A model generated the notes under the pieces. The model did not search any database. It saw only the letters and a program-made list of their open reading frames with translations, and was not told the DNA's origin. This document shows positions 1 to 47,907 of a DNA stretch of 47,907 nucleotides, in pieces. Positions within the stretch are counted from its first letter, which is position 1. Every line of letters starts with the position of its first letter. The position numbers were made by a program, and so were the translations under genes. Source of the DNA: Streptosporangiales bacterium (GTDB taxonomy: Bacteria; Actinomycetota; Actinomycetes; Streptosporangiales; WHST01); NCBI GenBank assembly GCA_009379955.1, contig WHST01000037.1, positions 1 to 47,907 of the forward strand. The letters are read 5' to 3'.

Positions 1-159
1 CACCTCGGCCCCGTCCTCGTCCATCACAACCACCTGGGTAGACCACATCGGCCGGCCCGTGTCACGCTCGGTCTTCTGACGACCGGTCTGGTCGTTCTTC
101 TCCTCCGGGTCCTTCGACACCGTCACCTGCTTGCTCTCCGCGTTGATGATGAGCTTCAT
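1..159 (-). CDS. Small element-type hypothetical protein (cut by window edge)
   Basis: Only the first 53 codons are inside the window. The ATG at 159 is preceded by AAGGGA at good spacing. The product is hydrophilic, begins MKLIINAESKQVTV and contains TGRPMWSTQVVVMDEDG. Short proteins of this look occur near replication or transfer genes of actinomycete integrative elements and plasmids; that is a family impression, not a proven match. It is divergent from the HTH gene at 321. Its position inside the segment that ends at the tRNA fragment near 3485 fits an integrative element. The molecular function is unknown. Confidence 0.55.
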   Translation of the reverse strand, partial: MKLIINAESKQVTVSKDPEEKNDQTGRQKTERDTGRPMWSTQVVVMDEDGAEV

Positions 160-269
160 GACTGTTCCCTTCCTCGGAACCTCGTCAGCGTGACCTCGTG
201 GCCACTTCGAACTGACGTGATGCCATCCAGACTCACCCGGAGGTGATTGCCACGCCAATGGGTCCGCGT

Positions 270-304
270 GACAAAACACTTGTCTTTGCATGACAACTGT
301 CGTT
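270..304. promoter_or_regulatory. Cluster of GACAA/TTGTC repeats before the HTH gene
   Basis: GACAA (270-274), TTGTC (280-284) and GACAA (292-296) give two adjoining inverted repeats in the divergent gap between the minus-strand gene ending at 159 and the HTH gene at 321. A CTGTCGTTG follows immediately. A related inverted repeat, TTGTCGC with GCGACAA, lies before the membrane gene at 1620. I infer a binding site for the HTH protein made next door. No protein-DNA evidence exists. Confidence 0.35.
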
Positions 305-320
305 GCGCTACGGTGGCAAC

Positions 321-1358
321 ATGGGAAAGATCGATCGGGCCCGCAGGAAGCAGTTCGCGGCTCACGCCAACGACATCCGGATCCGCCGTCTAACGACCGG
401 CGACAATGTCGAGGCGATCGCTCACGCCATCACCTTGGAGTTGCCCGAGTTGCTGCCTCTCGAAGCGTGGCGACTTGCTCACGGCTGGACTCGCACCGAG
501 GTCTCGAAACGACTCGACGCCCTGTACGAGCAGGACGGACTCAAGGCTCCGGGCATCTCAGGAGCACATCTCTGCAAGTGGGAGCACGGCGACGTCCGCC
601 CCTCAGAAGAGCGGATCGATTACCTGTGTCGGCTGTACCAGACAAGTCCCAGCCGCCTCGGCTTCGGCACCGACTACTCGAAAGCCGACGTGAACCACCT
701 GCAGCAAGCAGGTCTTGCCAACATGTTCCCGCGCACCAATGACGACTCCCAAGCTGACCTGCTTGGACGACTCCAATCCGCACGCGAGCGGATCAACATG
801 TTCGGCCTCACTCGCAACTTCTACGTCTCCGACCTGGCGCTACCCCTCTTTGAGCGCAAGGCGGTCGAGATCCCGGTGCACTTCTACGTGATGCACCCCT
901 ACTGCGATTCTCGGGTTGACCGGTACCGGCTGGAGCCAGCCGAGGCCTCGATGGAGGATCCGGTCCGGTACACGCGGGAGTTCTTGCGTCCGCTCTACGA
1001 CGCACAGGAACGCATCGCCCGTGTGGCCGACCAAGGAGCCGGCTTCCACGTCTGGACGTACAACTTCCCGTGCGCATTCGCCGTCGAGGAGATCGACGAC
1101 GCGTGTCGCGTGATGCTCTACGGGGCTGGCAAGCGTGGCACCGAAGGTCCCGTCATGGTGTTCGACCAAGGAACCCCGTATCACGACTACTTCAACGGCC
1201 AGATCCGGTTCCTAGAGCGACTCGCCACACAGCCGCGAGAACCATGGCGCAGCAAGGGCCTCCAGGTCGAACCAGTCACCATCTCGCTGTTCGAACCCGG
1301 CGGAGTGCGCAGCCCCACCGGTGAGGACGTCAGTGAGTGGGTAGACGTTAATGACTAG
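321..1358 (+). CDS. HTH (XRE-like) regulator with a conserved C-terminal domain
   Basis: A 345-residue protein. The ATG at 321 is preferred over an in-frame TTG at 303. Residues about 45-115 carry a helix-turn-helix segment (LEAWRLAHGWTRTEVSKRLD, then SGAHLCKWEHGDVRPSEERI) in the XRE/Cro style, with a WE-G motif typical of recognition helices. The C-terminal half, about 145-320, is a separate domain beginning at LLGRLQSARERINMFGLTRN and resembles phospholipase-D-like or sensor domains attached to HTH proteins of actinomycete mobile elements. No clear HKD active site is visible, so an effector-binding role is more likely than catalysis. It is probably a regulator of the integrative element. 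Confidence 0.7.
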   Translation: MGKIDRARRKQFAAHANDIRIRRLTTGDNVEAIAHAITLELPELLPLEAWRLAHGWTRTEVSKRLDALYEQDGLKAPGISGAHLCKWEHGDVRPSEERIDYLCRLYQTSPSRLGFGTDYSKADVNHLQQAGLANMFPRTNDDSQADLLGRLQSARERINMFGLTRNFYVSDLALPLFERKAVEIPVHFYVMHPYCDSRVDRYRLEPAEASMEDPVRYTREFLRPLYDAQERIARVADQGAGFHVWTYNFPCAFAVEEIDDACRVMLYGAGKRGTEGPVMVFDQGTPYHDYFNGQIRFLERLATQPREPWRSKGLQVEPVTISLFEPGGVRSPTGEDVSEWVDVND

Positions 1359-1573
1359 ACCGAGCTGTGTGAGCGACCTTCCCAAGCGAGGGGTTCGGCC
1401 AGTAGCCAGCCGGGCTGACTGACAGATCTGCGAGCACTACCACACAGTTGACTCGCATGCACAAGCAACGCTGCCAAGAATCCGAACTAACTGAAAGTAG
1501 CGAGGCTTCACGAAGCCCCGTCAGCGAGCGCTGATCTCCGAATCTTCGCATCATCCTCAATCTCGCCTCTCTA

Positions 1574-1604
1574 TTGTCGCGCCAGACACCATGTGTAGCG
1601 ACAA
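1574..1604. promoter_or_regulatory. Inverted repeat TTGTCGC/GCGACAA before the membrane gene
   Basis: Perfect 7-base arms at 1574-1580 and 1598-1604 flank a 17-base spacer and end 15 bases before the ATG at 1620. A GAGGG ribosome site follows. The arms contain the GACAA/TTGTC motif repeated before the HTH gene, so the two genes may share a regulator. The rest of the gap (1359-1573) shows only a small GGCTTC/GAAGCC hairpin near 1505-1520. Confidence 0.35.
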
Positions 1605-1619
1605 CGAAGAGGGTCAAGC

Positions 1620-2843
1620 ATGATCGCAACATTCATCGTCCCACTCCTTGCATCAGGCGTGACATGGCTGTTCTACGCTGTATTCCGAACAGCCTGGCCA
1701 CAACACTATTTCACTGCACGAGACCTAACGGGATACAAATCTAGTCGTACATGGATCACATGGCTAGCATTCAGAATCTTGCCAGTTCTCAGTGCCTCAG
1801 CCGTAAGTGCAGTTACTACTGAACGATTGAGGGGCAATGGCGTCATTTCGCTCATCGTCTATATAGTCGTCTATTTGATCCTGTCTCCCGGTCTTGTCAT
1901 ATGGCATCATCTGCCTCGCTGGCGGGCGCTTCACCCTGAAGCAACCACGTCAGCTCTATACTTGCGACTATCGGGAATTGGTCTAATCTTAGTTGGAAGC
2001 GTCGCTGGCTTCTTTCTTGGCCCGATCGCAAGAGACGCAGTTCCCACACCGACGGCACTCCTAGGAGCTTTGTTCACTGCGCCACTCGCAGGACTGATCG
2101 CAGCGTTCGTTAGTGATCGCGGGGGCCAGGAGATAGACATTGACGGGCTCGCCAAGAAAGAACGTTTGAAGCTGAGTGCGAAGGTCAATAATGCGGTGGA
2201 GTCAGCGGCGCGAAATTTCCGCGTTGATCGAGAACTGTTGCTAGCTATCATCATTACTGAGTCATTGCAGCGACCGCCGTGGGTTCGCACAATCGAGAAC
2301 GCCCTCGCTCGTCTGGGCCTAAAGGTGACAACTGGCATTGCCCAAAGCAAACGAGGTAGATCTACGGACGTCGAATCGGTCGCTACACTTGCGGGCTTGT
2401 ATCACGACACTGCTCTCCCGGGCCAGCACGATGTATTGAACGTCAAGTTGGAGTCGTTGCTCGAGAGGCACAACAGATCACCCGAGTTTCTTGCTATCGC
2501 TACCGACGTGTTCGCCGCCCTTAGAGGGCGGTACATTGCCATGTCGGAGGATCTCGACGAGACTAACCGACCGATGATCGAAGTTGTATCCAGTGTTCGC
2601 GTGGAGCAGAACTGGTTGGTCCGAGGAACGTGCGCGAACGATGTCCGCGATATCCGTCTACATGACGAAGAAACGCCACACGTCATTTTGGGAATGGCTA
2701 CCATTGAAGATCCGCACAACTATCGGCGGCCTTGGCGGATGTTAGTGGATATTTCCTGCTGGGCGGGCGAACTGTCAGGCGTTCAAGCAACGTCTGGCCA
2801 TCGCCTCACTTTGTACACGCAGCTCAATCATTCCGAAGGCTGA
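1620..2843 (+). CDS. Five-helix membrane protein with a large soluble domain, unknown function
   Basis: A 407-residue protein that I do not recognise. Five hydrophobic segments lie at about 2-21, 46-64, 73-96, 115-134 and 142-164, followed by about 240 soluble residues. Basic residues in the first and third loops put the C-terminal domain in the cytoplasm by the positive-inside rule. Residues about 192-240 (FRVDRELLLAIIITES, later TTGIAQ) resemble the ES...GxxQ pattern of lysozyme-like transglycosylases. The predicted topology argues against a wall substrate, so this likeness may be accidental. Base composition is much more AT-rich than in any other gene here, a sign of transfer. It is cargo of the integrative element. 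Confidence 0.65.
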   Translation: MIATFIVPLLASGVTWLFYAVFRTAWPQHYFTARDLTGYKSSRTWITWLAFRILPVLSASAVSAVTTERLRGNGVISLIVYIVVYLILSPGLVIWHHLPRWRALHPEATTSALYLRLSGIGLILVGSVAGFFLGPIARDAVPTPTALLGALFTAPLAGLIAAFVSDRGGQEIDIDGLAKKERLKLSAKVNNAVESAARNFRVDRELLLAIIITESLQRPPWVRTIENALARLGLKVTTGIAQSKRGRSTDVESVATLAGLYHDTALPGQHDVLNVKLESLLERHNRSPEFLAIATDVFAALRGRYIAMSEDLDETNRPMIEVVSSVRVEQNWLVRGTCANDVRDIRLHDEETPHVILGMATIEDPHNYRRPWRMLVDISCWAGELSGVQATSGHRLTLYTQLNHSEG

Positions 2844-3440
2844 TGTCAGATGCGCAGTTTGCTGGCCTTCGCAGTTGCCGCCGGGACAGCCGGCGCTGGC
2901 GCTACGAGCCGTGATGACTTTCTGTACGTCTTCAAGGCGGGCCCTCCGGCCCCGCGCGCGCCGCCGACGCGGCGTCCGGCACTCCTGCGGGCGTGAGCGC
3001 CCTCGTCGTGCACGGCCTGCGCCGGTCGACTGGCGCGCACAGCACGAGGCCGCCAGGAGACGTCGAGCTCTCTCTCGGGGTGCTGCTGACGGCCCAGACG
3101 CGACAGGTCCGCACCGCATCCGCAGATCACGCGGCCTGCGGTGGTCGGTGGGGCTCCCTCACCCCGCGACTTGATCATGGGGATTCCAGACCGACCGGAA
3201 CCCGTCAAGCGCGAGCGGAACTGCACACTCGCGCTTGACCGAACCCGGCCGGCCCGAAGGGCAGCACCTATCGCGGGCTGAGGGAGCAGACTGGCTGCCG
3301 ACGGTCCAGCTCACACTTTGGCTCACACGAAACGTTGGCAACCGGCCACGACCACTCCCCCAAGACCGCAGGTCCGAACCCGCTCCATCGCAGGTCAGAG
3401 GGCATGTCAACAGTTGCCGACAGACGTTGACAGAAGCCAT
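2844..3440. other. Gene-free end region of the integrative element
   Basis: No reading frame here has convincing codon use or a recognisable product. The open frames on both strands between 2846 and 3238 overlap each other and look like GC-rich noise, or possibly the eroded remains of a gene. GTCAAC (3406-3411) and GTTGAC (3426-3431) form an inverted repeat just before the tRNA fragment, a place where integrase or excisionase arm sites often lie. Confidence 0.4.
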
Positions 3441-3445
3441 CTTTA

Positions 3446-3485
3446 AATCTGTGGGTTCGGGGTTCGAGTCCCTGGCGGCGCACCA
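3446..3485 (+). other. att-like site: 3' tRNA fragment (most like tRNA-Lys)
   Basis: The segment has the 3' anticodon strand TCTGT (3448-3452), a variable loop, and a T arm with stem CGGGG/CCCTG around TTCGAGT (3458-3474). It then has acceptor strand GCGGCGC (3475-3481), discriminator A and an encoded CCA. The 5' half is missing: bases 3436-3440 cannot pair with the anticodon stem, so this is not a working tRNA. The acceptor and T arm most resemble actinomycete tRNA-Lys. Such 3' fragments mark the far end of elements integrated into tRNA genes. The complete tRNA is expected to the left of this window in the same orientation. Confidence 0.7.
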
Positions 3486-3608
3486 TCACTGCAGGTCAGC
3501 GCCATGATCATCTAGGCAGCACGGGTGGTCATGGGCTCGATCCCACGGCTTACCCACCGCTTATCTCTCCATACTCTGACTCGTCAATAGGCTCGCCGCC
3601 TGCACCGT

Positions 3609-3693
3609 TTGATCACGTGCACGTGATCAACATGGACTTCACCTCGTGCCGGGACGAGGTGAAGTCCACGTCGGTGAGGTGAAGCTCCGCCGA
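3609..3693 (-). repeat. Compound palindromic repeat, copy 1 (reverse orientation)
   Basis: It has three parts. A perfect 22-base palindrome with half-site TTGATCACGTG spans 3609-3630. A hairpin with a 14-base perfect stem (GGACTTCACCTCGT) and loop GCCGGG spans 3634-3667. A GAGGTGAAGCTCC block spans 3676-3688, inside a GTCGG/CCGAC pair. Its 34-base hairpin is the exact reverse complement of copy 2 near 40739. It stands in a gene-free stretch between the att-like site and the EF-hand gene. Bases 3486-3608 show nothing I can name. Confidence 0.75.
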
Positions 3694-3788
3694 CGACCCT
3701 CGCAGCGCACCCGTGAACGGCTCCTCCGGCGGGTTGGCGTCGGGTCTGAGCGTATGCCTTGAGTCGCTTGACCTCGTTGTTGCGCAGG

Positions 3789-3827
3789 CCAGAGCCCATG
3801 GTCGCCATCGGCGATCATGGGCTCTGG
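3789..3827. terminator. Very strong hairpin downstream of the EF-hand gene
   Basis: CCAGAGCCCATGGTCGCC pairs with GGCGATCATGGGCTCTGG across the three-base loop ATC. This gives an 18-pair stem with a single G-T wobble, starting 15 bases beyond the stop codon of the minus-strand EF-hand gene. A run of U is lacking, as is common in actinomycetes. It is likely a terminator for that gene, though it could be a stable RNA structure or a protein-binding palindrome. Confidence 0.6.
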
Positions 3828-3842
3828 TTCGTAGCTTCTTGG

Positions 3843-4076
3843 CTACCGTTGCTCGTGGCGGCCGCCGCCGACGAGCGCCACGAACTCCTCCAGGGTGAGG
3901 TTCCCGTCACCGTCGCGGTCTGCCGAGGTGACGAACGCTTCGATCTCCTGATCGGTGACCGCATGGACGCCGAGCGCCTGGTTCACCTGCCGGACCTCTT
4001 CGACGGTGATCACACCATCGTGATCGGTGTCGAACTTCTCGAACTCGGCCCTCGCTGCCTCACGGGCATCCGACAT
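3843..4076 (-). CDS. Small EF-hand calcium-binding protein
   Basis: A 77-residue acidic protein with two canonical EF-hand loops, DTDHDGVITVEE (about 17-28) and DRDGDGNLTLEE (about 53-64). Both carry acidic residues at positions 1, 3, 5 and 12, glycine at 6 and a hydrophobic residue at 8, so both should bind calcium. The ATG at 4076 is chosen because a strong GGAGGAG lies just before it; a longer frame upstream lacks this. There is no signal peptide, so it is cytoplasmic. It resembles calerythrin or calmodulin-like proteins of actinomycetes and probably buffers or senses calcium. It is transcribed alone. Confidence 0.88.
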   Translation of the reverse strand: MSDAREAARAEFEKFDTDHDGVITVEEVRQVNQALGVHAVTDQEIEAFVTSADRDGDGNLTLEEFVALVGGGRHEQR

Positions 4077-4175
4077 GAGTCTGCTCCTCCGTAGACGATC
4101 CGCTAGTCGGGAATCTATCGAAGCCGACACGGCAGTGGACGACGTCATGCGTCCGACCTGCCGAGCGTGGGTGCG

Positions 4176-5153
4176 TCATCGCGTTCGGCGCCAGTGGCGC
4201 TTGGCGGCGCGCAGCACCAGGTGGGGGTGAGCGCGGCGGACGCCGCGGCCGTCGCCCAGGGCCTCGGACAGGAAGTCGGCGAGGTCCTCGCCGCGGGTAA
4301 GCGCGCAGGCGCCGAAGAGCGTGTACTCCCCCGACGTGCCGACCAGGTAGCGGACGGCCGGGTGTGCGGCCAGCCGGGCGGCGACGGTGGCCGTGCGGGT
4401 GGGCTCGGTCTCCAGCCAGAGCATGTACTCCGCGCCGAAGCCCAGGATCGACGGCTCGACGACCGTGCGGAAGTGGAGGATGCCGCGGCGGCTCAGGGAG
4501 TCCATGCGGCGCCGGACGGTCGACGCGCTGGTGCCGACGGCCGACGCGAGGTCGGTGACCGACATCCGGCCGTCGCGGCCGAGCGCCTCGACGATCCTCG
4601 ACTCCTGCTCCGTCAAGGGGTCGCCGGTGTCGCGTTCCGCCGGCTCGGCGGGGTCGGGACGTGCCCTGATCGCGTCGGCCGTCTCCTTGTCGAGGATCTG
4701 GGGGTCCCAGGCGTACGCCCCGGTGTGGTGGTCGGTGATCACCGCGGTCGTGTGGTCGACCACGCCGTCGACGGAGCCGATCGAGCCGTCGACGAGACGC
4801 AGCAGCGCCTCGTGGTCCGCGGCGACCGCCTCGACGAGGATGCCGCCCGCACCGGTCAGCGCCGCCGCGAAACGGACGTCCGAGTCACCGGCCACGGCAC
4901 GCAGCACGGGCTCCACCGTCCCCGGCCGGCAACCGACCCGGACGGAGACCTCCAGGCCGTGGCCGTTACTCGTCCGGTCGACGAGACCGACGACGGCGAC
5001 CTGGCCCGAGTCGAAGAGGCGCGCGGCGCGGCGGGCGACGGTCGACTCCGACGCGTCGAGCCACCGCGCGAGCAGCTCCCACGGCGCCCGCGGCTTCAGG
5101 TGGAGCGCAGCGACCAGCGCACGGTCCAGTTCCGTCAGCACGACCTGACTCAC
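4176..5153 (-). CDS. Tandem Lrp/AsnC-family transcriptional regulator
   Basis: A 325-residue protein, about twice the usual Lrp length. It has an HTH at about 5-50 (LTELDRALVAALHLKPRAPW) and a first ligand-type domain at about 65-140. A second HTH lies at about 180-225 (TVRRRMDSLSRRGIL) and a second AsnC domain at about 240-310. The GTG start follows GGAGAG at good spacing. Tandem Lrp proteins usually control a nearby metabolic gene in response to an amino acid or related ligand. The divergent neighbour is a decayed gene (5245-5551), so its original target may be gone. ATCCGGAT and other short palindromes in the gap are possible sites but weak. Confidence 0.88.
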   Translation of the reverse strand: MSQVVLTELDRALVAALHLKPRAPWELLARWLDASESTVARRAARLFDSGQVAVVGLVDRTSNGHGLEVSVRVGCRPGTVEPVLRAVAGDSDVRFAAALTGAGGILVEAVAADHEALLRLVDGSIGSVDGVVDHTTAVITDHHTGAYAWDPQILDKETADAIRARPDPAEPAERDTGDPLTEQESRIVEALGRDGRMSVTDLASAVGTSASTVRRRMDSLSRRGILHFRTVVEPSILGFGAEYMLWLETEPTRTATVAARLAAHPAVRYLVGTSGEYTLFGACALTRGEDLADFLSEALGDGRGVRRAHPHLVLRAAKRHWRRTR

Positions 5154-5244
5154 TGCCGGTTCTCTCCAGATCCAACCGTAGTTCTGCTAGATTTCATCGG
5201 ACCTGTGGGATCATATCCGGATTTCTCCATCCAGGAGGACAGTC

Positions 5245-5551
5245 ATGGCCGCTACCGCCGACGGGAACCAGGCAGTCGAGGCAGGCACCGAGGGACATGG
5301 GCGACGAGACCGCCACTCGCGTACGGGCCGCCGCCGACCGGCTGCGCGAAGCCGGCGCCGACACCCTCGTGCTCGGCTACCTCACCCTCGGCTTCCTCGG
5401 CGTGGCCGAGCGGCTGACGGCCGACCTCGGCCTGCCCGTGGTGAACCCCGCGAGGGCGGCGCTCGCCGCGGCCGAGACGCTGGTGCGGTCCGGACTGGGC
5501 CCGTCCCCCGTCGCGTACCCGGCACCGCGCGGCACCATCCTCACCGCCTGA
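5245..5551 (+). pseudogene. Deletion scar: gene start joined to an Asp/Glu/hydantoin racemase C-terminus
   Basis: A strong AGGAGGAC precedes an ATG at 5245, and about 17 codons (MAATADGNQAVEAGTEGH) follow. The frame then changes, and 5297-5551 encodes only the last 84 residues of an Asp/Glu/hydantoin-racemase-type protein (GADTLVLGYLTLGFLGVAERL, then GLPVVNPARAALAA). Full proteins of this family are about 220-250 residues. The catalytic Cys normally found in the LGC motif is Tyr here. I infer that an internal deletion fused the start of one gene to the end of another. A short expressed protein is possible but would not be a racemase. Confidence 0.6.
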
Positions 5552-5599
5552 CGGCGCGCGCATGTGCGAGCCTGTCGGCGTCGACAGGGGAGGCGCAGG

Positions 5600-6517
5600 G
5601 TGAGCCGGATCGTCACGTTCTCCGCGTACGGCGGGCCAGAGGTACTCGAGACCTCGGAGGTCGAACCGCCGGACGCCGGAGCAGGCCGGGTGCGCGTGCA
5701 CGTCAGGGCGGCGGGGGTGTCGCCGTTCGACGTGACGTTCCGCCGCGGTGGCGCGGCGTCGTGGAAGCCCGCGGTGTTCCCGCAGACGCTCGGCAACGAG
5801 ATCGCGGGCATGGTCGACCTGGTCGGCGATGACGTCACCGCATGGACGGTCGGCGACGAGGTCCTCGGCTGGGTGCCGTTCACGGGGTACGCCGACCACG
5901 CCGTCGTGCGCGCCGACCACCTCGTCGCGAAGCCGGCGGGCATGCCCTGGGACGAGGCCGGCGTGCTCACCGCGTCGGGCCAGACCGCTGCCACCGCGCT
6001 CGCCGACCTCGCCGTCACCGAGGGCGAGACGCTGCTGGTCCACGCCGCGGCCGGCGGCGTCGGGTCGTACGCCGTGCAGCTCGGCGTCGCGTACGGCGCC
6101 ACCGTCGTCGGCACGGCGAGCGAGCGCAACCACGACTACCTACGCGAGCTCGGTGTCATCCCCGTCACGTACGGGGACGGGCTCGCCGACCGGGTGCGCG
6201 CCGCCGCGCCCGAAGGGGTCGACGCCGCGCTCGACGCCGCCGGCACCGAGGAGGCGTTGCGGGTCTCGGTCGAGCTCGTCGCCGACCGAGACCGCGTCGG
6301 CACCCTCGTCGATCCGGAGGCGGCGAAGCGCCTCGGTGTCCGCGCGCTCGACACCAGGCGGTCGACGGCGAAGCTGGCCGGTCTCGTCGAGCTCTACGAG
6401 CAGGGTCGGCTGCGCGTGGCGGTGTCGCGGACGTACCGGCTCGACCAGGCCGCCGAGGCGCACCGGGCCCTCGAGACCGGACACGTCCGCGGCAAGGTCG
6501 TGCTCCTCCCCGACTGA
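5600..6517 (+). CDS. Quinone oxidoreductase-type (zinc-independent MDR) reductase
   Basis: A 305-residue protein with GTG start at 5600 after GGGGAGG. The N-terminal GroES-like domain covers about 1-115. The NAD(P)-binding domain carries HAAAGGVGSYAVQL at about 150-163, the AxxGGVG fingerprint of the quinone oxidoreductase branch. The zinc-ligand cysteines of alcohol dehydrogenases are absent. It probably reduces quinones or enones with NADPH in the cytoplasm. It lies close behind the racemase remnant on the same strand, so it may have been the tail of that operon. It ends in a three-copy 31-bp repeat shared with the convergent secDF gene. Confidence 0.88.
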   Translation: MSRIVTFSAYGGPEVLETSEVEPPDAGAGRVRVHVRAAGVSPFDVTFRRGGAASWKPAVFPQTLGNEIAGMVDLVGDDVTAWTVGDEVLGWVPFTGYADHAVVRADHLVAKPAGMPWDEAGVLTASGQTAATALADLAVTEGETLLVHAAAGGVGSYAVQLGVAYGATVVGTASERNHDYLRELGVIPVTYGDGLADRVRAAAPEGVDAALDAAGTEEALRVSVELVADRDRVGTLVDPEAAKRLGVRALDTRRSTAKLAGLVELYEQGRLRVAVSRTYRLDQAAEAHRALETGHVRGKVVLLPD

Positions 6518-6520
6518 CCT

Positions 6521-6597
6521 GGGGACCCCAGCAGGGCCGGGCACCACCACCGGGGACCCCAGCAGGGACCAGGACCACCACCGGGGACCCCAGGTGG
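6521..6597. repeat. 31-bp tandem repeat between convergent genes
   Basis: GGGGACCCCA recurs at 6521, 6552 and 6583, an exact 31-base period. The two full units differ only inside the middle (GCAGGGCCGGGCACC against GCAGGGACCAGGACC). Each core is its own short palindrome, GGGGACCCC. The array starts four bases after the stop of the oxidoreductase and ends eight bases before the stop of secDF. It may act as a two-way terminator or be a slippage-prone minisatellite. The spacing has no variable spacers, so it is not CRISPR. Confidence 0.75.
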
Positions 6598-6604
6598 ACG
6601 CCGG

Positions 6605-8932
<2,328 letters not shown>

Positions 8933-8986
8933 GGAAAGCCTCCGGGAGAGGCGCGCGGGCGACGCCGCGCGGACCGACAGGGACCG

Positions 8987-9439
8987 TCAGACTCCGGAGG
9001 CGGACGGAGGACCGCGTCCGGACGGCACACCTTCGCGGCCGATGGTCGGACGGTCGGCGGGCGTCGCGACGGCGACACCCAGCGACGCCATGGCGAAGGA
9101 CGCGACGTCGGCCGGTGAGGTGGCGACCACGCCGGACGGTGCGCCGCCTGCGGCGGCGACCGAACCGGCCCTCGCGGATCCGAACGCCGCCGCGGCGGCG
9201 GAGGTGCCCCGGTGGGTCCGGGACGTCGCGGCGGCGGTGCGCTCGCGTACGGCGAGCCGTCCGCCGCTGGTCGAGGTCGCCTGGCCCGTCGTCGCGGAGC
9301 CGCCCTCGGCGCCGGCGTTGGCCGTGCGGCTCGCCAGCGTGGTGGTGGACGCGCCCGCGACACCGAGCAGCAGGGTGAGGGCCGCGAGCAGGGTGGCGAG
9401 AGCCGTCGGCAGCAGCCGACGCTCGACGTCGCGCACCAT
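8987..9439 (-). CDS. Putative small exported protein, unknown function
   Basis: A 150-residue frame ending 54 bases before secDF on the same strand. The N-terminus has an Arg-rich start followed by a hydrophobic stretch (LLPTALATLLAALTLLLGVA, about 9-28), a plausible signal peptide or anchor. The rest is low-complexity, rich in Ala, Thr, Ser and Gly. The ribosome site is weak, and longer frames exist on the other strand, so the call rests on the signal-like segment and on tiling with its neighbours. I recognise no domain. Confidence 0.4.
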   Translation of the reverse strand: MVRDVERRLLPTALATLLAALTLLLGVAGASTTTLASRTANAGAEGGSATTGQATSTSGGRLAVRERTAAATSRTHRGTSAAAAAFGSARAGSVAAAGGAPSGVVATSPADVASFAMASLGVAVATPADRPTIGREGVPSGRGPPSASGV

Positions 9440-9478
9440 GACCCGTGTCCGCTCGCTCGGCGATGTGAGGGACCTACT

Positions 9479-10453
9479 CTACGCAGCGGGCCTGCCGGGC
9501 AGGCGGCCCAGCGTCAGCACGCCGGCCAGCGCGACCACGAGACCGGCGAGGAGCGAGACGAGGCTGACGACCGCCGCCGGCGGGGTGATGCCCTCCGACA
9601 GCGGCGCGCGGCTGACCGCGGCGACCGTGACGAACATGCCCCAGGAGAACAGCACCGCCGAGCCCGTCCAGGCGAAGACGACACCGTGGGCGGTGCGCAC
9701 GCGGGAAGCGCCGTAGGCGAGGGCGAGCACGCCGACCGCGGCCGCGACCGCCAGCAGACCCTCCACCCCCTGGGTGACCCTGGTGTAGAAGGTCCACGGC
9801 TCCGCGCGCCAGCTGTCGGGGGCGGCGACCGCCTGGTACAGGCGCGCGCCACCGACCAGCAACGCGGCCGCTGCACCGGCTCCGGCCAACGTCCGCGGGA
9901 GCGTCGTGTAGATCCGCTCGACAGTTGGGCGGAGGGCCGTCTCGCGATCGAGCACCGAAGCCCAGCGCACGCGGGCGTAGAGGACGAAGCACAGCGTCAG
10001 GAGCAGACCCTGTGCCGCGAACGACGCGTAGACGAGCGTGTACGTCGGCCCGTCGACCAGTCCGTTCTCCAGGTCGACCAGGCGTCCCGAGGTGAGCAGG
10101 CCGTACCCGAACCCCACGGCGACCTGCCCGACGACGGGGATCAAGAACCCGGTGCCCACCCAGGCCGGCAGCAACACCGTCCACGCGGGCAGCCGCTGCC
10201 CCCAGCGGTGGGTCAGCGCCAGCGCCACCACCACGACCGCGAGGTCGAGCGCCAGCGTGATCGCGTTCGCCACGCCGAACTCGGTCCTGGCCGGGGAGCC
10301 CGCCGGTATCCCGACCGGCGAGCCTGACAGCCACGCCACCTTGAGAGCGGCGTACGGCACGACGGCGAGGAGCAGGCCGTACCCGGCGGCGAGGCGCACC
10401 CGACCCAGTCGCGTGCTCGTCGGCCACCGTCCGGGGAGTACCTGGGTGCTCAT
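9479..10453 (-). CDS. Multi-pass membrane protein, unknown function
   Basis: A 324-residue protein with about eight membrane segments, for example LAAGYGLLLAVVPYAALKV at about 21-39, LALDLAVVVVALAL, VLLPAWVGTGFLIPVVG and a C-terminal AAVVSLVSLLAGLVVALAGV. ATG start after GGAAGG. No catalytic motif is visible. Similar proteins are common as hypothetical membrane proteins in actinomycetes. It precedes the exported protein and secDF on the same strand, so the three may share a transcript. Confidence 0.72.
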   Translation of the reverse strand: MSTQVLPGRWPTSTRLGRVRLAAGYGLLLAVVPYAALKVAWLSGSPVGIPAGSPARTEFGVANAITLALDLAVVVVALALTHRWGQRLPAWTVLLPAWVGTGFLIPVVGQVAVGFGYGLLTSGRLVDLENGLVDGPTYTLVYASFAAQGLLLTLCFVLYARVRWASVLDRETALRPTVERIYTTLPRTLAGAGAAAALLVGGARLYQAVAAPDSWRAEPWTFYTRVTQGVEGLLAVAAAVGVLALAYGASRVRTAHGVVFAWTGSAVLFSWGMFVTVAAVSRAPLSEGITPPAAVVSLVSLLAGLVVALAGVLTLGRLPGRPAA

Positions 10454-10539
10454 CTGCGACCTTCCGATCGTCGACGCCCGCCTGGATCACGACGCTACGA
10501 GCGGCGGCGTGGGCGCGAATCGACCGGAAGGAGGAACGG

Positions 10540-10561
10540 CGATCGGCCGTCCGGCCGATCG
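10540..10561. terminator. Hairpin abutting the stop codon of the PucR gene
   Basis: CGATCGGCCG and CGGCCGATCG form ten perfect pairs around a two-base loop, ending one base from the TGA at 10562-10564 of the minus-strand regulator. It has no U tract. The likely role is termination of that gene, or insulation from the membrane-protein gene starting at 10453. Confidence 0.55.
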
Positions 10562-12052
10562 TCAGCGCAGGCGCAGCGCCAGGTAGACGTCGACCTGGTC
10601 GGGGAGACGGCGCAGGTCGCGTCCGGTCAGCTGCTCGATCCTGTCGATCCGGTAGCGCAGGGTGTTCACGTGCACGTGCAGCTCGGCGGCGCACTGCGAC
10701 CACGAGCCACCGCAGTCGAGGAACGTCTCGAGCGTGTGCACGAGGTCGGACGTGTGCCGCTCGTCGTACGCGAGGAGCGGGTCGAGCACCCGCGAACGGA
10801 ACGCGTGGCGCACCTCGGTGGAGACGTTCGCCAGGAGGAGCACGTGCGACGCCAGCCGCTCGGAACCCGCGAGGGAGGCGGCGGCCGGGTCGAGCGCGGC
10901 GATCTCGCGGGCCTGCCTCGCCTCGGCCCACGCCCCGGCGAGGCCGTCCACCGACGTGACCGGGTCGCTGACGCCGACGGTCACCCGCATGCCGGACGCG
11001 GCCAGGGCCGGCGCGAGCACGGCGACCGCGTCCCGTGCGACACCGGTGACCCCGCCGGTCAGCTGCGCCACCGCCGCGGCGCCGCCTCCATACCGCGCCC
11101 AGACGTAGTGCCGCGCGACCGGTTCGACCGCCTCGGCGAGCACCGCGGCGGCCTCGTCGCCGTCGGCGACGGCGACGAGCAGGCCCGCTCCCGGGTCGAG
11201 CCCGGCGACGCGCAGACGCGTGGCGACGGTGCCCGGGTCGGTGTCGTCGTCGAGGAGGGTGAACAGGTCGTCGTCGGTACGGTGCTCGCGTAGCCACGTG
11301 TCGAGGTCGAGCGCGACCATCGCGACGAGCTCGTCGGCGACTCCCCGCCGTTCCCGCGACCACCGGGTGTGGTCGTCGTCGACCACGAGCAGCCGGCTCA
11401 CGTGGGGCGGCGCACCCACGCCGAACACCGAGTACCCGTCGGTGCCGCGGTGGGTGACCCGCCGCGGCAGCGGCCCACCGCGTGCGACCTCGGCCGCGAT
11501 CGCCGCGCGCTGCTCGTCGCCGAGGGCGGCCGTCCCCTCGATCGTCCGGCCGGTTCCGGAGAGCACCCAGCACGACAGGCCGAGCTCCTCCGCGACGAGC
11601 CCGAGGACGCCGCCGAGCCGGGTGCCGGCCTCGATGAGCGACCGGTGCCGGCCGAGCAGGGTCGCGAGGTCGGCCGAGCGCCCGGCGGCGAGGCGGCGTA
11701 CGACGTGCTCGGTGATCGTCGAGAACGACACCTCGCGGCCGACGTGGAACAGCGGCAGCCCGTGCCGCTTGCACGCGTCGACCAGGTCACGCGGGACGTC
11801 GTCGAGTGCCGGGTCGCTCGCCCCCAGCGCGACGGCGCCCGCCGCGACGACGTGGGCGACGAACGTCTCGGCGTCGGTCTCGTCGTGCCGCCACATCATG
11901 CCGGTGAGGACGAGCTCGCCGCCCGCGAGGTAGCGGCGCGGGTCGAGCAGGTCGGTGGTGACCACCCAGCGCACCTCGTGGCCGAGCGCCGCCTCGCCGA
12001 CGCGCAGGGACAGCCCGAGCGCCGGAGTCGCGAGCAGCGACCGCAGGTCCAC
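10562..12052 (-). CDS. pucR: PucR-family regulator of purine catabolism
   Basis: A 496-residue protein. The N-terminal PucR-type ligand domain is at about 1-130 (LLDPRRYLAGGELVLTGMMW), the middle is a GGDEF-like fold without catalytic residues at about 290-400, and the C-terminal HTH lies at about 430-495 (AAELHVHVNTLRYRIDRIEQ, then DLRRLPDQVDVYLALRL). The GTG start follows GAGAGGGGAG. It is divergent from the purine operon starting at 12280. Family members sense purine breakdown intermediates and switch on such operons. Its role here as operon regulator is an inference from position. Confidence 0.9.
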   Translation of the reverse strand: MDLRSLLATPALGLSLRVGEAALGHEVRWVVTTDLLDPRRYLAGGELVLTGMMWRHDETDAETFVAHVVAAGAVALGASDPALDDVPRDLVDACKRHGLPLFHVGREVSFSTITEHVVRRLAAGRSADLATLLGRHRSLIEAGTRLGGVLGLVAEELGLSCWVLSGTGRTIEGTAALGDEQRAAIAAEVARGGPLPRRVTHRGTDGYSVFGVGAPPHVSRLLVVDDDHTRWSRERRGVADELVAMVALDLDTWLREHRTDDDLFTLLDDDTDPGTVATRLRVAGLDPGAGLLVAVADGDEAAAVLAEAVEPVARHYVWARYGGGAAAVAQLTGGVTGVARDAVAVLAPALAASGMRVTVGVSDPVTSVDGLAGAWAEARQAREIAALDPAAASLAGSERLASHVLLLANVSTEVRHAFRSRVLDPLLAYDERHTSDLVHTLETFLDCGGSWSQCAAELHVHVNTLRYRIDRIEQLTGRDLRRLPDQVDVYLALRLR

Positions 12053-12227
12053 CGCGCTCCCCTCTCCGTCCCACCGGGCCGGTCACCGCCGGCGCGGATG
12101 AACGTGTCCATTCTCCACGGGGCGGAGGGCCGGGAGGCGGTGCGACTTGGAGGAATCTACGACGGTTCGGCGCTTCCGGGTGGGCGATCTCGTACGGGCG
12201 GCCGGTTGTGGCGAGGTGGGCACGTGG

Positions 12228-12240
12228 CGTGCAATACACG
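12228..12240. promoter_or_regulatory. Possible operator CGTG-N5-CACG before the purine operon
   Basis: The short palindrome CGTGCAATACACG lies about 40 bases upstream of the first purine gene, in the 227-base divergent gap with the PucR gene. It is the clearest symmetrical sequence there and could be the regulator's site. No convincing -35/-10 pair is visible. Confidence 0.25.
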
Positions 12241-12279
12241 TCTCGTGGCACGGATCCAGGGGGGAGGTCGACGGCACCG

Positions 12280-12774
12280 GTGGTGACCCTCGACTCGTTC
12301 AACCGCCTCGAGGCGGAGGCGGCGGCCGCCGCCCTCGCGCCCTGCTGCGCCTCGCCGGGGTGGGCGCAGCGGGTGGCCGGCGGCCGCCCCTACCGCGACG
12401 TGGCGTCCCTCGTCGCGGCGGGTGAGGCGGCGTTCGACGCGCTCGGCCGGCCCGCCGTTGAGGCCGTGGTCGCGGCGCACCCGCGCATCGGCGAACGTCC
12501 GGCAGGGGACGGCCGGGAGTCCGCGTGGTCCAGGGAGGAGCAGTCGAGCGTCCGCACCGCCACGGGTACCGGGGCCGATCTCGCCGCCGCCAACGCCGCG
12601 TACGAGCAGCGGTTCGACCGTGTGTTCCTCGTCTGCGCGACCGGGCTGTCGGCGCTGGACGTGCTGGCCGAGGCGAAGCGACGGCTCGGCAACGACGAGG
12701 CCACCGAGTGGACGGAGACGACCAGGGAGCTGCGGAAGATCGTCCGGCTGCGCTTGACGAAGATGATCCGATGA
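12280..12774 (+). CDS. uraD: OHCU decarboxylase
   Basis: A 164-residue enzyme converting 2-oxo-4-hydroxy-4-carboxy-5-ureidoimidazoline to (S)-allantoin, the last step of urate breakdown to allantoin. AHPRIGE at about 65-71 carries the catalytic His and conserved Gly/Glu; FNRL at the N-terminus and the C-terminal LRLTKMIR are family features. Two adjacent GTG codons (12280, 12283) are possible starts after GGGAGG. It is the first gene of the operon and its stop overlaps the next start as ATGA. Confidence 0.93.
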   Translation: MVTLDSFNRLEAEAAAAALAPCCASPGWAQRVAGGRPYRDVASLVAAGEAAFDALGRPAVEAVVAAHPRIGERPAGDGRESAWSREEQSSVRTATGTGADLAAANAAYEQRFDRVFLVCATGLSALDVLAEAKRRLGNDEATEWTETTRELRKIVRLRLTKMIR

Positions 12775-13094
12775 GCATCTCGACGCATGTGCTCGACGCG
12801 ACGACGGGACGGCCGGCGGCCGGCATGTCCGTCACGCTGTGGCGCTCGACGGGCGACGGCTGGGCCCAGGTGGTGCACGCCCGCACCGACGACGACGGGC
12901 GGATCACGGACTGGCCGTCGCGACCCGGCGTGCACCGGATCGTCTTCGCGACCGGTCCATGGTGGCAGGACCAGGGCAAGGAGGCCTTCCATCCCGAGGT
13001 GGTGGTCACGTTCACCGTCACCGATCCCGACGCCCACCAGCATGTGCCACTGCTGGCGAGCCCGTTCTCCTACACGACCTACCGAGGGAGCTGA
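12771..13094 (+). CDS. uraH: 5-hydroxyisourate hydrolase (transthyretin-like)
   Basis: A 107-residue protein that hydrolyses 5-hydroxyisourate to OHCU. It has the N-terminal STHVLD motif with its catalytic His, the central R of VHRIVF, and the diagnostic C-terminal YRGS. The ATG overlaps the stop of uraD by four bases, which suggests translational coupling. There is no signal peptide, so it works in the cytoplasm between urate oxidase and OHCU decarboxylase, both encoded alongside. Confidence 0.96.
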   Translation: MSISTHVLDATTGRPAAGMSVTLWRSTGDGWAQVVHARTDDDGRITDWPSRPGVHRIVFATGPWWQDQGKEAFHPEVVVTFTVTDPDAHQHVPLLASPFSYTTYRGS

Positions 13095-13096
13095 CA

Positions 13097-13924
13097 ATGG
13101 GCGCCACGCTCGGTGCCAGCAGCTACGGCAAGGCCGAGGTACGCGTCGTCAGGATCGACCGGGACTCCCCCCGTCACGAGATCACCGATCTCGATGTCGA
13201 CGTCGCGCTCGGCGGCGACCTCGAGGACAGCCACCTGCACGGCGACAACGCCCACGTGCTACCGACCGACACGATGAAGAACACGGTGTACGCGCTCGCG
13301 CGCGACGGCGTCGGAGGCATCGAGTCGTTCGGTGAACGGCTGGCGCGTCACTTCGTCGACACCCAGCCGCCGATCCACACCGCACGGGTGCGGCTGCGCC
13401 GGCATCCGTGGGAACGCGTCGGCCCGCACTCGTTCAGCCGCGGCGAGGGCGGCGAGGTCCGTACCGCCGAGGTGTCGTACGACGGGTCGACCGTCTCGGT
13501 GTGGGCGGGCCTGCGCGACCTGCTGCTGCTCAACTCGACCGACTCGGAGTTCACCGGCTTCGCCGTCGACGAGTACACGACGCTCGAGCCGACCACCGAC
13601 CGCATCCTCGCGACGGCCGTGACGGCGACGTGGCGGTACGCCGACACGTCGGGAGACCTCGCCGAGGCGTACACGGCGGCTCGCGAGGGGCTCGTCTCCG
13701 CGTTCGCGGACACCTACTCGCTGGCGCTGCAGCAGACGCTCTACGCCATGGGCGAGCGCGTGCTCGACCGCGTGCCCGCGGTCGCCGAGGTGTTGCTCGC
13801 ACTGCCGAACCGGCACCACTTCCTCGTCGACCTGGCGCCGTTCGGCAGGGACAACCCCGGCGAGGTCTTCCACGCCGCGGACCGTCCGTACGGCCTCATC
13901 GAGGGGACGGTGAAGCGGACATGA
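13097..13924 (+). CDS. Urate oxidase (uricase)
   Basis: A 275-residue cofactor-free oxidase turning urate and O2 into 5-hydroxyisourate and H2O2. The catalytic Lys-Thr pair sits in the early part of the protein: Lys in SSYGKAEVR (about residue 11) and Thr in DTMKNTVYALAR (about residue 59). NSTDSEFTGF at about 150 is the conserved substrate region. Length is slightly below the usual 290-300. The gene starts two bases after uraH and overlaps the next gene by ATGA. Confidence 0.95.
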   Translation: MGATLGASSYGKAEVRVVRIDRDSPRHEITDLDVDVALGGDLEDSHLHGDNAHVLPTDTMKNTVYALARDGVGGIESFGERLARHFVDTQPPIHTARVRLRRHPWERVGPHSFSRGEGGEVRTAEVSYDGSTVSVWAGLRDLLLLNSTDSEFTGFAVDEYTTLEPTTDRILATAVTATWRYADTSGDLAEAYTAAREGLVSAFADTYSLALQQTLYAMGERVLDRVPAVAEVLLALPNRHHFLVDLAPFGRDNPGEVFHAADRPYGLIEGTVKRT

Positions 13925-14799
13925 CGACCACCGCGCTGGACACTCCCGTCTTCCTGCGACCGACGACGCTCGCCGAGGCGCTCGCGGCGAAGGCGGCGCA
14001 TCCCGACGCCGCACCGATCACCGGCGGCACCGACATCATGGTCGAGCTGAACTTCGACGTACGCCGGCCGGCGGTGCTGCTCGACCTGTCCGAGGTCGCC
14101 GAGCTCCGTACGTGGGAGCGCGACGGCGATCGGGTCCGCGTCGGCGCCGCCGTCACGTACACCAGGATCGTCCATGAGCTCGCGGACGAGCTGCCGGGCC
14201 TCGCCCTGGCCGCACGCACCGTCGGGTCGCCGCAGATCCGCAACAGGGGCACCGTCGGCGGCAACCTCGGTGCGGCGTCTCCCGCGGGCGACTGCCACCC
14301 GCCGCTGCTCGCGACCGGCGCCGACGTGGAGGTCGCAGGTGTGCGCGGCACGCGGCTCGTCCCGGTGGCGGAGTTCTTCACCGGCGTGAAGCGCACCGCC
14401 CTCGCGGCGGACGAGCTGGTGACCGCGGTACTCGTGCCACGGAAGCGGGGGCCGCAGCAGTTCGCGAAGATCGGCACCCGTAACGCCATGGTCATCGCGG
14501 TCTGCTCGTTCGCGCTCGCCCTCGACACGTCGGCCCGCACCGTGGGCACCGGCATCGGCTCGGCGGGACCGACGCCGCTGCGCGCTCCCCAGGCGCAGGA
14601 GCTCGCCGCCGCCGAGCTCCCGTGGGAGTCGCGCGACGACATCGACGTACGCCTCGCGACGAGGTTCGGCGAGCTGGTCGCGGCGGCGGCACGGCCGATC
14701 GACGATGTCAGGGGCACGGCGGCGTACCGGCGGCTCGCGCTCGCGGTGCTGGCCAGGCGGTGCCTTCGCTGGGCGTGGCAGGAGTACCGATGCGCGTGA
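13921..14799 (+). CDS. Xanthine dehydrogenase FAD-binding subunit
   Basis: A 292-residue protein of the CoxM/XdhB type. FAD is held by ITGGTDIMVELN (about 34-45) and by IRNRGTVGGNLGAASPAGDCHPP-type residues at about 102-125; the TVGGN motif is clear. A C-terminal CO-dehydrogenase flavoprotein domain follows. It carries electrons from the iron-sulfur subunit to NAD+ or another acceptor. The start overlaps the uricase stop, and its 3' end overlaps the iron-sulfur subunit gene by ten bases. Confidence 0.94.
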   Translation: MTTTALDTPVFLRPTTLAEALAAKAAHPDAAPITGGTDIMVELNFDVRRPAVLLDLSEVAELRTWERDGDRVRVGAAVTYTRIVHELADELPGLALAARTVGSPQIRNRGTVGGNLGAASPAGDCHPPLLATGADVEVAGVRGTRLVPVAEFFTGVKRTALAADELVTAVLVPRKRGPQQFAKIGTRNAMVIAVCSFALALDTSARTVGTGIGSAGPTPLRAPQAQELAAAELPWESRDDIDVRLATRFGELVAAAARPIDDVRGTAAYRRLALAVLARRCLRWAWQEYRCA

Positions 14800-15254
14800 C
14801 CCTCACCGTCAACGACGAGGCCAGGGTGGCCGACGACGTCTGGCCCGGCGAGAGCCTGTTGTCGATGCTGCGCGAGCGGCTCGGCCTCACCGGCTCCAAG
14901 AACGCCTGCGAGCAGGGCGAGTGCGGCTCCTGCTCGATCTACCTCGACGACACGCTGGTCTGCTCGTGCCTCGTCGCCGCCGGTCAGGCGGAGGGACACC
15001 GCGTACGCACGGTCGAGGGCCTGACGGACGGCGACGGCGACGCCGTCAAGGCCGCGTTCGTCGAGGCCGGGGCCGTGCAGTGCGGGTTCTGCACGCCGGG
15101 ACTCGTCGTCAGCACCCACGCGCTGCTCGACCGCGACGCCGACCCCACCGACCCCGATATCCGTGAGGCGCTCGCCGGCAACCTGTGCCGCTGCACTGGG
15201 TACGAGAAGATCCTCGACGCCGTACGCCTGGCTGCCGAACGGAGGCGCGCATGA
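14790..15254 (+). CDS. Xanthine dehydrogenase 2Fe-2S subunit
   Basis: A 154-residue protein with both expected clusters. The ferredoxin-like N-terminal domain has ACEQGECGSCSIYLDDTLVC (about 38-58), and the helical domain has CGFCTPG (about 98) and CRCTGYEKI (about 134). It passes electrons from the molybdenum centre to FAD. The ATG at 14790 is preceded by AGGAG and overlaps the preceding gene by ten bases; its stop overlaps the next ATG. Confidence 0.95.
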   Translation: MRVTLTVNDEARVADDVWPGESLLSMLRERLGLTGSKNACEQGECGSCSIYLDDTLVCSCLVAAGQAEGHRVRTVEGLTDGDGDAVKAAFVEAGAVQCGFCTPGLVVSTHALLDRDADPTDPDIREALAGNLCRCTGYEKILDAVRLAAERRRA

Positions 15255-16627
15255 GCAGCTCCACGTCGCGGCTCGTCGTCGAGAACGCGGCGATCGCGAC
15301 CGTCGACGCCGGGGGCACCGAGCACGCCGGCGGCCACGTGGTCGCGCTCGACGGCCGGATCGCCGCCGTCGGCGCAGGACCGGCGCCGGCGTACGACGAC
15401 GACGTGCCGACCACGCGCGTCGACGGATCCGGCTGCCTCGCCACGCCCGGACTCGTCAACACCCACCACCACCTCTACCAGTGGGCGACACGCGGTCTCG
15501 CGACCGACCACACGCTGTTCGACTGGCTCGTCGCGCTCTACCCCGTGTGGGCGCGGATCGGCGTCGACGACGTGCGCGCCGCCGCGCGCGCCGGGCTGGG
15601 CTGGCTCGCTCTCTCGGGCTGCACGACGAGCACCGACCACCACTACGTCTTCCCGCGAGGCGGCGGCGACCTGCTCGCGACGGAGATCGAGGCGGCGTCC
15701 GAGATCGGGTTACGGTTCCAGCCCACGCGCGGCTCGATGGACCTCGGCGAGTCCGACGGCGGGCTGCCGCCCGACCACGTCGTCGAGGACGTCGACGCGG
15801 TCCTCGCCGCGACCGCCGACGCGATCGCACGTCACCACGACCCGTCGTTCGACTCGATGACGAGGATCGCGGTCGCGCCCTGCTCGCCGTTCTCGGTCAG
15901 CACGGACCTGATGAAGCGGTCGGCCGAGCTCGCGCGGAGTGAAGGCGTGCGCATGCACACCCACCTCGCCGAGACGAGGGACGAGATCGAGTTCTGCCGC
16001 GCGACGTTCGGTCGCGACCCGGTCGAGTACGTCGACTCGCTCGGCTGGCTCGGTCCCGACGTCTGGCTCGCCCACACCGTGCACCTCGACGAGGCCGGCA
16101 TCGGACGGCTCGCCGTGACCGGCACCGGTGTCGCGCACTGCCCGAGCTCCAACGCGCGGCTCGGCACCGGCATGGCGCCGGTACGCGCACTGCTCGACGC
16201 AGGCGTCGACGTCGGTCTCGGCGTCGACGGGGCGGCGTCGCAGGAGGCCGGCATGCTCGTCGAGGAGCTGCGGCAGGCGCTCTACACCGCGCGGCTGCGC
16301 GGCGGCCCCACCGCGATGTCCGCACGCGACGCGCTCGCGCTCGGCACCATCGGCGGCGCGCGCGTACTCGGCCGGGGCGACGAGATCGGCTCGCTCGAGG
16401 TCGGCAAGCTCGCCGACGTCGCGCTGTGGCGGCTCGACGGCCTGGGCCACGCCGACATCGCCGACCCGGTGACCGCGTTGGTGCTCGGCCCGCCGGCGCC
16501 GTTGCGGCTGCTCGCGGTCGGCGGACGTCCGGTCGTCGAGGACGGTGAGCTGCGCACCGCAGACGCCGGCGTACTCGCCCGCGACGCCCGCGCGGCCCAC
16601 CGTCGACTCACGGCGGCTTCGCCGTGA
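15251..16627 (+). CDS. 8-oxoguanine/guanine deaminase-type amidohydrolase
   Basis: A 458-residue TRZ/ATZ-family amidohydrolase. Metal ligands are visible in NTHHHLYQW (about 68-76), MHTHLAE (about 234) and the late Asp of GVDGAASQEAG (about 330). The block TLFDWLVALYPVWARI is typical of the branch that includes 8-oxoguanine deaminase and atrazine-type hydrolases. Its position between two xanthine dehydrogenase subunit genes suggests it deaminates guanine or an oxidised purine so that the product can enter the pathway. The substrate is not proven by sequence. Confidence 0.88.
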   Translation: MSSSTSRLVVENAAIATVDAGGTEHAGGHVVALDGRIAAVGAGPAPAYDDDVPTTRVDGSGCLATPGLVNTHHHLYQWATRGLATDHTLFDWLVALYPVWARIGVDDVRAAARAGLGWLALSGCTTSTDHHYVFPRGGGDLLATEIEAASEIGLRFQPTRGSMDLGESDGGLPPDHVVEDVDAVLAATADAIARHHDPSFDSMTRIAVAPCSPFSVSTDLMKRSAELARSEGVRMHTHLAETRDEIEFCRATFGRDPVEYVDSLGWLGPDVWLAHTVHLDEAGIGRLAVTGTGVAHCPSSNARLGTGMAPVRALLDAGVDVGLGVDGAASQEAGMLVEELRQALYTARLRGGPTAMSARDALALGTIGGARVLGRGDEIGSLEVGKLADVALWRLDGLGHADIADPVTALVLGPPAPLRLLAVGGRPVVEDGELRTADAGVLARDARAAHRRLTAASP

Positions 16628-18909
16628 CACCACCGGCGGCGGAGCTCCTCGCCACGACCCCCGGCGGGGTCGGGGACGACCCCGTCCGTCCCGACGGCCG
16701 ACTCAAGGTGGACGGCGCGTTCCCGTACGCGTCCGACCTCACCGCGCCCGGGATGCTCTGGGGCGCCACGCTGCGCAGCCCGCATCCGTACGCGCGGATC
16801 CTGCGCCTCGACGTACGCGCGGCGTCCGCGCTCCCCGGTGTGCACGCGGTGCTGACCCACGCCGACGTGCCCGGTGCCAAGCACCACGGCCAGGACGACA
16901 GGGACCAGCCGGTGCTGGCGATCGACGTCGTCCGCTTCCACGGCGAACCCGTCGCGATCGTCGCCGCCGAGCATCCGGAGACCGCGCGCCGCGCGCTCGC
17001 GCTGATCGAGATCGCCTACGAGGTGCTCGAGCCGGTCACCGACGCGGTGCGCGCGGCGTTCGACCGCGACTGCCCGCGGGTGCACGCCGAGGGCAACGTG
17101 GTGCGCCACCAGCCCGTACGCGTCGGCAACCCCGAGGTGGCGACGGCCGACGTCGTCGTCGCGCACACGTACCACGTCGGCATGCAGGACCAGGCGTTCC
17201 TCGGTCCCGAGGCGGGACTCGCGATCCCGGCGGACGACGGCGGCGTCGACCTGCACGTGGCGACGCAGTGGCTGCACGTCGACCTCGCCCAGGTCGCGCC
17301 GTGCCTCGGGCTGCCCGAGGACAAGGTGCGCATGACGCTCGCCGGCGTCGGCGGCGCGTTCGGCGGGCGCGAGGACCTGTCGATGCAGGTACACGCCTGC
17401 CTGCTCGCGCTCCGTACGGGCCGGCCGGTGCGCATGGCGTACAACCGCGAGGAGTCGTTCTACGGTCACGTGCACCGGCACCCGGCGACGCTCCGGTACG
17501 AGCACGGCGCCGACGCCGACGGCCGGCTCGTGTACGTGAAGGCCGAGATCGTCCTCGACGGCGGCGCGTACGCCGCGACCACGCGCGCCGTCGTCGGCAA
17601 CGCGGCGTCGCTCGGCGTCGGCCCGTACGAGGTGCCGCACGTCGCCATCGACGCGTACGGCGTCTACACCAACAACCCGCCGTGCGGGGCGATGCGCGGG
17701 TTCGGTGCCGTGCAGGCGTGCTTCGCGTACGAGTCGCAGATGGATGCGCTCGCGGCGGCGGTCGGTCTCGACCCGGTCGAGATCAGGGTGCGCAACGCCG
17801 TGCACGAGGGCTCGCGGCTCGCCACCGGTCAGGTGCTCGACTCGCCCGCTCCACTCGCCGAGATCCTGCGCGAGCTCGACGCGATGCCAATGCCGACGGC
17901 GCGTGCGGAGAGCGATGCCGACCTGCGGTCCCTGCCGGGCGGAGTCGCCAACACGACGCACGGCGAGGGTGTGATCCGCGGCGTCGGGTACGGCGTCGGC
18001 ATCAAGAACCTCTGCTTCTCCGAGGGTTTCGACGACTACTCGACCGCACACCTACGGCTCGAGGTCGTCGACGGCGAACCCGTCGTCCGCGTCCACAGCG
18101 CCGCCGCCGAAGTGGGCCAGGGGCTCGTGACGGTGCAGGCGCAGATCGCACGCACGGAGCTCGGCGTCTCCCGCGTCGTCCTCGACCCCGCCGACACGAA
18201 CGTCGGCTCCGCGGGCTCGTCGTCGGCCTCGCGGCAGTCGTACATGACCGCGGGCGCGATGCGTGCGGCGTGCGCTCGGATCCGCGACGAGATCGCCGCG
18301 CGCCTCGGGATCGCGCCGGACGACCTCGTTCTCTTGAACGGAGGCGCCGTCTCCTCCGCGCTGCCCGCGCCCGTGCCGCTCGCCCGGGTCGTGGGTGACG
18401 GTCCGATCGACGTGACCGAGGTGTACCGGCACCGGGCGACCAAGCCGATGGACCCGGTCACCGGGCAGGGCGACACCCACGTGCAACTCGCGCTCTGCGC
18501 ACACCGCGCGGTCGTCGACGTCGACACCGAGCTCGGCCTGGTCAAGGTCGTCGAGCTCGCCGCCGTCGAGGACGTCGGCAGGGTCGTCAACCGCACCGCG
18601 GTCGAGGGCCAGATCCACGGCGGTACGGCGCAGGGACTCGGCCTCGCCGTGCTCGAGGAGATGGTCCTCGACGGCGGCCTGGTCAGGAACCCGTCGTTCA
18701 CCGACTACCTGATCCCGACGATCCTCGACATGCCGCCGATGCGGCTGGCGATCCTCGAGCATCCCGACCCGAACGCCCCGTACGGCCTGCGCGGCGTCGG
18801 CGAGCCGGCCACGCTGTCGTCCACGCCCGCGGTGGTGGCGGCGATCCGCGCGGCGACGGGTCGGGCGTTGCGCAGGGTGCCGGTACGACCAGACCACCTC
18901 GTGACGTAG
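16624..18909 (+). CDS. Xanthine dehydrogenase molybdenum-binding subunit
   Basis: A 761-residue large subunit that hydroxylates xanthine to urate at the molybdopterin. GTG start overlaps the previous stop (GTGA). The aldehyde-oxidase/xanthine-dehydrogenase a/b hammerhead is at about 20-130. The cofactor-binding domain follows with GVGGAFGGRED (about 240), PPCGAMRGFGAVQ (about 350) and AAEVGQG (about 495). GVGEPATLSSTPAV near the C-terminus holds the expected catalytic Glu. No XdhC-type maturation gene is seen nearby, so sulfuration must be provided elsewhere. Confidence 0.95.
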   Translation: MTPPAAELLATTPGGVGDDPVRPDGRLKVDGAFPYASDLTAPGMLWGATLRSPHPYARILRLDVRAASALPGVHAVLTHADVPGAKHHGQDDRDQPVLAIDVVRFHGEPVAIVAAEHPETARRALALIEIAYEVLEPVTDAVRAAFDRDCPRVHAEGNVVRHQPVRVGNPEVATADVVVAHTYHVGMQDQAFLGPEAGLAIPADDGGVDLHVATQWLHVDLAQVAPCLGLPEDKVRMTLAGVGGAFGGREDLSMQVHACLLALRTGRPVRMAYNREESFYGHVHRHPATLRYEHGADADGRLVYVKAEIVLDGGAYAATTRAVVGNAASLGVGPYEVPHVAIDAYGVYTNNPPCGAMRGFGAVQACFAYESQMDALAAAVGLDPVEIRVRNAVHEGSRLATGQVLDSPAPLAEILRELDAMPMPTARAESDADLRSLPGGVANTTHGEGVIRGVGYGVGIKNLCFSEGFDDYSTAHLRLEVVDGEPVVRVHSAAAEVGQGLVTVQAQIARTELGVSRVVLDPADTNVGSAGSSSASRQSYMTAGAMRAACARIRDEIAARLGIAPDDLVLLNGGAVSSALPAPVPLARVVGDGPIDVTEVYRHRATKPMDPVTGQGDTHVQLALCAHRAVVDVDTELGLVKVVELAAVEDVGRVVNRTAVEGQIHGGTAQGLGLAVLEEMVLDGGLVRNPSFTDYLIPTILDMPPMRLAILEHPDPNAPYGLRGVGEPATLSSTPAVVAAIRAATGRALRRVPVRPDHLVT

Positions 18910-18924
18910 AGCCTGGAGGCCTTC

Positions 18925-19311
18925 GTGGTGCACATGTTCCTCAACGGCGGCGGCATGGCGGACGGACCACTGCACCCGATGTTGGGTGGCGCACCTCTGG
19001 TGGCACGGACGTGGTCGGCACCGCACTACCGCTTCTACGCCGTGCGCGGCGAGTACCCCGCGATGGTGCGCGCGGCCGACGGCGAGGAGGGCCACCGGGT
19101 CGCCGGCGAGGTCTACGACCTGCCCCTCGACGTGCTCCGCGACTCCCTGCTGCCCGTCGAGCCGGCGGAGCTCGAGCTCGGCGTCATCGAGCTCGACGAC
19201 GGCGCGCCGTCCCTGGCGATGGTGCTGCGCAAGGCGTACCGCGGCGATCCCGCGCTCGTCGACATCTCGGAGCTTGGCAGCTGGCGTGCGTACCAGGACG
19301 CGCATGGGTGA
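18925..19311 (+). CDS. Free-standing allophanate-hydrolase C-terminal-type domain
   Basis: A 128-residue protein starting at GTG 18925 after TGGAGG. It resembles the C-terminal domain of allophanate hydrolase (AtzF), a gamma-glutamylcyclotransferase-like fold: FLNGGGM at the start, then APHYRFYAVRGEYPAMVRA, a central GHRVAGEVYDLP and a final SWRAYQ. In AtzF this domain handles the carboxylated product of the amidase half. No amidase half is encoded here. Lying between xanthine dehydrogenase and allantoinase, it probably acts on a ureido or carbamoyl intermediate, but the reaction is unknown. Confidence 0.78.
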   Translation: MVHMFLNGGGMADGPLHPMLGGAPLVARTWSAPHYRFYAVRGEYPAMVRAADGEEGHRVAGEVYDLPLDVLRDSLLPVEPAELELGVIELDDGAPSLAMVLRKAYRGDPALVDISELGSWRAYQDAHG

Positions 19312-20623
19312 CGAGCTGGCGATCAGGTCCACCCACGCGGTCCTGCCCGACGGTGAGCGCGCCGCGACGGTGACCGTGTCGGACGGACGCATCACCGGCG
19401 TGCTCGCCCACGACGCGGCGGTCGACGCCGCCGAGGTCGTCGACCTCGGCGGCCACGCGCTCCTCCCCGGCCTCGTCGACTCTCACGTCCACGTCAACGA
19501 GCCAGGCCGTACGGAGTGGGAGGGCTATGCGTCCGCGACGCGAGCCGCCGCCGCGGGCGGTGTCACCACGATCGTCGACATGCCGCTCAACTCGTTGCCG
19601 CCGACGCTCGACCCGGCCTCGCTCGACGCCAAGCGCGACGCGGCACGGGGACGTGCGCACGTCGACGTCGGCTTCTGGGGCGGCGCCGTGCCGGCGAACC
19701 TCGGCCGGCTGCACGCGCTGCACGACGCGGGCGCGCTCGGCTTCAAGTGCTTCACCACCGACTCGGGCGTACCGGAGTTCCCGCCATTGTCGTGGGACGA
19801 GGTGCGCGCCGCGCTCGCGGAGCTCGCCGCGTTCGACGGCCTCCTGATCGTCCACGCCGAGGACTCCGCCACGCTCGCCGCCGCACCCGCCGTGCACGGG
19901 AAGGCGTACGCAGGCTTCCTCGCGTCGCGTCCCGTCGCCGCGGAGACCCGGGCGGTCGCACGGCTCGCGGAGCTCGTCGCGGCGACGGGCGCCCGCGCCC
20001 ACGTGCTGCACCTGTCGGCGGCCGAGGCCGTCGCGGAGGTCGCGTCCGCGCGTGCGGATGGCGTACGCCTCACGGCCGAGACGTGCCCGCACTACCTGAC
20101 GCTCGCCGCCGAGGACGTCCGCGACGACGCCACCGTCTTCAAGTGCTGCCCGCCGATCCGTCCCGGCGCCAACCGCGAGGTGTTGTGGGAGGCACTGGCG
20201 GACGGCACGATCGACTGTGTCGTGTCGGACCACTCGCCGTGCCCGCCCGCTCTCAAGCGCGGCGGGTTCGCGTCGGCGTGGGGCGGCATCGCGTCCGTCC
20301 AGCTCGGCCTGCCGGTGGTGTGGACGCAGGCACGCGCGCGCGGCCACGGCCTCGGTGACGTCGCGCGTTGGATGGCGGCGGGACCGGCCACGCTCGCCGG
20401 CCTGCGCCACAAGGGACGCATCGCCGCCGGGTGCGACGCCGACCTCGTCGCGTTCGCCCCGGACGCGGAGTGGGTGGTCGATCCCGCGACGCTGCACCAC
20501 AGGCACCCACTCACGCCCTACGCCGGCCGACAGGTGACGGGTGCCGTGCTCGACACGTGGGTGCGCGGGCGTCGTTGCGACCACCGACCTGGCGGTCGGT
20601 TGCTGAGCCGGGAGGCGGCATGA
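19304..20623 (+). CDS. allB: Allantoinase
   Basis: A 439-residue cyclic amidohydrolase opening allantoin to allantoate. Zinc ligands are in DSHVHVNEPGRTEWEGY (about 59-75), the carboxylated Lys in GFKCFTTDSG (about 147), His in VHAED (about 184) and VLHLSA (about 235), and the catalytic Asp in VSDHSPC (about 308). ATG at 19304 overlaps the upstream gene by eight bases. It feeds the allantoicase encoded next. Confidence 0.95.
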   Translation: MGDELAIRSTHAVLPDGERAATVTVSDGRITGVLAHDAAVDAAEVVDLGGHALLPGLVDSHVHVNEPGRTEWEGYASATRAAAAGGVTTIVDMPLNSLPPTLDPASLDAKRDAARGRAHVDVGFWGGAVPANLGRLHALHDAGALGFKCFTTDSGVPEFPPLSWDEVRAALAELAAFDGLLIVHAEDSATLAAAPAVHGKAYAGFLASRPVAAETRAVARLAELVAATGARAHVLHLSAAEAVAEVASARADGVRLTAETCPHYLTLAAEDVRDDATVFKCCPPIRPGANREVLWEALADGTIDCVVSDHSPCPPALKRGGFASAWGGIASVQLGLPVVWTQARARGHGLGDVARWMAAGPATLAGLRHKGRIAAGCDADLVAFAPDAEWVVDPATLHHRHPLTPYAGRQVTGAVLDTWVRGRRCDHRPGGRLLSREAA

Positions 20624-21657
20624 TCGAGGACTTCACCACACTGCCCGACCTCGCGGTGCGCGCCGTCGGCGGCGGGGTCGTCGCCGCGAACGACGACCTG
20701 TTCGCCGACAAGGAGAACCTCGTCCGTACCGAGGAGCCCGTCCACCACCCGCGCACCTTCGGCGCCAAGGGCCAGGTGTACGACGGCTGGGAGACCCGCA
20801 GGCGCCGTACGTCGGGACACGACTGGGCGATCGTGCGGCTCGGCGTGCCAGGAATCGTGCATGGGGTGGTCGTCGACACGGCGTTCTTCCGCGGCAACTT
20901 CCCGCCCGAGTGCTCGGTCGAGGCCTGCACCGTCGACGGCTACCCGTCACCCGCGGAGCTCGAACGTGCCACCTGGACGACCATCGTCGACCGGTCGTCA
21001 CTCGCCGGCGACGTGCGCAATGCGTTCACTGCCAACGGTTCCGGGCCCTACACGCATGTCCGGCTGTCCGTCTACCCCGACGGCGGTGTCGCCCGGCTGC
21101 GCGTGCACGGCGAGCCGGTGCCCGATCCGCGCGCGTTCGCCGACCTCCCGCTCGACCTCGTCGCCCTCGTCAACGGCGGCCGCGTCGTCGACGCGTCGAA
21201 CCGCTTCTACTCGCGGCCGGACAACCTGATCATGCCGGGACAGGCCGCGGTGATGGGCGACGGCTGGGAGACCGCGCGACGCCGCGACGACGGCAACGAC
21301 TGGGTGCTGCTGCGTCTCGCCGGCCGCGGGGAGGTCCGCGTGGTCGAGATCGACACGACGCACTTCGTCGGCAACGCACCGGGATCGGCCGCCCTGCGCG
21401 GCGTCGACGTGGACGACGGGGTCGATCCCGGTGCCGGCGCCACGTGGTCCGACCTGCTGCCAGAGACCCGGCTGCAGCCTGACACCCCACATCGGTTCGT
21501 CCTCCCACCGTCGGGTCCCGTCACGCACGTGACGCTCGATGTGTACCCGGACGGCGGCCTGGCCAGGCTGCGCTGCTTCGGCAGCCTGACCCAGGACGCG
21601 TACGAGAGGATGCTGCGACGACGCTGGCCGGACACGGCCGCTGGTCAAGTCACGTAG
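20620..21657 (+). CDS. alc: Allantoicase
   Basis: A 345-residue enzyme splitting allantoate into ureidoglycolate and urea. It shows the family's internal duplication: NDDLFADKENLV...YDGWETRRRR...HDWAIVRLG in the first half, and NRFYSRPDNLI...GDGWETARRR...NDWVLLRLA in the second. Each half ends in VYPDGG-ARLR. The ATG overlaps the stop of allB. It is the last gene of the operon, and no ureidoglycolate lyase follows. Its last 13 bases overlap the convergent OmpA-domain gene. Confidence 0.95.
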   Translation: MIEDFTTLPDLAVRAVGGGVVAANDDLFADKENLVRTEEPVHHPRTFGAKGQVYDGWETRRRRTSGHDWAIVRLGVPGIVHGVVVDTAFFRGNFPPECSVEACTVDGYPSPAELERATWTTIVDRSSLAGDVRNAFTANGSGPYTHVRLSVYPDGGVARLRVHGEPVPDPRAFADLPLDLVALVNGGRVVDASNRFYSRPDNLIMPGQAAVMGDGWETARRRDDGNDWVLLRLAGRGEVRVVEIDTTHFVGNAPGSAALRGVDVDDGVDPGAGATWSDLLPETRLQPDTPHRFVLPPSGPVTHVTLDVYPDGGLARLRCFGSLTQDAYERMLRRRWPDTAAGQVT

Positions 21658-22187
21658 GTGATCGTGACCCGCCGGTTCAGCCGTCGGCCCGCTGGATTGT
21701 CCGAACCATCCGACTTCTTGTTCTCGGCGACGGGGTCGCTCTCGCCACGCCCGACCGCCTTGAACGTCGCCGAACCGCCGACCTTGGACTCCAGGTGGTC
21801 ACTGACCGCCTTCGCCCGCTGCGCGGACAGCCGCTTGTTGTACGACGTGGACCCGACCGAGTCGGTGTAGCCGACCACGGTCGCCGACTTCGCGCTCTTC
21901 GACCGCAGGGTGCTGACGACATCGCCGAGCACGTCGGTCGCGTCCGGCGAGAGCTTCGCGCTGTCGAACGCGAACAGCACATCCGCGTCGACCGTGTACA
22001 CGTTCTTCTTCACCTTCGGCTTGACGTCCCTGACACGCGGCTCGAGGTCGATCACCCGCGGCTTCAACTCGATCACCCGAGGTGGTGGCAGGGCCGCAGC
22101 CGCAGCCACAGACGGGAGCCCGCCGGCGACCACGACCGCGAGCGCCGCGACCACCCCTGCACGGTGAAGGGTTCGCATCCGCGTCAT
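21645..22187 (-). CDS. OmpA-domain cell-envelope protein
   Basis: A 180-residue protein. It has a signal peptide at about 1-30 (VVAALAVVVAGGLPSVAAAA), then a short repeated linker with PRVIELKPRVIDLEPRV, and an OmpA C-terminal domain at about 62-180. TVVGYTDSVGSTSYNKRLS and the final AGRRLNRRVTITY hold the Asp and Arg that bind peptidoglycan diaminopimelate. The start overlaps the stop of the upstream lipoprotein gene (ATGA), so the two are coupled. It should anchor to the cell wall outside the membrane. Confidence 0.9.
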   Translation of the reverse strand: MTRMRTLHRAGVVAALAVVVAGGLPSVAAAAALPPPRVIELKPRVIDLEPRVRDVKPKVKKNVYTVDADVLFAFDSAKLSPDATDVLGDVVSTLRSKSAKSATVVGYTDSVGSTSYNKRLSAQRAKAVSDHLESKVGGSATFKAVGRGESDPVAENKKSDGSDNPAGRRLNRRVTITYVT

Positions 22188-22825
22188 CCTTCGATCGTGA
22201 CGTCGGGGAAGGACCCGAGACCGGCGAGCACCGTCACCTTGGTGACGTCTGCCGGCGGCGCCGCGACCTGACTGACGTAGTGGCGTCGCTCGCCGGGCGC
22301 GAAGTCGTCCTCCTCGTTATCTCCGATGTCGTGCGTCTTGCTGCACAGGCAGGGGCCGTCCTCCCCGTCTTCGCGGAAGGTGCGGTACTCCTTCAGACCC
22401 TTGGCATCGAGGAGCGCGATGTTGCTGGCGTCGTGCTCGAGAGCACTCGGGCTCTCGTCGAGATTCGTCGTCACGTCCTGGAGAGGGATGGTGGTCTTTC
22501 CCGTGTTGTGCGCAGCCACCACGACGTTCACGACGTTGTCCGACCGCTGCACCGCGTACAGCTCGATCGTCAGACCCTCCGTGCTCGTGGGCGCCGACGC
22601 GATCGGCTCCGCGGGCACGTCGACGGTCACCGTGCCGCCCTGGTCGGCAACGAGGTCGAATGTCATCGCCTTGCCCGGCGCCTTCGACTTCGAGCCCTGC
22701 GACGCTCCCTCGCTCGGCTCGGCAGTCGGCAACCCCGTACAACCCGCGAGCACGAACCCCACGACGGCGAGCCCGAACGCCGCGGCGACGCCGCGGCCTC
22801 CTCGCGATCCCCGTGACCATCTCAT
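22184..22825 (-). CDS. Secreted lipoprotein, unknown function
   Basis: A 213-residue protein from the ATG at 22825, which lies ten bases after GGAGG; a GTG six bases earlier is too close to it. The N-terminus is twin-Arg-free and basic, followed by a hydrophobic core and the lipobox LAGC at about 26-29, so it is lipid-anchored on the outer face. The mature part has a Ser/Lys-rich linker and a beta-rich domain with the pair CLC at about 158. It is coupled to the OmpA-domain gene; such pairs recur in actinomycetes with no known task. Confidence 0.82.
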   Translation of the reverse strand: MRWSRGSRGGRGVAAAFGLAVVGFVLAGCTGLPTAEPSEGASQGSKSKAPGKAMTFDLVADQGGTVTVDVPAEPIASAPTSTEGLTIELYAVQRSDNVVNVVVAAHNTGKTTIPLQDVTTNLDESPSALEHDASNIALLDAKGLKEYRTFREDGEDGPCLCSKTHDIGDNEEDDFAPGERRHYVSQVAAPPADVTKVTVLAGLGSFPDVTIEG

Positions 22826-22852
22826 GAGCACCTGACCTCCACTTCGACTTCG

Positions 22853-22868
22853 ACGACCGTTCGGTCGT
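22853..22868. promoter_or_regulatory. Palindrome ACGACCG-TT-CGGTCGT upstream of the lipoprotein gene
   Basis: Perfect seven-base arms lie 28 bases before the lipoprotein start codon. A second perfect inverted repeat, TGTCACC-AGC-GGTGACA, lies at 22937-22953. Either may be an operator for the lipoprotein/OmpA transcript. Apart from these, the 505-base gap 22826-23330 holds no gene I can support. A 39-codon frame at 23047 has no ribosome site. A CCGGAC/GTCCGG hairpin near 23250 lies in the leader of the next gene. Confidence 0.35.
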
Positions 22869-23330
22869 GACGCGGGCTGCGATGCGCGTGGCGGCGCGTC
22901 GGTTCGGGGGTCCGCCGACGACAGCCGTGTCCGCTATGTCACCAGCGGTGACAGCGGCGCGCTTGCCGACCGGCCGTTCGAACGGTGGCCTGCGGGTATC
23001 ACGCAGGGTGACGTCGGAGCGGGCGGCACTCGCTAAGATATACGTCATGCAGCCTGATCGACTCACCACACCGCGGTCAGGCGCTCGGCTCCTCAGGTCG
23101 GTGCGAGAAGTCCGCAAGGCCTCGCCGAGTCCATCGACGCGCTGGCACGACCTGCGTGGTCGTTAGCGTCGCTACTGGTCGCGCCCGAACACGTGCCGCC
23201 GCAGGCTGACGCCGTTTCCACGGGTATTCACATGTCGCTCGCGTAGGCCGGACACCCGTCCGGTCGACGAAACCGGCCGGCGGTCGGGCCACCGAGACCG
23301 TTCATCCCCCACGATTGAGGAGAACGACCG

Positions 23331-24065
23331 ATGCCCGGATTGTCCGTACGTCTTCCCAGCACGGAGCAGGGACTGAGTCAGGACGAGGAGTACTGCCTCG
23401 TCGTCGAGGACGGGCGTGAGCGGCGCATCCGCTTCCACGACTACCACGAGATCTACACCGTCCCCGGTCTGTACGAGCAGCTCTTCAGCGAGCTGCTCAA
23501 GTGCTCGTCGCCGCAGATCATCGCGTCGTCGCTGGTGGAACAGGTCAAGAAGGCGGGCGAGTCGGTCGCCGACCTGCACGTCCTCGACCTCGGCGCGGGC
23601 AACGGCATGGTGGGCGAGGAGCTGCGCAAGCTCGGCGCCGGGTCACTCGTCGCCGCCGACATCATCGAGGAGGCCGCCCAGGCCGCGCGACGCGACCGTC
23701 CGCGGGTCTACGAGACGTACTACGTGGGCGACATCCGCGCGCTTCCCGACGACGCCGAACGCGACCTGCAGGCGCGCACCATCACCTGCATGACGTGCGT
23801 CGCCGCGCTCGGCTTCGGCGACATCCCGCCGTCCGCGTTCCAGGCGGCGTACGACCTCGTCGAGCCGGGTGGCTGGGTCGCCTTCAACATCAAGGACGCG
23901 TTCCTCGAGAACGTCGAGGAGGGTGGCTTCGCCGCCCTCATCCGCGACATGATCGCCGACGGCCGGCTGCAGGTGTGCTCCGAGCAGACGTACGTCCACC
24001 GGCTCTCCGTGAGCGGCGACGAGCTGCCCTACGTCGCGATCGTCGCGCGCAAGGCCACGAACTGA
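23331..24065 (+). CDS. SAM-dependent methyltransferase (class I)
   Basis: A 244-residue protein, ATG after GAGGAG. The Rossmann core carries motif I VLDLGAGNGMVGEEL (about 84-98), an acidic residue ending strand 2 (AADI, about 109), and motif IV-like region with ITCMTCVAALGFGD at about 150. The YDLVEPGGWVAFNIKD block is typical of small-molecule methyltransferases. The N-terminal 60 residues (RRIRFHDYHEIYTVPGLYEQ) recall the bacterial methyltransferases related to WBSCR27. The substrate is unknown. It stands alone between convergent neighbours. Confidence 0.85.
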   Translation: MPGLSVRLPSTEQGLSQDEEYCLVVEDGRERRIRFHDYHEIYTVPGLYEQLFSELLKCSSPQIIASSLVEQVKKAGESVADLHVLDLGAGNGMVGEELRKLGAGSLVAADIIEEAAQAARRDRPRVYETYYVGDIRALPDDAERDLQARTITCMTCVAALGFGDIPPSAFQAAYDLVEPGGWVAFNIKDAFLENVEEGGFAALIRDMIADGRLQVCSEQTYVHRLSVSGDELPYVAIVARKATN

Positions 24066-24093
24066 CGAGGACGGCGCAGGGGCGAGAAGACGG

Positions 24094-25914
24094 TCAGAGC
24101 CGCACGGTGCTCGTCGCCGCGCCGTGAGGCTCTGACCTCGCGGGCGACTCCGGCGCCGACTTCTCCGGACGCGACGTGCCGTTGCCGCCGCGGGAAGGAC
24201 GCAGCAGCGCCATGAGACGGCGCTCGGTGGCGACGATCCCGGTGAACAGCCGCCGCCCGGTGCGGGTGCCGACGACACGGCGTCCGACGCCGGTCGTCGT
24301 CCTGCTGACCGCTCCCCTGGCGACGACCCGCAGGCCGAGCAGGCCGCCCTCGGTCAGCCGCGTCTCGAAGTGGTCGCCCACCCCGCGTCCGATCCGCGGG
24401 CGTGCCGGCAGCTCGGCGCCTGCGTACTGGCGGTCGGCGGTGACGCGCGTCGCGATGCGCTGGGTCCCGGAGTCCAACCAGAGGCGCAGACCCCAGGAGG
24501 GATCGACGATGCCGAACGGCCGCACGAGGCCGGTCACGTCGGCGTCGATGCTCCAGGCGACGCGCCTGGGTCCGTGGCACACGTCGACGGGGATGCGCAC
24601 GTTCCGGTGGCGGTGCCGCATGTCGAACAGCTCGAGTGCGCCGGTGAGCCCGCTCGCCTCGATCCGCCCGAGCGGGTTGACCACCTCGCCGGCGAGGTAG
24701 ACGCGGCCGTCGGTGAGCGCCATCAGGCGCAGCTCGTTGCCGAGCTCGATCTCGTCGAGGGGCACGTCGTGCAGCCCGAGTTCCGTCACGTCGAGCTGCG
24801 CGCGGCCGAGGTCGGTGTCGAGGTACTCGCCGCACCAGTAGACGCGGCCGTCCTCGCGGACGAGGTCGGTGAGCAGGCGACCCCTGCGTCCCTTCCTGCC
24901 GGCGAAGTCGGATGCGACGATGGCGCGCTCGGTGTCACCGACGAGCAGCAGGTACGCCATGATCCCGTGGACCGGCTTGCACTCCTCGAAGGCGGACGGG
25001 TCGAGCTCGGTCAGGTACCGCTGCGCGACGGCGAGGAACTCCCTGCGGTACTCCGCGCCGCGCAGCCGGAGGTCGGAGACGTACAGCTGCAGGTCGTGGT
25101 TGATGAACTTCACGTCCTTGTGGAGCTTGAGGTCCCAGGCCCCCCTGCTCAGCAGGAACTGGTCGACGCGGCGGTGCACCTCGACCCGGTCGATGAAGTT
25201 CTGCAGCTCCGACCGGCGCCCGGTGATCGACTTCTTCGTGCTGCGCCTGACGATCGTCCAGTTGTAGACCCGGTCGGGGATCGTCGCGATCCTGCGCGCC
25301 TCGAGGTACGCCTGCGCGCTGAAGAGCAGGTCCTCGTAGTGCAGACCTTCGGCGAACCGCAGCGACACGCGGTCGAGGAAGTCACGCCGGTAGATCTTGT
25401 TGGTGGAGAGCGTGTCGTTGAGCAGGTCGGGGTCGTCGCGGACGGCCTCGTAGATGCCCGGTTCCTCGAACAGCTTGGGACACCACTGGCTCTCCACGCC
25501 GCTGTCGTCGACCTGCACCCGCACGCAGCGTCCGGAGACGAAGTCGGCGCCCGTCTCGCGCGCCCGGGCGTACAGCACGGCGCATGCGTGCCGCTCGATG
25601 GTGTCGTCGCTGTCGAGGAACATGACGTACGCACCGCGGGCGTTCTCGATACCGGTGTTGCGCGGCGTGCTGCACCCGCCGGAGTTCCGCTCGAGCTCGA
25701 TCACGCGCACCCGGTCGGAATGCCGCGCCGCGATCCGGCGCGCGACCCTCGCCGACCCGTCGGTGCTCGCGTCGTCGACCACGACGATCTCCACCCCGCG
25801 CAGCGACTGGTCGAGGACCGAGCGGATGGCCGTCGGCAACCGTGCGGCGTCGTTGTAGACGATGACGACCACCGTCACGACGGGCGCGGTGACCGGATCT
25901 GCGACCCCGGACAC
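24094..25914 (-). CDS. Family 2 glycosyltransferase, cell-surface polymer type
   Basis: A 606-residue protein. GTG at 25914 is chosen because GGGAGGTG lies just before it; a longer frame to 26004 lacks this. The N-terminal GT-A domain (about 10-230) has VTVVVIVYNDAARLP, VVVDDASTDGS and the metal-binding FLDSDD. The middle is helical, and the C-terminal 250 residues form a beta-rich extension with a basic tail. This layout resembles teichoic-acid-type or capsule polymerases in actinomycetes. No membrane segments are clear, so it acts at the inner face of the membrane. The acceptor is unknown. Confidence 0.85.
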   Translation of the reverse strand: MSGVADPVTAPVVTVVVIVYNDAARLPTAIRSVLDQSLRGVEIVVVDDASTDGSARVARRIAARHSDRVRVIELERNSGGCSTPRNTGIENARGAYVMFLDSDDTIERHACAVLYARARETGADFVSGRCVRVQVDDSGVESQWCPKLFEEPGIYEAVRDDPDLLNDTLSTNKIYRRDFLDRVSLRFAEGLHYEDLLFSAQAYLEARRIATIPDRVYNWTIVRRSTKKSITGRRSELQNFIDRVEVHRRVDQFLLSRGAWDLKLHKDVKFINHDLQLYVSDLRLRGAEYRREFLAVAQRYLTELDPSAFEECKPVHGIMAYLLLVGDTERAIVASDFAGRKGRRGRLLTDLVREDGRVYWCGEYLDTDLGRAQLDVTELGLHDVPLDEIELGNELRLMALTDGRVYLAGEVVNPLGRIEASGLTGALELFDMRHRHRNVRIPVDVCHGPRRVAWSIDADVTGLVRPFGIVDPSWGLRLWLDSGTQRIATRVTADRQYAGAELPARPRIGRGVGDHFETRLTEGGLLGLRVVARGAVSRTTTGVGRRVVGTRTGRRLFTGIVATERRLMALLRPSRGGNGTSRPEKSAPESPARSEPHGAATSTVRL

Positions 25915-26044
25915 CGATCCACCTCCCTGTGTGCCAGCTGCCGCCGGCGGTCTTTGCGACAGCACGACCCGATGTCCGGGAGCGTAGACGCGCGCGACGA
26001 ACACACCAGGTCACCGACATGAACGCGAAGTAACCGCCGCGGGG

Positions 26045-26092
26045 CCCGTCAGGGGCGCCGGTGGATCCCACGTGGACTCCACTCGTGACGGG
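26045..26092. terminator. Nested inverted repeat downstream of the GroES-like gene
   Basis: CCCGTCA (26045-26051) pairs with TGACGGG (26086-26092), and GTGGA (26061-26065) pairs with TCCAC (26078-26082) inside it. It starts ten bases beyond the stop of the minus-strand GroES-like gene. It lacks a U run and is offered as a likely terminator. Confidence 0.35.
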
Positions 26093-26102
26093 GCGGGACG
26101 CC

Positions 26103-26462
26103 CTAGAGGTAGAGGCCGGTGCTGCCGCCGGCATCCTCGAGGCGCTCGGCGGCGACGGCGTGGATGTCGCGCTCGCGCAGCAGCACGTAGTTGACGCCGC
26201 GGACCTCGACCTCGGCGGGCTCCTCGGGGTCGAACAGCACGTGGTCGCCGACCTTGACCGTGCGCACGTTGTTGCCGACGGCGACGGCCTCTGCCCAGGC
26301 GAGGCGCTTGCCCATGCTCGCGGTCGCGGGGATGACGAGACCGCTGGCCGACCGGCGCTCGCCGTCGGCGGTGTCGACGTGGACGAGGACCCGGTCGTGC
26401 AGCAACCGGATGGGCAGGCCCTCCTCCAGCGAGGAACGGGCGGCAGAAGACGCAGGACTCAC
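26103..26462 (-). CDS. GroES-like co-chaperonin paralogue
   Basis: A 119-residue Cpn10-fold protein. It shows LLHDRVLVHVD at about 19-29, SASGLVIPATASMGK (mobile-loop region, about 38-52), VKVGDHVLFDP and VNYVLLRERDIHAV. It is longer than normal GroES (about 97-100) through N-terminal and C-terminal extensions, and no groEL is adjacent. Actinomycetes often keep such a second GroES-like gene apart from groESL. Whether it caps GroEL is unknown. GTG start; it follows the DUF3618 gene by 23 bases on the same strand. Confidence 0.85.
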   Translation of the reverse strand: MSPASSAARSSLEEGLPIRLLHDRVLVHVDTADGERRSASGLVIPATASMGKRLAWAEAVAVGNNVRTVKVGDHVLFDPEEPAEVEVRGVNYVLLRERDIHAVAAERLEDAGGSTGLYL

Positions 26463-26485
26463 GTGATGAACCGTACCCGCTGTCG

Positions 26486-26791
26486 CTACCTGCGCCGACG
26501 CCAGACGATGATCGCGGCGGTGCCGACCACGACCACGGCCGCGGCGGCGATGAGGTACTCCTTGCGTACGACGGGACCGCCGTCGTGCGTACCGTGGGGG
26601 TCATGGTCGGCCGCGGCCTCGAGCTGCGCGGTCGCGCCGCCGACGCGCTGCTTCAGCCGACCCATGCCGCGCTCGAGGACCCGCTTCGGGTGCACCCTGT
26701 CGACGATCGCGTCGACCGAACGTGCGAGGTCGGTGCGCGCCCGCTCGATCTGACGCTCGAGCTCGCTGGGGCTTCCCGGGGCGTCGCTCAC
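26486..26791 (-). CDS. DUF3618-type membrane-anchored protein
   Basis: A 101-residue protein. SELERQIERARTDLARSVDAIVDRVHPK (given in pieces: SELERQIERARTDLAR at about 8-23, VDAIVDRVHP at about 26-35) is the DUF3618 signature, a short amphipathic helix. A single C-terminal membrane helix follows at about 80-97 and ends in a run of Arg, so the N-terminus is cytoplasmic. The role is unknown in the family. It is probably co-transcribed with the GroES-like gene. Confidence 0.88.
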   Translation of the reverse strand: MSDAPGSPSELERQIERARTDLARSVDAIVDRVHPKRVLERGMGRLKQRVGGATAQLEAAADHDPHGTHDGGPVVRKEYLIAAAAVVVVGTAAIIVWRRRR

Positions 26792-26829
26792 GTGCTACCC
26801 CTCCGTGTCCACCGTCGATTGCCGTCGGG

Positions 26830-26996
26830 CTAGGCCGTGTCTGCTCATGGCGTTCGAGGCGAGCGGCGTCCAGGGCGGTCAATGGCGGCGGCGGAGGACG
26901 AGCTCGTACTGGGCATACTTGCGAGCTCCGACAACGCCGCCAGTGGCCGCCATGGGCGTCGCGTAGCCCGGACAGTCATGAGCAGACACGGCCTAG
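26830..26996. mobile_element. MITE-like element with 20-bp inverted ends
   Basis: CTAGGCCGTGTCTGCTCATG at 26830-26849 is matched by its exact reverse complement at 26977-26996. The 127-base interior has no gene but has further symmetry (GAGCTC copies and GGCGGC/GCCGCC blocks). A terminal CTAG at both ends could be a palindromic target duplication, as produced by some IS5-family transposases, with GCCGTGTCTGCTCATG as the true inverted repeat. It lies between the DUF3618 and bcp genes. It could also be one large stem-loop RNA. Confidence 0.6.
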
Positions 26997-27059
26997 TATC
27001 CAGGAACGCCCTGGCCAGCACCAATGCACCCCGCCGAGTGCTGGCGATACGGTCGGACC

Positions 27060-27530
27060 ATGACCAGCTCCCGCCTGGAACCAGGCGACACCGCCCCGTC
27101 CTTCACCCTGCCGAACCAGGACCGCGAGAACGTCTCGCTCGCTGACTACGCCGGCCGCAAGGTCGTCGTCTACTTCTACCCGGCGGCCATGACGCCGGGC
27201 TGCACGACCCAGGCCTGCGACTTCCGCGACAACCTGAGCGAGCTCGAGGGCGCCGGCTACGCCGTCCTCGGCATCTCCCCCGACCAGCCGGAGCGGCTCG
27301 CCGAGTTCCGCGACGCGGAGAAGCTGACGTTCCCGCTGCTCGCCGACCCCGACAAGGCCGTGCTGCAGGCCTACGGCGCATACGGCGAGAAGCAGAACTA
27401 CGGCAAGACCGTCGTCGGCGTCATCCGCACCACCGTCGTCGTCGGCGAGGACGGCAGGGTCGAGCAGGCGATGTACGGCGTCAAGGCCACCGGTCACGTC
27501 GCCCGGCTGCTGCGCGATCTGGCCGCCTGA
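27060..27530 (+). CDS. bcp: Thioredoxin-dependent thiol peroxidase (BCP-type peroxiredoxin)
   Basis: A 156-residue peroxiredoxin that reduces hydrogen peroxide and organic peroxides. The core motif MTPGCTTQACDFRD (about 44-57) has the peroxidatic Cys and the resolving Cys five residues later, typical of the alpha-2 BCP subgroup. The 3' part from 27305 to the stop occurs again at 29151-29379 with few differences, so this copy is probably a hybrid rebuilt by recombination. Confidence 0.95.
   Translation: MTSSRLEPGDTAPSFTLPNQDRENVSLADYAGRKVVVYFYPAAMTPGCTTQACDFRDNLSELEGAGYAVLGISPDQPERLAEFRDAEKLTFPLLADPDKAVLQAYGAYGEKQNYGKTVVGVIRTTVVVGEDGRVEQAMYGVKATGHVARLLRDLAA
27305..27530 (+). repeat. Direct repeat, copy A (3' part of bcp)
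   Basis: These 226 bases reappear at 29151-29379 in the same orientation. By eye I count seven base changes and one three-base insertion (final residues DLAA against DLTAA). Six of the seven changes are silent; the other changes Ala to Pro. The repeats enclose an oxidoreductase gene and its MarR regulator. Confidence 0.9.
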
Positions 27531-27536
27531 CCCAGG

Positions 27537-28469
27537 TCAGGGGATCAGGACCGTCTTACCGGCCAGCTGTCCGATAACGGCTTGGTCGTGGACGGCGGCC
27601 AGGTCGGCCAGCGGCCGCCGTTCGGCCACATCGATCGTCAGGTCGCCGGCGTCGACGCGGGTGACCAGCTCGGCGAGCTGGGCGGCGTCGTTGCGCACGA
27701 GGACCTGCTCCGTTCGCACCCCTCGCCCGGCATCGTCCGGGCCGGGCGTGGTGGTGCTGACGAAGGTTCCGCCGTCGGCGACCAGGCCCAACAGCTGTGC
27801 GGTCTCCTCCGGGCTGTTGCGCACCAGGTGCAGCACCACGTCGAACTGCTGACCGTCCAGCGACTCCGGGACGGGGGTAGCGGTGTAGTCGACGATCCGG
27901 TCCGCGCCAGCGGAGCGGACGCGGTCGCGACTGCGCGGGCCGGCGGTCGCGGCCACGGTGGCACCGGCCCGCGCGGCGAGCTGGACCGCGTACCCGCCCA
28001 CCCCACCGCCCGCACCGTTGATCAGGACGCTCTGCCCCACCGTCAGGTCGGCGTGCTCGAACAGCGACTGCCAGGCCGTCAGCCCGACCAAGGGCAGTGC
28101 CGCTGCGTCGGCCAGCTCGACCGTGCGGGGAGCGGCGGCCAGCACCTCCGCGGGTGCGGCGACGTACTCGGCGGCCGCGCCGGGCGCGGTCGCCGGCAGG
28201 AACGCCACCACGGCGTCCCCTACGCTCCAGCCACTCACGCCCTCGCCGATCTCGGTGATGACGCCTGCCAGATCGCAGTTCGGGACGTGCGGGAAGGTCA
28301 CCGGGGCCGTCTGTCGCAGGATGCCCACGCGGATCGCGACGTCCAGCATGTTGAACGAGGTGCCGGCCACCTGCACCACCACCTGCCCGGGATCCGCCAC
28401 CGGCCGCTCCGCCTCCTCGTACACCAGGACGTCGCTGTCGCCGTAGGAGTGATACCGCACAGCCTTCAT
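27537..28469 (-). CDS. NADPH:quinone oxidoreductase-type MDR enzyme
   Basis: A 310-residue zinc-independent reductase. The N-terminal GroES-like domain has the typical start MKAVRYHSYGDSDVLVYEE and a conserved NCDLAGVITEIG. INGAGGGVGGYAVQLA at about 150-165 binds NADPH. It probably reduces quinones or electrophilic enones. It is divergent from a MarR gene, and paired CTTCGA-N2-TCGAAG sites lie in the shared promoter, so it is likely repressed by that protein. It ends six bases past the bcp stop, inside the inserted segment. Confidence 0.9.
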   Translation of the reverse strand: MKAVRYHSYGDSDVLVYEEAERPVADPGQVVVQVAGTSFNMLDVAIRVGILRQTAPVTFPHVPNCDLAGVITEIGEGVSGWSVGDAVVAFLPATAPGAAAEYVAAPAEVLAAAPRTVELADAAALPLVGLTAWQSLFEHADLTVGQSVLINGAGGGVGGYAVQLAARAGATVAATAGPRSRDRVRSAGADRIVDYTATPVPESLDGQQFDVVLHLVRNSPEETAQLLGLVADGGTFVSTTTPGPDDAGRGVRTEQVLVRNDAAQLAELVTRVDAGDLTIDVAERRPLADLAAVHDQAVIGQLAGKTVLIP

Positions 28470-28490
28470 GATCTCTCCCTTTCTCGATTG

Positions 28491-28539
28491 CTTCGAAATC
28501 GAAGTACAAGGACGATCCTAATCTTCTTCGACTTCGAAG
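28491..28539. promoter_or_regulatory. Two MarR-type operators CTTCGA-N2-TCGAAG
   Basis: Perfect palindromes CTTCGAAATCGAAG (28491-28504) and CTTCGACTTCGAAG (28526-28539) lie 35 bases apart, start to start, in the divergent gap. A degenerate third, CTTTGAATTCGCAC, is at 28574-28587 near the MarR start. The arrangement would let one protein repress both genes. Site function is inferred. Confidence 0.65.
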
Positions 28540-28602
28540 CACATGTCTCGGGAGCGTGGCGCTCGTCACAGTGCTTTGAATTCGCACATGTACGGTGGCT
28601 GA

Positions 28603-29145
28603 ATGACCGGCCTCCACGCCGACACCGGCGCCAAGGGCGACCAGGCGCTCGATCCCCGGCAGCTGGGCGCCTACTTCGCGCTCATGGAGGCCGTCAGCCT
28701 GCTCCAGCACCACGTCGAACAACACCTACGCGCCGAGGGCGACCTCAGCTCTGTGCAGTTCCAGGTCCTGACCCGCCTCGCGGCCGCCGACGGCCAACTG
28801 ACGATGACGTCTCTGGCCGACGGCGTCGTCTACAGCCGCAGCGGCCTGACCTACCAAGCCGGCCTGCTGGAGCGGGCCGGCCTCATCACTCGCGACCCCA
28901 GCCCCGACGACCAGCGCGCCACCCTGGTCACCATCACCGACGACGGCCTCGCCCTCGTCGGCCGCATCCTGCCCGGCCACATCCAGGTCGTCCGCCGGCT
29001 GCTGATCGAACCCCTTTCCGACGACGACCTGCAGCGCCTCGGCGACATCATGACCCGCGTACGCGACCACATGCGCACCCAGCCACCCCGCTCCGCCGCC
29101 CCCCGCAAACGCCGCCCCAGCCCCACCCCACGTGCCGCGACGTAG
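28603..29145 (+). CDS. MarR-family transcriptional regulator
   Basis: A 180-residue winged-helix protein. The recognition region is LTMTSLADGVVYSRSGLTYQ (about 67-86) and the wing is DPSPDDQRATLVTITDDG (about 98-115). Residues 1-20 and the basic, Pro-rich tail (about 160-180) are extra to the family core. It is divergent from the quinone oxidoreductase and probably releases its promoter on binding a phenol, quinone or oxidant. It lies inside the segment bounded by the bcp repeats; its stop is five bases from copy B. Confidence 0.9.
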   Translation: MTGLHADTGAKGDQALDPRQLGAYFALMEAVSLLQHHVEQHLRAEGDLSSVQFQVLTRLAAADGQLTMTSLADGVVYSRSGLTYQAGLLERAGLITRDPSPDDQRATLVTITDDGLALVGRILPGHIQVVRRLLIEPLSDDDLQRLGDIMTRVRDHMRTQPPRSAAPRKRRPSPTPRAAT

Positions 29146-29150
29146 TGCGC

Positions 29151-29379
29151 GTTCCGCGACGCGGAGAAGCTGACGTTCCCACTGCTCCCCGACCCCGACA
29201 AGGCCGTGCTGCAGGCCTACGGCGCGTACGGCGAGAAGCAGAACTACGGCAAGACCGTCGTCGGCGTCATCCGCACCACCGTCGTCGTCGGCGAGGACGG
29301 CAGGGTCGAGCAGGCGATGTACGGCGTCAAGGCCACCGGCCACGTCGCCCGGCTACTGCGCGACCTCACCGCCGCCTGA
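29151..29379 (+). pseudogene. Truncated second copy of bcp 3' end (direct repeat, copy B)
   Basis: It encodes the last 75 residues of the peroxiredoxin in frame to a TGA at 29377-29379, with no start codon, no active-site cysteines and no ribosome site. It begins right after the MarR gene. Identity with 27305-27530 is high, with mostly silent changes. A circular molecule carrying a bcp 3' fragment and the oxidoreductase/MarR pair, integrating by one crossover, would leave exactly this arrangement. Confidence 0.9.
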
Positions 29380-29399
29380 CCCACCGGGCGTCCTCCCCC

Positions 29400-31766
29400 T
29401 CACGCAGGGACGAGCACGATCCGCTGCTCGGTGTGCCGGTCGACCGCCGCCCTGCTGTAGAGCAGCGGGAAGTACCTGCCCTTGGACCACATCTCGACCA
29501 GGTCGCGGTAGTGCTCGTCGCCCGGCTCGCCGGACTGGCCCGGCGTGTTGATCGCCAGCGACCTGTCCCACCTGCCGACGTCGATGACCTGGCGGTACGA
29601 CGCGTTGCCGCTCGCGATCGGCGTGGTGCTCGACCCGGGGATCGCGTAGGGCCCGACGTCGAACGACGGCTCGCGCTCACCGAGCGGGTGCGGCATCGTG
29701 CGCGAGTTGCCCCGGTAGCCCCACGCCGCGGTGTCCGACCCCAGCTCGCGGGCCGCCGCGGCGTAGGACTCACGCAGGGTCGACCGCAGGATCTTGTCGC
29801 GCTCCGCGACCGCACCGGCGCCGAGCCACCTGCGCGGATGCTCGAGCACGTCCATGATCACGAGCCAGTCGACGGTCTCGATCAGGTCGCGCCGCTCCGC
29901 GGGGACGAGGGCGTCGCGTACCGCTGTGTCGAGCCGGGCCTCCCAGTACCCCTCGAACAGGGTGGCCTGGCGCGAGCCGAGGTGCTCGGAGCCGTTCCAG
30001 CGCGACATGAACCGCAGTGCCAACGCCTCGGTCGGGTCGGTGGAGTGCAGCGGCCGGATCAGCCGCAGCAGCGCCTGGGCCCGCGGGCTGACGACGTCGT
30101 TCTGCAGCCGGCCCGACTCCCTCAGCGAGTGGTCGCGGTCCTTGGCGAGCACCGACACGATCCGCTGGTGCCGGTCGGGGCCGGACCACTCGTACGCCGT
30201 CACGTTCGCAGGGGAGGTGCCCGGTGGCAGGTTGTACTGGTTGGCGGTGGCGAAGAAGCCCTCGCGCGGGTTGAACACCTCCGGCAGGTCCTCGCTCGGG
30301 ATGAACCCGTCCCACTCGTACCGGCCGTCGCCCGGCACCGGGAGCAGTCCGTCGTAGCCGGTGCGGCGCGGGGCGAGGCCGCCGGGCTTCCAGCCGATGT
30401 TGCCGTCGACGTCGGCGTAGACGAGGTTCTCGCCGGGCGCGCCCCAGCGCGCCATCGCGTCGAGGAAGCCGTCCCAGCCGTCGGCGCGCATGTAGCCGAT
30501 GCTGGCGAAGTAGGCCGAGGTCCCCGGCTGCGACCAGGTGCTGCGCACCGCATACGCCTTGTGCTTCGCCTCATCGACATAGATCACGGGGCCGTGTCGG
30601 GTGTACTGCAGCTCGACGGTCCTGCTCGCCCCGTCGCGGACGGCGACCCGCTCGCGCTCCGTCGTCAGGTCCTCCCAGCCGCCCTTGTACCGGTAGCGCG
30701 CGTTCGCGTCGTCGAGGTCGTAGACGTAGAGGTCCTGGGCGTCGATGCCGAAGACGGTGAGGCCGAAGGCGATCGACTCGTTGTGCCCGATGGAGATGCC
30801 GGGCAGCGCCGGCTCACCTCCGCCGATCACGTTCATGCCCGGGGCCGACAGGTGCGAGATGTAGCGCAGCGAGGGCGCCTGGTGGTTGCGGTGCGGGTCG
30901 TTGGCCAGGATCGGCCGTCCCGTCGTCGTCCGATCCCCGGTGATCGTCCAGTTGTTGCTGCCCTCCTCGGCACCGTCGGCGGCTGGCCGGCGCGCCAGCG
31001 GGCGCTCGGCGTCACCGGTGAACTCGACCGGCTGCGTCGCGAGGTCGTAGACGTCGAGCAGGTCGTCGGGCAGGCAGGTATCGGCGCCGTCCGGCACCTC
31101 GACCCGGTGCGCGGGCTGCAGCCACTTGCGCAGCGGGTCGATGTCGAGCCCGCCCGCGCACGCGAGCCTCGCCCGGTCGACCTCACCGCTCAGGCCGGAC
31201 ACCAGCGCGTGGGTGCGGATCCTGACGACGTCCTCCGGCTGCCACCTGTCGGGCAGGTAGTCGAGCATCCGGAACTCCTGCGGCAGCGCCTCCGGGTTGC
31301 GCTTCACCCAGTCGATGTACGCGTTCACGCCGGTCGTGAAGCGGGTAGCGATCCGCTTGGAGTCCGTCCCGTACGAGTCCCACTCGGCGTCCATGTCGCC
31401 GCGGTACAGGAAGAGCCTCGTCGCCCGGTCCTGCTCGACGTACTCGGGACCGAACGCCTCGGCCAGCCGGCCGAGTCCGCGCCGGTGCCAGAGGTCGATC
31501 TGGAACAGCCTGTCCCGCGCGGCGTTGAAGCCCTGGGCCAGGAAGGCGTCGTCGGTGGTCTTGGCGAATAGGTGCGGCACGCCCCAGTCGTCGATGGCGA
31601 TCTCCACGCGCTGGTCGAGTCCCTCGATGCGGTGGGTGGTGCTCCCGCCGGGCCCCGCGAACGCCGTCCCCGCGGTGCCGGCGGCGGCGGGGACGGTGAG
31701 GGCGACGACCGTGAAGGCGGCACAGAGCACGGCTGGCCGCAGACCGAGACGGGATCGACGGCGCAT
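29400..31766 (-). CDS. Secreted penicillin acylase-family N-terminal-nucleophile hydrolase
   Basis: A 788-residue precursor. ATG at 31766 follows GAGGAG, and residues about 1-35 form a signal peptide with an Arg-rich start. The alpha chain begins RIEGLDQRVEIAIDDWGVPH. GSNNWTITG at about 280 marks the self-cleavage site, whose Ser becomes the N-terminal nucleophile of the beta chain. ANDPHRNHQAPSL and the later GNIGWKPGG are family landmarks. It cleaves an amide bond outside the cell; substrates could be beta-lactams, acyl-homoserine lactones or lipopeptides. Sequence does not decide between them. Confidence 0.9.
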   Translation of the reverse strand: MRRRSRLGLRPAVLCAAFTVVALTVPAAAGTAGTAFAGPGGSTTHRIEGLDQRVEIAIDDWGVPHLFAKTTDDAFLAQGFNAARDRLFQIDLWHRRGLGRLAEAFGPEYVEQDRATRLFLYRGDMDAEWDSYGTDSKRIATRFTTGVNAYIDWVKRNPEALPQEFRMLDYLPDRWQPEDVVRIRTHALVSGLSGEVDRARLACAGGLDIDPLRKWLQPAHRVEVPDGADTCLPDDLLDVYDLATQPVEFTGDAERPLARRPAADGAEEGSNNWTITGDRTTTGRPILANDPHRNHQAPSLRYISHLSAPGMNVIGGGEPALPGISIGHNESIAFGLTVFGIDAQDLYVYDLDDANARYRYKGGWEDLTTERERVAVRDGASRTVELQYTRHGPVIYVDEAKHKAYAVRSTWSQPGTSAYFASIGYMRADGWDGFLDAMARWGAPGENLVYADVDGNIGWKPGGLAPRRTGYDGLLPVPGDGRYEWDGFIPSEDLPEVFNPREGFFATANQYNLPPGTSPANVTAYEWSGPDRHQRIVSVLAKDRDHSLRESGRLQNDVVSPRAQALLRLIRPLHSTDPTEALALRFMSRWNGSEHLGSRQATLFEGYWEARLDTAVRDALVPAERRDLIETVDWLVIMDVLEHPRRWLGAGAVAERDKILRSTLRESYAAAARELGSDTAAWGYRGNSRTMPHPLGEREPSFDVGPYAIPGSSTTPIASGNASYRQVIDVGRWDRSLAINTPGQSGEPGDEHYRDLVEMWSKGRYFPLLYSRAAVDRHTEQRIVLVPA

Positions 31767-31952
31767 GGTGACTCCTCGACAGGGCCCACCCCCGGTGCGT
31801 TCGCTGTCGCAGGACTGCCCGCGGCAGTTGGCACTGTGTATACACCTGGTCCACGACGCGTGACCAGACCTCGGACCAGAGGACGACGCAGCGCCATCAC
31901 GGCGGCCGGCGACGCCCGGCGTGGCCGCCCTCGTAGCATGTGCCTGCACGTC

Positions 31953-32037
31953 GCGGGAGTGGCGGAACTGGTAGACGCGCCAGGTTTAGGACCTGGTGCC
32001 TTCGGGCGTGTGGGTTCGAGTCCCTCCTCCCGCACCA
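31953..32037 (+). tRNA. tRNA-Leu (anticodon TAG)
   Basis: Complete cloverleaf with acceptor GCGGGAG/CTCCCGC, anticodon stem CCAGG/CCTGG around loop TTTAGGA, a long class-II variable arm (TGCCTTCGGGCGT), T loop TTCGAGT and encoded CCA. The loop gives anticodon TAG, reading CUA and related codons. A TAGCAT at 31934-31939 could be its -10 element. The gap 31767-31952 otherwise contains only the palindrome GTGTATACAC near 31836. Confidence 0.96.
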
Positions 32038-32058
32038 CGATCGCGACAAGGAGCCACG

Positions 32059-32868
32059 GTGACCACGATCCGCAAGGCGACGGCCGACGACCTCCCGGCG
32101 ATCGTCGAGATCACCCGGCGGGCGCGCGAGCAGCGGGCGTCCTGGGAGCCGGAGTTCTTCTCACCGGCGGCCGGTGCGGACGCCGCGCACGAGGCGTACC
32201 TCGGGTCACTACTCGACTCCTCAGACGCCGTCGCCCGGGTGGTGGCGTCCGGCGACGAGGTCGTGGGCTGCGCGTTCGCCGTCCGGCAGCAGGACCGGTG
32301 GATCGTCGACGACATCGCCACCCTCGACGAGGGCTGGTGGAGCGACGGCATGATCGAGCTGCTGCGCGCCGTGTCCGAGCGGCCCGCCGCCATGTGCGTG
32401 CCGCGCCAGCACATCCGCCTCGTCGGCTGCAGCACGACGGTCGGGCTGCGGCCGCGGTCGGCGTACTGGCGACTCTCCCTCGCCGGTACCGACACCGCGC
32501 CACCCGCGGACGTCGAGACCGTCGCGCCGCCCACCGAGCTGCCCGCGGCGTCGCTCCACACCTTCGCGCCGACCGATCCGGCCGCCGCCACGGTCCTGGC
32601 CGACGGGAGCGGCGGCTACGCGGTGCTCGCGCCGTCGACGGAGGCGCCGCCGGTCTACGACCCCGGCGGTACGACAGGTCTGGTCGACCGCGTCGCAGGT
32701 CGGCGCGGGTCGCTCGTCGACGCCGCGACCGCCATCGCCGGCACGCGTCGCGACGCCCAGCTCGTGGTCGTGTGCGGCGAGGACGACCCGGTGCTCGAGG
32801 ACGCCCTCGTCGACCGGGGCTTCCGCCGCGTGGTCGACGTGTACGCCTGGCCGACCCCGTCGGCCTGA
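32059..32868 (+). CDS. GNAT-like acetyltransferase
   Basis: A 269-residue protein, GTG after AAGGAG. The N-terminal 100 residues look like a GNAT start: TTIRKATADDLPAIVEITRR, then VVASGDEVVGCAFAV and VDDIATLDEGWW where the acetyl-CoA strand is expected. The canonical RxxGxG/A loop is not obvious. The C-terminal half (LVVVCGEDDPVLEDALVDRG, FRRVVDVYAWP) resembles the closing part of a second GNAT fold. Substrate unknown. The last 214 bases overlap the DedA frame on the other strand. Confidence 0.72.
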   Translation: MTTIRKATADDLPAIVEITRRAREQRASWEPEFFSPAAGADAAHEAYLGSLLDSSDAVARVVASGDEVVGCAFAVRQQDRWIVDDIATLDEGWWSDGMIELLRAVSERPAAMCVPRQHIRLVGCSTTVGLRPRSAYWRLSLAGTDTAPPADVETVAPPTELPAASLHTFAPTDPAAATVLADGSGGYAVLAPSTEAPPVYDPGGTTGLVDRVAGRRGSLVDAATAIAGTRRDAQLVVVCGEDDPVLEDALVDRGFRRVVDVYAWPTPSA

Positions 32869-33473
32869 GCGCGCACCCGCACGCGCCGCACGACGAATCG
32901 CACGACCTCGACGAGCGCGGTGAGCCCGAGGGCGATCGCCATGCCGATGAGGACGCCACGGACGGGACTACCGGCACCGGCCATGCCGCCGAGGTAGCCG
33001 ATGAGCACCGCGTACACGCCCCATGCCACGGCGGCGACGGCCGTGAACACGCGGAACCGCCGGCGGTCGAACTCCAGCGCGCCCGCGGCGATCGTCGTCG
33101 CGGTGCGTCCGCCGGAGACGAACCTGGCGGCGATGATGACCTGCCCGCCACGCTCGCGCAGCATCCGTTGCGCCCACTCGAGCGCCCGGCGTCGGCGTGG
33201 GCTGCGCCACAACCGGTCACCGAGCCGTCGTTCGGCGAACCTGCCGATCGCGTACGACATGTTGTCGCCGATGAACGCGCCGACGGCCGCCATGACGACC
33301 ACGAGTACGACGTTCGGCGCGCCCGTGAGCGCGAAGACGCCGGCGGTGATGACGACGGTCTCGCTGGGGACGAGGGGGAAGAACGCGTCGATCGCCGACA
33401 CGAGGAACACGATCACGTAGAGCCACGGCGACGCCATCAGGGGTACGAGATGCCCGAGCAGCACGTCTTCCAT
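32655..33473 (-). CDS. DedA-family membrane protein with an antisense-encoded tail
   Basis: A 272-residue protein. Residues about 1-200 are a DedA (SNARE-associated) domain: FFPLVPSETVVITAG, GAFIGDNMSYAIGRF, and AARFVSGGRTATTIAAG, with the motif Arg that supports lipid scrambling or proton-driven transport. DedA proteins normally end near residue 200. Here the frame runs on for about 70 Ser/Thr/Arg-rich residues lying entirely antisense to the GNAT gene. The tail looks like accidental coding after loss of the native stop. ATG start after GAGAGG. Confidence 0.85.
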   Translation of the reverse strand: MEDVLLGHLVPLMASPWLYVIVFLVSAIDAFFPLVPSETVVITAGVFALTGAPNVVLVVVMAAVGAFIGDNMSYAIGRFAERRLGDRLWRSPRRRRALEWAQRMLRERGGQVIIAARFVSGGRTATTIAAGALEFDRRRFRVFTAVAAVAWGVYAVLIGYLGGMAGAGSPVRGVLIGMAIALGLTALVEVVRFVVRRVRVRAQADGVGQAYTSTTRRKPRSTRASSSTGSSSPHTTTSWASRRVPAMAVAASTSDPRRPATRSTRPVVPPGS

Positions 33474-33599
33474 CCGGCGTCCGCCTCTCCCGTCCCTGAG
33501 GAGAACGGTATGTGGTCGGGCGACTCCGGCGCGAGGGTGACAATGCCCTCAGTGAGGTAGGGCCATCCCCCGTCACGGTGGGCGACGAGACGCGCGGAC

Positions 33600-34145
33600 C
33601 TACTCGGGCACGTAGGTGAGGCCGAGAACTCCCGAGTCCAGCCTGGTCACGTCGGCGAGCTTCAGGTAGGTCGGGTCGATCCCGTCGTAGAGGCGTCCGC
33701 CGCTGCCGGCGATGACGGGGAACAGCCAGAAGAGGTACTCGTCGACGAGCTTGTGCTGCATCAGGGTGCGGCTGAACGGCCCGCCGGTGCCGACCTTGAG
33801 AATGTCGCCGCCGGGCTGGTCCTTCAGCGCGCGGACGGCGTCGACGACGTCACCCTGCAGGAGCTCGGTGTTCCACTCGGCAGTCTCGGTGACCGTGGTC
33901 GACGCGAGGTGCTTCTTGATGCCGTTCATCCGCACGGCGTAGTCGCCGAAGGCCTCCTCCATGGTCGGCCAGACGTCCTTGTGCGCCTCCCAGCTGACCC
34001 GCCCGTAGAGGAGCGCGTCGACCGAGAACAGCAGGTCGCGCGAGTGCTTCTCGAACTCACCGGCCCAGAACCGTGGCAGCCAGTCCTGCGGCGTGGTGAC
34101 CTGCCCGTCGAGCGTGACCACGCCCTGCTCGATGATCTTCCGCAT
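33600..34145 (-). CDS. RibD/dihydrofolate-reductase-like protein
   Basis: A 181-residue single-domain protein of the RibD C-terminal family. It starts MRKIIEQGVVTLDGQVTTPQ, and includes LLYGRVSWEAHKDVWP and GGDILKVGTGGPFSRTLMQH, the NADPH-binding glycine region. Small free-standing members are common in actinomycetes and often annotated as deaminase or dihydrofolate reductase without proof. It is probably an NADPH-dependent reductase of unknown substrate. GGAGG precedes the ATG; it is transcribed alone and divergently from the lysine genes. Confidence 0.88.
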   Translation of the reverse strand: MRKIIEQGVVTLDGQVTTPQDWLPRFWAGEFEKHSRDLLFSVDALLYGRVSWEAHKDVWPTMEEAFGDYAVRMNGIKKHLASTTVTETAEWNTELLQGDVVDAVRALKDQPGGDILKVGTGGPFSRTLMQHKLVDEYLFWLFPVIAGSGGRLYDGIDPTYLKLADVTRLDSGVLGLTYVPE

Positions 34146-34295
34146 CGTCTCGTCCTTCCTCCAGGTCCTGCATCCTGCGTACCCGGGTGAGTCTGACCGC
34201 GGTCGCTACCGCGCGGCCATCGGTCGGCCATCGGCTCGCCACCGTCCTCTCGGCACTGGGAATCTTCCCGCGTCTCGCGCTAGGGTGGAGAGGTC

Positions 34296-34312
34296 TTCCC
34301 GTGAATACGGAA
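34296..34312. promoter_or_regulatory. Imperfect palindrome TTCCCGT-GAAT-ACGGAA before lat
   Basis: Its arms match except for one extra base on the left. It lies 54 bases before the lysine aminotransferase start and just after a TAGGGT that could be a -10 element. In mycobacteria lat is controlled by an Lrp protein, whose sites have loose dyad symmetry. Here no lrp is adjacent, so the link is speculative. Confidence 0.25.
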
Positions 34313-34365
34313 ATCGACCGAAGATCCTCCACACAGGCCACCCACCAGCGAAGGGGGCGAACGAC

Positions 34366-35712
34366 ATGCCCACAGCCCTGCACCAGACCACCACGGCGAC
34401 CGTCGCCCCCGAGCGGGTCCACGAGAGCCTCGGCCGGCACCTGCTGACCGACGGGTTCAAGCTGGTCTTCGACCCGGTGCGGAGCTCGGGCTCGTGGCTC
34501 GTCGACGCCCGCACCGGCGAGTCCTACCTCGACTTCTACACGTTCTTCGCCTCGGCGCCGCTCGGCGCCAACCACCCGGCGGTCGCCGGCGACGAGGAGT
34601 TCCTGCACCACCTCGCCCGCATCGCGGCCAACAAGCCGGCCAACCCCGACGTCTACTCGGTGGCGTACGCCGAGTTCGTCGAGACGTTCGCCCGCGTGCT
34701 CGGCGACCCGGCGCTGCCGCACCTGTTCTTCGTCGAGGGCGGCGGCCTCGCTGTCGAGAACGCCCTCAAGACCGCGTTCGACTGGAAGAGCAGGCGCAAC
34801 GAGGCGGCGGGCCGCTCGCGCGACCTCGGCACGAAGGTGCTGCACCTCACCCGCGCGTTCCACGGCCGCACCGGCTACACGATGTCGCTCACCAACACCG
34901 ACCCGACCAAGACCGACCGCTTCCCGGCGTTCGACTGGCCGCGCATCGACGTCCCGGCGATCACGTTCCCGCTGGAGGAGCACCTCGCCGAGGTCGAGGC
35001 CGCCGAACGGCACGCGCTCGGCCAGGCCAGGGCGGCGTTCGAGGCACACCCGCACGACATCGCCTGCTTCATCGCGGAGCCGATCCAGGGCGAGGGCGGC
35101 GACAACCACCTGCGGCCGGAGTTCCTCCGCGCGATGCAGGACCTCTGCCACGAGTACGACGCCCTCTTCGTCCTCGACGAGGTGCAGACCGGGCTCGGCA
35201 CCGGCACACCGTGGGCGTACCAGCAGCTCGGGCTGGAGCCCGACGTCGTCGCGTTCGCCAAGAAGGTCCAGGTCGGCGGCATCATGGCCGGGCGCCGCGT
35301 CGACGAGGAGCCCGACAACGTCTTCCGCGTGTCGAGCAGGATCAACTCGACGTGGGGCGGCGGCCTCGTCGACATGGTGCGGTCGACCCGCCTGCTGCAG
35401 GTCATCGAGTCCGAGGGCCTGTTCGAGCGGTCGGCGGCGCGCGGGGAGACCCTGCTCGCCGGCCTGCGCACGCTGGCCGAGCGGCACCCGAGCACCGTCA
35501 CCAACGTCCGCGGCCGCGGCCTGATGTGCGCGTTCGACGTCCCGTCCGGCGAGGTGCGCGACGAGCTGATCGTCCGGCTGCGCGACGAGCGTGTCATCGT
35601 CCTGCCGTGCGGTCAGCGGTCGGTCAGGTTCCGTCCGGCCCTGGTCGTGACGGAGGATGAGCTGGGCATGGCGGTCGCGGCACTCGACCGCGCACTGTCG
35701 GGCATGGCATGA
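34366..35712 (+). CDS. lat: L-lysine 6-aminotransferase
   Basis: A 448-residue PLP enzyme moving the epsilon-amino group of lysine to 2-oxoglutarate, giving aminoadipate semialdehyde, which cyclises to piperideine-6-carboxylate. Close to actinomycete Lat proteins: start LHQTTTATVAPERVHESLGRH, FFVEGGGLAVENALKTAFDW for the PLP phosphate, FVLDEVQTGLGTGTPWAY with the ring-binding Asp, and the Schiff-base Lys in AFAKKVQVGG (about 301). It is the first gene of a set with the dehydrogenase at 35754. Confidence 0.95.
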   Translation: MPTALHQTTTATVAPERVHESLGRHLLTDGFKLVFDPVRSSGSWLVDARTGESYLDFYTFFASAPLGANHPAVAGDEEFLHHLARIAANKPANPDVYSVAYAEFVETFARVLGDPALPHLFFVEGGGLAVENALKTAFDWKSRRNEAAGRSRDLGTKVLHLTRAFHGRTGYTMSLTNTDPTKTDRFPAFDWPRIDVPAITFPLEEHLAEVEAAERHALGQARAAFEAHPHDIACFIAEPIQGEGGDNHLRPEFLRAMQDLCHEYDALFVLDEVQTGLGTGTPWAYQQLGLEPDVVAFAKKVQVGGIMAGRRVDEEPDNVFRVSSRINSTWGGGLVDMVRSTRLLQVIESEGLFERSAARGETLLAGLRTLAERHPSTVTNVRGRGLMCAFDVPSGEVRDELIVRLRDERVIVLPCGQRSVRFRPALVVTEDELGMAVAALDRALSGMA

Positions 35713-35753
35713 CGACGAAGACCACGGGATGAACACGGGGGAGGATCGCGCGC

Positions 35754-37310
35754 ATGATGGCTGTCAGTTCGGTCGTGGCGGGGAAGCCGGTCACGGACGC
35801 TCCGGGCGGGACCGTCACGTCCCACAACCCGGCCACCCTCGACGAGGCCGTCGCCGAGGTCCGTTTCGGCGACAGCGGCACCTACCTCGCGGCGTGCCAG
35901 GCGGCGCGTGACGCGCAGGGCGCGTGGGCCGACGTGCCCGCGCCGGTGCGCGGGCGCGCGATCGCGCACATCGGGCGGGTCGTCGAGGCCAACGCCGAGC
36001 GGCTCGCCTCGATCGTCACCCGCGAGATCGGCAAGCCGTACGCCGAGGCGCTTGGCGAGGTCCGCGAGATCGTCGACACCTGCGACTTCTTCCTCGGCGA
36101 GGGCAGGCGGCTGTACGGCCAGACCGTGCCGAGCGAGATGCCGGACAAGCAGCTGTTCACCTTCCGCGAGCCGGTCGGGGTCGTGTCGGTCGTCACGGCG
36201 GGCAACTTCCCCGTGGCCGTGCCGTCGTGGTACCTCGTCCCGGCGCTGCTCGCGGGCAACGCCGTGGTGTGGAAGCCCGCAGACTACTCCCCCGCCTGCG
36301 CGCATGCGATGTACGAGCTGTTCGTCGAGGGCGGCGGCCTGCCCGACGGCGTGCTCAACCTGGTCCTGGCCGACGGCGAGCAGACGTTCGCCGGCCTCGA
36401 GCAGGCACTCGACGCGGGCTACGTCGACAAGATCGGCTTTACCGGCTCCAGCGCGGTGGGCTCGGAGATCGGCGCGCTCGCCGGCCGGCACCTGCAGTCG
36501 GCGTGCCTGGAGCTCGGCGGCAAGAACCCGATGGTCGTCACCCCGGCCGCCGACCTCGACCTCGCCGTCGAGGGGGCGCTGTTCTCCGGCTTCGGCACGG
36601 CGGGACAGCGGTGCACGTCCCTCGGCACGGTGATCGTGCACGAGAGCATCCACGACGAGTTCGTCCGCCGCTTCGACGAGGCGACCCGGTCGGCCGCGGT
36701 CGGCGACCCGACGCGGGAGGTCCTGTTCGGGCCGATGCTGCACGAGAAGTTCGCTGGCCGGTTCGAGGAGTACCTCGACTGGGTCGGCGACGGTCACCGC
36801 GTCCTCGGCTCCTCGGGTGTGGGCAGGATCACGGCCGGCAACCCGCGCGACGGGTTCGTCGGCGACGCGGACGGCGGCATCTTCTACCACCCCACGATCG
36901 TCGACGGCGTCGGCCGCGACGACCAGCTGTTCCTGGAGGAGACGTTCGGCCCGATCGTCGGCGTCGCGACGTACCGCACGTTCGACGAGGCGGTCGAGCT
37001 GGCCAACCTGCCGGGCTACGGGCTGTCCGCGGCGATCTACACCGACGACGCCAAGGAAGCGTTCCGCTTCCGGCGCGGGGTGAAGGCCGGCATGGTCAGC
37101 GTGAACAACTCGACGTCGGGCGCGGAGGCGCACCTGCCGTTCGGCGGCAACGGCAAGTCCGGCAACGGCAGCCGGCAGTCCGGCATCTGGGTGCTCGACC
37201 AGTTCACCCGCTGGCAGTCGCTCAACTGGGACTACTCCGGCAAGCTGCAGAAGGCCCAGATGGACGTTGCCGAGCTCGTCCCGAACACGACGTTCACCCT
37301 GCCCGACTGA
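35754..37310 (+). CDS. Aminoadipate-semialdehyde (piperideine-6-carboxylate) dehydrogenase
   Basis: A 518-residue aldehyde dehydrogenase. NAD site: VVWKPADYSP (about 180) and GFTGSSAVGSEIG (about 228). General-base Glu in LELGGKNPM (about 257) and catalytic Cys in GTAGQRCTS (about 291). The specific segments and the 42-base distance from lat point to the AmaB/Pcd type, oxidising the Lat product to 2-aminoadipate. An ATGATG at 35754 leaves the exact start open by one codon. GGGGGAGG lies upstream. Confidence 0.93.
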   Translation: MMAVSSVVAGKPVTDAPGGTVTSHNPATLDEAVAEVRFGDSGTYLAACQAARDAQGAWADVPAPVRGRAIAHIGRVVEANAERLASIVTREIGKPYAEALGEVREIVDTCDFFLGEGRRLYGQTVPSEMPDKQLFTFREPVGVVSVVTAGNFPVAVPSWYLVPALLAGNAVVWKPADYSPACAHAMYELFVEGGGLPDGVLNLVLADGEQTFAGLEQALDAGYVDKIGFTGSSAVGSEIGALAGRHLQSACLELGGKNPMVVTPAADLDLAVEGALFSGFGTAGQRCTSLGTVIVHESIHDEFVRRFDEATRSAAVGDPTREVLFGPMLHEKFAGRFEEYLDWVGDGHRVLGSSGVGRITAGNPRDGFVGDADGGIFYHPTIVDGVGRDDQLFLEETFGPIVGVATYRTFDEAVELANLPGYGLSAAIYTDDAKEAFRFRRGVKAGMVSVNNSTSGAEAHLPFGGNGKSGNGSRQSGIWVLDQFTRWQSLNWDYSGKLQKAQMDVAELVPNTTFTLPD

Positions 37311-37380
37311 CCTGCGTGAGCGCGCGAGGTGCGATCATGACGGTAGGTTGGGACACTCGGGGGTAGCAGAGGAGCGTCGC

Positions 37381-39606
37381 TTGTCGCCCAGCGACGAGCC
37401 GGTGGACCGGCACTTCACCGATGCCGTCTGGAGCCTTCCCGTGCTCGCCAGACGCCTCGATCCGCGGTCCCCGGTCGGCGACGGGACCATCCTGACCGGC
37501 GGTCAGCTCGCGCGGGTCTTCGACGCCATGGCCGCCAGCCGGCACCTCGACTTCGCGGCGCGGTGGCTGCGCTCCCAGGGCGAGGGCTTCTACACGATCG
37601 GCTCGGCCGGCCACGAGGCCAACGCGTTCGTCGCCGACGCGGTGCGGCCGACCGACCCGGCGCTGCTGCACTACCGGTCCGGCGCCTTCTACCTCGCCCG
37701 GGCCGCGCAGGTGCCGGGGCAGGAACCCGTCCGCGACGTCCTGCTCAGCCTCGTCGCCGCGGCCGAGGATCCGATCTCCGGCGGCCGGCACAAGGTCTTC
37801 GGCAACCACGCGCTGTCGATCATCCCGCAGACGTCCACGATCGCCTCGCACCTGCCGCGCGCGGTCGGCGTCGGGTTCGCGATCGGGCGGGCCGCGAAGC
37901 TACGGGTGCCGAGCGCCTGGCCGGACGACGCCATCGCCGTGTGCAGCTTCGGCGACGCGTCGGCCAACCACTCCACCGCCGTCGGCGCGATCAACACGGC
38001 CTGCCAGGTCAGCTACTCCGGCCTCCCGCTCCCGGTGCTGTTCGTCTGCGAGGACAACGGCATCGGGATCAGCGTCCCGACACCGCGCGGGTGGATCGAG
38101 ACGGCGTACGGCAACCGGCCGGGACTCGCCTACTTCGCCGCCGACGGCGCCGACCCGGAGAGCTGCCATGCCGCGGCCACCGCCGCCGTCGAGCACGTCC
38201 GCACCAGGCGGTCACCGGCGTTCCTGCACCTGTCCGTCGTGCGCTACCTGGCCCACGCCGGCACCGACGCCGAGATCGGCTACCGGAGCGCCGCGGAGAT
38301 CGAGGCCGACTACGCCCGCGACCCGCTCGTGGGCACCGCCACCCTGCTCGTCCGGTCGGGCGTCGCCAAGCCGCGCCAGGTGATCGACAGGTACGAGCGG
38401 ATCCGCGCCGACGTCATGGCCACGGCGGAGAAGGTCTGCGGCAGCCGGCGGCTGTCCAGCACCGCCGAGGTCACCGCGTCACTCGCGCCGCGGCGTCCGG
38501 CGCGGGTCGCCGAGGTCGCCACCACCGCGGCCGACGCGGAGGAGCGCAAGCGGATCTTCGAGGGCAGGCTGCCCGAGCACGAGGGCCCCGTCACGCTGGC
38601 CACCGCGATCAACCGTTCCCTCGCCGACGCGCTCGCCGTCCGCCAGGGCATGCTCGTGTACGGCGAGGACGTCGGCCGCAAGGGCGGCGTCTACGGCGTC
38701 ACGCAGCGGCTCGCGAAGCGGTTCGGCGCGGCACGGGTCTTCGACAGCCTGCTCGACGAGCAGTCGATCCTCGGCATCGCACTCGGCGCCGGCCTCACCG
38801 GGCTGCTGCCGGTGCCGGAGATCCAGTACCTCGCCTACCTGCACAACGCCGAGGACCAGCTGCGCGGCGAGGCGGCCACGCAGCAGTTCTTCTCGGCCGG
38901 CCAGTACCGCAACGGCATGGTCGTCCGGGTGGCCGGCCTCGCGTACCAGAAGGGCTTCGGCGGGCACTTCCACAACGACAACTCCGTCGGCGTCCTGCGC
39001 GACATCCCGGGCATCGTGATCGCCGCGCCGTCACGGCCCGACGACGCCGCCGCGATGATGCGCACCTGCCTCGCCGCGGCCGAGGTCGACGGCTCGGTCT
39101 GCGTCTACCTCGAGCCCATCGCGCTGTACCACACCAAGGACCTGCACACCGAGGGCGACGGCGGCTGGCTCGCCCCGTACGCGCCGCCGGAGGATTGGGA
39201 GTCCGCCCACGTGCCGCTCGGTCGCGCTCGTGTGTACGGCAACGGCAACGACCTGACGCTCGTGACGTACGGCAACGGGCTCGCGATGTCGCTGCGCGCC
39301 GCGACCACGCTGGAGAAGGCCGGCGTGGGCGTCCGCGTGCTCGACCTGCGGTGGCTCGCGCCGCTCCCGGTCGACGACCTCCTGCTGCACGCCAACGCGA
39401 CCGGCAAGGTCCTCGTCGTCGACGAGACCAGGCGCACCGGCGGCGTCTCCGAGGGCGTGATCGCCGCGCTCCTCGACGCGGGCTACCGCGGCCGGGTGAG
39501 CCGGGTGGCGAGCGAGGACAGCTTCATCCCGCTCGGCGACGCCGCCTACCACGTGCTGCTCGACGAGCGCGCCATCGAGTGGGAGGCGCGCGAGCTCTTC
39601 CACTGA
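37381..39606 (+). CDS. Fused E1 alpha-beta subunit of a 2-oxoacid dehydrogenase
   Basis: A 741-residue fusion. The alpha half (about 1-385) binds thiamine diphosphate through SFGDASANHSTAVGAINTA and ends its motif at EDNGIGISVPT. The beta half (about 400-741) has VYGEDVGRKGGVYGVTQRL, VFDSLLDEQSILGIALGAGL and VRVLDLRWLAPLPVDDLL. TTG at 37381 is taken as the start because AGAGGAG lies just before it. Such enzymes feed acyl groups to a lipoyl E2, which is not encoded here. Behind the lysine genes, 2-oxoadipate is an attractive substrate; branched-chain oxoacids are the alternative. Confidence 0.9.
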   Translation: MSPSDEPVDRHFTDAVWSLPVLARRLDPRSPVGDGTILTGGQLARVFDAMAASRHLDFAARWLRSQGEGFYTIGSAGHEANAFVADAVRPTDPALLHYRSGAFYLARAAQVPGQEPVRDVLLSLVAAAEDPISGGRHKVFGNHALSIIPQTSTIASHLPRAVGVGFAIGRAAKLRVPSAWPDDAIAVCSFGDASANHSTAVGAINTACQVSYSGLPLPVLFVCEDNGIGISVPTPRGWIETAYGNRPGLAYFAADGADPESCHAAATAAVEHVRTRRSPAFLHLSVVRYLAHAGTDAEIGYRSAAEIEADYARDPLVGTATLLVRSGVAKPRQVIDRYERIRADVMATAEKVCGSRRLSSTAEVTASLAPRRPARVAEVATTAADAEERKRIFEGRLPEHEGPVTLATAINRSLADALAVRQGMLVYGEDVGRKGGVYGVTQRLAKRFGAARVFDSLLDEQSILGIALGAGLTGLLPVPEIQYLAYLHNAEDQLRGEAATQQFFSAGQYRNGMVVRVAGLAYQKGFGGHFHNDNSVGVLRDIPGIVIAAPSRPDDAAAMMRTCLAAAEVDGSVCVYLEPIALYHTKDLHTEGDGGWLAPYAPPEDWESAHVPLGRARVYGNGNDLTLVTYGNGLAMSLRAATTLEKAGVGVRVLDLRWLAPLPVDDLLLHANATGKVLVVDETRRTGGVSEGVIAALLDAGYRGRVSRVASEDSFIPLGDAAYHVLLDERAIEWEARELFH

Positions 39607-39711
39607 CCGCGCCGTCCTCCCCTGGCCGGATCAGGCCACTGGTGGCATGGGTCGCCACGCGGACGGATACCGTCCCACCGCAACCCATAACAATGCCGGG
39701 AGGAACGCGCG

Positions 39712-40716
39712 ATGACGTCGCCGTCCATGGAGTCGGCGGAGCGGTCCGACATCACGGTCGTCGGGCGCAAGCCCGTGCTGCTGTCGCGACTGAAGGTCGC
39801 CCTGTTCGTGGCCGCGGTGCTGGTGGTCCTGTTCCTCCTCGGCGACCTGGTCAACCTGGTACTCGGCGTGGCCGGCGGCGTGTTCGCCGTGACGCAGGTG
39901 TCCATCGTCAACCGCGCCCTCACCAGGCTCGCCGGTCCACTGAGGCGCCGGCGTGCGGCGAACCCCCGGCAGCCCGCGAACGTCGCGGACCGGATCGAGG
40001 TGCGCGCCGACCAGATCACCGCGTTAGGACCGCTCGGCGAGGTCGCCGGGCTCCGCCGGTCGGGCGACGGCGTGCTCACCGTCTCCGACCATCACGGCGA
40101 GCCCCACCTGCACGTCGCCGGCGTCGACACCGCGTCGATCGGCCTCCGCGGCTTCGACCCCGAGGCGGTCGGTCACGCGGCGCTCGAGCGCGGCTGGGCG
40201 TGGCGGTCGCCAAGGACCGGCGCCGTCGTCAGGCCGTACGGTGACGAGCCGGGTGTCGGCGTCGAGATCGCGCTGCGCGACGGCGTGCTCGGTGCCGGTA
40301 CCGCCACGAAGGCGTTCCTCGTCCCCGTCGTCGTCCTCGGGCTCGCGGCGTTCGCGACGATCGTCGCCGCCTTCTACGCCGACCTGACGACCGCGGTCAC
40401 GATCAGCGTCGCCGCGGGCGGCTTCGGCCTCGCGGTGCTGGGCATCATGGGCGCGACGTTCGCCGTCCGCCGGCTGTCGCCTCTCACGGTGACGATCGAC
40501 CGCGACCGGCTGGCGGTGCGATACGGCGCGATGCCTGCCGAGACGGTCACCCGGTGGTCGGTCGCCAGGGGCACCGCCGGCCGACGTTGGGTCCGGCTGC
40601 GCGACGAGTACGGCAAGGCGCGTGCGCTCGTCCCGCTGCGGCCGAAGCGCAGGGAGGTGCTGACGGCGCTGTGGTCGTACGGCTGGCCGGTGACAGACGA
40701 CAAGGGCCCCGGCTGA
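39712..40716 (+). CDS. Membrane protein with four helices, unknown function
   Basis: A 334-residue protein. Two hydrophobic pairs lie at about 29-62 (VALFVAAVLVVLFLLGDLV, VLGVAGGVFAVTQVS) and about 200-252 (AFLVPVVVLGLAAFATIVAA, VAAGGFGLAVLGIMGATFAV). Soluble beta-rich segments lie between them (about 92-195) and at the C-terminus (about 255-334), the latter resembling a bacterial PH-like domain (LTVTIDRDRLAVRYG). No catalytic residues stand out. GGGAGG precedes the ATG. Confidence 0.75.
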   Translation: MTSPSMESAERSDITVVGRKPVLLSRLKVALFVAAVLVVLFLLGDLVNLVLGVAGGVFAVTQVSIVNRALTRLAGPLRRRRAANPRQPANVADRIEVRADQITALGPLGEVAGLRRSGDGVLTVSDHHGEPHLHVAGVDTASIGLRGFDPEAVGHAALERGWAWRSPRTGAVVRPYGDEPGVGVEIALRDGVLGAGTATKAFLVPVVVLGLAAFATIVAAFYADLTTAVTISVAAGGFGLAVLGIMGATFAVRRLSPLTVTIDRDRLAVRYGAMPAETVTRWSVARGTAGRRWVRLRDEYGKARALVPLRPKRREVLTALWSYGWPVTDDKGPG

Positions 40717-40720
40717 CGGG

Positions 40721-40798
40721 ACGTCACCTCACGAACGTGGACTTCACCTCGTCCCGGCACGAGGTGAAGTCCGTGTTGATCACGTTAACGTGATCAAC
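40721..40798 (+). repeat. Compound palindromic repeat, copy 2
   Basis: The best-preserved copy. A hairpin at 40739-40772 has a 14-base perfect stem (GGACTTCACCTCGT) and loop CCCGGC. It is followed two bases later by a perfect 24-base palindrome at 40775-40798 with half-site GTTGATCACGTT. A partial CACCTCAC block precedes. It sits between the stops of two convergent genes (40716 and 40828). Confidence 0.85.
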
Positions 40799-40827
40799 GG
40801 GGACAAGCCGGGCGCCGGGTCAGGGGG

Positions 40828-41430
40828 TCAGGTGGCGAGGAGGTCGCGCAGGACGGGGATCAGGGCGCGGAAGGCGCGGCCGCGGTGGCTGATCGCGTCC
40901 TTCTCGTCCGGCGACAGTTCGGCCGTCGTACGCGTCTCGCCCTCGGGGACGAAGACGGGGTCGTAGCCGAAGCCACCACCACCGCGCGGCTCGCGGACGA
41001 CCAGACCGGGCAGGGTTCCCTCGACGACGCGTTCGGTGCCGTCGGGGAGCGCCACCGCGGCGGCGCAGACGAACGACGCGCCGCGACGCTCGTCGGGGAC
41101 GTCGGCGAGCTGGTCGAGTACCAGCGCGAGGTTCGTGCGGTCGTCACCGTCGCGTCCCGACCAGCGCGCGGACAGGACGCCCGGCATGCCGTTCAGCGCG
41201 TCGACAGCGATGCCCGAGTCGTCGGCGACCGACGGCAGTGCCGTCGCCGATGCGAAGGCGCGCGCCTTGAGCAGCGCGTTGTCCGCGAACGTTGCGCCGG
41301 TCTCGGCGACGTCGGGCACCTCGGGGAACGCGGACGCGTCGACGATCTCCGCACCGATCCCCGCGGCCGCGAGGATGCGCCGCAGCTCCTCGACCTTGTG
41401 CGCGTTGCGCGTGGCGAGCAGGAGCCTCAC
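40828..41430 (-). CDS. rdgB: Non-canonical purine NTP pyrophosphatase (RdgB/HAM1)
   Basis: A 200-residue house-cleaning enzyme that hydrolyses ITP, XTP and dITP to monophosphates. It has the N-terminal [18 protein letters not shown] with substrate-binding [18 protein letters not shown] with the catalytic Asp pair, and [11 protein letters not shown] and SHRGRAF near the end. The GTG start overlaps the rph stop by four bases, the usual rph-rdgB coupling in actinomycetes. Confidence 0.96.
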
Positions 41431-42155
41431 GACGCGAGAGCGGCCTGCTGGATCTGGGTGAGCTGCGCGCAACCCTTCGCGGCGAGGTCGAGCAGCGCGT
41501 CGAGCTCCTCCCTCGCGAGCGGCTCGCCCTCGGCGGTGCCCTGCACCTCGACGAACGCGCCGTCGCCGGTGCACACGACGTTGAGGTCGGTCTCCGCGGC
41601 GACGTCCTCCTCGTAGCAGAGGTCGAGGCGCGGCTCGTCGCCGATGAGCCCCACGCTGACCGCGGCGACGGACCTGACGAGGGGCTGGGCCTTCTTGCCG
41701 ATCATCCCGCCCCTGGCATGCATCCACGCGACGGCGTCGCACAGCGCGACGTACGCGCCGGTGATCGCGGCCGTGCGGGTGCCGCCGTCGGCCTGCAGGA
41801 CGTCGCAGTCGAGCTGGACGGTGTTCTCGCCGAGCGCCTTCATGTCGACACACGGACGGAGCGCGCGGCCGACGAGCCGGGAGATCTCGTGGGTGCGGCC
41901 GCCCACCTTGCCGCGGACGGACTCGCGGTCGTTGCGTGACGAGGTCGCGCGCGGCAGCATCGCGTACTCGGCGGTGACCCAGCCGAGCCCCGACTCGCGC
42001 CGCCATCGCGGCACCCCTGCCGTGACACTCGCGGTGCACAGCACCCTCGTGCGGCCGAACTCGCAGAGCACGGACCCCTCCGGGGCATCGGTCCAGCCCC
42101 GGGTGAGGCGTATCTCGCGGAGCTCCTCGGCAGTACGTTCGTCTGGACGGGACAT
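41427..42155 (-). CDS. rph: Ribonuclease PH
   Basis: A 242-residue phosphorolytic 3'-5' exoribonuclease that trims tRNA 3' ends. Visible marks are [25 protein letters not shown]-type start (about 18-42), [24 protein letters not shown] with phosphate-binding Arg residues (about 78-99), [20 protein letters not shown] (about 115-134) and [15 protein letters not shown] (about 178). Length and order match family members. It is coupled to rdgB and follows the metallo-hydrolase gene by 24 bases. Confidence 0.97.
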
Positions 42156-42179
42156 GCGCGCGAGCCTACCGATCAGGCG

Positions 42180-42929
42180 TCAGACCTCGTACACCGCGCC
42201 CGGGCGCGCCAGCTCGACGTCACCGTCGTACGTCTCGCGCGCCTCGGCGAGGATGCGGTCCTTCGGGGTCCACGGCGGCAGGTGCGTCAGCACGAGCCGG
42301 CGGGCCGCCGCGCGCCGCGCATGCTCGCCCGCCTGCCGTCCGGTGAGGTGCACGCCGTCGGGCACCTTCCACTCCGTCAGCAGCGACGCCTCGCAGAGGA
42401 AGAGGTCGGCGTCGCGCGCCGCCTCGACCAGGTTGTCATCGACGGAGGAGTCGCCGCTGTAGGTGAGCACGGCGCCGTCGTGCTCGATGCGCATCGCGTA
42501 CGCCTCGATCGCGTGCCAGACGCGCCTGACGGTCACCCGGAGCGGCCCGACGTCGTAGCCCGCGCCGTCGGCCCACTCGTGGAAGTCGAAGGTCTCGGCC
42601 ATGCCGGCCGGCTCGACGTACTCGTACGCGGTGTCCATGCGCGCGTTGACGCCCGGCGGGCCGTAGACGGGAATCCTCGGCGCGGGGCCCTCGGGACGGT
42701 ACTTGCGCGCCACGTAGTACGAGCACAGGTCGAGGCAGTGGTCGGCGTGCAGGTGCGACAGCAGCACCGCGTCGACGCCGTACAGGACGTCCTCCTGCTG
42801 CAGCCGGCTCACCGAGCCGTTGCCCATGTCGAGGACGACGCGGAAGCCGTCGACCTCGAGCAGGTACGAGGACGCGGGTCCCTCGGGACCGGGGAAGCTG
42901 CCGGAACACCCCAGCACCGTGAGCCGCAT
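42180..42929 (-). CDS. Metallo-beta-lactamase-fold hydrolase (RNase Z/cAMP phosphodiesterase-like)
   Basis: A 249-residue MBL-fold protein. The metal motif LLSHLHADHCLDL is at about 58-70, with further ligands in TYSGDSS (about 159) and VLTHLPPW (about 222). The segment MRLTVLGCSGSFPGPEGPAS is typical of the RNase Z-like branch found beside rph and murI in actinomycetes, often labelled cyclic-nucleotide-degrading. The substrate is uncertain. Cytoplasmic; part of the murI-rph run. Confidence 0.9.
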   Translation of the reverse strand: MRLTVLGCSGSFPGPEGPASSYLLEVDGFRVVLDMGNGSVSRLQQEDVLYGVDAVLLSHLHADHCLDLCSYYVARKYRPEGPAPRIPVYGPPGVNARMDTAYEYVEPAGMAETFDFHEWADGAGYDVGPLRVTVRRVWHAIEAYAMRIEHDGAVLTYSGDSSVDDNLVEAARDADLFLCEASLLTEWKVPDGVHLTGRQAGEHARRAAARRLVLTHLPPWTPKDRILAEARETYDGDVELARPGAVYEV

Positions 42930-42966
42930 ACCCCGACTGTGCCACACGCACGGCCGAGGGCCTGGG

Positions 42967-43590
42967 TCATTCGGTGGCGACGCGCACGCCGAGCGCGACG
43001 AGGGTGACGCCGAGCAGCGCGTCCTGGACGCGTCGTACCCGCGGCGACCTGAGCAGGTGCCGCGCCCTGCCGACACCGAGGGACACCAGGCTGAGCCCGG
43101 TGAGGCTGAACGCGACCGCGATCGCCGCCAGCCCGAGCGCGACGGGAAGCGCCTGCGCGGGGTCGCTCGGGACGAACTGCGGCAGGCTCGCCATGAAGAA
43201 CAGCGTCGCCTTCGGGTTGGTCAGGTTGGTGAGCAGGCCCTGCAGGAACGGCGTGCCACGGCGGATCCCGCGCTCGTCTGGGTCCTCGACGTCGTGCTTC
43301 ACCCGACCCGCCCGCCATGCCGCCCACAGCGACCGGCCGCCGAGCACCACGAGGACGAACTCACCGACCAGCTTGACCGCCTGGAACGCCACCTCGCTGC
43401 GCAGCAGCAGCTCGGCCAGCCCCACGGCGACCGCGACGGCGTGCACGAACAGCCCGAGTGCGCAGCCGACGGCGGTACGGAGCCCCGCGCCCGCGCCGGC
43501 GCGCAGCGTGTTGCGCACGACGACCGCGGTGTCGAGGCCGGGAGTGACCGTGATGAGCAGGCACAGGACGAGGAACGGCAGCAACTCCAT
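42967..43590 (-). CDS. LysE/RhtB-family amino-acid exporter
   Basis: A 207-residue integral membrane protein with six hydrophobic segments. The family signature TPGLDTAVVVRNTLRAGAGAG (split here as TPGLDTAVVV and RNTLRAGAGAG, about 16-37) and LLTNLTNPKATLFFMASLPQ are clear. It exports amino acids or derivatives; the substrate cannot be told. It begins two bases after the stop of murI, so the two are surely co-transcribed, which is unusual for this cluster. Confidence 0.9.
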   Translation of the reverse strand: MELLPFLVLCLLITVTPGLDTAVVVRNTLRAGAGAGLRTAVGCALGLFVHAVAVAVGLAELLLRSEVAFQAVKLVGEFVLVVLGGRSLWAAWRAGRVKHDVEDPDERGIRRGTPFLQGLLTNLTNPKATLFFMASLPQFVPSDPAQALPVALGLAAIAVAFSLTGLSLVSLGVGRARHLLRSPRVRRVQDALLGVTLVALGVRVATE

Positions 43591-43592
43591 GG

Positions 43593-44426
43593 TCAGCCGG
43601 CCCGCTCGACCTCGTCGATCTGCCCGACCTGGTCCGCGAGCGTGCCGGCACGCCTGATCACGGGGCCGAGGAACCGGTGCGCGAGCCGGGCGAAGGAGTG
43701 CTCGTCGCCGGTCGTGAGGAAGTGGTGCCGTGGCTCCGGCAGGCCGTCGGGACGGGCGAGGCCGCTGTCGTGCAGCTCGCGGTAGACGTCCTTCGCGGTC
43801 TCCTCCGCACTCGACACGAGCGTCACCTCGTCGCCCATGACGTAGGAGATGACCGCCGACAGCAGCGGGTAGTGGGTGCAGCCGAGCACGAGCGTGTCGA
43901 CGCCGGCCGCCTGCACCGGCGCGAGGTACTCACGCGCGACGTCGACGAGCTCGTCGCTCGTCGTGATGCCCGCCTCGACGAACTCGACGAACCGCGGACA
44001 GGCGACGGTGGTCACCGACAGGTGCGGCGCCGCGGCGAACGCGTCGTGGTACGCGCCCGACGTCTTCGTCGCCTGGGTGCAGATCACACCGACCCGACCG
44101 TTCCTCGTCGCACCCGCCGCGCGGCGCGCGGCGGGCCGGATCACCTCGACGACCGGGATGTCGTACCGCTCCCGCGCGTCGCGGAGCACCGCCGAGCTCG
44201 CCGCGTTGCACGCGATCACCAGCATCTTCACGCCCTGGGCGACGAGCTCGTCGAGCATCTCGATGGCGAACGCGCGCACCTGGGCGATCGGTCGCGGACC
44301 GTACGGACAGCGCGCGGTGTCGCCGACGTACAGGACGGGCTCGTGGGGTAGTTGGTCGAGGACGGCGCGGGCGACAGTCAGCCCACCCACGCCGCTGTCG
44401 AAGATTCCGATGGGAGCGTCGGCCAC
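43593..44426 (-). CDS. murI: Glutamate racemase
   Basis: A 277-residue enzyme making D-glutamate for peptidoglycan. It has [16 protein letters not shown] at about 5-20, [12 protein letters not shown], the first catalytic Cys in [12 protein letters not shown] (about 74) and the second in [11 protein letters not shown] (about 186). The GTG at 44426 gives the standard N-terminus [12 protein letters not shown]. It starts 11 bases after the sigma-factor gene ends, so stress-module transcription probably runs into it. Confidence 0.97.
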
Positions 44427-44437
44427 GAGACACCACC

Positions 44438-45688
44438 TTACGGCGGAGCGGCGACCTCGGCACGGCGTTTGCGGAGGAAGCGGCGCTCCGCCTCGGGGAC
44501 GACGGCGGCGAGCGCCAGGTCGTACTGCGCCACCGCCTCGTCGCGGCGACCCAACCGGCCCAGCAGCTCGGCCCTCGTGGAGTACAGCAGGTGGTGGCGG
44601 CCCAGCCGGTCGTCGAGGCCGGCCAGCAGCGCCAGGCCCGCCTCCGCGCCGTCGCTCTCGGCGACGGCGACGGCACGGTTGAGCCGCACGATCGGGGAAC
44701 CCGTCCGCTCGTCGAGCAACGCGTAGAGCGCGGCGATCGCCGCCCAGTCGGGGCCGTCGGCGCCTGCGCTCACGTGCTCGGCGGCGATCGCCGCCTGGAG
44801 TGCGTAGTGACCGGCGACGCGTGACATCCGCAGTGACCGTTCCGTCAGTGCCAGGCCCTCCGCGATCTCGGTGGCGTTCCATCGTGACCTGTCCTGGTCG
44901 CGGAGCAGGACGACCTCGCCGCCGGCGTCGATCCTGGCGTCGCGCCGCGAGTGGTGGAGAAGCATCAGGGCCAGGAGCGCGGCCGGTTCCGGCTCGTCCG
45001 GCGCCTGCCCGACGAGGATGCGGGTGAGCCGGATCGCGTCGTCGCACAGCTCGGCACGGATCAGCCGGTCGCCCTGCGTCGCGGCGTACCCCTCGGTGAA
45101 GACGAGGTAGAGCACGGTGAGGACGGCGGGCAGCCGCTCCGGCAGCTCGGCGTCGCTGGGCACGCGGTACGGGATGCCGGCCCCGGCGATCTTCTTCTTC
45201 GCGCGGGTGATGCGGGCGGCCATCGTCGGCTCGGCGACGAGGAACAGGCGCGCGACCTCGGGTGTCGTGAGCCCGCCGAGCAGCCGAGCCGTCAGCGCCA
45301 CCCGTGCCTCCGGCGCCAGAGTGGGGTGGCAGCAGGTGAACAGCAGGCGCAGCCGTTCGTCGGGAATCGTGGTCACGCCGGTCACCTCGTCGTCCGGGAG
45401 CGCGCGCGGGTCGTCGACGTCGTCGGTCACCAGCAGCGGCAGCCTGCGGGCGAGCGTCGTCTCGCGTCGCCTCCGGTCGAGCGCGCGCCGGCGCGCGGTG
45501 GTGAGCAGCCACGCGGGTGGGTTGCGGGGGACGCCGTCGCGGCGCCAGGTGGTCACCGCGGTCGCGTAGGAGTCCTGCAGCACCTCCTCGGCGAGGTCGA
45601 TGCTCCGCAGCTCGCGGGCGAGCAGCGCGAGCAGGCGCGACCAGTGCGTCCGGTGCGCCTGCTCGACGGCCTGACCCGCGTCGGTCAT
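44438..45688 (-). CDS. ECF42-type RNA polymerase sigma factor
   Basis: A 416-residue protein, twice the length of ordinary ECF sigmas. Region 2 lies at about 15-80 ([20 protein letters not shown]) and region 4 at about 135-185 ([20 protein letters not shown], then [11 protein letters not shown]). A long C-terminal extension of helical TPR-like repeats fills 190-416 ([32 protein letters not shown]). This layout, with YCII-type partner genes upstream, defines the ECF42 group. There is no anti-sigma gene; the extension itself is thought to regulate activity. Confidence 0.92.
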
Positions 45689-45791
45689 GAGCCGTTCTCC
45701 AAAGTGAGCATCGCAGCGGTTCGGAGCGCGCGGCGCCACCACCCGCCCACCGAGCGAGGAGCGGAGCGGCGGAGAACGGCGGGACACTCGC

Positions 45792-46184
45792 TCAGCTTCC
45801 GCCCTCCCTGGCCGGGTTGCTCGTGCACAGGCCCAGCCGCTGGCCCGCGGGGTCGTGGAACTGCGCCCACCAGCCCATGTCGCCGCCGACCTCGGTACGC
45901 GCGTCGAGCACCGTGCCGCCGTTGTCCGCCACCCGGGCGAGCGTCGCCTCGAGGTCGGCGACGTTGACGTAGACGGCCACGCCGTGGCCCGGCGGCGTCT
46001 CGCGGGATCCGTCGAGGGCGCCGACCATGTCGCCACCGGACGTGGAGATCATCTCGTAGGTGCCACCGAAGTTCTGGAACGTCCAGCCGAAGACCGCCCC
46101 GTAGAAGGCCTTGCCCTTCTCCAGGTCCGGTACCGGCAGCTCCCACCAGGTGACCCTGTCGTAGTCGTTCACGTTCTCTGCCAT
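45792..46184 (-). CDS. VOC-family (glyoxalase-like) protein
   Basis: A 130-residue vicinal-oxygen-chelate protein with the paired beta-alpha-beta-beta-beta halves: VTWWELPVPDLEKGKAFYGA (about 11-30) and HGVAVYVNVADLEATLARV (about 67-85), ending FHDPAGQRLGLC. Possible metal ligands are the Glu of WWELP and the later His/Glu positions. Members close to ECF42 genes are frequent and of unknown substrate. It lies between the YCII gene and the sigma factor on one strand. Confidence 0.92.
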   Translation of the reverse strand: MAENVNDYDRVTWWELPVPDLEKGKAFYGAVFGWTFQNFGGTYEMISTSGGDMVGALDGSRETPPGHGVAVYVNVADLEATLARVADNGGTVLDARTEVGGDMGWWAQFHDPAGQRLGLCTSNPAREGGS

Positions 46185-46213
46185 CACGTGCTCCTTACTC
46201 CGTCGATCTCCGG

Positions 46214-46549
46214 TCAGAAGTCCAGCAGTGGGCGCACCTCGACGGCCAGGCCGGGACTCCTCGGCACCTGCTTCGCGTACGCGAGCGCCTGGTCGATGTC
46301 GGCACACGAGATCACGTATACGCCGCCCATCTGCTCACGCGCCTCGGCGAACGGCCCGTCGGTCACGACGTCGTCGCGTAGCGTCTTCGCCGAGCTCGAC
46401 TGGTCGAGCGCCTCGCCCGACACGTAGACGCCGTCCTCGCGGAGGCGATCAGTGAACTCCTCGTGCTCGCCGATGATCCGACGCTGCTCGGAGACCGGCA
46501 TCGCGGCATCCGCGGCCTCGTCGCCGTACAGCAACAGGAGGAACTTCAT
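46214..46549 (-). CDS. YCII-related (DGPF) protein, ECF42 partner
   Basis: A 111-residue ferredoxin-like-fold protein. It begins MKFLLLLYGDEAA and contains the diagnostic VTDGPFAEAREQMGGVYVI (about 64-82), the DGPF motif. Such proteins are the usual companions of ECF42 sigma factors and often their target genes. It is the first gene of the run, so its promoter probably serves the VOC and sigma genes too. Confidence 0.94.
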   Translation of the reverse strand: MKFLLLLYGDEAADAAMPVSEQRRIIGEHEEFTDRLREDGVYVSGEALDQSSSAKTLRDDVVTDGPFAEAREQMGGVYVISCADIDQALAYAKQVPRSPGLAVEVRPLLDF

Positions 46550-46636
46550 CACGGTCCTTTCTCTCGGTGCACCCGCGAGGATGACGTACGACCGCCGCCG
46601 GATCGACAACCGCGCCGGGACTTTCTCCCGGAGATC

Positions 46637-46642
46637 TATAGA
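46637..46642 (+). promoter_or_regulatory. Possible -10 hexamer of a leaderless transcript
   Basis: TATAGA ends nine bases before the ATG of the oxidoreductase at 46651, and no ribosome site is visible in between. Transcription would then start at or near the start codon, as in many actinomycete leaderless mRNAs. No clear -35 is seen. Confidence 0.3.
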
Positions 46643-46650
46643 GTCTCGGC

Positions 46651-47526
46651 ATGCCACTGCGAATCGGACTGGTCGGAGCGGGCCCCTGGGCCCACGAGGT
46701 ACACGGCGTCGGCCTCGCCGCGTCACCGCGGGTCGAGTTCGCCGGCGTGTGGGCGCGCCGGGCCGAGGCTGCGGCCGCACTCGCCGACGCCCACGGCGTG
46801 CCGGTGTACGACGACGTCGACACGCTCGTCGAGGCGGTCGACGCGGTGGCGTTCTGCGTCCCGCCGGAGGTCCAGGCGCGGCTCGCGACGCGTGCGGCGG
46901 TGCGGGGACGTCACCTGGTCCTCGACAAGCCGATCGCCGCCGATCTGGCCACCGGGGAGCCGCTGGCGACTGCCGCCGAGCGGGCGGGCGTCCACAGTGG
47001 CGTGTTCTTCACCTGCCGCTACCTGCCGGCGGCACGCGAGTTCCTCACCGAGGCCCATGCAGGGAAGTGGCACGGCGGACAGGCGACGTTCGTGTCCGGC
47101 GCGCTCCTGGCGGGCCAGTTCGCCGACTCGCCGTGGCGGCACGAGTCCGGCGCCCTCTGGGACGTCGGCCCGCACGCCGTCGAGCTGCTCGACGCCGCGC
47201 TGGGCCCGGTCACCGGCGTGCGCGCGGCCGCCCGCGGCCCGAGCGACCTCGTCCACCTCGTGCTCGACCACGACAGCGGCGCGGTCAGCCAGGCGTTGCT
47301 GAGCCTGCGCGTGCCGCTCACGACGACTCTCGCCGAGGTCGAGCTGTTCGGCGACGAGGGGAGCCACGCGTTCGCCCTCGCCGGGATGTCGGCCACCGAC
47401 GCGTACGGCGTGCTGCTCGGTGAGCTCGCCGACCGGGTCGAGGGCACCGGCGCCGGACCCGCCTGCGACGTCCACCGCGGCCTGCAGGTGCAGCGCGTGC
47501 TCGCGGCAGCCGGCGACCTGCTCTGA
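46651..47526 (+). CDS. Gfo/Idh/MocA-family oxidoreductase
   Basis: A 291-residue NAD(P)-dependent dehydrogenase. The Rossmann motif RIGLVGAGPWAHEVHGVGLA is at about 4-23, and the conserved LVLDKPIAAD at about 89-98 has the catalytic Lys-Pro. The C-terminal beta-sheet domain includes GALWDVGPHAVELLDAALG, with the usual Asp and His. It is somewhat shorter than sugar or inositol dehydrogenases (330-360). Substrate unknown. Divergent from the ECF42 run; repeat copy 3 follows. Confidence 0.92.
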   Translation: MPLRIGLVGAGPWAHEVHGVGLAASPRVEFAGVWARRAEAAAALADAHGVPVYDDVDTLVEAVDAVAFCVPPEVQARLATRAAVRGRHLVLDKPIAADLATGEPLATAAERAGVHSGVFFTCRYLPAAREFLTEAHAGKWHGGQATFVSGALLAGQFADSPWRHESGALWDVGPHAVELLDAALGPVTGVRAAARGPSDLVHLVLDHDSGAVSQALLSLRVPLTTTLAEVELFGDEGSHAFALAGMSATDAYGVLLGELADRVEGTGAGPACDVHRGLQVQRVLAAAGDLL

Positions 47527-47539
47527 GTCGTCAGTCGTC

Positions 47540-47611
47540 GGAGCTTCACCTCACCGAGGTGGACTTCACCTCGTCCCTGCACGAGGTGAAGCACCCGTTG
47601 ATCACGTTAAC
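47540..47611 (+). repeat. Compound palindromic repeat, copy 3 (interrupted)
   Basis: GGAGCTTCACCTC (47540-47552) is followed by the hairpin block GGACTTCACCTCGT...ACGAGGTGAA at 47561-47590, with a decayed outer stem, and by GTTGATCACGTTAAC at 47597-47611. There the palindrome stops abruptly; its second half is replaced by unrelated sequence beginning CTCGG. It starts 13 bases after the upstream stop codon. Confidence 0.8.
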
Positions 47612-47770
47612 CTCGGTCTTTCACACCTGGTGGGGCGACACGGGGTGTGGTGATGCGAAAGTGCCTTGTCTGCAAGGGAAACTGGGACTTGTCGACGGTC
47701 CTGTTGCTCTTGGAGAAAGACACTTCGCGGGTGAAGCGTAGCAAGCGGTCGCGGGTGAGGGTGAGCGCTG
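47612..47770. mobile_element. Probable end of an insertion sequence interrupting repeat copy 3
   Basis: The sequence changes character exactly where the palindrome breaks and holds no gene I can support. It looks like the non-coding end of an insertion sequence, itself cut by the IS3-type element to its right. The identity of this inner element is uncertain; no transposase part is preserved in the window. Confidence 0.4.
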
Positions 47771-47907
47771 TGGTTCCCCCGAAATCGTGGAGGGTTCCTT
47801 ATGCCGCTTCCCGGTCGGGGACGGCGTTCTCGTAGTTGATCGGGCTCATCATGCCTGCGGCGGTGTGCCGTCGGTCGTGGTTGTAGAAGCCGTAGCACCA
47901 GTCCAGC
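47771..47907 (-). mobile_element. IS3-family element, 3' end
   Basis: The transposase tail stops at 47799, and TGGTTCCCCCGAAATCGTGG just beyond it has the look of an IS3 terminal inverted repeat. The element continues past the window edge. The exact terminus near 47770 is estimated, because the partner repeat is not visible. Confidence 0.6.
47799..47907 (-). CDS. IS3-family transposase OrfB, C-terminal end (cut by window edge)
   Basis: The last 35 residues are present, starting LDWCYGFYNHDRRHTAAGMM and continuing SPINYE to the stop. WxxxYNxxRxHxxxxxxxPxxYE is the closing pattern of the DDE integrase core of IS3-type transposases. The rest, including the catalytic triad, lies outside the window, so whether the gene is intact cannot be judged. 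Confidence 0.85.
   Translation of the reverse strand, partial: LDWCYGFYNHDRRHTAAGMMSPINYENAVPDREAA

What the first reader, a model, noticed from the sequence alone, without database searches (positions are those of the whole stretch)
3609..3693. Dispersed compound palindromic repeat family, three copies in the window
Copies near 3609-3693 (reverse), 40721-40798 and 47540-47611 combine a 14-base-pair hairpin and a 22-24-base perfect palindrome sharing TTGATCACGT half-sites. The hairpin of copy 1 is the exact reverse complement of copy 2 over 34 bases despite being 37 kb away, and all are intergenic. This points to an active or selected repeat rather than chance: a REP-like element, a terminator family, or a genome-wide protein-binding site.
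Basis: seen in the sequence. Interest (0 to 1): 0.65.

Follow-up and report, generated by a model that had tools for sequence, protein, structure and literature searches.

The report
Intergenic palindrome repeats colonised by transposons
This actinobacterial genome carries over 100 copies of a small two-part DNA hairpin repeat, tucked between the tails of neighbouring genes, which probably helps stop transcription and which at least three families of jumping DNA use as a landing site, in every copy found.

Summary
The repeat is real and far larger than three copies. The genome (6.61 Mb, 225 contigs) holds 108 copies of the hairpin and 76 of the palindrome; reversed-pattern controls give none. 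The basic unit is about 80 bp at fixed spacing: CTTCACCTCACGAACGTGGAC, a 14-bp hairpin, then GTTGATCACGTNNACGTGATCAAC. Intact units sit between convergent genes in 28 of 43 cases (background 8 of 45), a few bases from both stop codons. Outer stem pairs covary.

A congener lacks the family: its matching gene junctions are empty or hold other hairpins. A second congener, an Acidothermales MAG, has about 20 copies with the same palindrome and a different hairpin, elsewhere in its genome. About 36 copies carry extra flanking hairpins; the best preserved lie inside a ~312-bp MITE-like unit.

Every genomic copy found of three mobile elements (44 ends of 44) lies in the palindrome centre. One is IS1380-family. 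Window copy 3 is half a palindrome cut by such an insertion.

No RAYT-type transposase was found, so this is not a canonical REP. Best reading: a BIME-like palindromic repeat acting as a two-way 3'-end hairpin cluster (probable terminator), colonised by site-specific transposons. The function is inferred; placement, pairing and target use are shown.

The parts
3577..3722 (-). Copy 1: remnant of the long mosaic (group II) form; boundaries approximate
   Evidence: Aligned with the other group II copies; it lacks the MITE-like terminal repeats seen in complete copies
3609..3630 (.). 22-nt perfect palindrome TTGATCACGTGCACGTGATCAA
3633..3668 (-). 15-bp perfect hairpin, loop 6
40722..40802 (+). Copy 2: intact basic unit (group I) between convergent genes ending at 40716 (+) and 40828 (-)
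40739..40772 (+). 14-bp hairpin, loop 6
40775..40798 (.). 24-nt perfect palindrome GTTGATCACGTTAACGTGATCAAC
47540..47611 (+). Copy 3: left part of a unit, directly after the gene ending at 47526 (+)
47564..47591 (+). 11-bp hairpin, loop 6
47597..47611 (+). Left half of the palindrome, GTTGATCACGTTAAC, cut by an insertion
47612..47731 (.). Arm of mobile element A (CTCGGTCTTTCACACCTGG...), always found joined to the palindrome half
   Evidence: 16 of 16 ends in the genome lie after GYTGATCACGTTAAC; right boundary estimated from L241 versus L226
47732..47907 (-). End of an IS3-family element apparently nested in element A (transposase C-terminus ends at 47799); runs off the contig
   Evidence: NCBIfam NF033516 IS3 transposase, E=0.00034, over the last 35 residues

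Best explanation
A high-copy intergenic palindromic mosaic repeat, similar in kind to REP/BIME elements. The unit is an ~80-bp cassette of two stem-loops that fold on either strand, placed just behind stop codons and mainly between convergent genes. SHOWN: copy number, fixed architecture, placement, pair-preserving changes, absence at matching sites of one congener, and use of the palindrome centre as the insertion site of three mobile elements. INFERRED: transcripts from both sides end or stall at, or are protected at their 3' ends by, the hairpin cluster (a two-way terminator or insulator). Such DNA is a harmless place to insert, so site-specific transposons have adapted to its invariant centre. 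INFERRED: the unit spread in this lineage by transposition or recombination; a subset rides inside a ~312-bp MITE-like unit with inverted ends GAGTTGTCAGT/ACTGACAACTC. The agent that spread the basic unit is not identified.
For: Copies: 108 and 76, controls 0. Architecture: in 40 of 41 intact group I copies the palindrome is in the same register. Placement: 28/43 convergent and 2/43 divergent, against 8/45 and 9/45 in the window; Fisher p = 1e-5 for convergent. The hairpin lies mostly 1-25 nt after one stop and the palindrome mostly 15-40 nt from the other. Folding: both strands fold better than all 200 shuffles, z = -5.6 and -5.5. Covariation: 17 cells with changes on both sides versus 6.0 shuffled, 0/500; 3-6 of 40 copies at each of three outer palindrome pairs. 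Congener G001: empty or different hairpins at syntenic junctions. Congener G002: 10 of 17 sites with both flanks called are convergent and none divergent, with a different CTTCACACG..CGTGTGAAG hairpin beside about half. Mobile elements: 44/44 ends in the palindrome. Tandem hairpins without U-tracts are proposed terminators in bacteria including a high-GC mycobacterium (PMC8355165).
Against: No T-run follows the stems, and the consensus scan finds no terminator at the copies it covered. No transcript data. Covariation control (a) is weak on two measures (36/500 and 40/500). The invariant palindrome core is more sequence-constrained than a terminator needs. Sites were chosen by motif, so part of the invariance is imposed. 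Gene calls come from a home-made coding scorer.
Confidence: 0.6

Rival explanations
1. The palindrome is a genome-wide binding site for a dimeric DNA-binding or topology protein (nucleoid protein, gyrase-like site, segregation factor), and the hairpin is secondary.
For: The core of 20-24 bp is identical in dozens of copies and is shared with G002 although the neighbouring hairpin differs. Convergent gene ends are places of topological stress (general knowledge).
Against: Absent from the congener G001 and from 392 of 394 genomes sampled in the class, so not an ancient housekeeping site. Outer pairs covary instead of being fixed. In about 28 copies the core is interrupted by an insertion.
Confidence: 0.2
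2. A true REP/RAYT system: units moved by a Y1 tyrosine transposase acting on single-stranded hairpins.
For: Copy number, intergenic place, hairpin pairs and lineage-specific bursts all resemble REPs.
Against: No Y1_Tnp (PF01797) match in the genome, while the same search rings in 5 of 14 control genomes including E. coli. No GTAG-type foot is seen in the consensus.
Confidence: 0.06
3. The whole family consists of decayed MITEs; the small group I units are trimmed leftovers of the ~312-bp group II element.
For: Group II copies have common ends GAGTTGTCAGT...ACTGACAACTC and a regular length of 309-314 bp. One is absent at the matching G001 junction.
Against: Group I copies have no trace of group II flanks outside the unit, and G002 has hairpin-palindrome units without the MITE flanks, so the unit seems older than the MITE. 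No clear target duplication was seen.
Confidence: 0.14

Closest known systems
REP sequences and BIMEs of enterobacteria and pseudomonads
   Same: About 100 or more short intergenic palindromes per genome, mosaic combinations of modules, location at gene 3' ends, and use as insertion targets by IS elements (PMC1525189; PMC2817692 listed)
   Different: No RAYT/Y1 transposase found, no GTAG foot, an invariant 24-bp perfect palindrome at a fixed distance from a second hairpin, and an actinobacterial host
IS1397/ISKpn1 (IS3 family) and IS621, ISPpu9 (IS110 family) that insert in REPs
   Same: Insertion only at one position in a repeated palindrome
   Different: Here one inserting element is IS1380-family, not among the five families listed in PMC1525189 (IS3, IS110, IS4, IS256, IS5); three elements share one site
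Tandem-hairpin (cluster) terminators without U-tract
   Same: Two strong stem-loops just after the stop codon (PMC8355165)
   Different: Here the sequence itself is repeated and conserved across sites, and it serves both strands

Membership tests
REP/BIME | Many short palindromic copies in intergenic DNA | tested here: met
   108 hairpin and 76 palindrome sites; only a few apparent overlaps with called genes
REP/BIME | Associated RAYT (Y1 tyrosine transposase) in the genome | tested here: not met
   PF01797: 0 matches, controls positive; a few contigs read as N and the assembly is 97.4% complete
REP/BIME | Conserved GTAG-type foot at the base of the hairpin | tested here: not met
   Consensus has none
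Canonical intrinsic terminator | GC-rich hairpin after a stop codon | tested here: met
Canonical intrinsic terminator | U-tract directly after the stem | tested here: not met
   No T-run in the consensus; scan finds none at window copies 2 and 3
Canonical intrinsic terminator | Transcripts end there | not testable with these tools
   Needs RNA 3'-end data
MITE (group II form) | Regular length with terminal inverted repeats | tested here: met
   Five copies with both ends found are 309-314 bp between TGTCAG and CTGACA
MITE (group II form) | Target-site duplication | tested here: inconclusive
   None evident
IS1380 family (element B) | IS1380-type transposase | tested here: met
   C-terminal 102 residues match NF033539, E=1.1e-20, below the full-length cut-off because partial
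IS110 family (element C) | DEDD recombinase (PF01548) inside the element | tested here: inconclusive
   The genome has two IS110 recombinases but neither is beside the palindrome; the interior of the full-length C copies is not in the assembly
IS110 family (element C) | Structured end RNA with an internal loop matching the target | tested here: inconclusive
   Fold has such a loop with GUGAUCAC and CACGUCAAC, but the pairing order does not follow the IS621 rule cleanly

The most novel reading that the evidence does not exclude
The palindrome is a shared docking site that unrelated transposons have converged on, one of them (element C) by RNA guidance. C's end folds into a bridge-RNA-like internal loop whose two strands carry both halves of the palindrome, and C enters almost only in one orientation relative to the hairpin (14 of 15 ends).
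Probability: 0.25. Interest if true: 0.6.

Novelty: new variant of a known kind. Interest (0 to 1): 0.45.

Why it matters
It extends the REP/BIME theme to an actinobacterial lineage without the usual transposase. It gives a natural set of at least 28 occupied sites showing three mobile elements choosing the same palindrome centre, including an IS1380-family member. It also offers a testable model for how conserved gene-end hairpins become safe harbours for transposons, and how one unit loses and regains partners between species.

Tried and rejected
Canonical REP/RAYT: rejected. Rfam families: no match to the repeat. Group IIC intron as the inserting agent: an intron D5 was found elsewhere (L145), but the insertion ends do not start like a group II intron. 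G001 hairpin hits (L130, L131) were inspected and look like coding chance matches. IS110 recombinase loci L266 and L267 were checked and are not in the palindrome. A search of 400 kb of G001 for its own repeated palindrome found none. Shared positions between G000 and G002 were sought with blastn and tblastn; the two nearby orthologue pairs are not at the repeat itself. Element A as a plain IS3 was rejected: its arms appear identically on both sides, and an IS3 seems nested inside it.

Full report
What was checked. Copy 1 has a 22-nt perfect palindrome and a 15-bp hairpin; copy 2 has a 14-bp hairpin and a 24-nt perfect palindrome. They share 38 nt exactly, in inverse orientation. Copy 3 has an 11-bp hairpin but only half of the palindrome. 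Perfect palindromes of this length are not expected in such a window (2 observed, 0.03 per simulation).

How many copies. The window is contig 37 of a 6.61-Mb assembly in 225 contigs. The hairpin pattern has 108 sites and the palindrome pattern 76, with none in the reversed-pattern controls. Flanks of about 100 sites were fetched and compared. Two forms exist. Group I (63 copies) is an ~80-bp unit: CTTCACCTCACGAACGTGGAC, hairpin TTCACCTCGTCCCNGCACGAGGTGAA, GTCCAC, palindrome GTTGATCACGTNNACGTGATCAAC. Outside it, homology stops. In some copies a second palindrome replaces the left part (L181, L182, L087). Group II (36 copies by a flank motif; copy 3 of the window falls in it only by that motif) has further hairpins on both sides. 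Its best copies are bounded by GAGTTGTCAGT...ACTGACAACTC, 309-314 bp between the inner ends, which looks like a MITE. Copy 1 of the window is an eroded group II copy.

Placement. With a simple codon-based gene finder trained on the window, intact group I units lie between convergent genes in 28 of 43 cases and between divergent genes in 2. Window background is 8 and 9 of 45 gene pairs (Fisher p = 1e-5 for convergent). When the left gene runs towards the unit its stop codon is mostly 1-25 nt away; when the right gene does, mostly 15-40 nt away. The unit fills the gap between two gene tails.

Structure. Both strands of copy 2 fold into two clean stem-loops, each better than all 200 shuffles. On 40 group I copies, 95.3% of cells pair. 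Seventeen cells changed on both sides against a shuffled mean of 6.0 (0 of 500 shuffles reach it), though two of the five measures are only marginal (36/500 and 40/500). The clearest cases are outer palindrome pairs, where C-G, U-A and others replace each other; the inner palindrome is invariant, partly because copies were chosen by motif.

Relatives. The same family of genomes holds only two others. G001 (100% complete) lacks the hairpin apart from coding chance matches and lacks the palindrome altogether. Parts of G001 are syntenic, and at matching junctions the unit is absent: L057/L201 has two convergent stops about 10 nt apart; L072/L209 has an unrelated hairpin; the group II copy between L127 and L095 is missing in L215. 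G002, whose contigs are a MAG labelled Acidothermales bacterium Bacteria.bin_12, has 20 palindromes with up to two mismatches, about half beside a hairpin of another sequence, CTTCACACG...CGTGTGAAG. Of its 17 sites with both flanking genes called, 10 are convergent and none divergent. No site was found in common with this genome. In 394 genomes of the class only one other has a single palindrome, and a scan of about 85,000 species genomes found only that MAG and one Acidothermaceae MAG, though records of the window's own genome may be left out there.

Insertions. Many units stop at contig ends. Three repeated sequences begin exactly inside the palindrome. A (CTCGGTCTTTCACACCTGG) has 16 ends and B (CTCGATTGTTCACGTGGGG) has 13. 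All 29 follow GYTGATCACGTTAAC, although the TA centre is found in only 12 of 40 intact copies. This fits a TTAA duplication with ends starting CC. B reads into the C-terminus of an IS1380-family transposase (E=1.1e-20). A has arms of about 120 nt; in the window and in L241 it is followed by what look like the two ends of an IS3-family element (only the window end was confirmed by a family match), which suggests a nested insertion. C (CACTGGGGGACCC) has 15 ends, all in GATCAYGTNAAC, 14 of them on the hairpin side. One complete C copy, L263, ends ...TTCGAATGA|ACGTGATCAAC, so two bases (AC) are repeated. The C end folds as a hairpin followed by an internal loop carrying pieces of both palindrome halves. 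This recalls IS110 bridge RNAs (PMC11208160), but no recombinase was found next to a palindrome, so it stays a lead.

What it is most likely. A BIME-like intergenic repeat. The hairpin pair at gene tails most likely ends transcription, or protects transcripts, from both directions. U-tracts are missing, so the usual terminator definition is not met; clusters of hairpins have been proposed to terminate without them (PMC8355165). REP sequences are known IS targets across five IS families (PMC1525189), so the association is of a known kind. The IS1380-family member, the shared site and the missing Y1 transposase are the new points.

Limits. The assembly is fragmented at exactly these repeats, some contigs read as N, gene calls are home-made, no expression data exist, and the agent that spreads the basic unit is unknown.

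Noticed in passing
window 27302-27527 and 29148-29373: Two direct copies of 226 nt, 96% identical, 1.8 kb apart.
   Followed up: no
window 26830-26860 and 26966-26996: 31-nt inverted repeat with arms 105 nt apart, CTAGGCCGTGTCTGCTCATG...; looks like a small element or its remnant.
   Followed up: no
window 3452-3486: Sequence resembling the 3' part of a tRNA (GGTTCGGGGTTCGAGTCCCTGGCGGCGCACCA), not called by ARAGORN, about 120 nt from copy 1; perhaps an integration-site remnant.
   Followed up: no
L145 (contig 205) 66-141: Group II intron domain match (Rfam RF00029, 54.1 bits) elsewhere in the genome.
   Followed up: partly
L040, L045, L088, L123 and others: The right-hand hairpin of the group II element has a variable but self-complementary stem between constant TTCAG and CTGACA ends, i.e. 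wholesale compensatory replacement.
   Followed up: no
L183 / L197: A single exact copy of the palindrome in an otherwise unrelated Acidothermaceae MAG.
   Followed up: partly

Follow-up and report, generated by a model that had tools for sequence, protein, structure and literature searches.

The purine-degradation operon and its small AH_C gene

The window, by which we mean the whole 47,907-nt stretch analysed here, carries a purine-degradation operon together with a divergent gene for a PucR-type regulator (Table 1). Between the genes for the xanthine dehydrogenase molybdenum subunit and allantoinase lies a short gene, present in the list of open reading frames and confirmed by reading the sequence, which encodes 128 aa from a GTG start placed 15 nt past the stop of the molybdenum subunit gene. 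Its overlap with the allantoinase gene suggests, at the level of sequence, that the two are translationally coupled. That this frame is a real gene follows from a 66%-identical orthologue in the same-genus genome G443, where the order xdh-AH_C-allantoinase is kept. A search of the window's genome returned no second AH_C match.

Table 1. Features of the purine-degradation operon in the window, with the evidence for each assignment.
Feature	Coordinates	Strand	Evidence
PucR-type purine catabolism regulator, divergent	10562..12052	-	PF07905 93.8 bits, PF13556 86.3 bits
OHCU decarboxylase UraD	12208..12774	+	TIGR03180 147.9 bits, cut-off 139.4
5-hydroxyisourate hydrolase (transthyretin-like)	12771..13094	+	PF00576 117.4 bits
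Uricase	13097..13924	+	PF01014 181.8 bits, two stretches
Xanthine dehydrogenase FAD subunit	13921..14799	+	NF043083 162.8 bits, under cut-off 310; operon position
Xanthine dehydrogenase Fe-S subunit	14790..15254	+	NF043084 164.5 bits, under cut-off 217; operon position
8-oxoguanine deaminase	15251..16627	+	NF006055 655.4 bits, cut-off 532
Xanthine dehydrogenase molybdenum subunit (PucD type)	16624..18909	+	TIGR03196 807.5 bits, cut-off 783.65
Shine-Dalgarno-like TGGAGG, 5 nt 5′ of the AH_C GTG start	18914..18919	+	read from sequence
Stand-alone AH_C protein (128 aa), candidate ureidoglycolate lyase	18925..19311	+	Pfam AH_C 87.2 bits; AlphaFold2 pLDDT 94.9
8-nt overlap of the AH_C and allantoinase genes (allantoinase ATG at 19304)	19304..19311	+	read from sequence
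Allantoinase AllB	19304..20623	+	TIGR03178 571.7 bits, cut-off 357.85
Allantoicase, product ureidoglycolate + urea	20620..21657	+	TIGR02961 403 bits, cut-off 277.9

OHCU decarboxylase, 5-hydroxyisourate hydrolase and allantoicase are all encoded in this operon, which rules out the AH_C protein as a stand-in for any of the three. OHCU and allantoate, two of the substrates put forward in the original prediction, are unlikely for the same protein because their own enzymes, OHCU decarboxylase and allantoicase, sit in its operon. A ureidoglycolate lyase of the AllA type hidden elsewhere was likewise ruled out: PF04115 has no match anywhere in the window's genome, nor does it appear among the Pfam matches of the window protein at E 0.01.

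Domain content and predicted fold

The window protein matches the Pfam family AH_C (PF21986) with 87.2 bits against a cut-off of 27, over residues 2-124 and profile positions 1-122 of 123. At E 0.01 the only other Pfam family reported is the GGACT fold family PF06094 (25.8 bits, cut-off 22.8); no amidase domain was found within the 128-aa frame by this search, and TIGR02713 reached only 49 bits, far under its cut-off of 511. An AlphaFold2 model built from a 58-sequence alignment is confident (pLDDT 94.9, pTM 0.88) and resembles most closely the chain 5C5Z, E. coli c4763 (Foldseek E 9.6e-11, Z 20.3), followed by residues 483-614 of the K. lactis allophanate hydrolase/urea amidolyase (Z 19.6-20.0; for 4iss, the KlAH C domain, Z 19.9 over 126 residues with an rmsd of 1.5). 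Weaker matches are YkqA (Z 16.7), PH0828 (Z 15.6) and human GGACT (Z about 14).

The gene is thus confirmed as encoding a complete AH_C domain of GGCT-type fold without an amidase. The original prediction had proposed an AH_C-type domain standing free between xanthine dehydrogenase and allantoinase, and both its identity and its setting are borne out. Of the two outcomes that it named as fatal, a fold other than that of the AtzF C-terminal domain and an amidase partner, the model gives the same type of fold as the KlAH C domain and the operon is devoid of amidase genes.

Known AH_C proteins and related enzymes

The original prediction had also supposed that such an activity was not described for the lone domain; lone AH_C domains as such, at any rate, are on record. 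The closest solved chain, 5C5Z, is c4763 of uropathogenic E. coli CFT073, a free-standing protein of 137 aa. We equate it with the gene C_RS22505 on two grounds, the match of the translation to 5C5Z wherever the two are aligned and the PDB title. RefSeq names C_RS22505 'allophanate hydrolase-related protein', and its gene order is cysteine hydrolase, DUF2877, fdrA, DUF1116, arcC, C_RS22505 and cytosine permease. The lone state of AH_C is therefore not new, and the point of interest is its placement in purine operons. In open-licence PMC literature, as far as its accessible text goes, we found no lone AH_C protein linked to purine breakdown.

The window protein and c4763 share the stand-alone state, the fold, the lack of the VGAH histidine and the residues Asn7, Met11 and Glu79, but c4763 has neither Glu84 nor Arg102, groups with the fused domains in our tree and belongs to an operon of another kind (L087 10439-16403, corresponding to CFT073 4529438-4535402), with FdrA, DUF1116, DUF2877, carbamate kinase and a BiuH-like hydrolase. 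The latter scores 279.8 bits with NF050097, under the cut-off of 370. This operon possibly encodes an energy-yielding route for biuret/allophanate or for another ureide.

With the C domain of allophanate hydrolase/urea amidolyase (K. lactis 4ISS/5I8I; AtzF) the window protein has in common the AH_C family, the fold, Glu62, Tyr35 and Trp120. That domain, however, is fused after an amidase and carries the VGAH histidine, and the fused actinobacterial C domains (30/30 rows) lack Asn7, Glu79, Glu84 and Arg102. GGACT (3JUB/3JUD) shares the superfamily fold and the PF06094 match, yet its identity over the structural alignment is 21-22% and it differs from the window protein in that the latter has a ureide pathway context. 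The catalytic glutamate of human GGACT is E82. The PDB title of 3jud describes an E82Q mutant.

Gene neighbours of AH_C across Actinomycetota

PF21986 matches were found in 85 of the 394 class-sample genomes, the majority in long open frames of the kind that fused genes should give. Twenty stretches were taken around matches in short or unclear frames, a selection that left out, for instance, those of G307, G242, G324 and the second one of G161. Seven of the 20 have an AH_C copy near purine genes (L040-L043, L046, L049, L056) and eight are of a hydantoinase type, seven of them by their neighbours (L044, L045, L047, L051, L052, L054, L055) and L057, on a short contig, by sequence. In L058 AH_C occurs with FdrA- and carbamate-kinase-like genes (labelled by eye) and in L048 it follows a gamma-glutamyltransferase-like gene (226 bits, under the cut-off of 358). 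No purine gene was recognised in L050, L053 and L059, where the VGAH-type histidine is kept.

Neighbours in the hydantoinase-linked group are hydantoinase- or allantoinase-like genes and carbamoylase genes. Scores over the cut-offs were obtained for the allantoinase of L047 (391.6 bits), the allantoate amidohydrolase of L054 (402.7 over 399) and the dihydropyrimidinase of L044 (406 over 393).

A scan of named genomes with eight purine-type rows as queries gave 177 relatives, and the best 80 were kept, a set biased to the window's own type since both the queries and the selection favor it. Every one of these best 80 of 177 lies in a stretch, reaching up to 10 kb to either side, that also contains one or more purine or glyoxylate genes. 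The direct upstream neighbour among them is an NCS2 purine permease (40), a xanthine dehydrogenase maturation factor (18), allantoicase (9), an unassigned gene (7), the xanthine dehydrogenase molybdenum subunit (4) or a gene on the opposite strand (2). Directly downstream of the same 80 we find a gene on the opposite strand (29), hydroxypyruvate isomerase (25), an unassigned gene (9), glycerate kinase (7), allantoinase (5), the contig end (3) or allantoicase (2). Again among the best 80 of 177, the stretch contains xdh genes in 21 loci where allantoicase and Gcl/Hyi/TSAR are both missing, and in seven loci all three groups are missing.

Two runs recur, AH_C-Hyi-TSAR-Gcl-GlxK-AllB-Alc and Hyi-TSAR-Gcl-GlxK-(AllB)-Alc-AH_C, and in nine loci AH_C comes directly after allantoicase, closing the glyoxylate run. 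The window's order XDH-AH_C-AllB-Alc is also that of Rhizocola hellebori and two Actinoallomurus, and two Allokutzneria loci have it except for one maturation gene. Neighbours were called by a codon-score gene caller, which missed AH_C in 8/80 loci (there it was placed by HMM), and labelled by BLASTP. One run was checked with NCBIfam: glyoxylate carboligase, tartronate semialdehyde reductase and glycerate kinase scored over a cut-off, and hydroxypyruvate isomerase (270 bits) under its cut-off of 353.

On the Amycolatopsis palatopharyngis contig NZ_PQHZ01000002.1 (L104, L105), the xdh-AH_C pair occurs twice, about 155 kb apart and in opposite orientation, either by a large duplication or by an assembly artefact.

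Several actinobacterial ureide clusters also contain a DUF6986 gene (PF22484; 451 bits in L179) near allantoinase/allantoicase genes (L078, L080-L084, L179 2719-3807, L056 8738-10012); it adjoins AH_C in L056, and in L179 a malate synthase A gene (714 bits) is close by. A glyoxylate or ureidoglycolate enzyme is a possible reading of DUF6986; considered as an alternative lyase, it is found both with and without AH_C.

A distinct clade with its own residue signature

In a tree of 78 rows, built on only 130 columns, the lone rows of both the purine and the hydantoinase type stand together, apart from c4763 and the fused domains; the separating branch has a length of 1.0 and 100/99 support. A 37-row purine set (support 100/92) includes the window protein. 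The purine-type rows of L046 and L056 lie outside this set, so that the purine label requires two changes on the tree. The phylogeny of stand-alone copies and the inspection of their neighbours, both proposed as checks in the original prediction, thereby returned a distinct lone clade and, among the best 80 of 177 relatives, purine/glyoxylate neighbours.

Residues were counted over 132 rows (88 purine-type, 8 hydantoinase-type, 30 fused, c4763 and 5 others). Position 10 is histidine in 30/30 fused rows and Gly or Ala in 96/96 rows of the two lone clades, with Gly in the window protein. By alignment this position is residue 492 of the K. lactis urea amidolyase, and the VGAH motif is also present in AtzF. 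In a 2013 K. lactis study His492 was reportedly catalytic, and the C domain is said to decarboxylate N-carboxycarbamate. Conversely, Asn7, Met11, Glu79 and Glu84 are found in 96/96 rows of the two lone clades against 0/30 fused rows, and Arg102 in 95/96 against 0/30. Glu62 is present in 131/132 rows, and the purine-type clade is otherwise 55-66% identical to the window protein. Judged by these alignments, the purine-type lone AH_C clade is distinct from the fused domains and from c4763.

Lone AH_C proteins that retain the histidine seem to exist outside the two lone clades as well; L050 and L053 carry separate 144-aa lone AH_C genes beside substrate-binding-protein-like genes.

Co-occurrence with routes to ureidoglycolate

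From the best 80 loci, 50 were chosen for spread and their 49 genomes were searched. Allantoicase is encoded in 45 of these 49 purine-type AH_C genomes vs 133 of the 394 class-sample genomes (Fisher test p about 1e-15, which ignores relatedness and serves as description only), while AllA is present in one and absent from 48. Uricase was found in 21/21 genomes tested and allantoinase over cut-off in 16/16, in both cases including all four genomes without allantoicase, namely Tamaricihabitans (L090) and three Prauserella (L106, L110, L121).

At first sight counter-examples, these four genomes each have a match to (S)-ureidoglycine aminohydrolase. In the allantoinase region of Tamaricihabitans this enzyme scores 467.7 bits with NF008376 (cut-off 338), and the protein is also over the cut-off of NF040771, 'bifunctional allantoicase/(S)-ureidoglycine aminohydrolase'. 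Used as a query, it retrieved itself in one genome and a 59-61% identical match in the three Prauserella, and no match in 11 genomes (10 with AH_C and allantoicase, plus the window's own). With 45 allantoicase and four aminohydrolase genomes, 49/49 therefore encode an enzyme expected to yield ureidoglycolate, an inference that for the second route, which also needs allantoate amidohydrolase, rests on the aminohydrolase matches.

The same-genus genomes are less uniform. G443 keeps the order UraD-HIUH-Uox-XDH-AH_C-AllB, and no allantoicase or AllE match was found at this locus or in 113 kb of the 114-kb contig. Allantoinase is directly followed there (L197 11646-11906) by a gene like that at 23331-24065 of the window (methyltransferase-like by eye). 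G444, which is 77% complete, gave no AH_C match.

In the class sample AllA matches are found in just 6/394 genomes. Of the 133 genomes with allantoicase, nine are known to have purine-type AH_C (G307 being counted by genus and 55% identity) and four have AllA, so about 120 use neither gene.

A candidate ureidoglycolate lyase and its alternatives

Ureidoglycolate lyase of the AllA/DAL3 type releases urea and glyoxylate, is nickel-dependent and has a cupin fold, and its substrate, of no more than moderate stability, breaks down spontaneously as well, according to the accessible text of PMC3793230. The window operon encodes allantoicase, the source of this substrate, and has no AllA. For the window AH_C protein our best explanation, to which we give about even credence, is a ureidoglycolate lyase unrelated to AllA; on top of what was computed here (the domain with its fold and lone state, the operon, the clade with its residue pattern, and the co-occurrence), we infer the substrate, the reaction and the catalytic residues. 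The original prediction had spoken of a carbamoyl or ureido intermediate, and action on a ureido intermediate is supported as a candidate role, with the comparative co-occurrence data pointing to ureidoglycolate; taken as a whole, that earlier interpretation is partly supported.

As we picture it, the protein would be the AH_C enzyme of the ureide branch, converting (S)-ureidoglycolate to glyoxylate and urea after allantoinase and allantoicase. It would share with AllA/DAL3 (PF04115) the reaction and the pathway position but neither the cupin fold nor kinship, thus doing the job of the nickel cupin by other means. Glu62 would be the general acid/base that accepts the proton of the carbinol and donates one to the ureido nitrogen as it leaves, and Asn7, Glu79, Glu84 and Arg102, common to the clade and its sister but not to the fused domains, may shape the pocket for the ureido acid. 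The lyase reading is favored because such a reaction, a carbinol collapse with loss of the ureido nitrogen, would suit a fold with a near-invariant proton-moving glutamate, and because the run AH_C-Hyi-TSAR-Gcl-GlxK that recurs in related loci would spend the glyoxylate. Against it stand the class-sample genomes with allantoicase, of which roughly 120 of 133 have neither purine-type AH_C nor AllA, the spontaneous decay of ureidoglycolate, the 113 kb of the G443 contig without an allantoicase match, the sister clade with its hydantoinases and, among the best 80 of 177 relatives, the commonest upstream neighbours (NCS2 permease and xanthine dehydrogenase maturation factor), the 21 loci with xdh but without allantoicase, Gcl, Hyi or TSAR and the seven with none of these groups.

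Several of these observations would fit a protein that acts elsewhere in the pathway, as a racemase of ureidoglycolate or allantoin or as a helper in purine uptake or oxidation. The upstream permease (40/80) and maturation factor (18/80), the 21/80 loci with xdh only and the retention of AH_C in G443 without allantoicase at the locus all speak for it, and allantoicase itself can cleave one enantiomer of ureidoglycolate. We nevertheless regard such a role as unlikely: in nine loci AH_C directly follows allantoicase at the end of the glyoxylate run, and the match to allantoicase or ureidoglycine aminohydrolase in 49/49 genomes is not something that an upstream role requires. A different chemistry on the same pathway, in which ureidoglycolate is cleaved hydrolytically, or a carbamate is decarboxylated as proposed for the allophanate hydrolase C domain, to give NH3 and CO2 instead of urea, appeals to homology and fold; the KlAH C domain and its N domain catalyse sequential reactions, as stated in the available portion of PMC5770610. 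The histidine of VGAH, kept in 30/30 fused rows, is nonetheless replaced by Gly or Ala in all 96 lone rows, and the operon yields urea through allantoicase anyway, which makes this chemistry improbable.

Catalysis may be absent altogether if the protein binds one of the pathway enzymes and serves as a module for oligomerisation or regulation. AtzF deprived of its C-terminal fragment is equally active on biuret with an altered oligomeric state, in what is accessible of PMC3944691, and by analogy the AH_C fold may be structural in some proteins; the 8-nt coupling to allantoinase would agree with this. But a clade whose members are otherwise 55-66% identical to the window protein hardly varies at Glu62 and at the Asn/Glu/Arg set, and the direct neighbours differ between lineages, so that we hold a non-catalytic role to be distinctly improbable. 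Least credible is a split allophanate hydrolase, of which the protein would be the C half and whose amidase would be encoded elsewhere. Eight amidase-family matches do exist in the window's genome, yet compared with the AtzF amidase domain they reach 30% along the full length in L032 and 44% across 147 residues in L038/L039, whereas fused enzymes reach 40-48% over nearly the full length. Along their length these amidases thus lie further from AtzF than the fused enzymes do, the VGAH histidine is lost and the window's operon has no amidase, and we reject this explanation as very improbable.

Significance for purine breakdown in Actinomycetota

With allantoicase in 133/394 class-sample genomes and AllA in only 6/394, the known gene does not account for how these bacteria convert ureidoglycolate to glyoxylate and urea. 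Part of this gap becomes testable with a specific candidate that has a confident model and a clear residue signature. A lyase role, if true, would also correct the family name 'allophanate hydrolase-related', which points to another reaction. More broadly, and at somewhat less than even confidence, we speculate that a GGCT-fold lyase family unrelated to AllA fills the missing purine step in a broad set of Actinomycetota and shares ancestry with the allophanate hydrolase C domain, in which case other ureido acids would be the substrates of the hydantoinase-linked sister clade. If this is true, one small fold serves both the C-N cleavage of ureido carbinols and the last step of allophanate breakdown.
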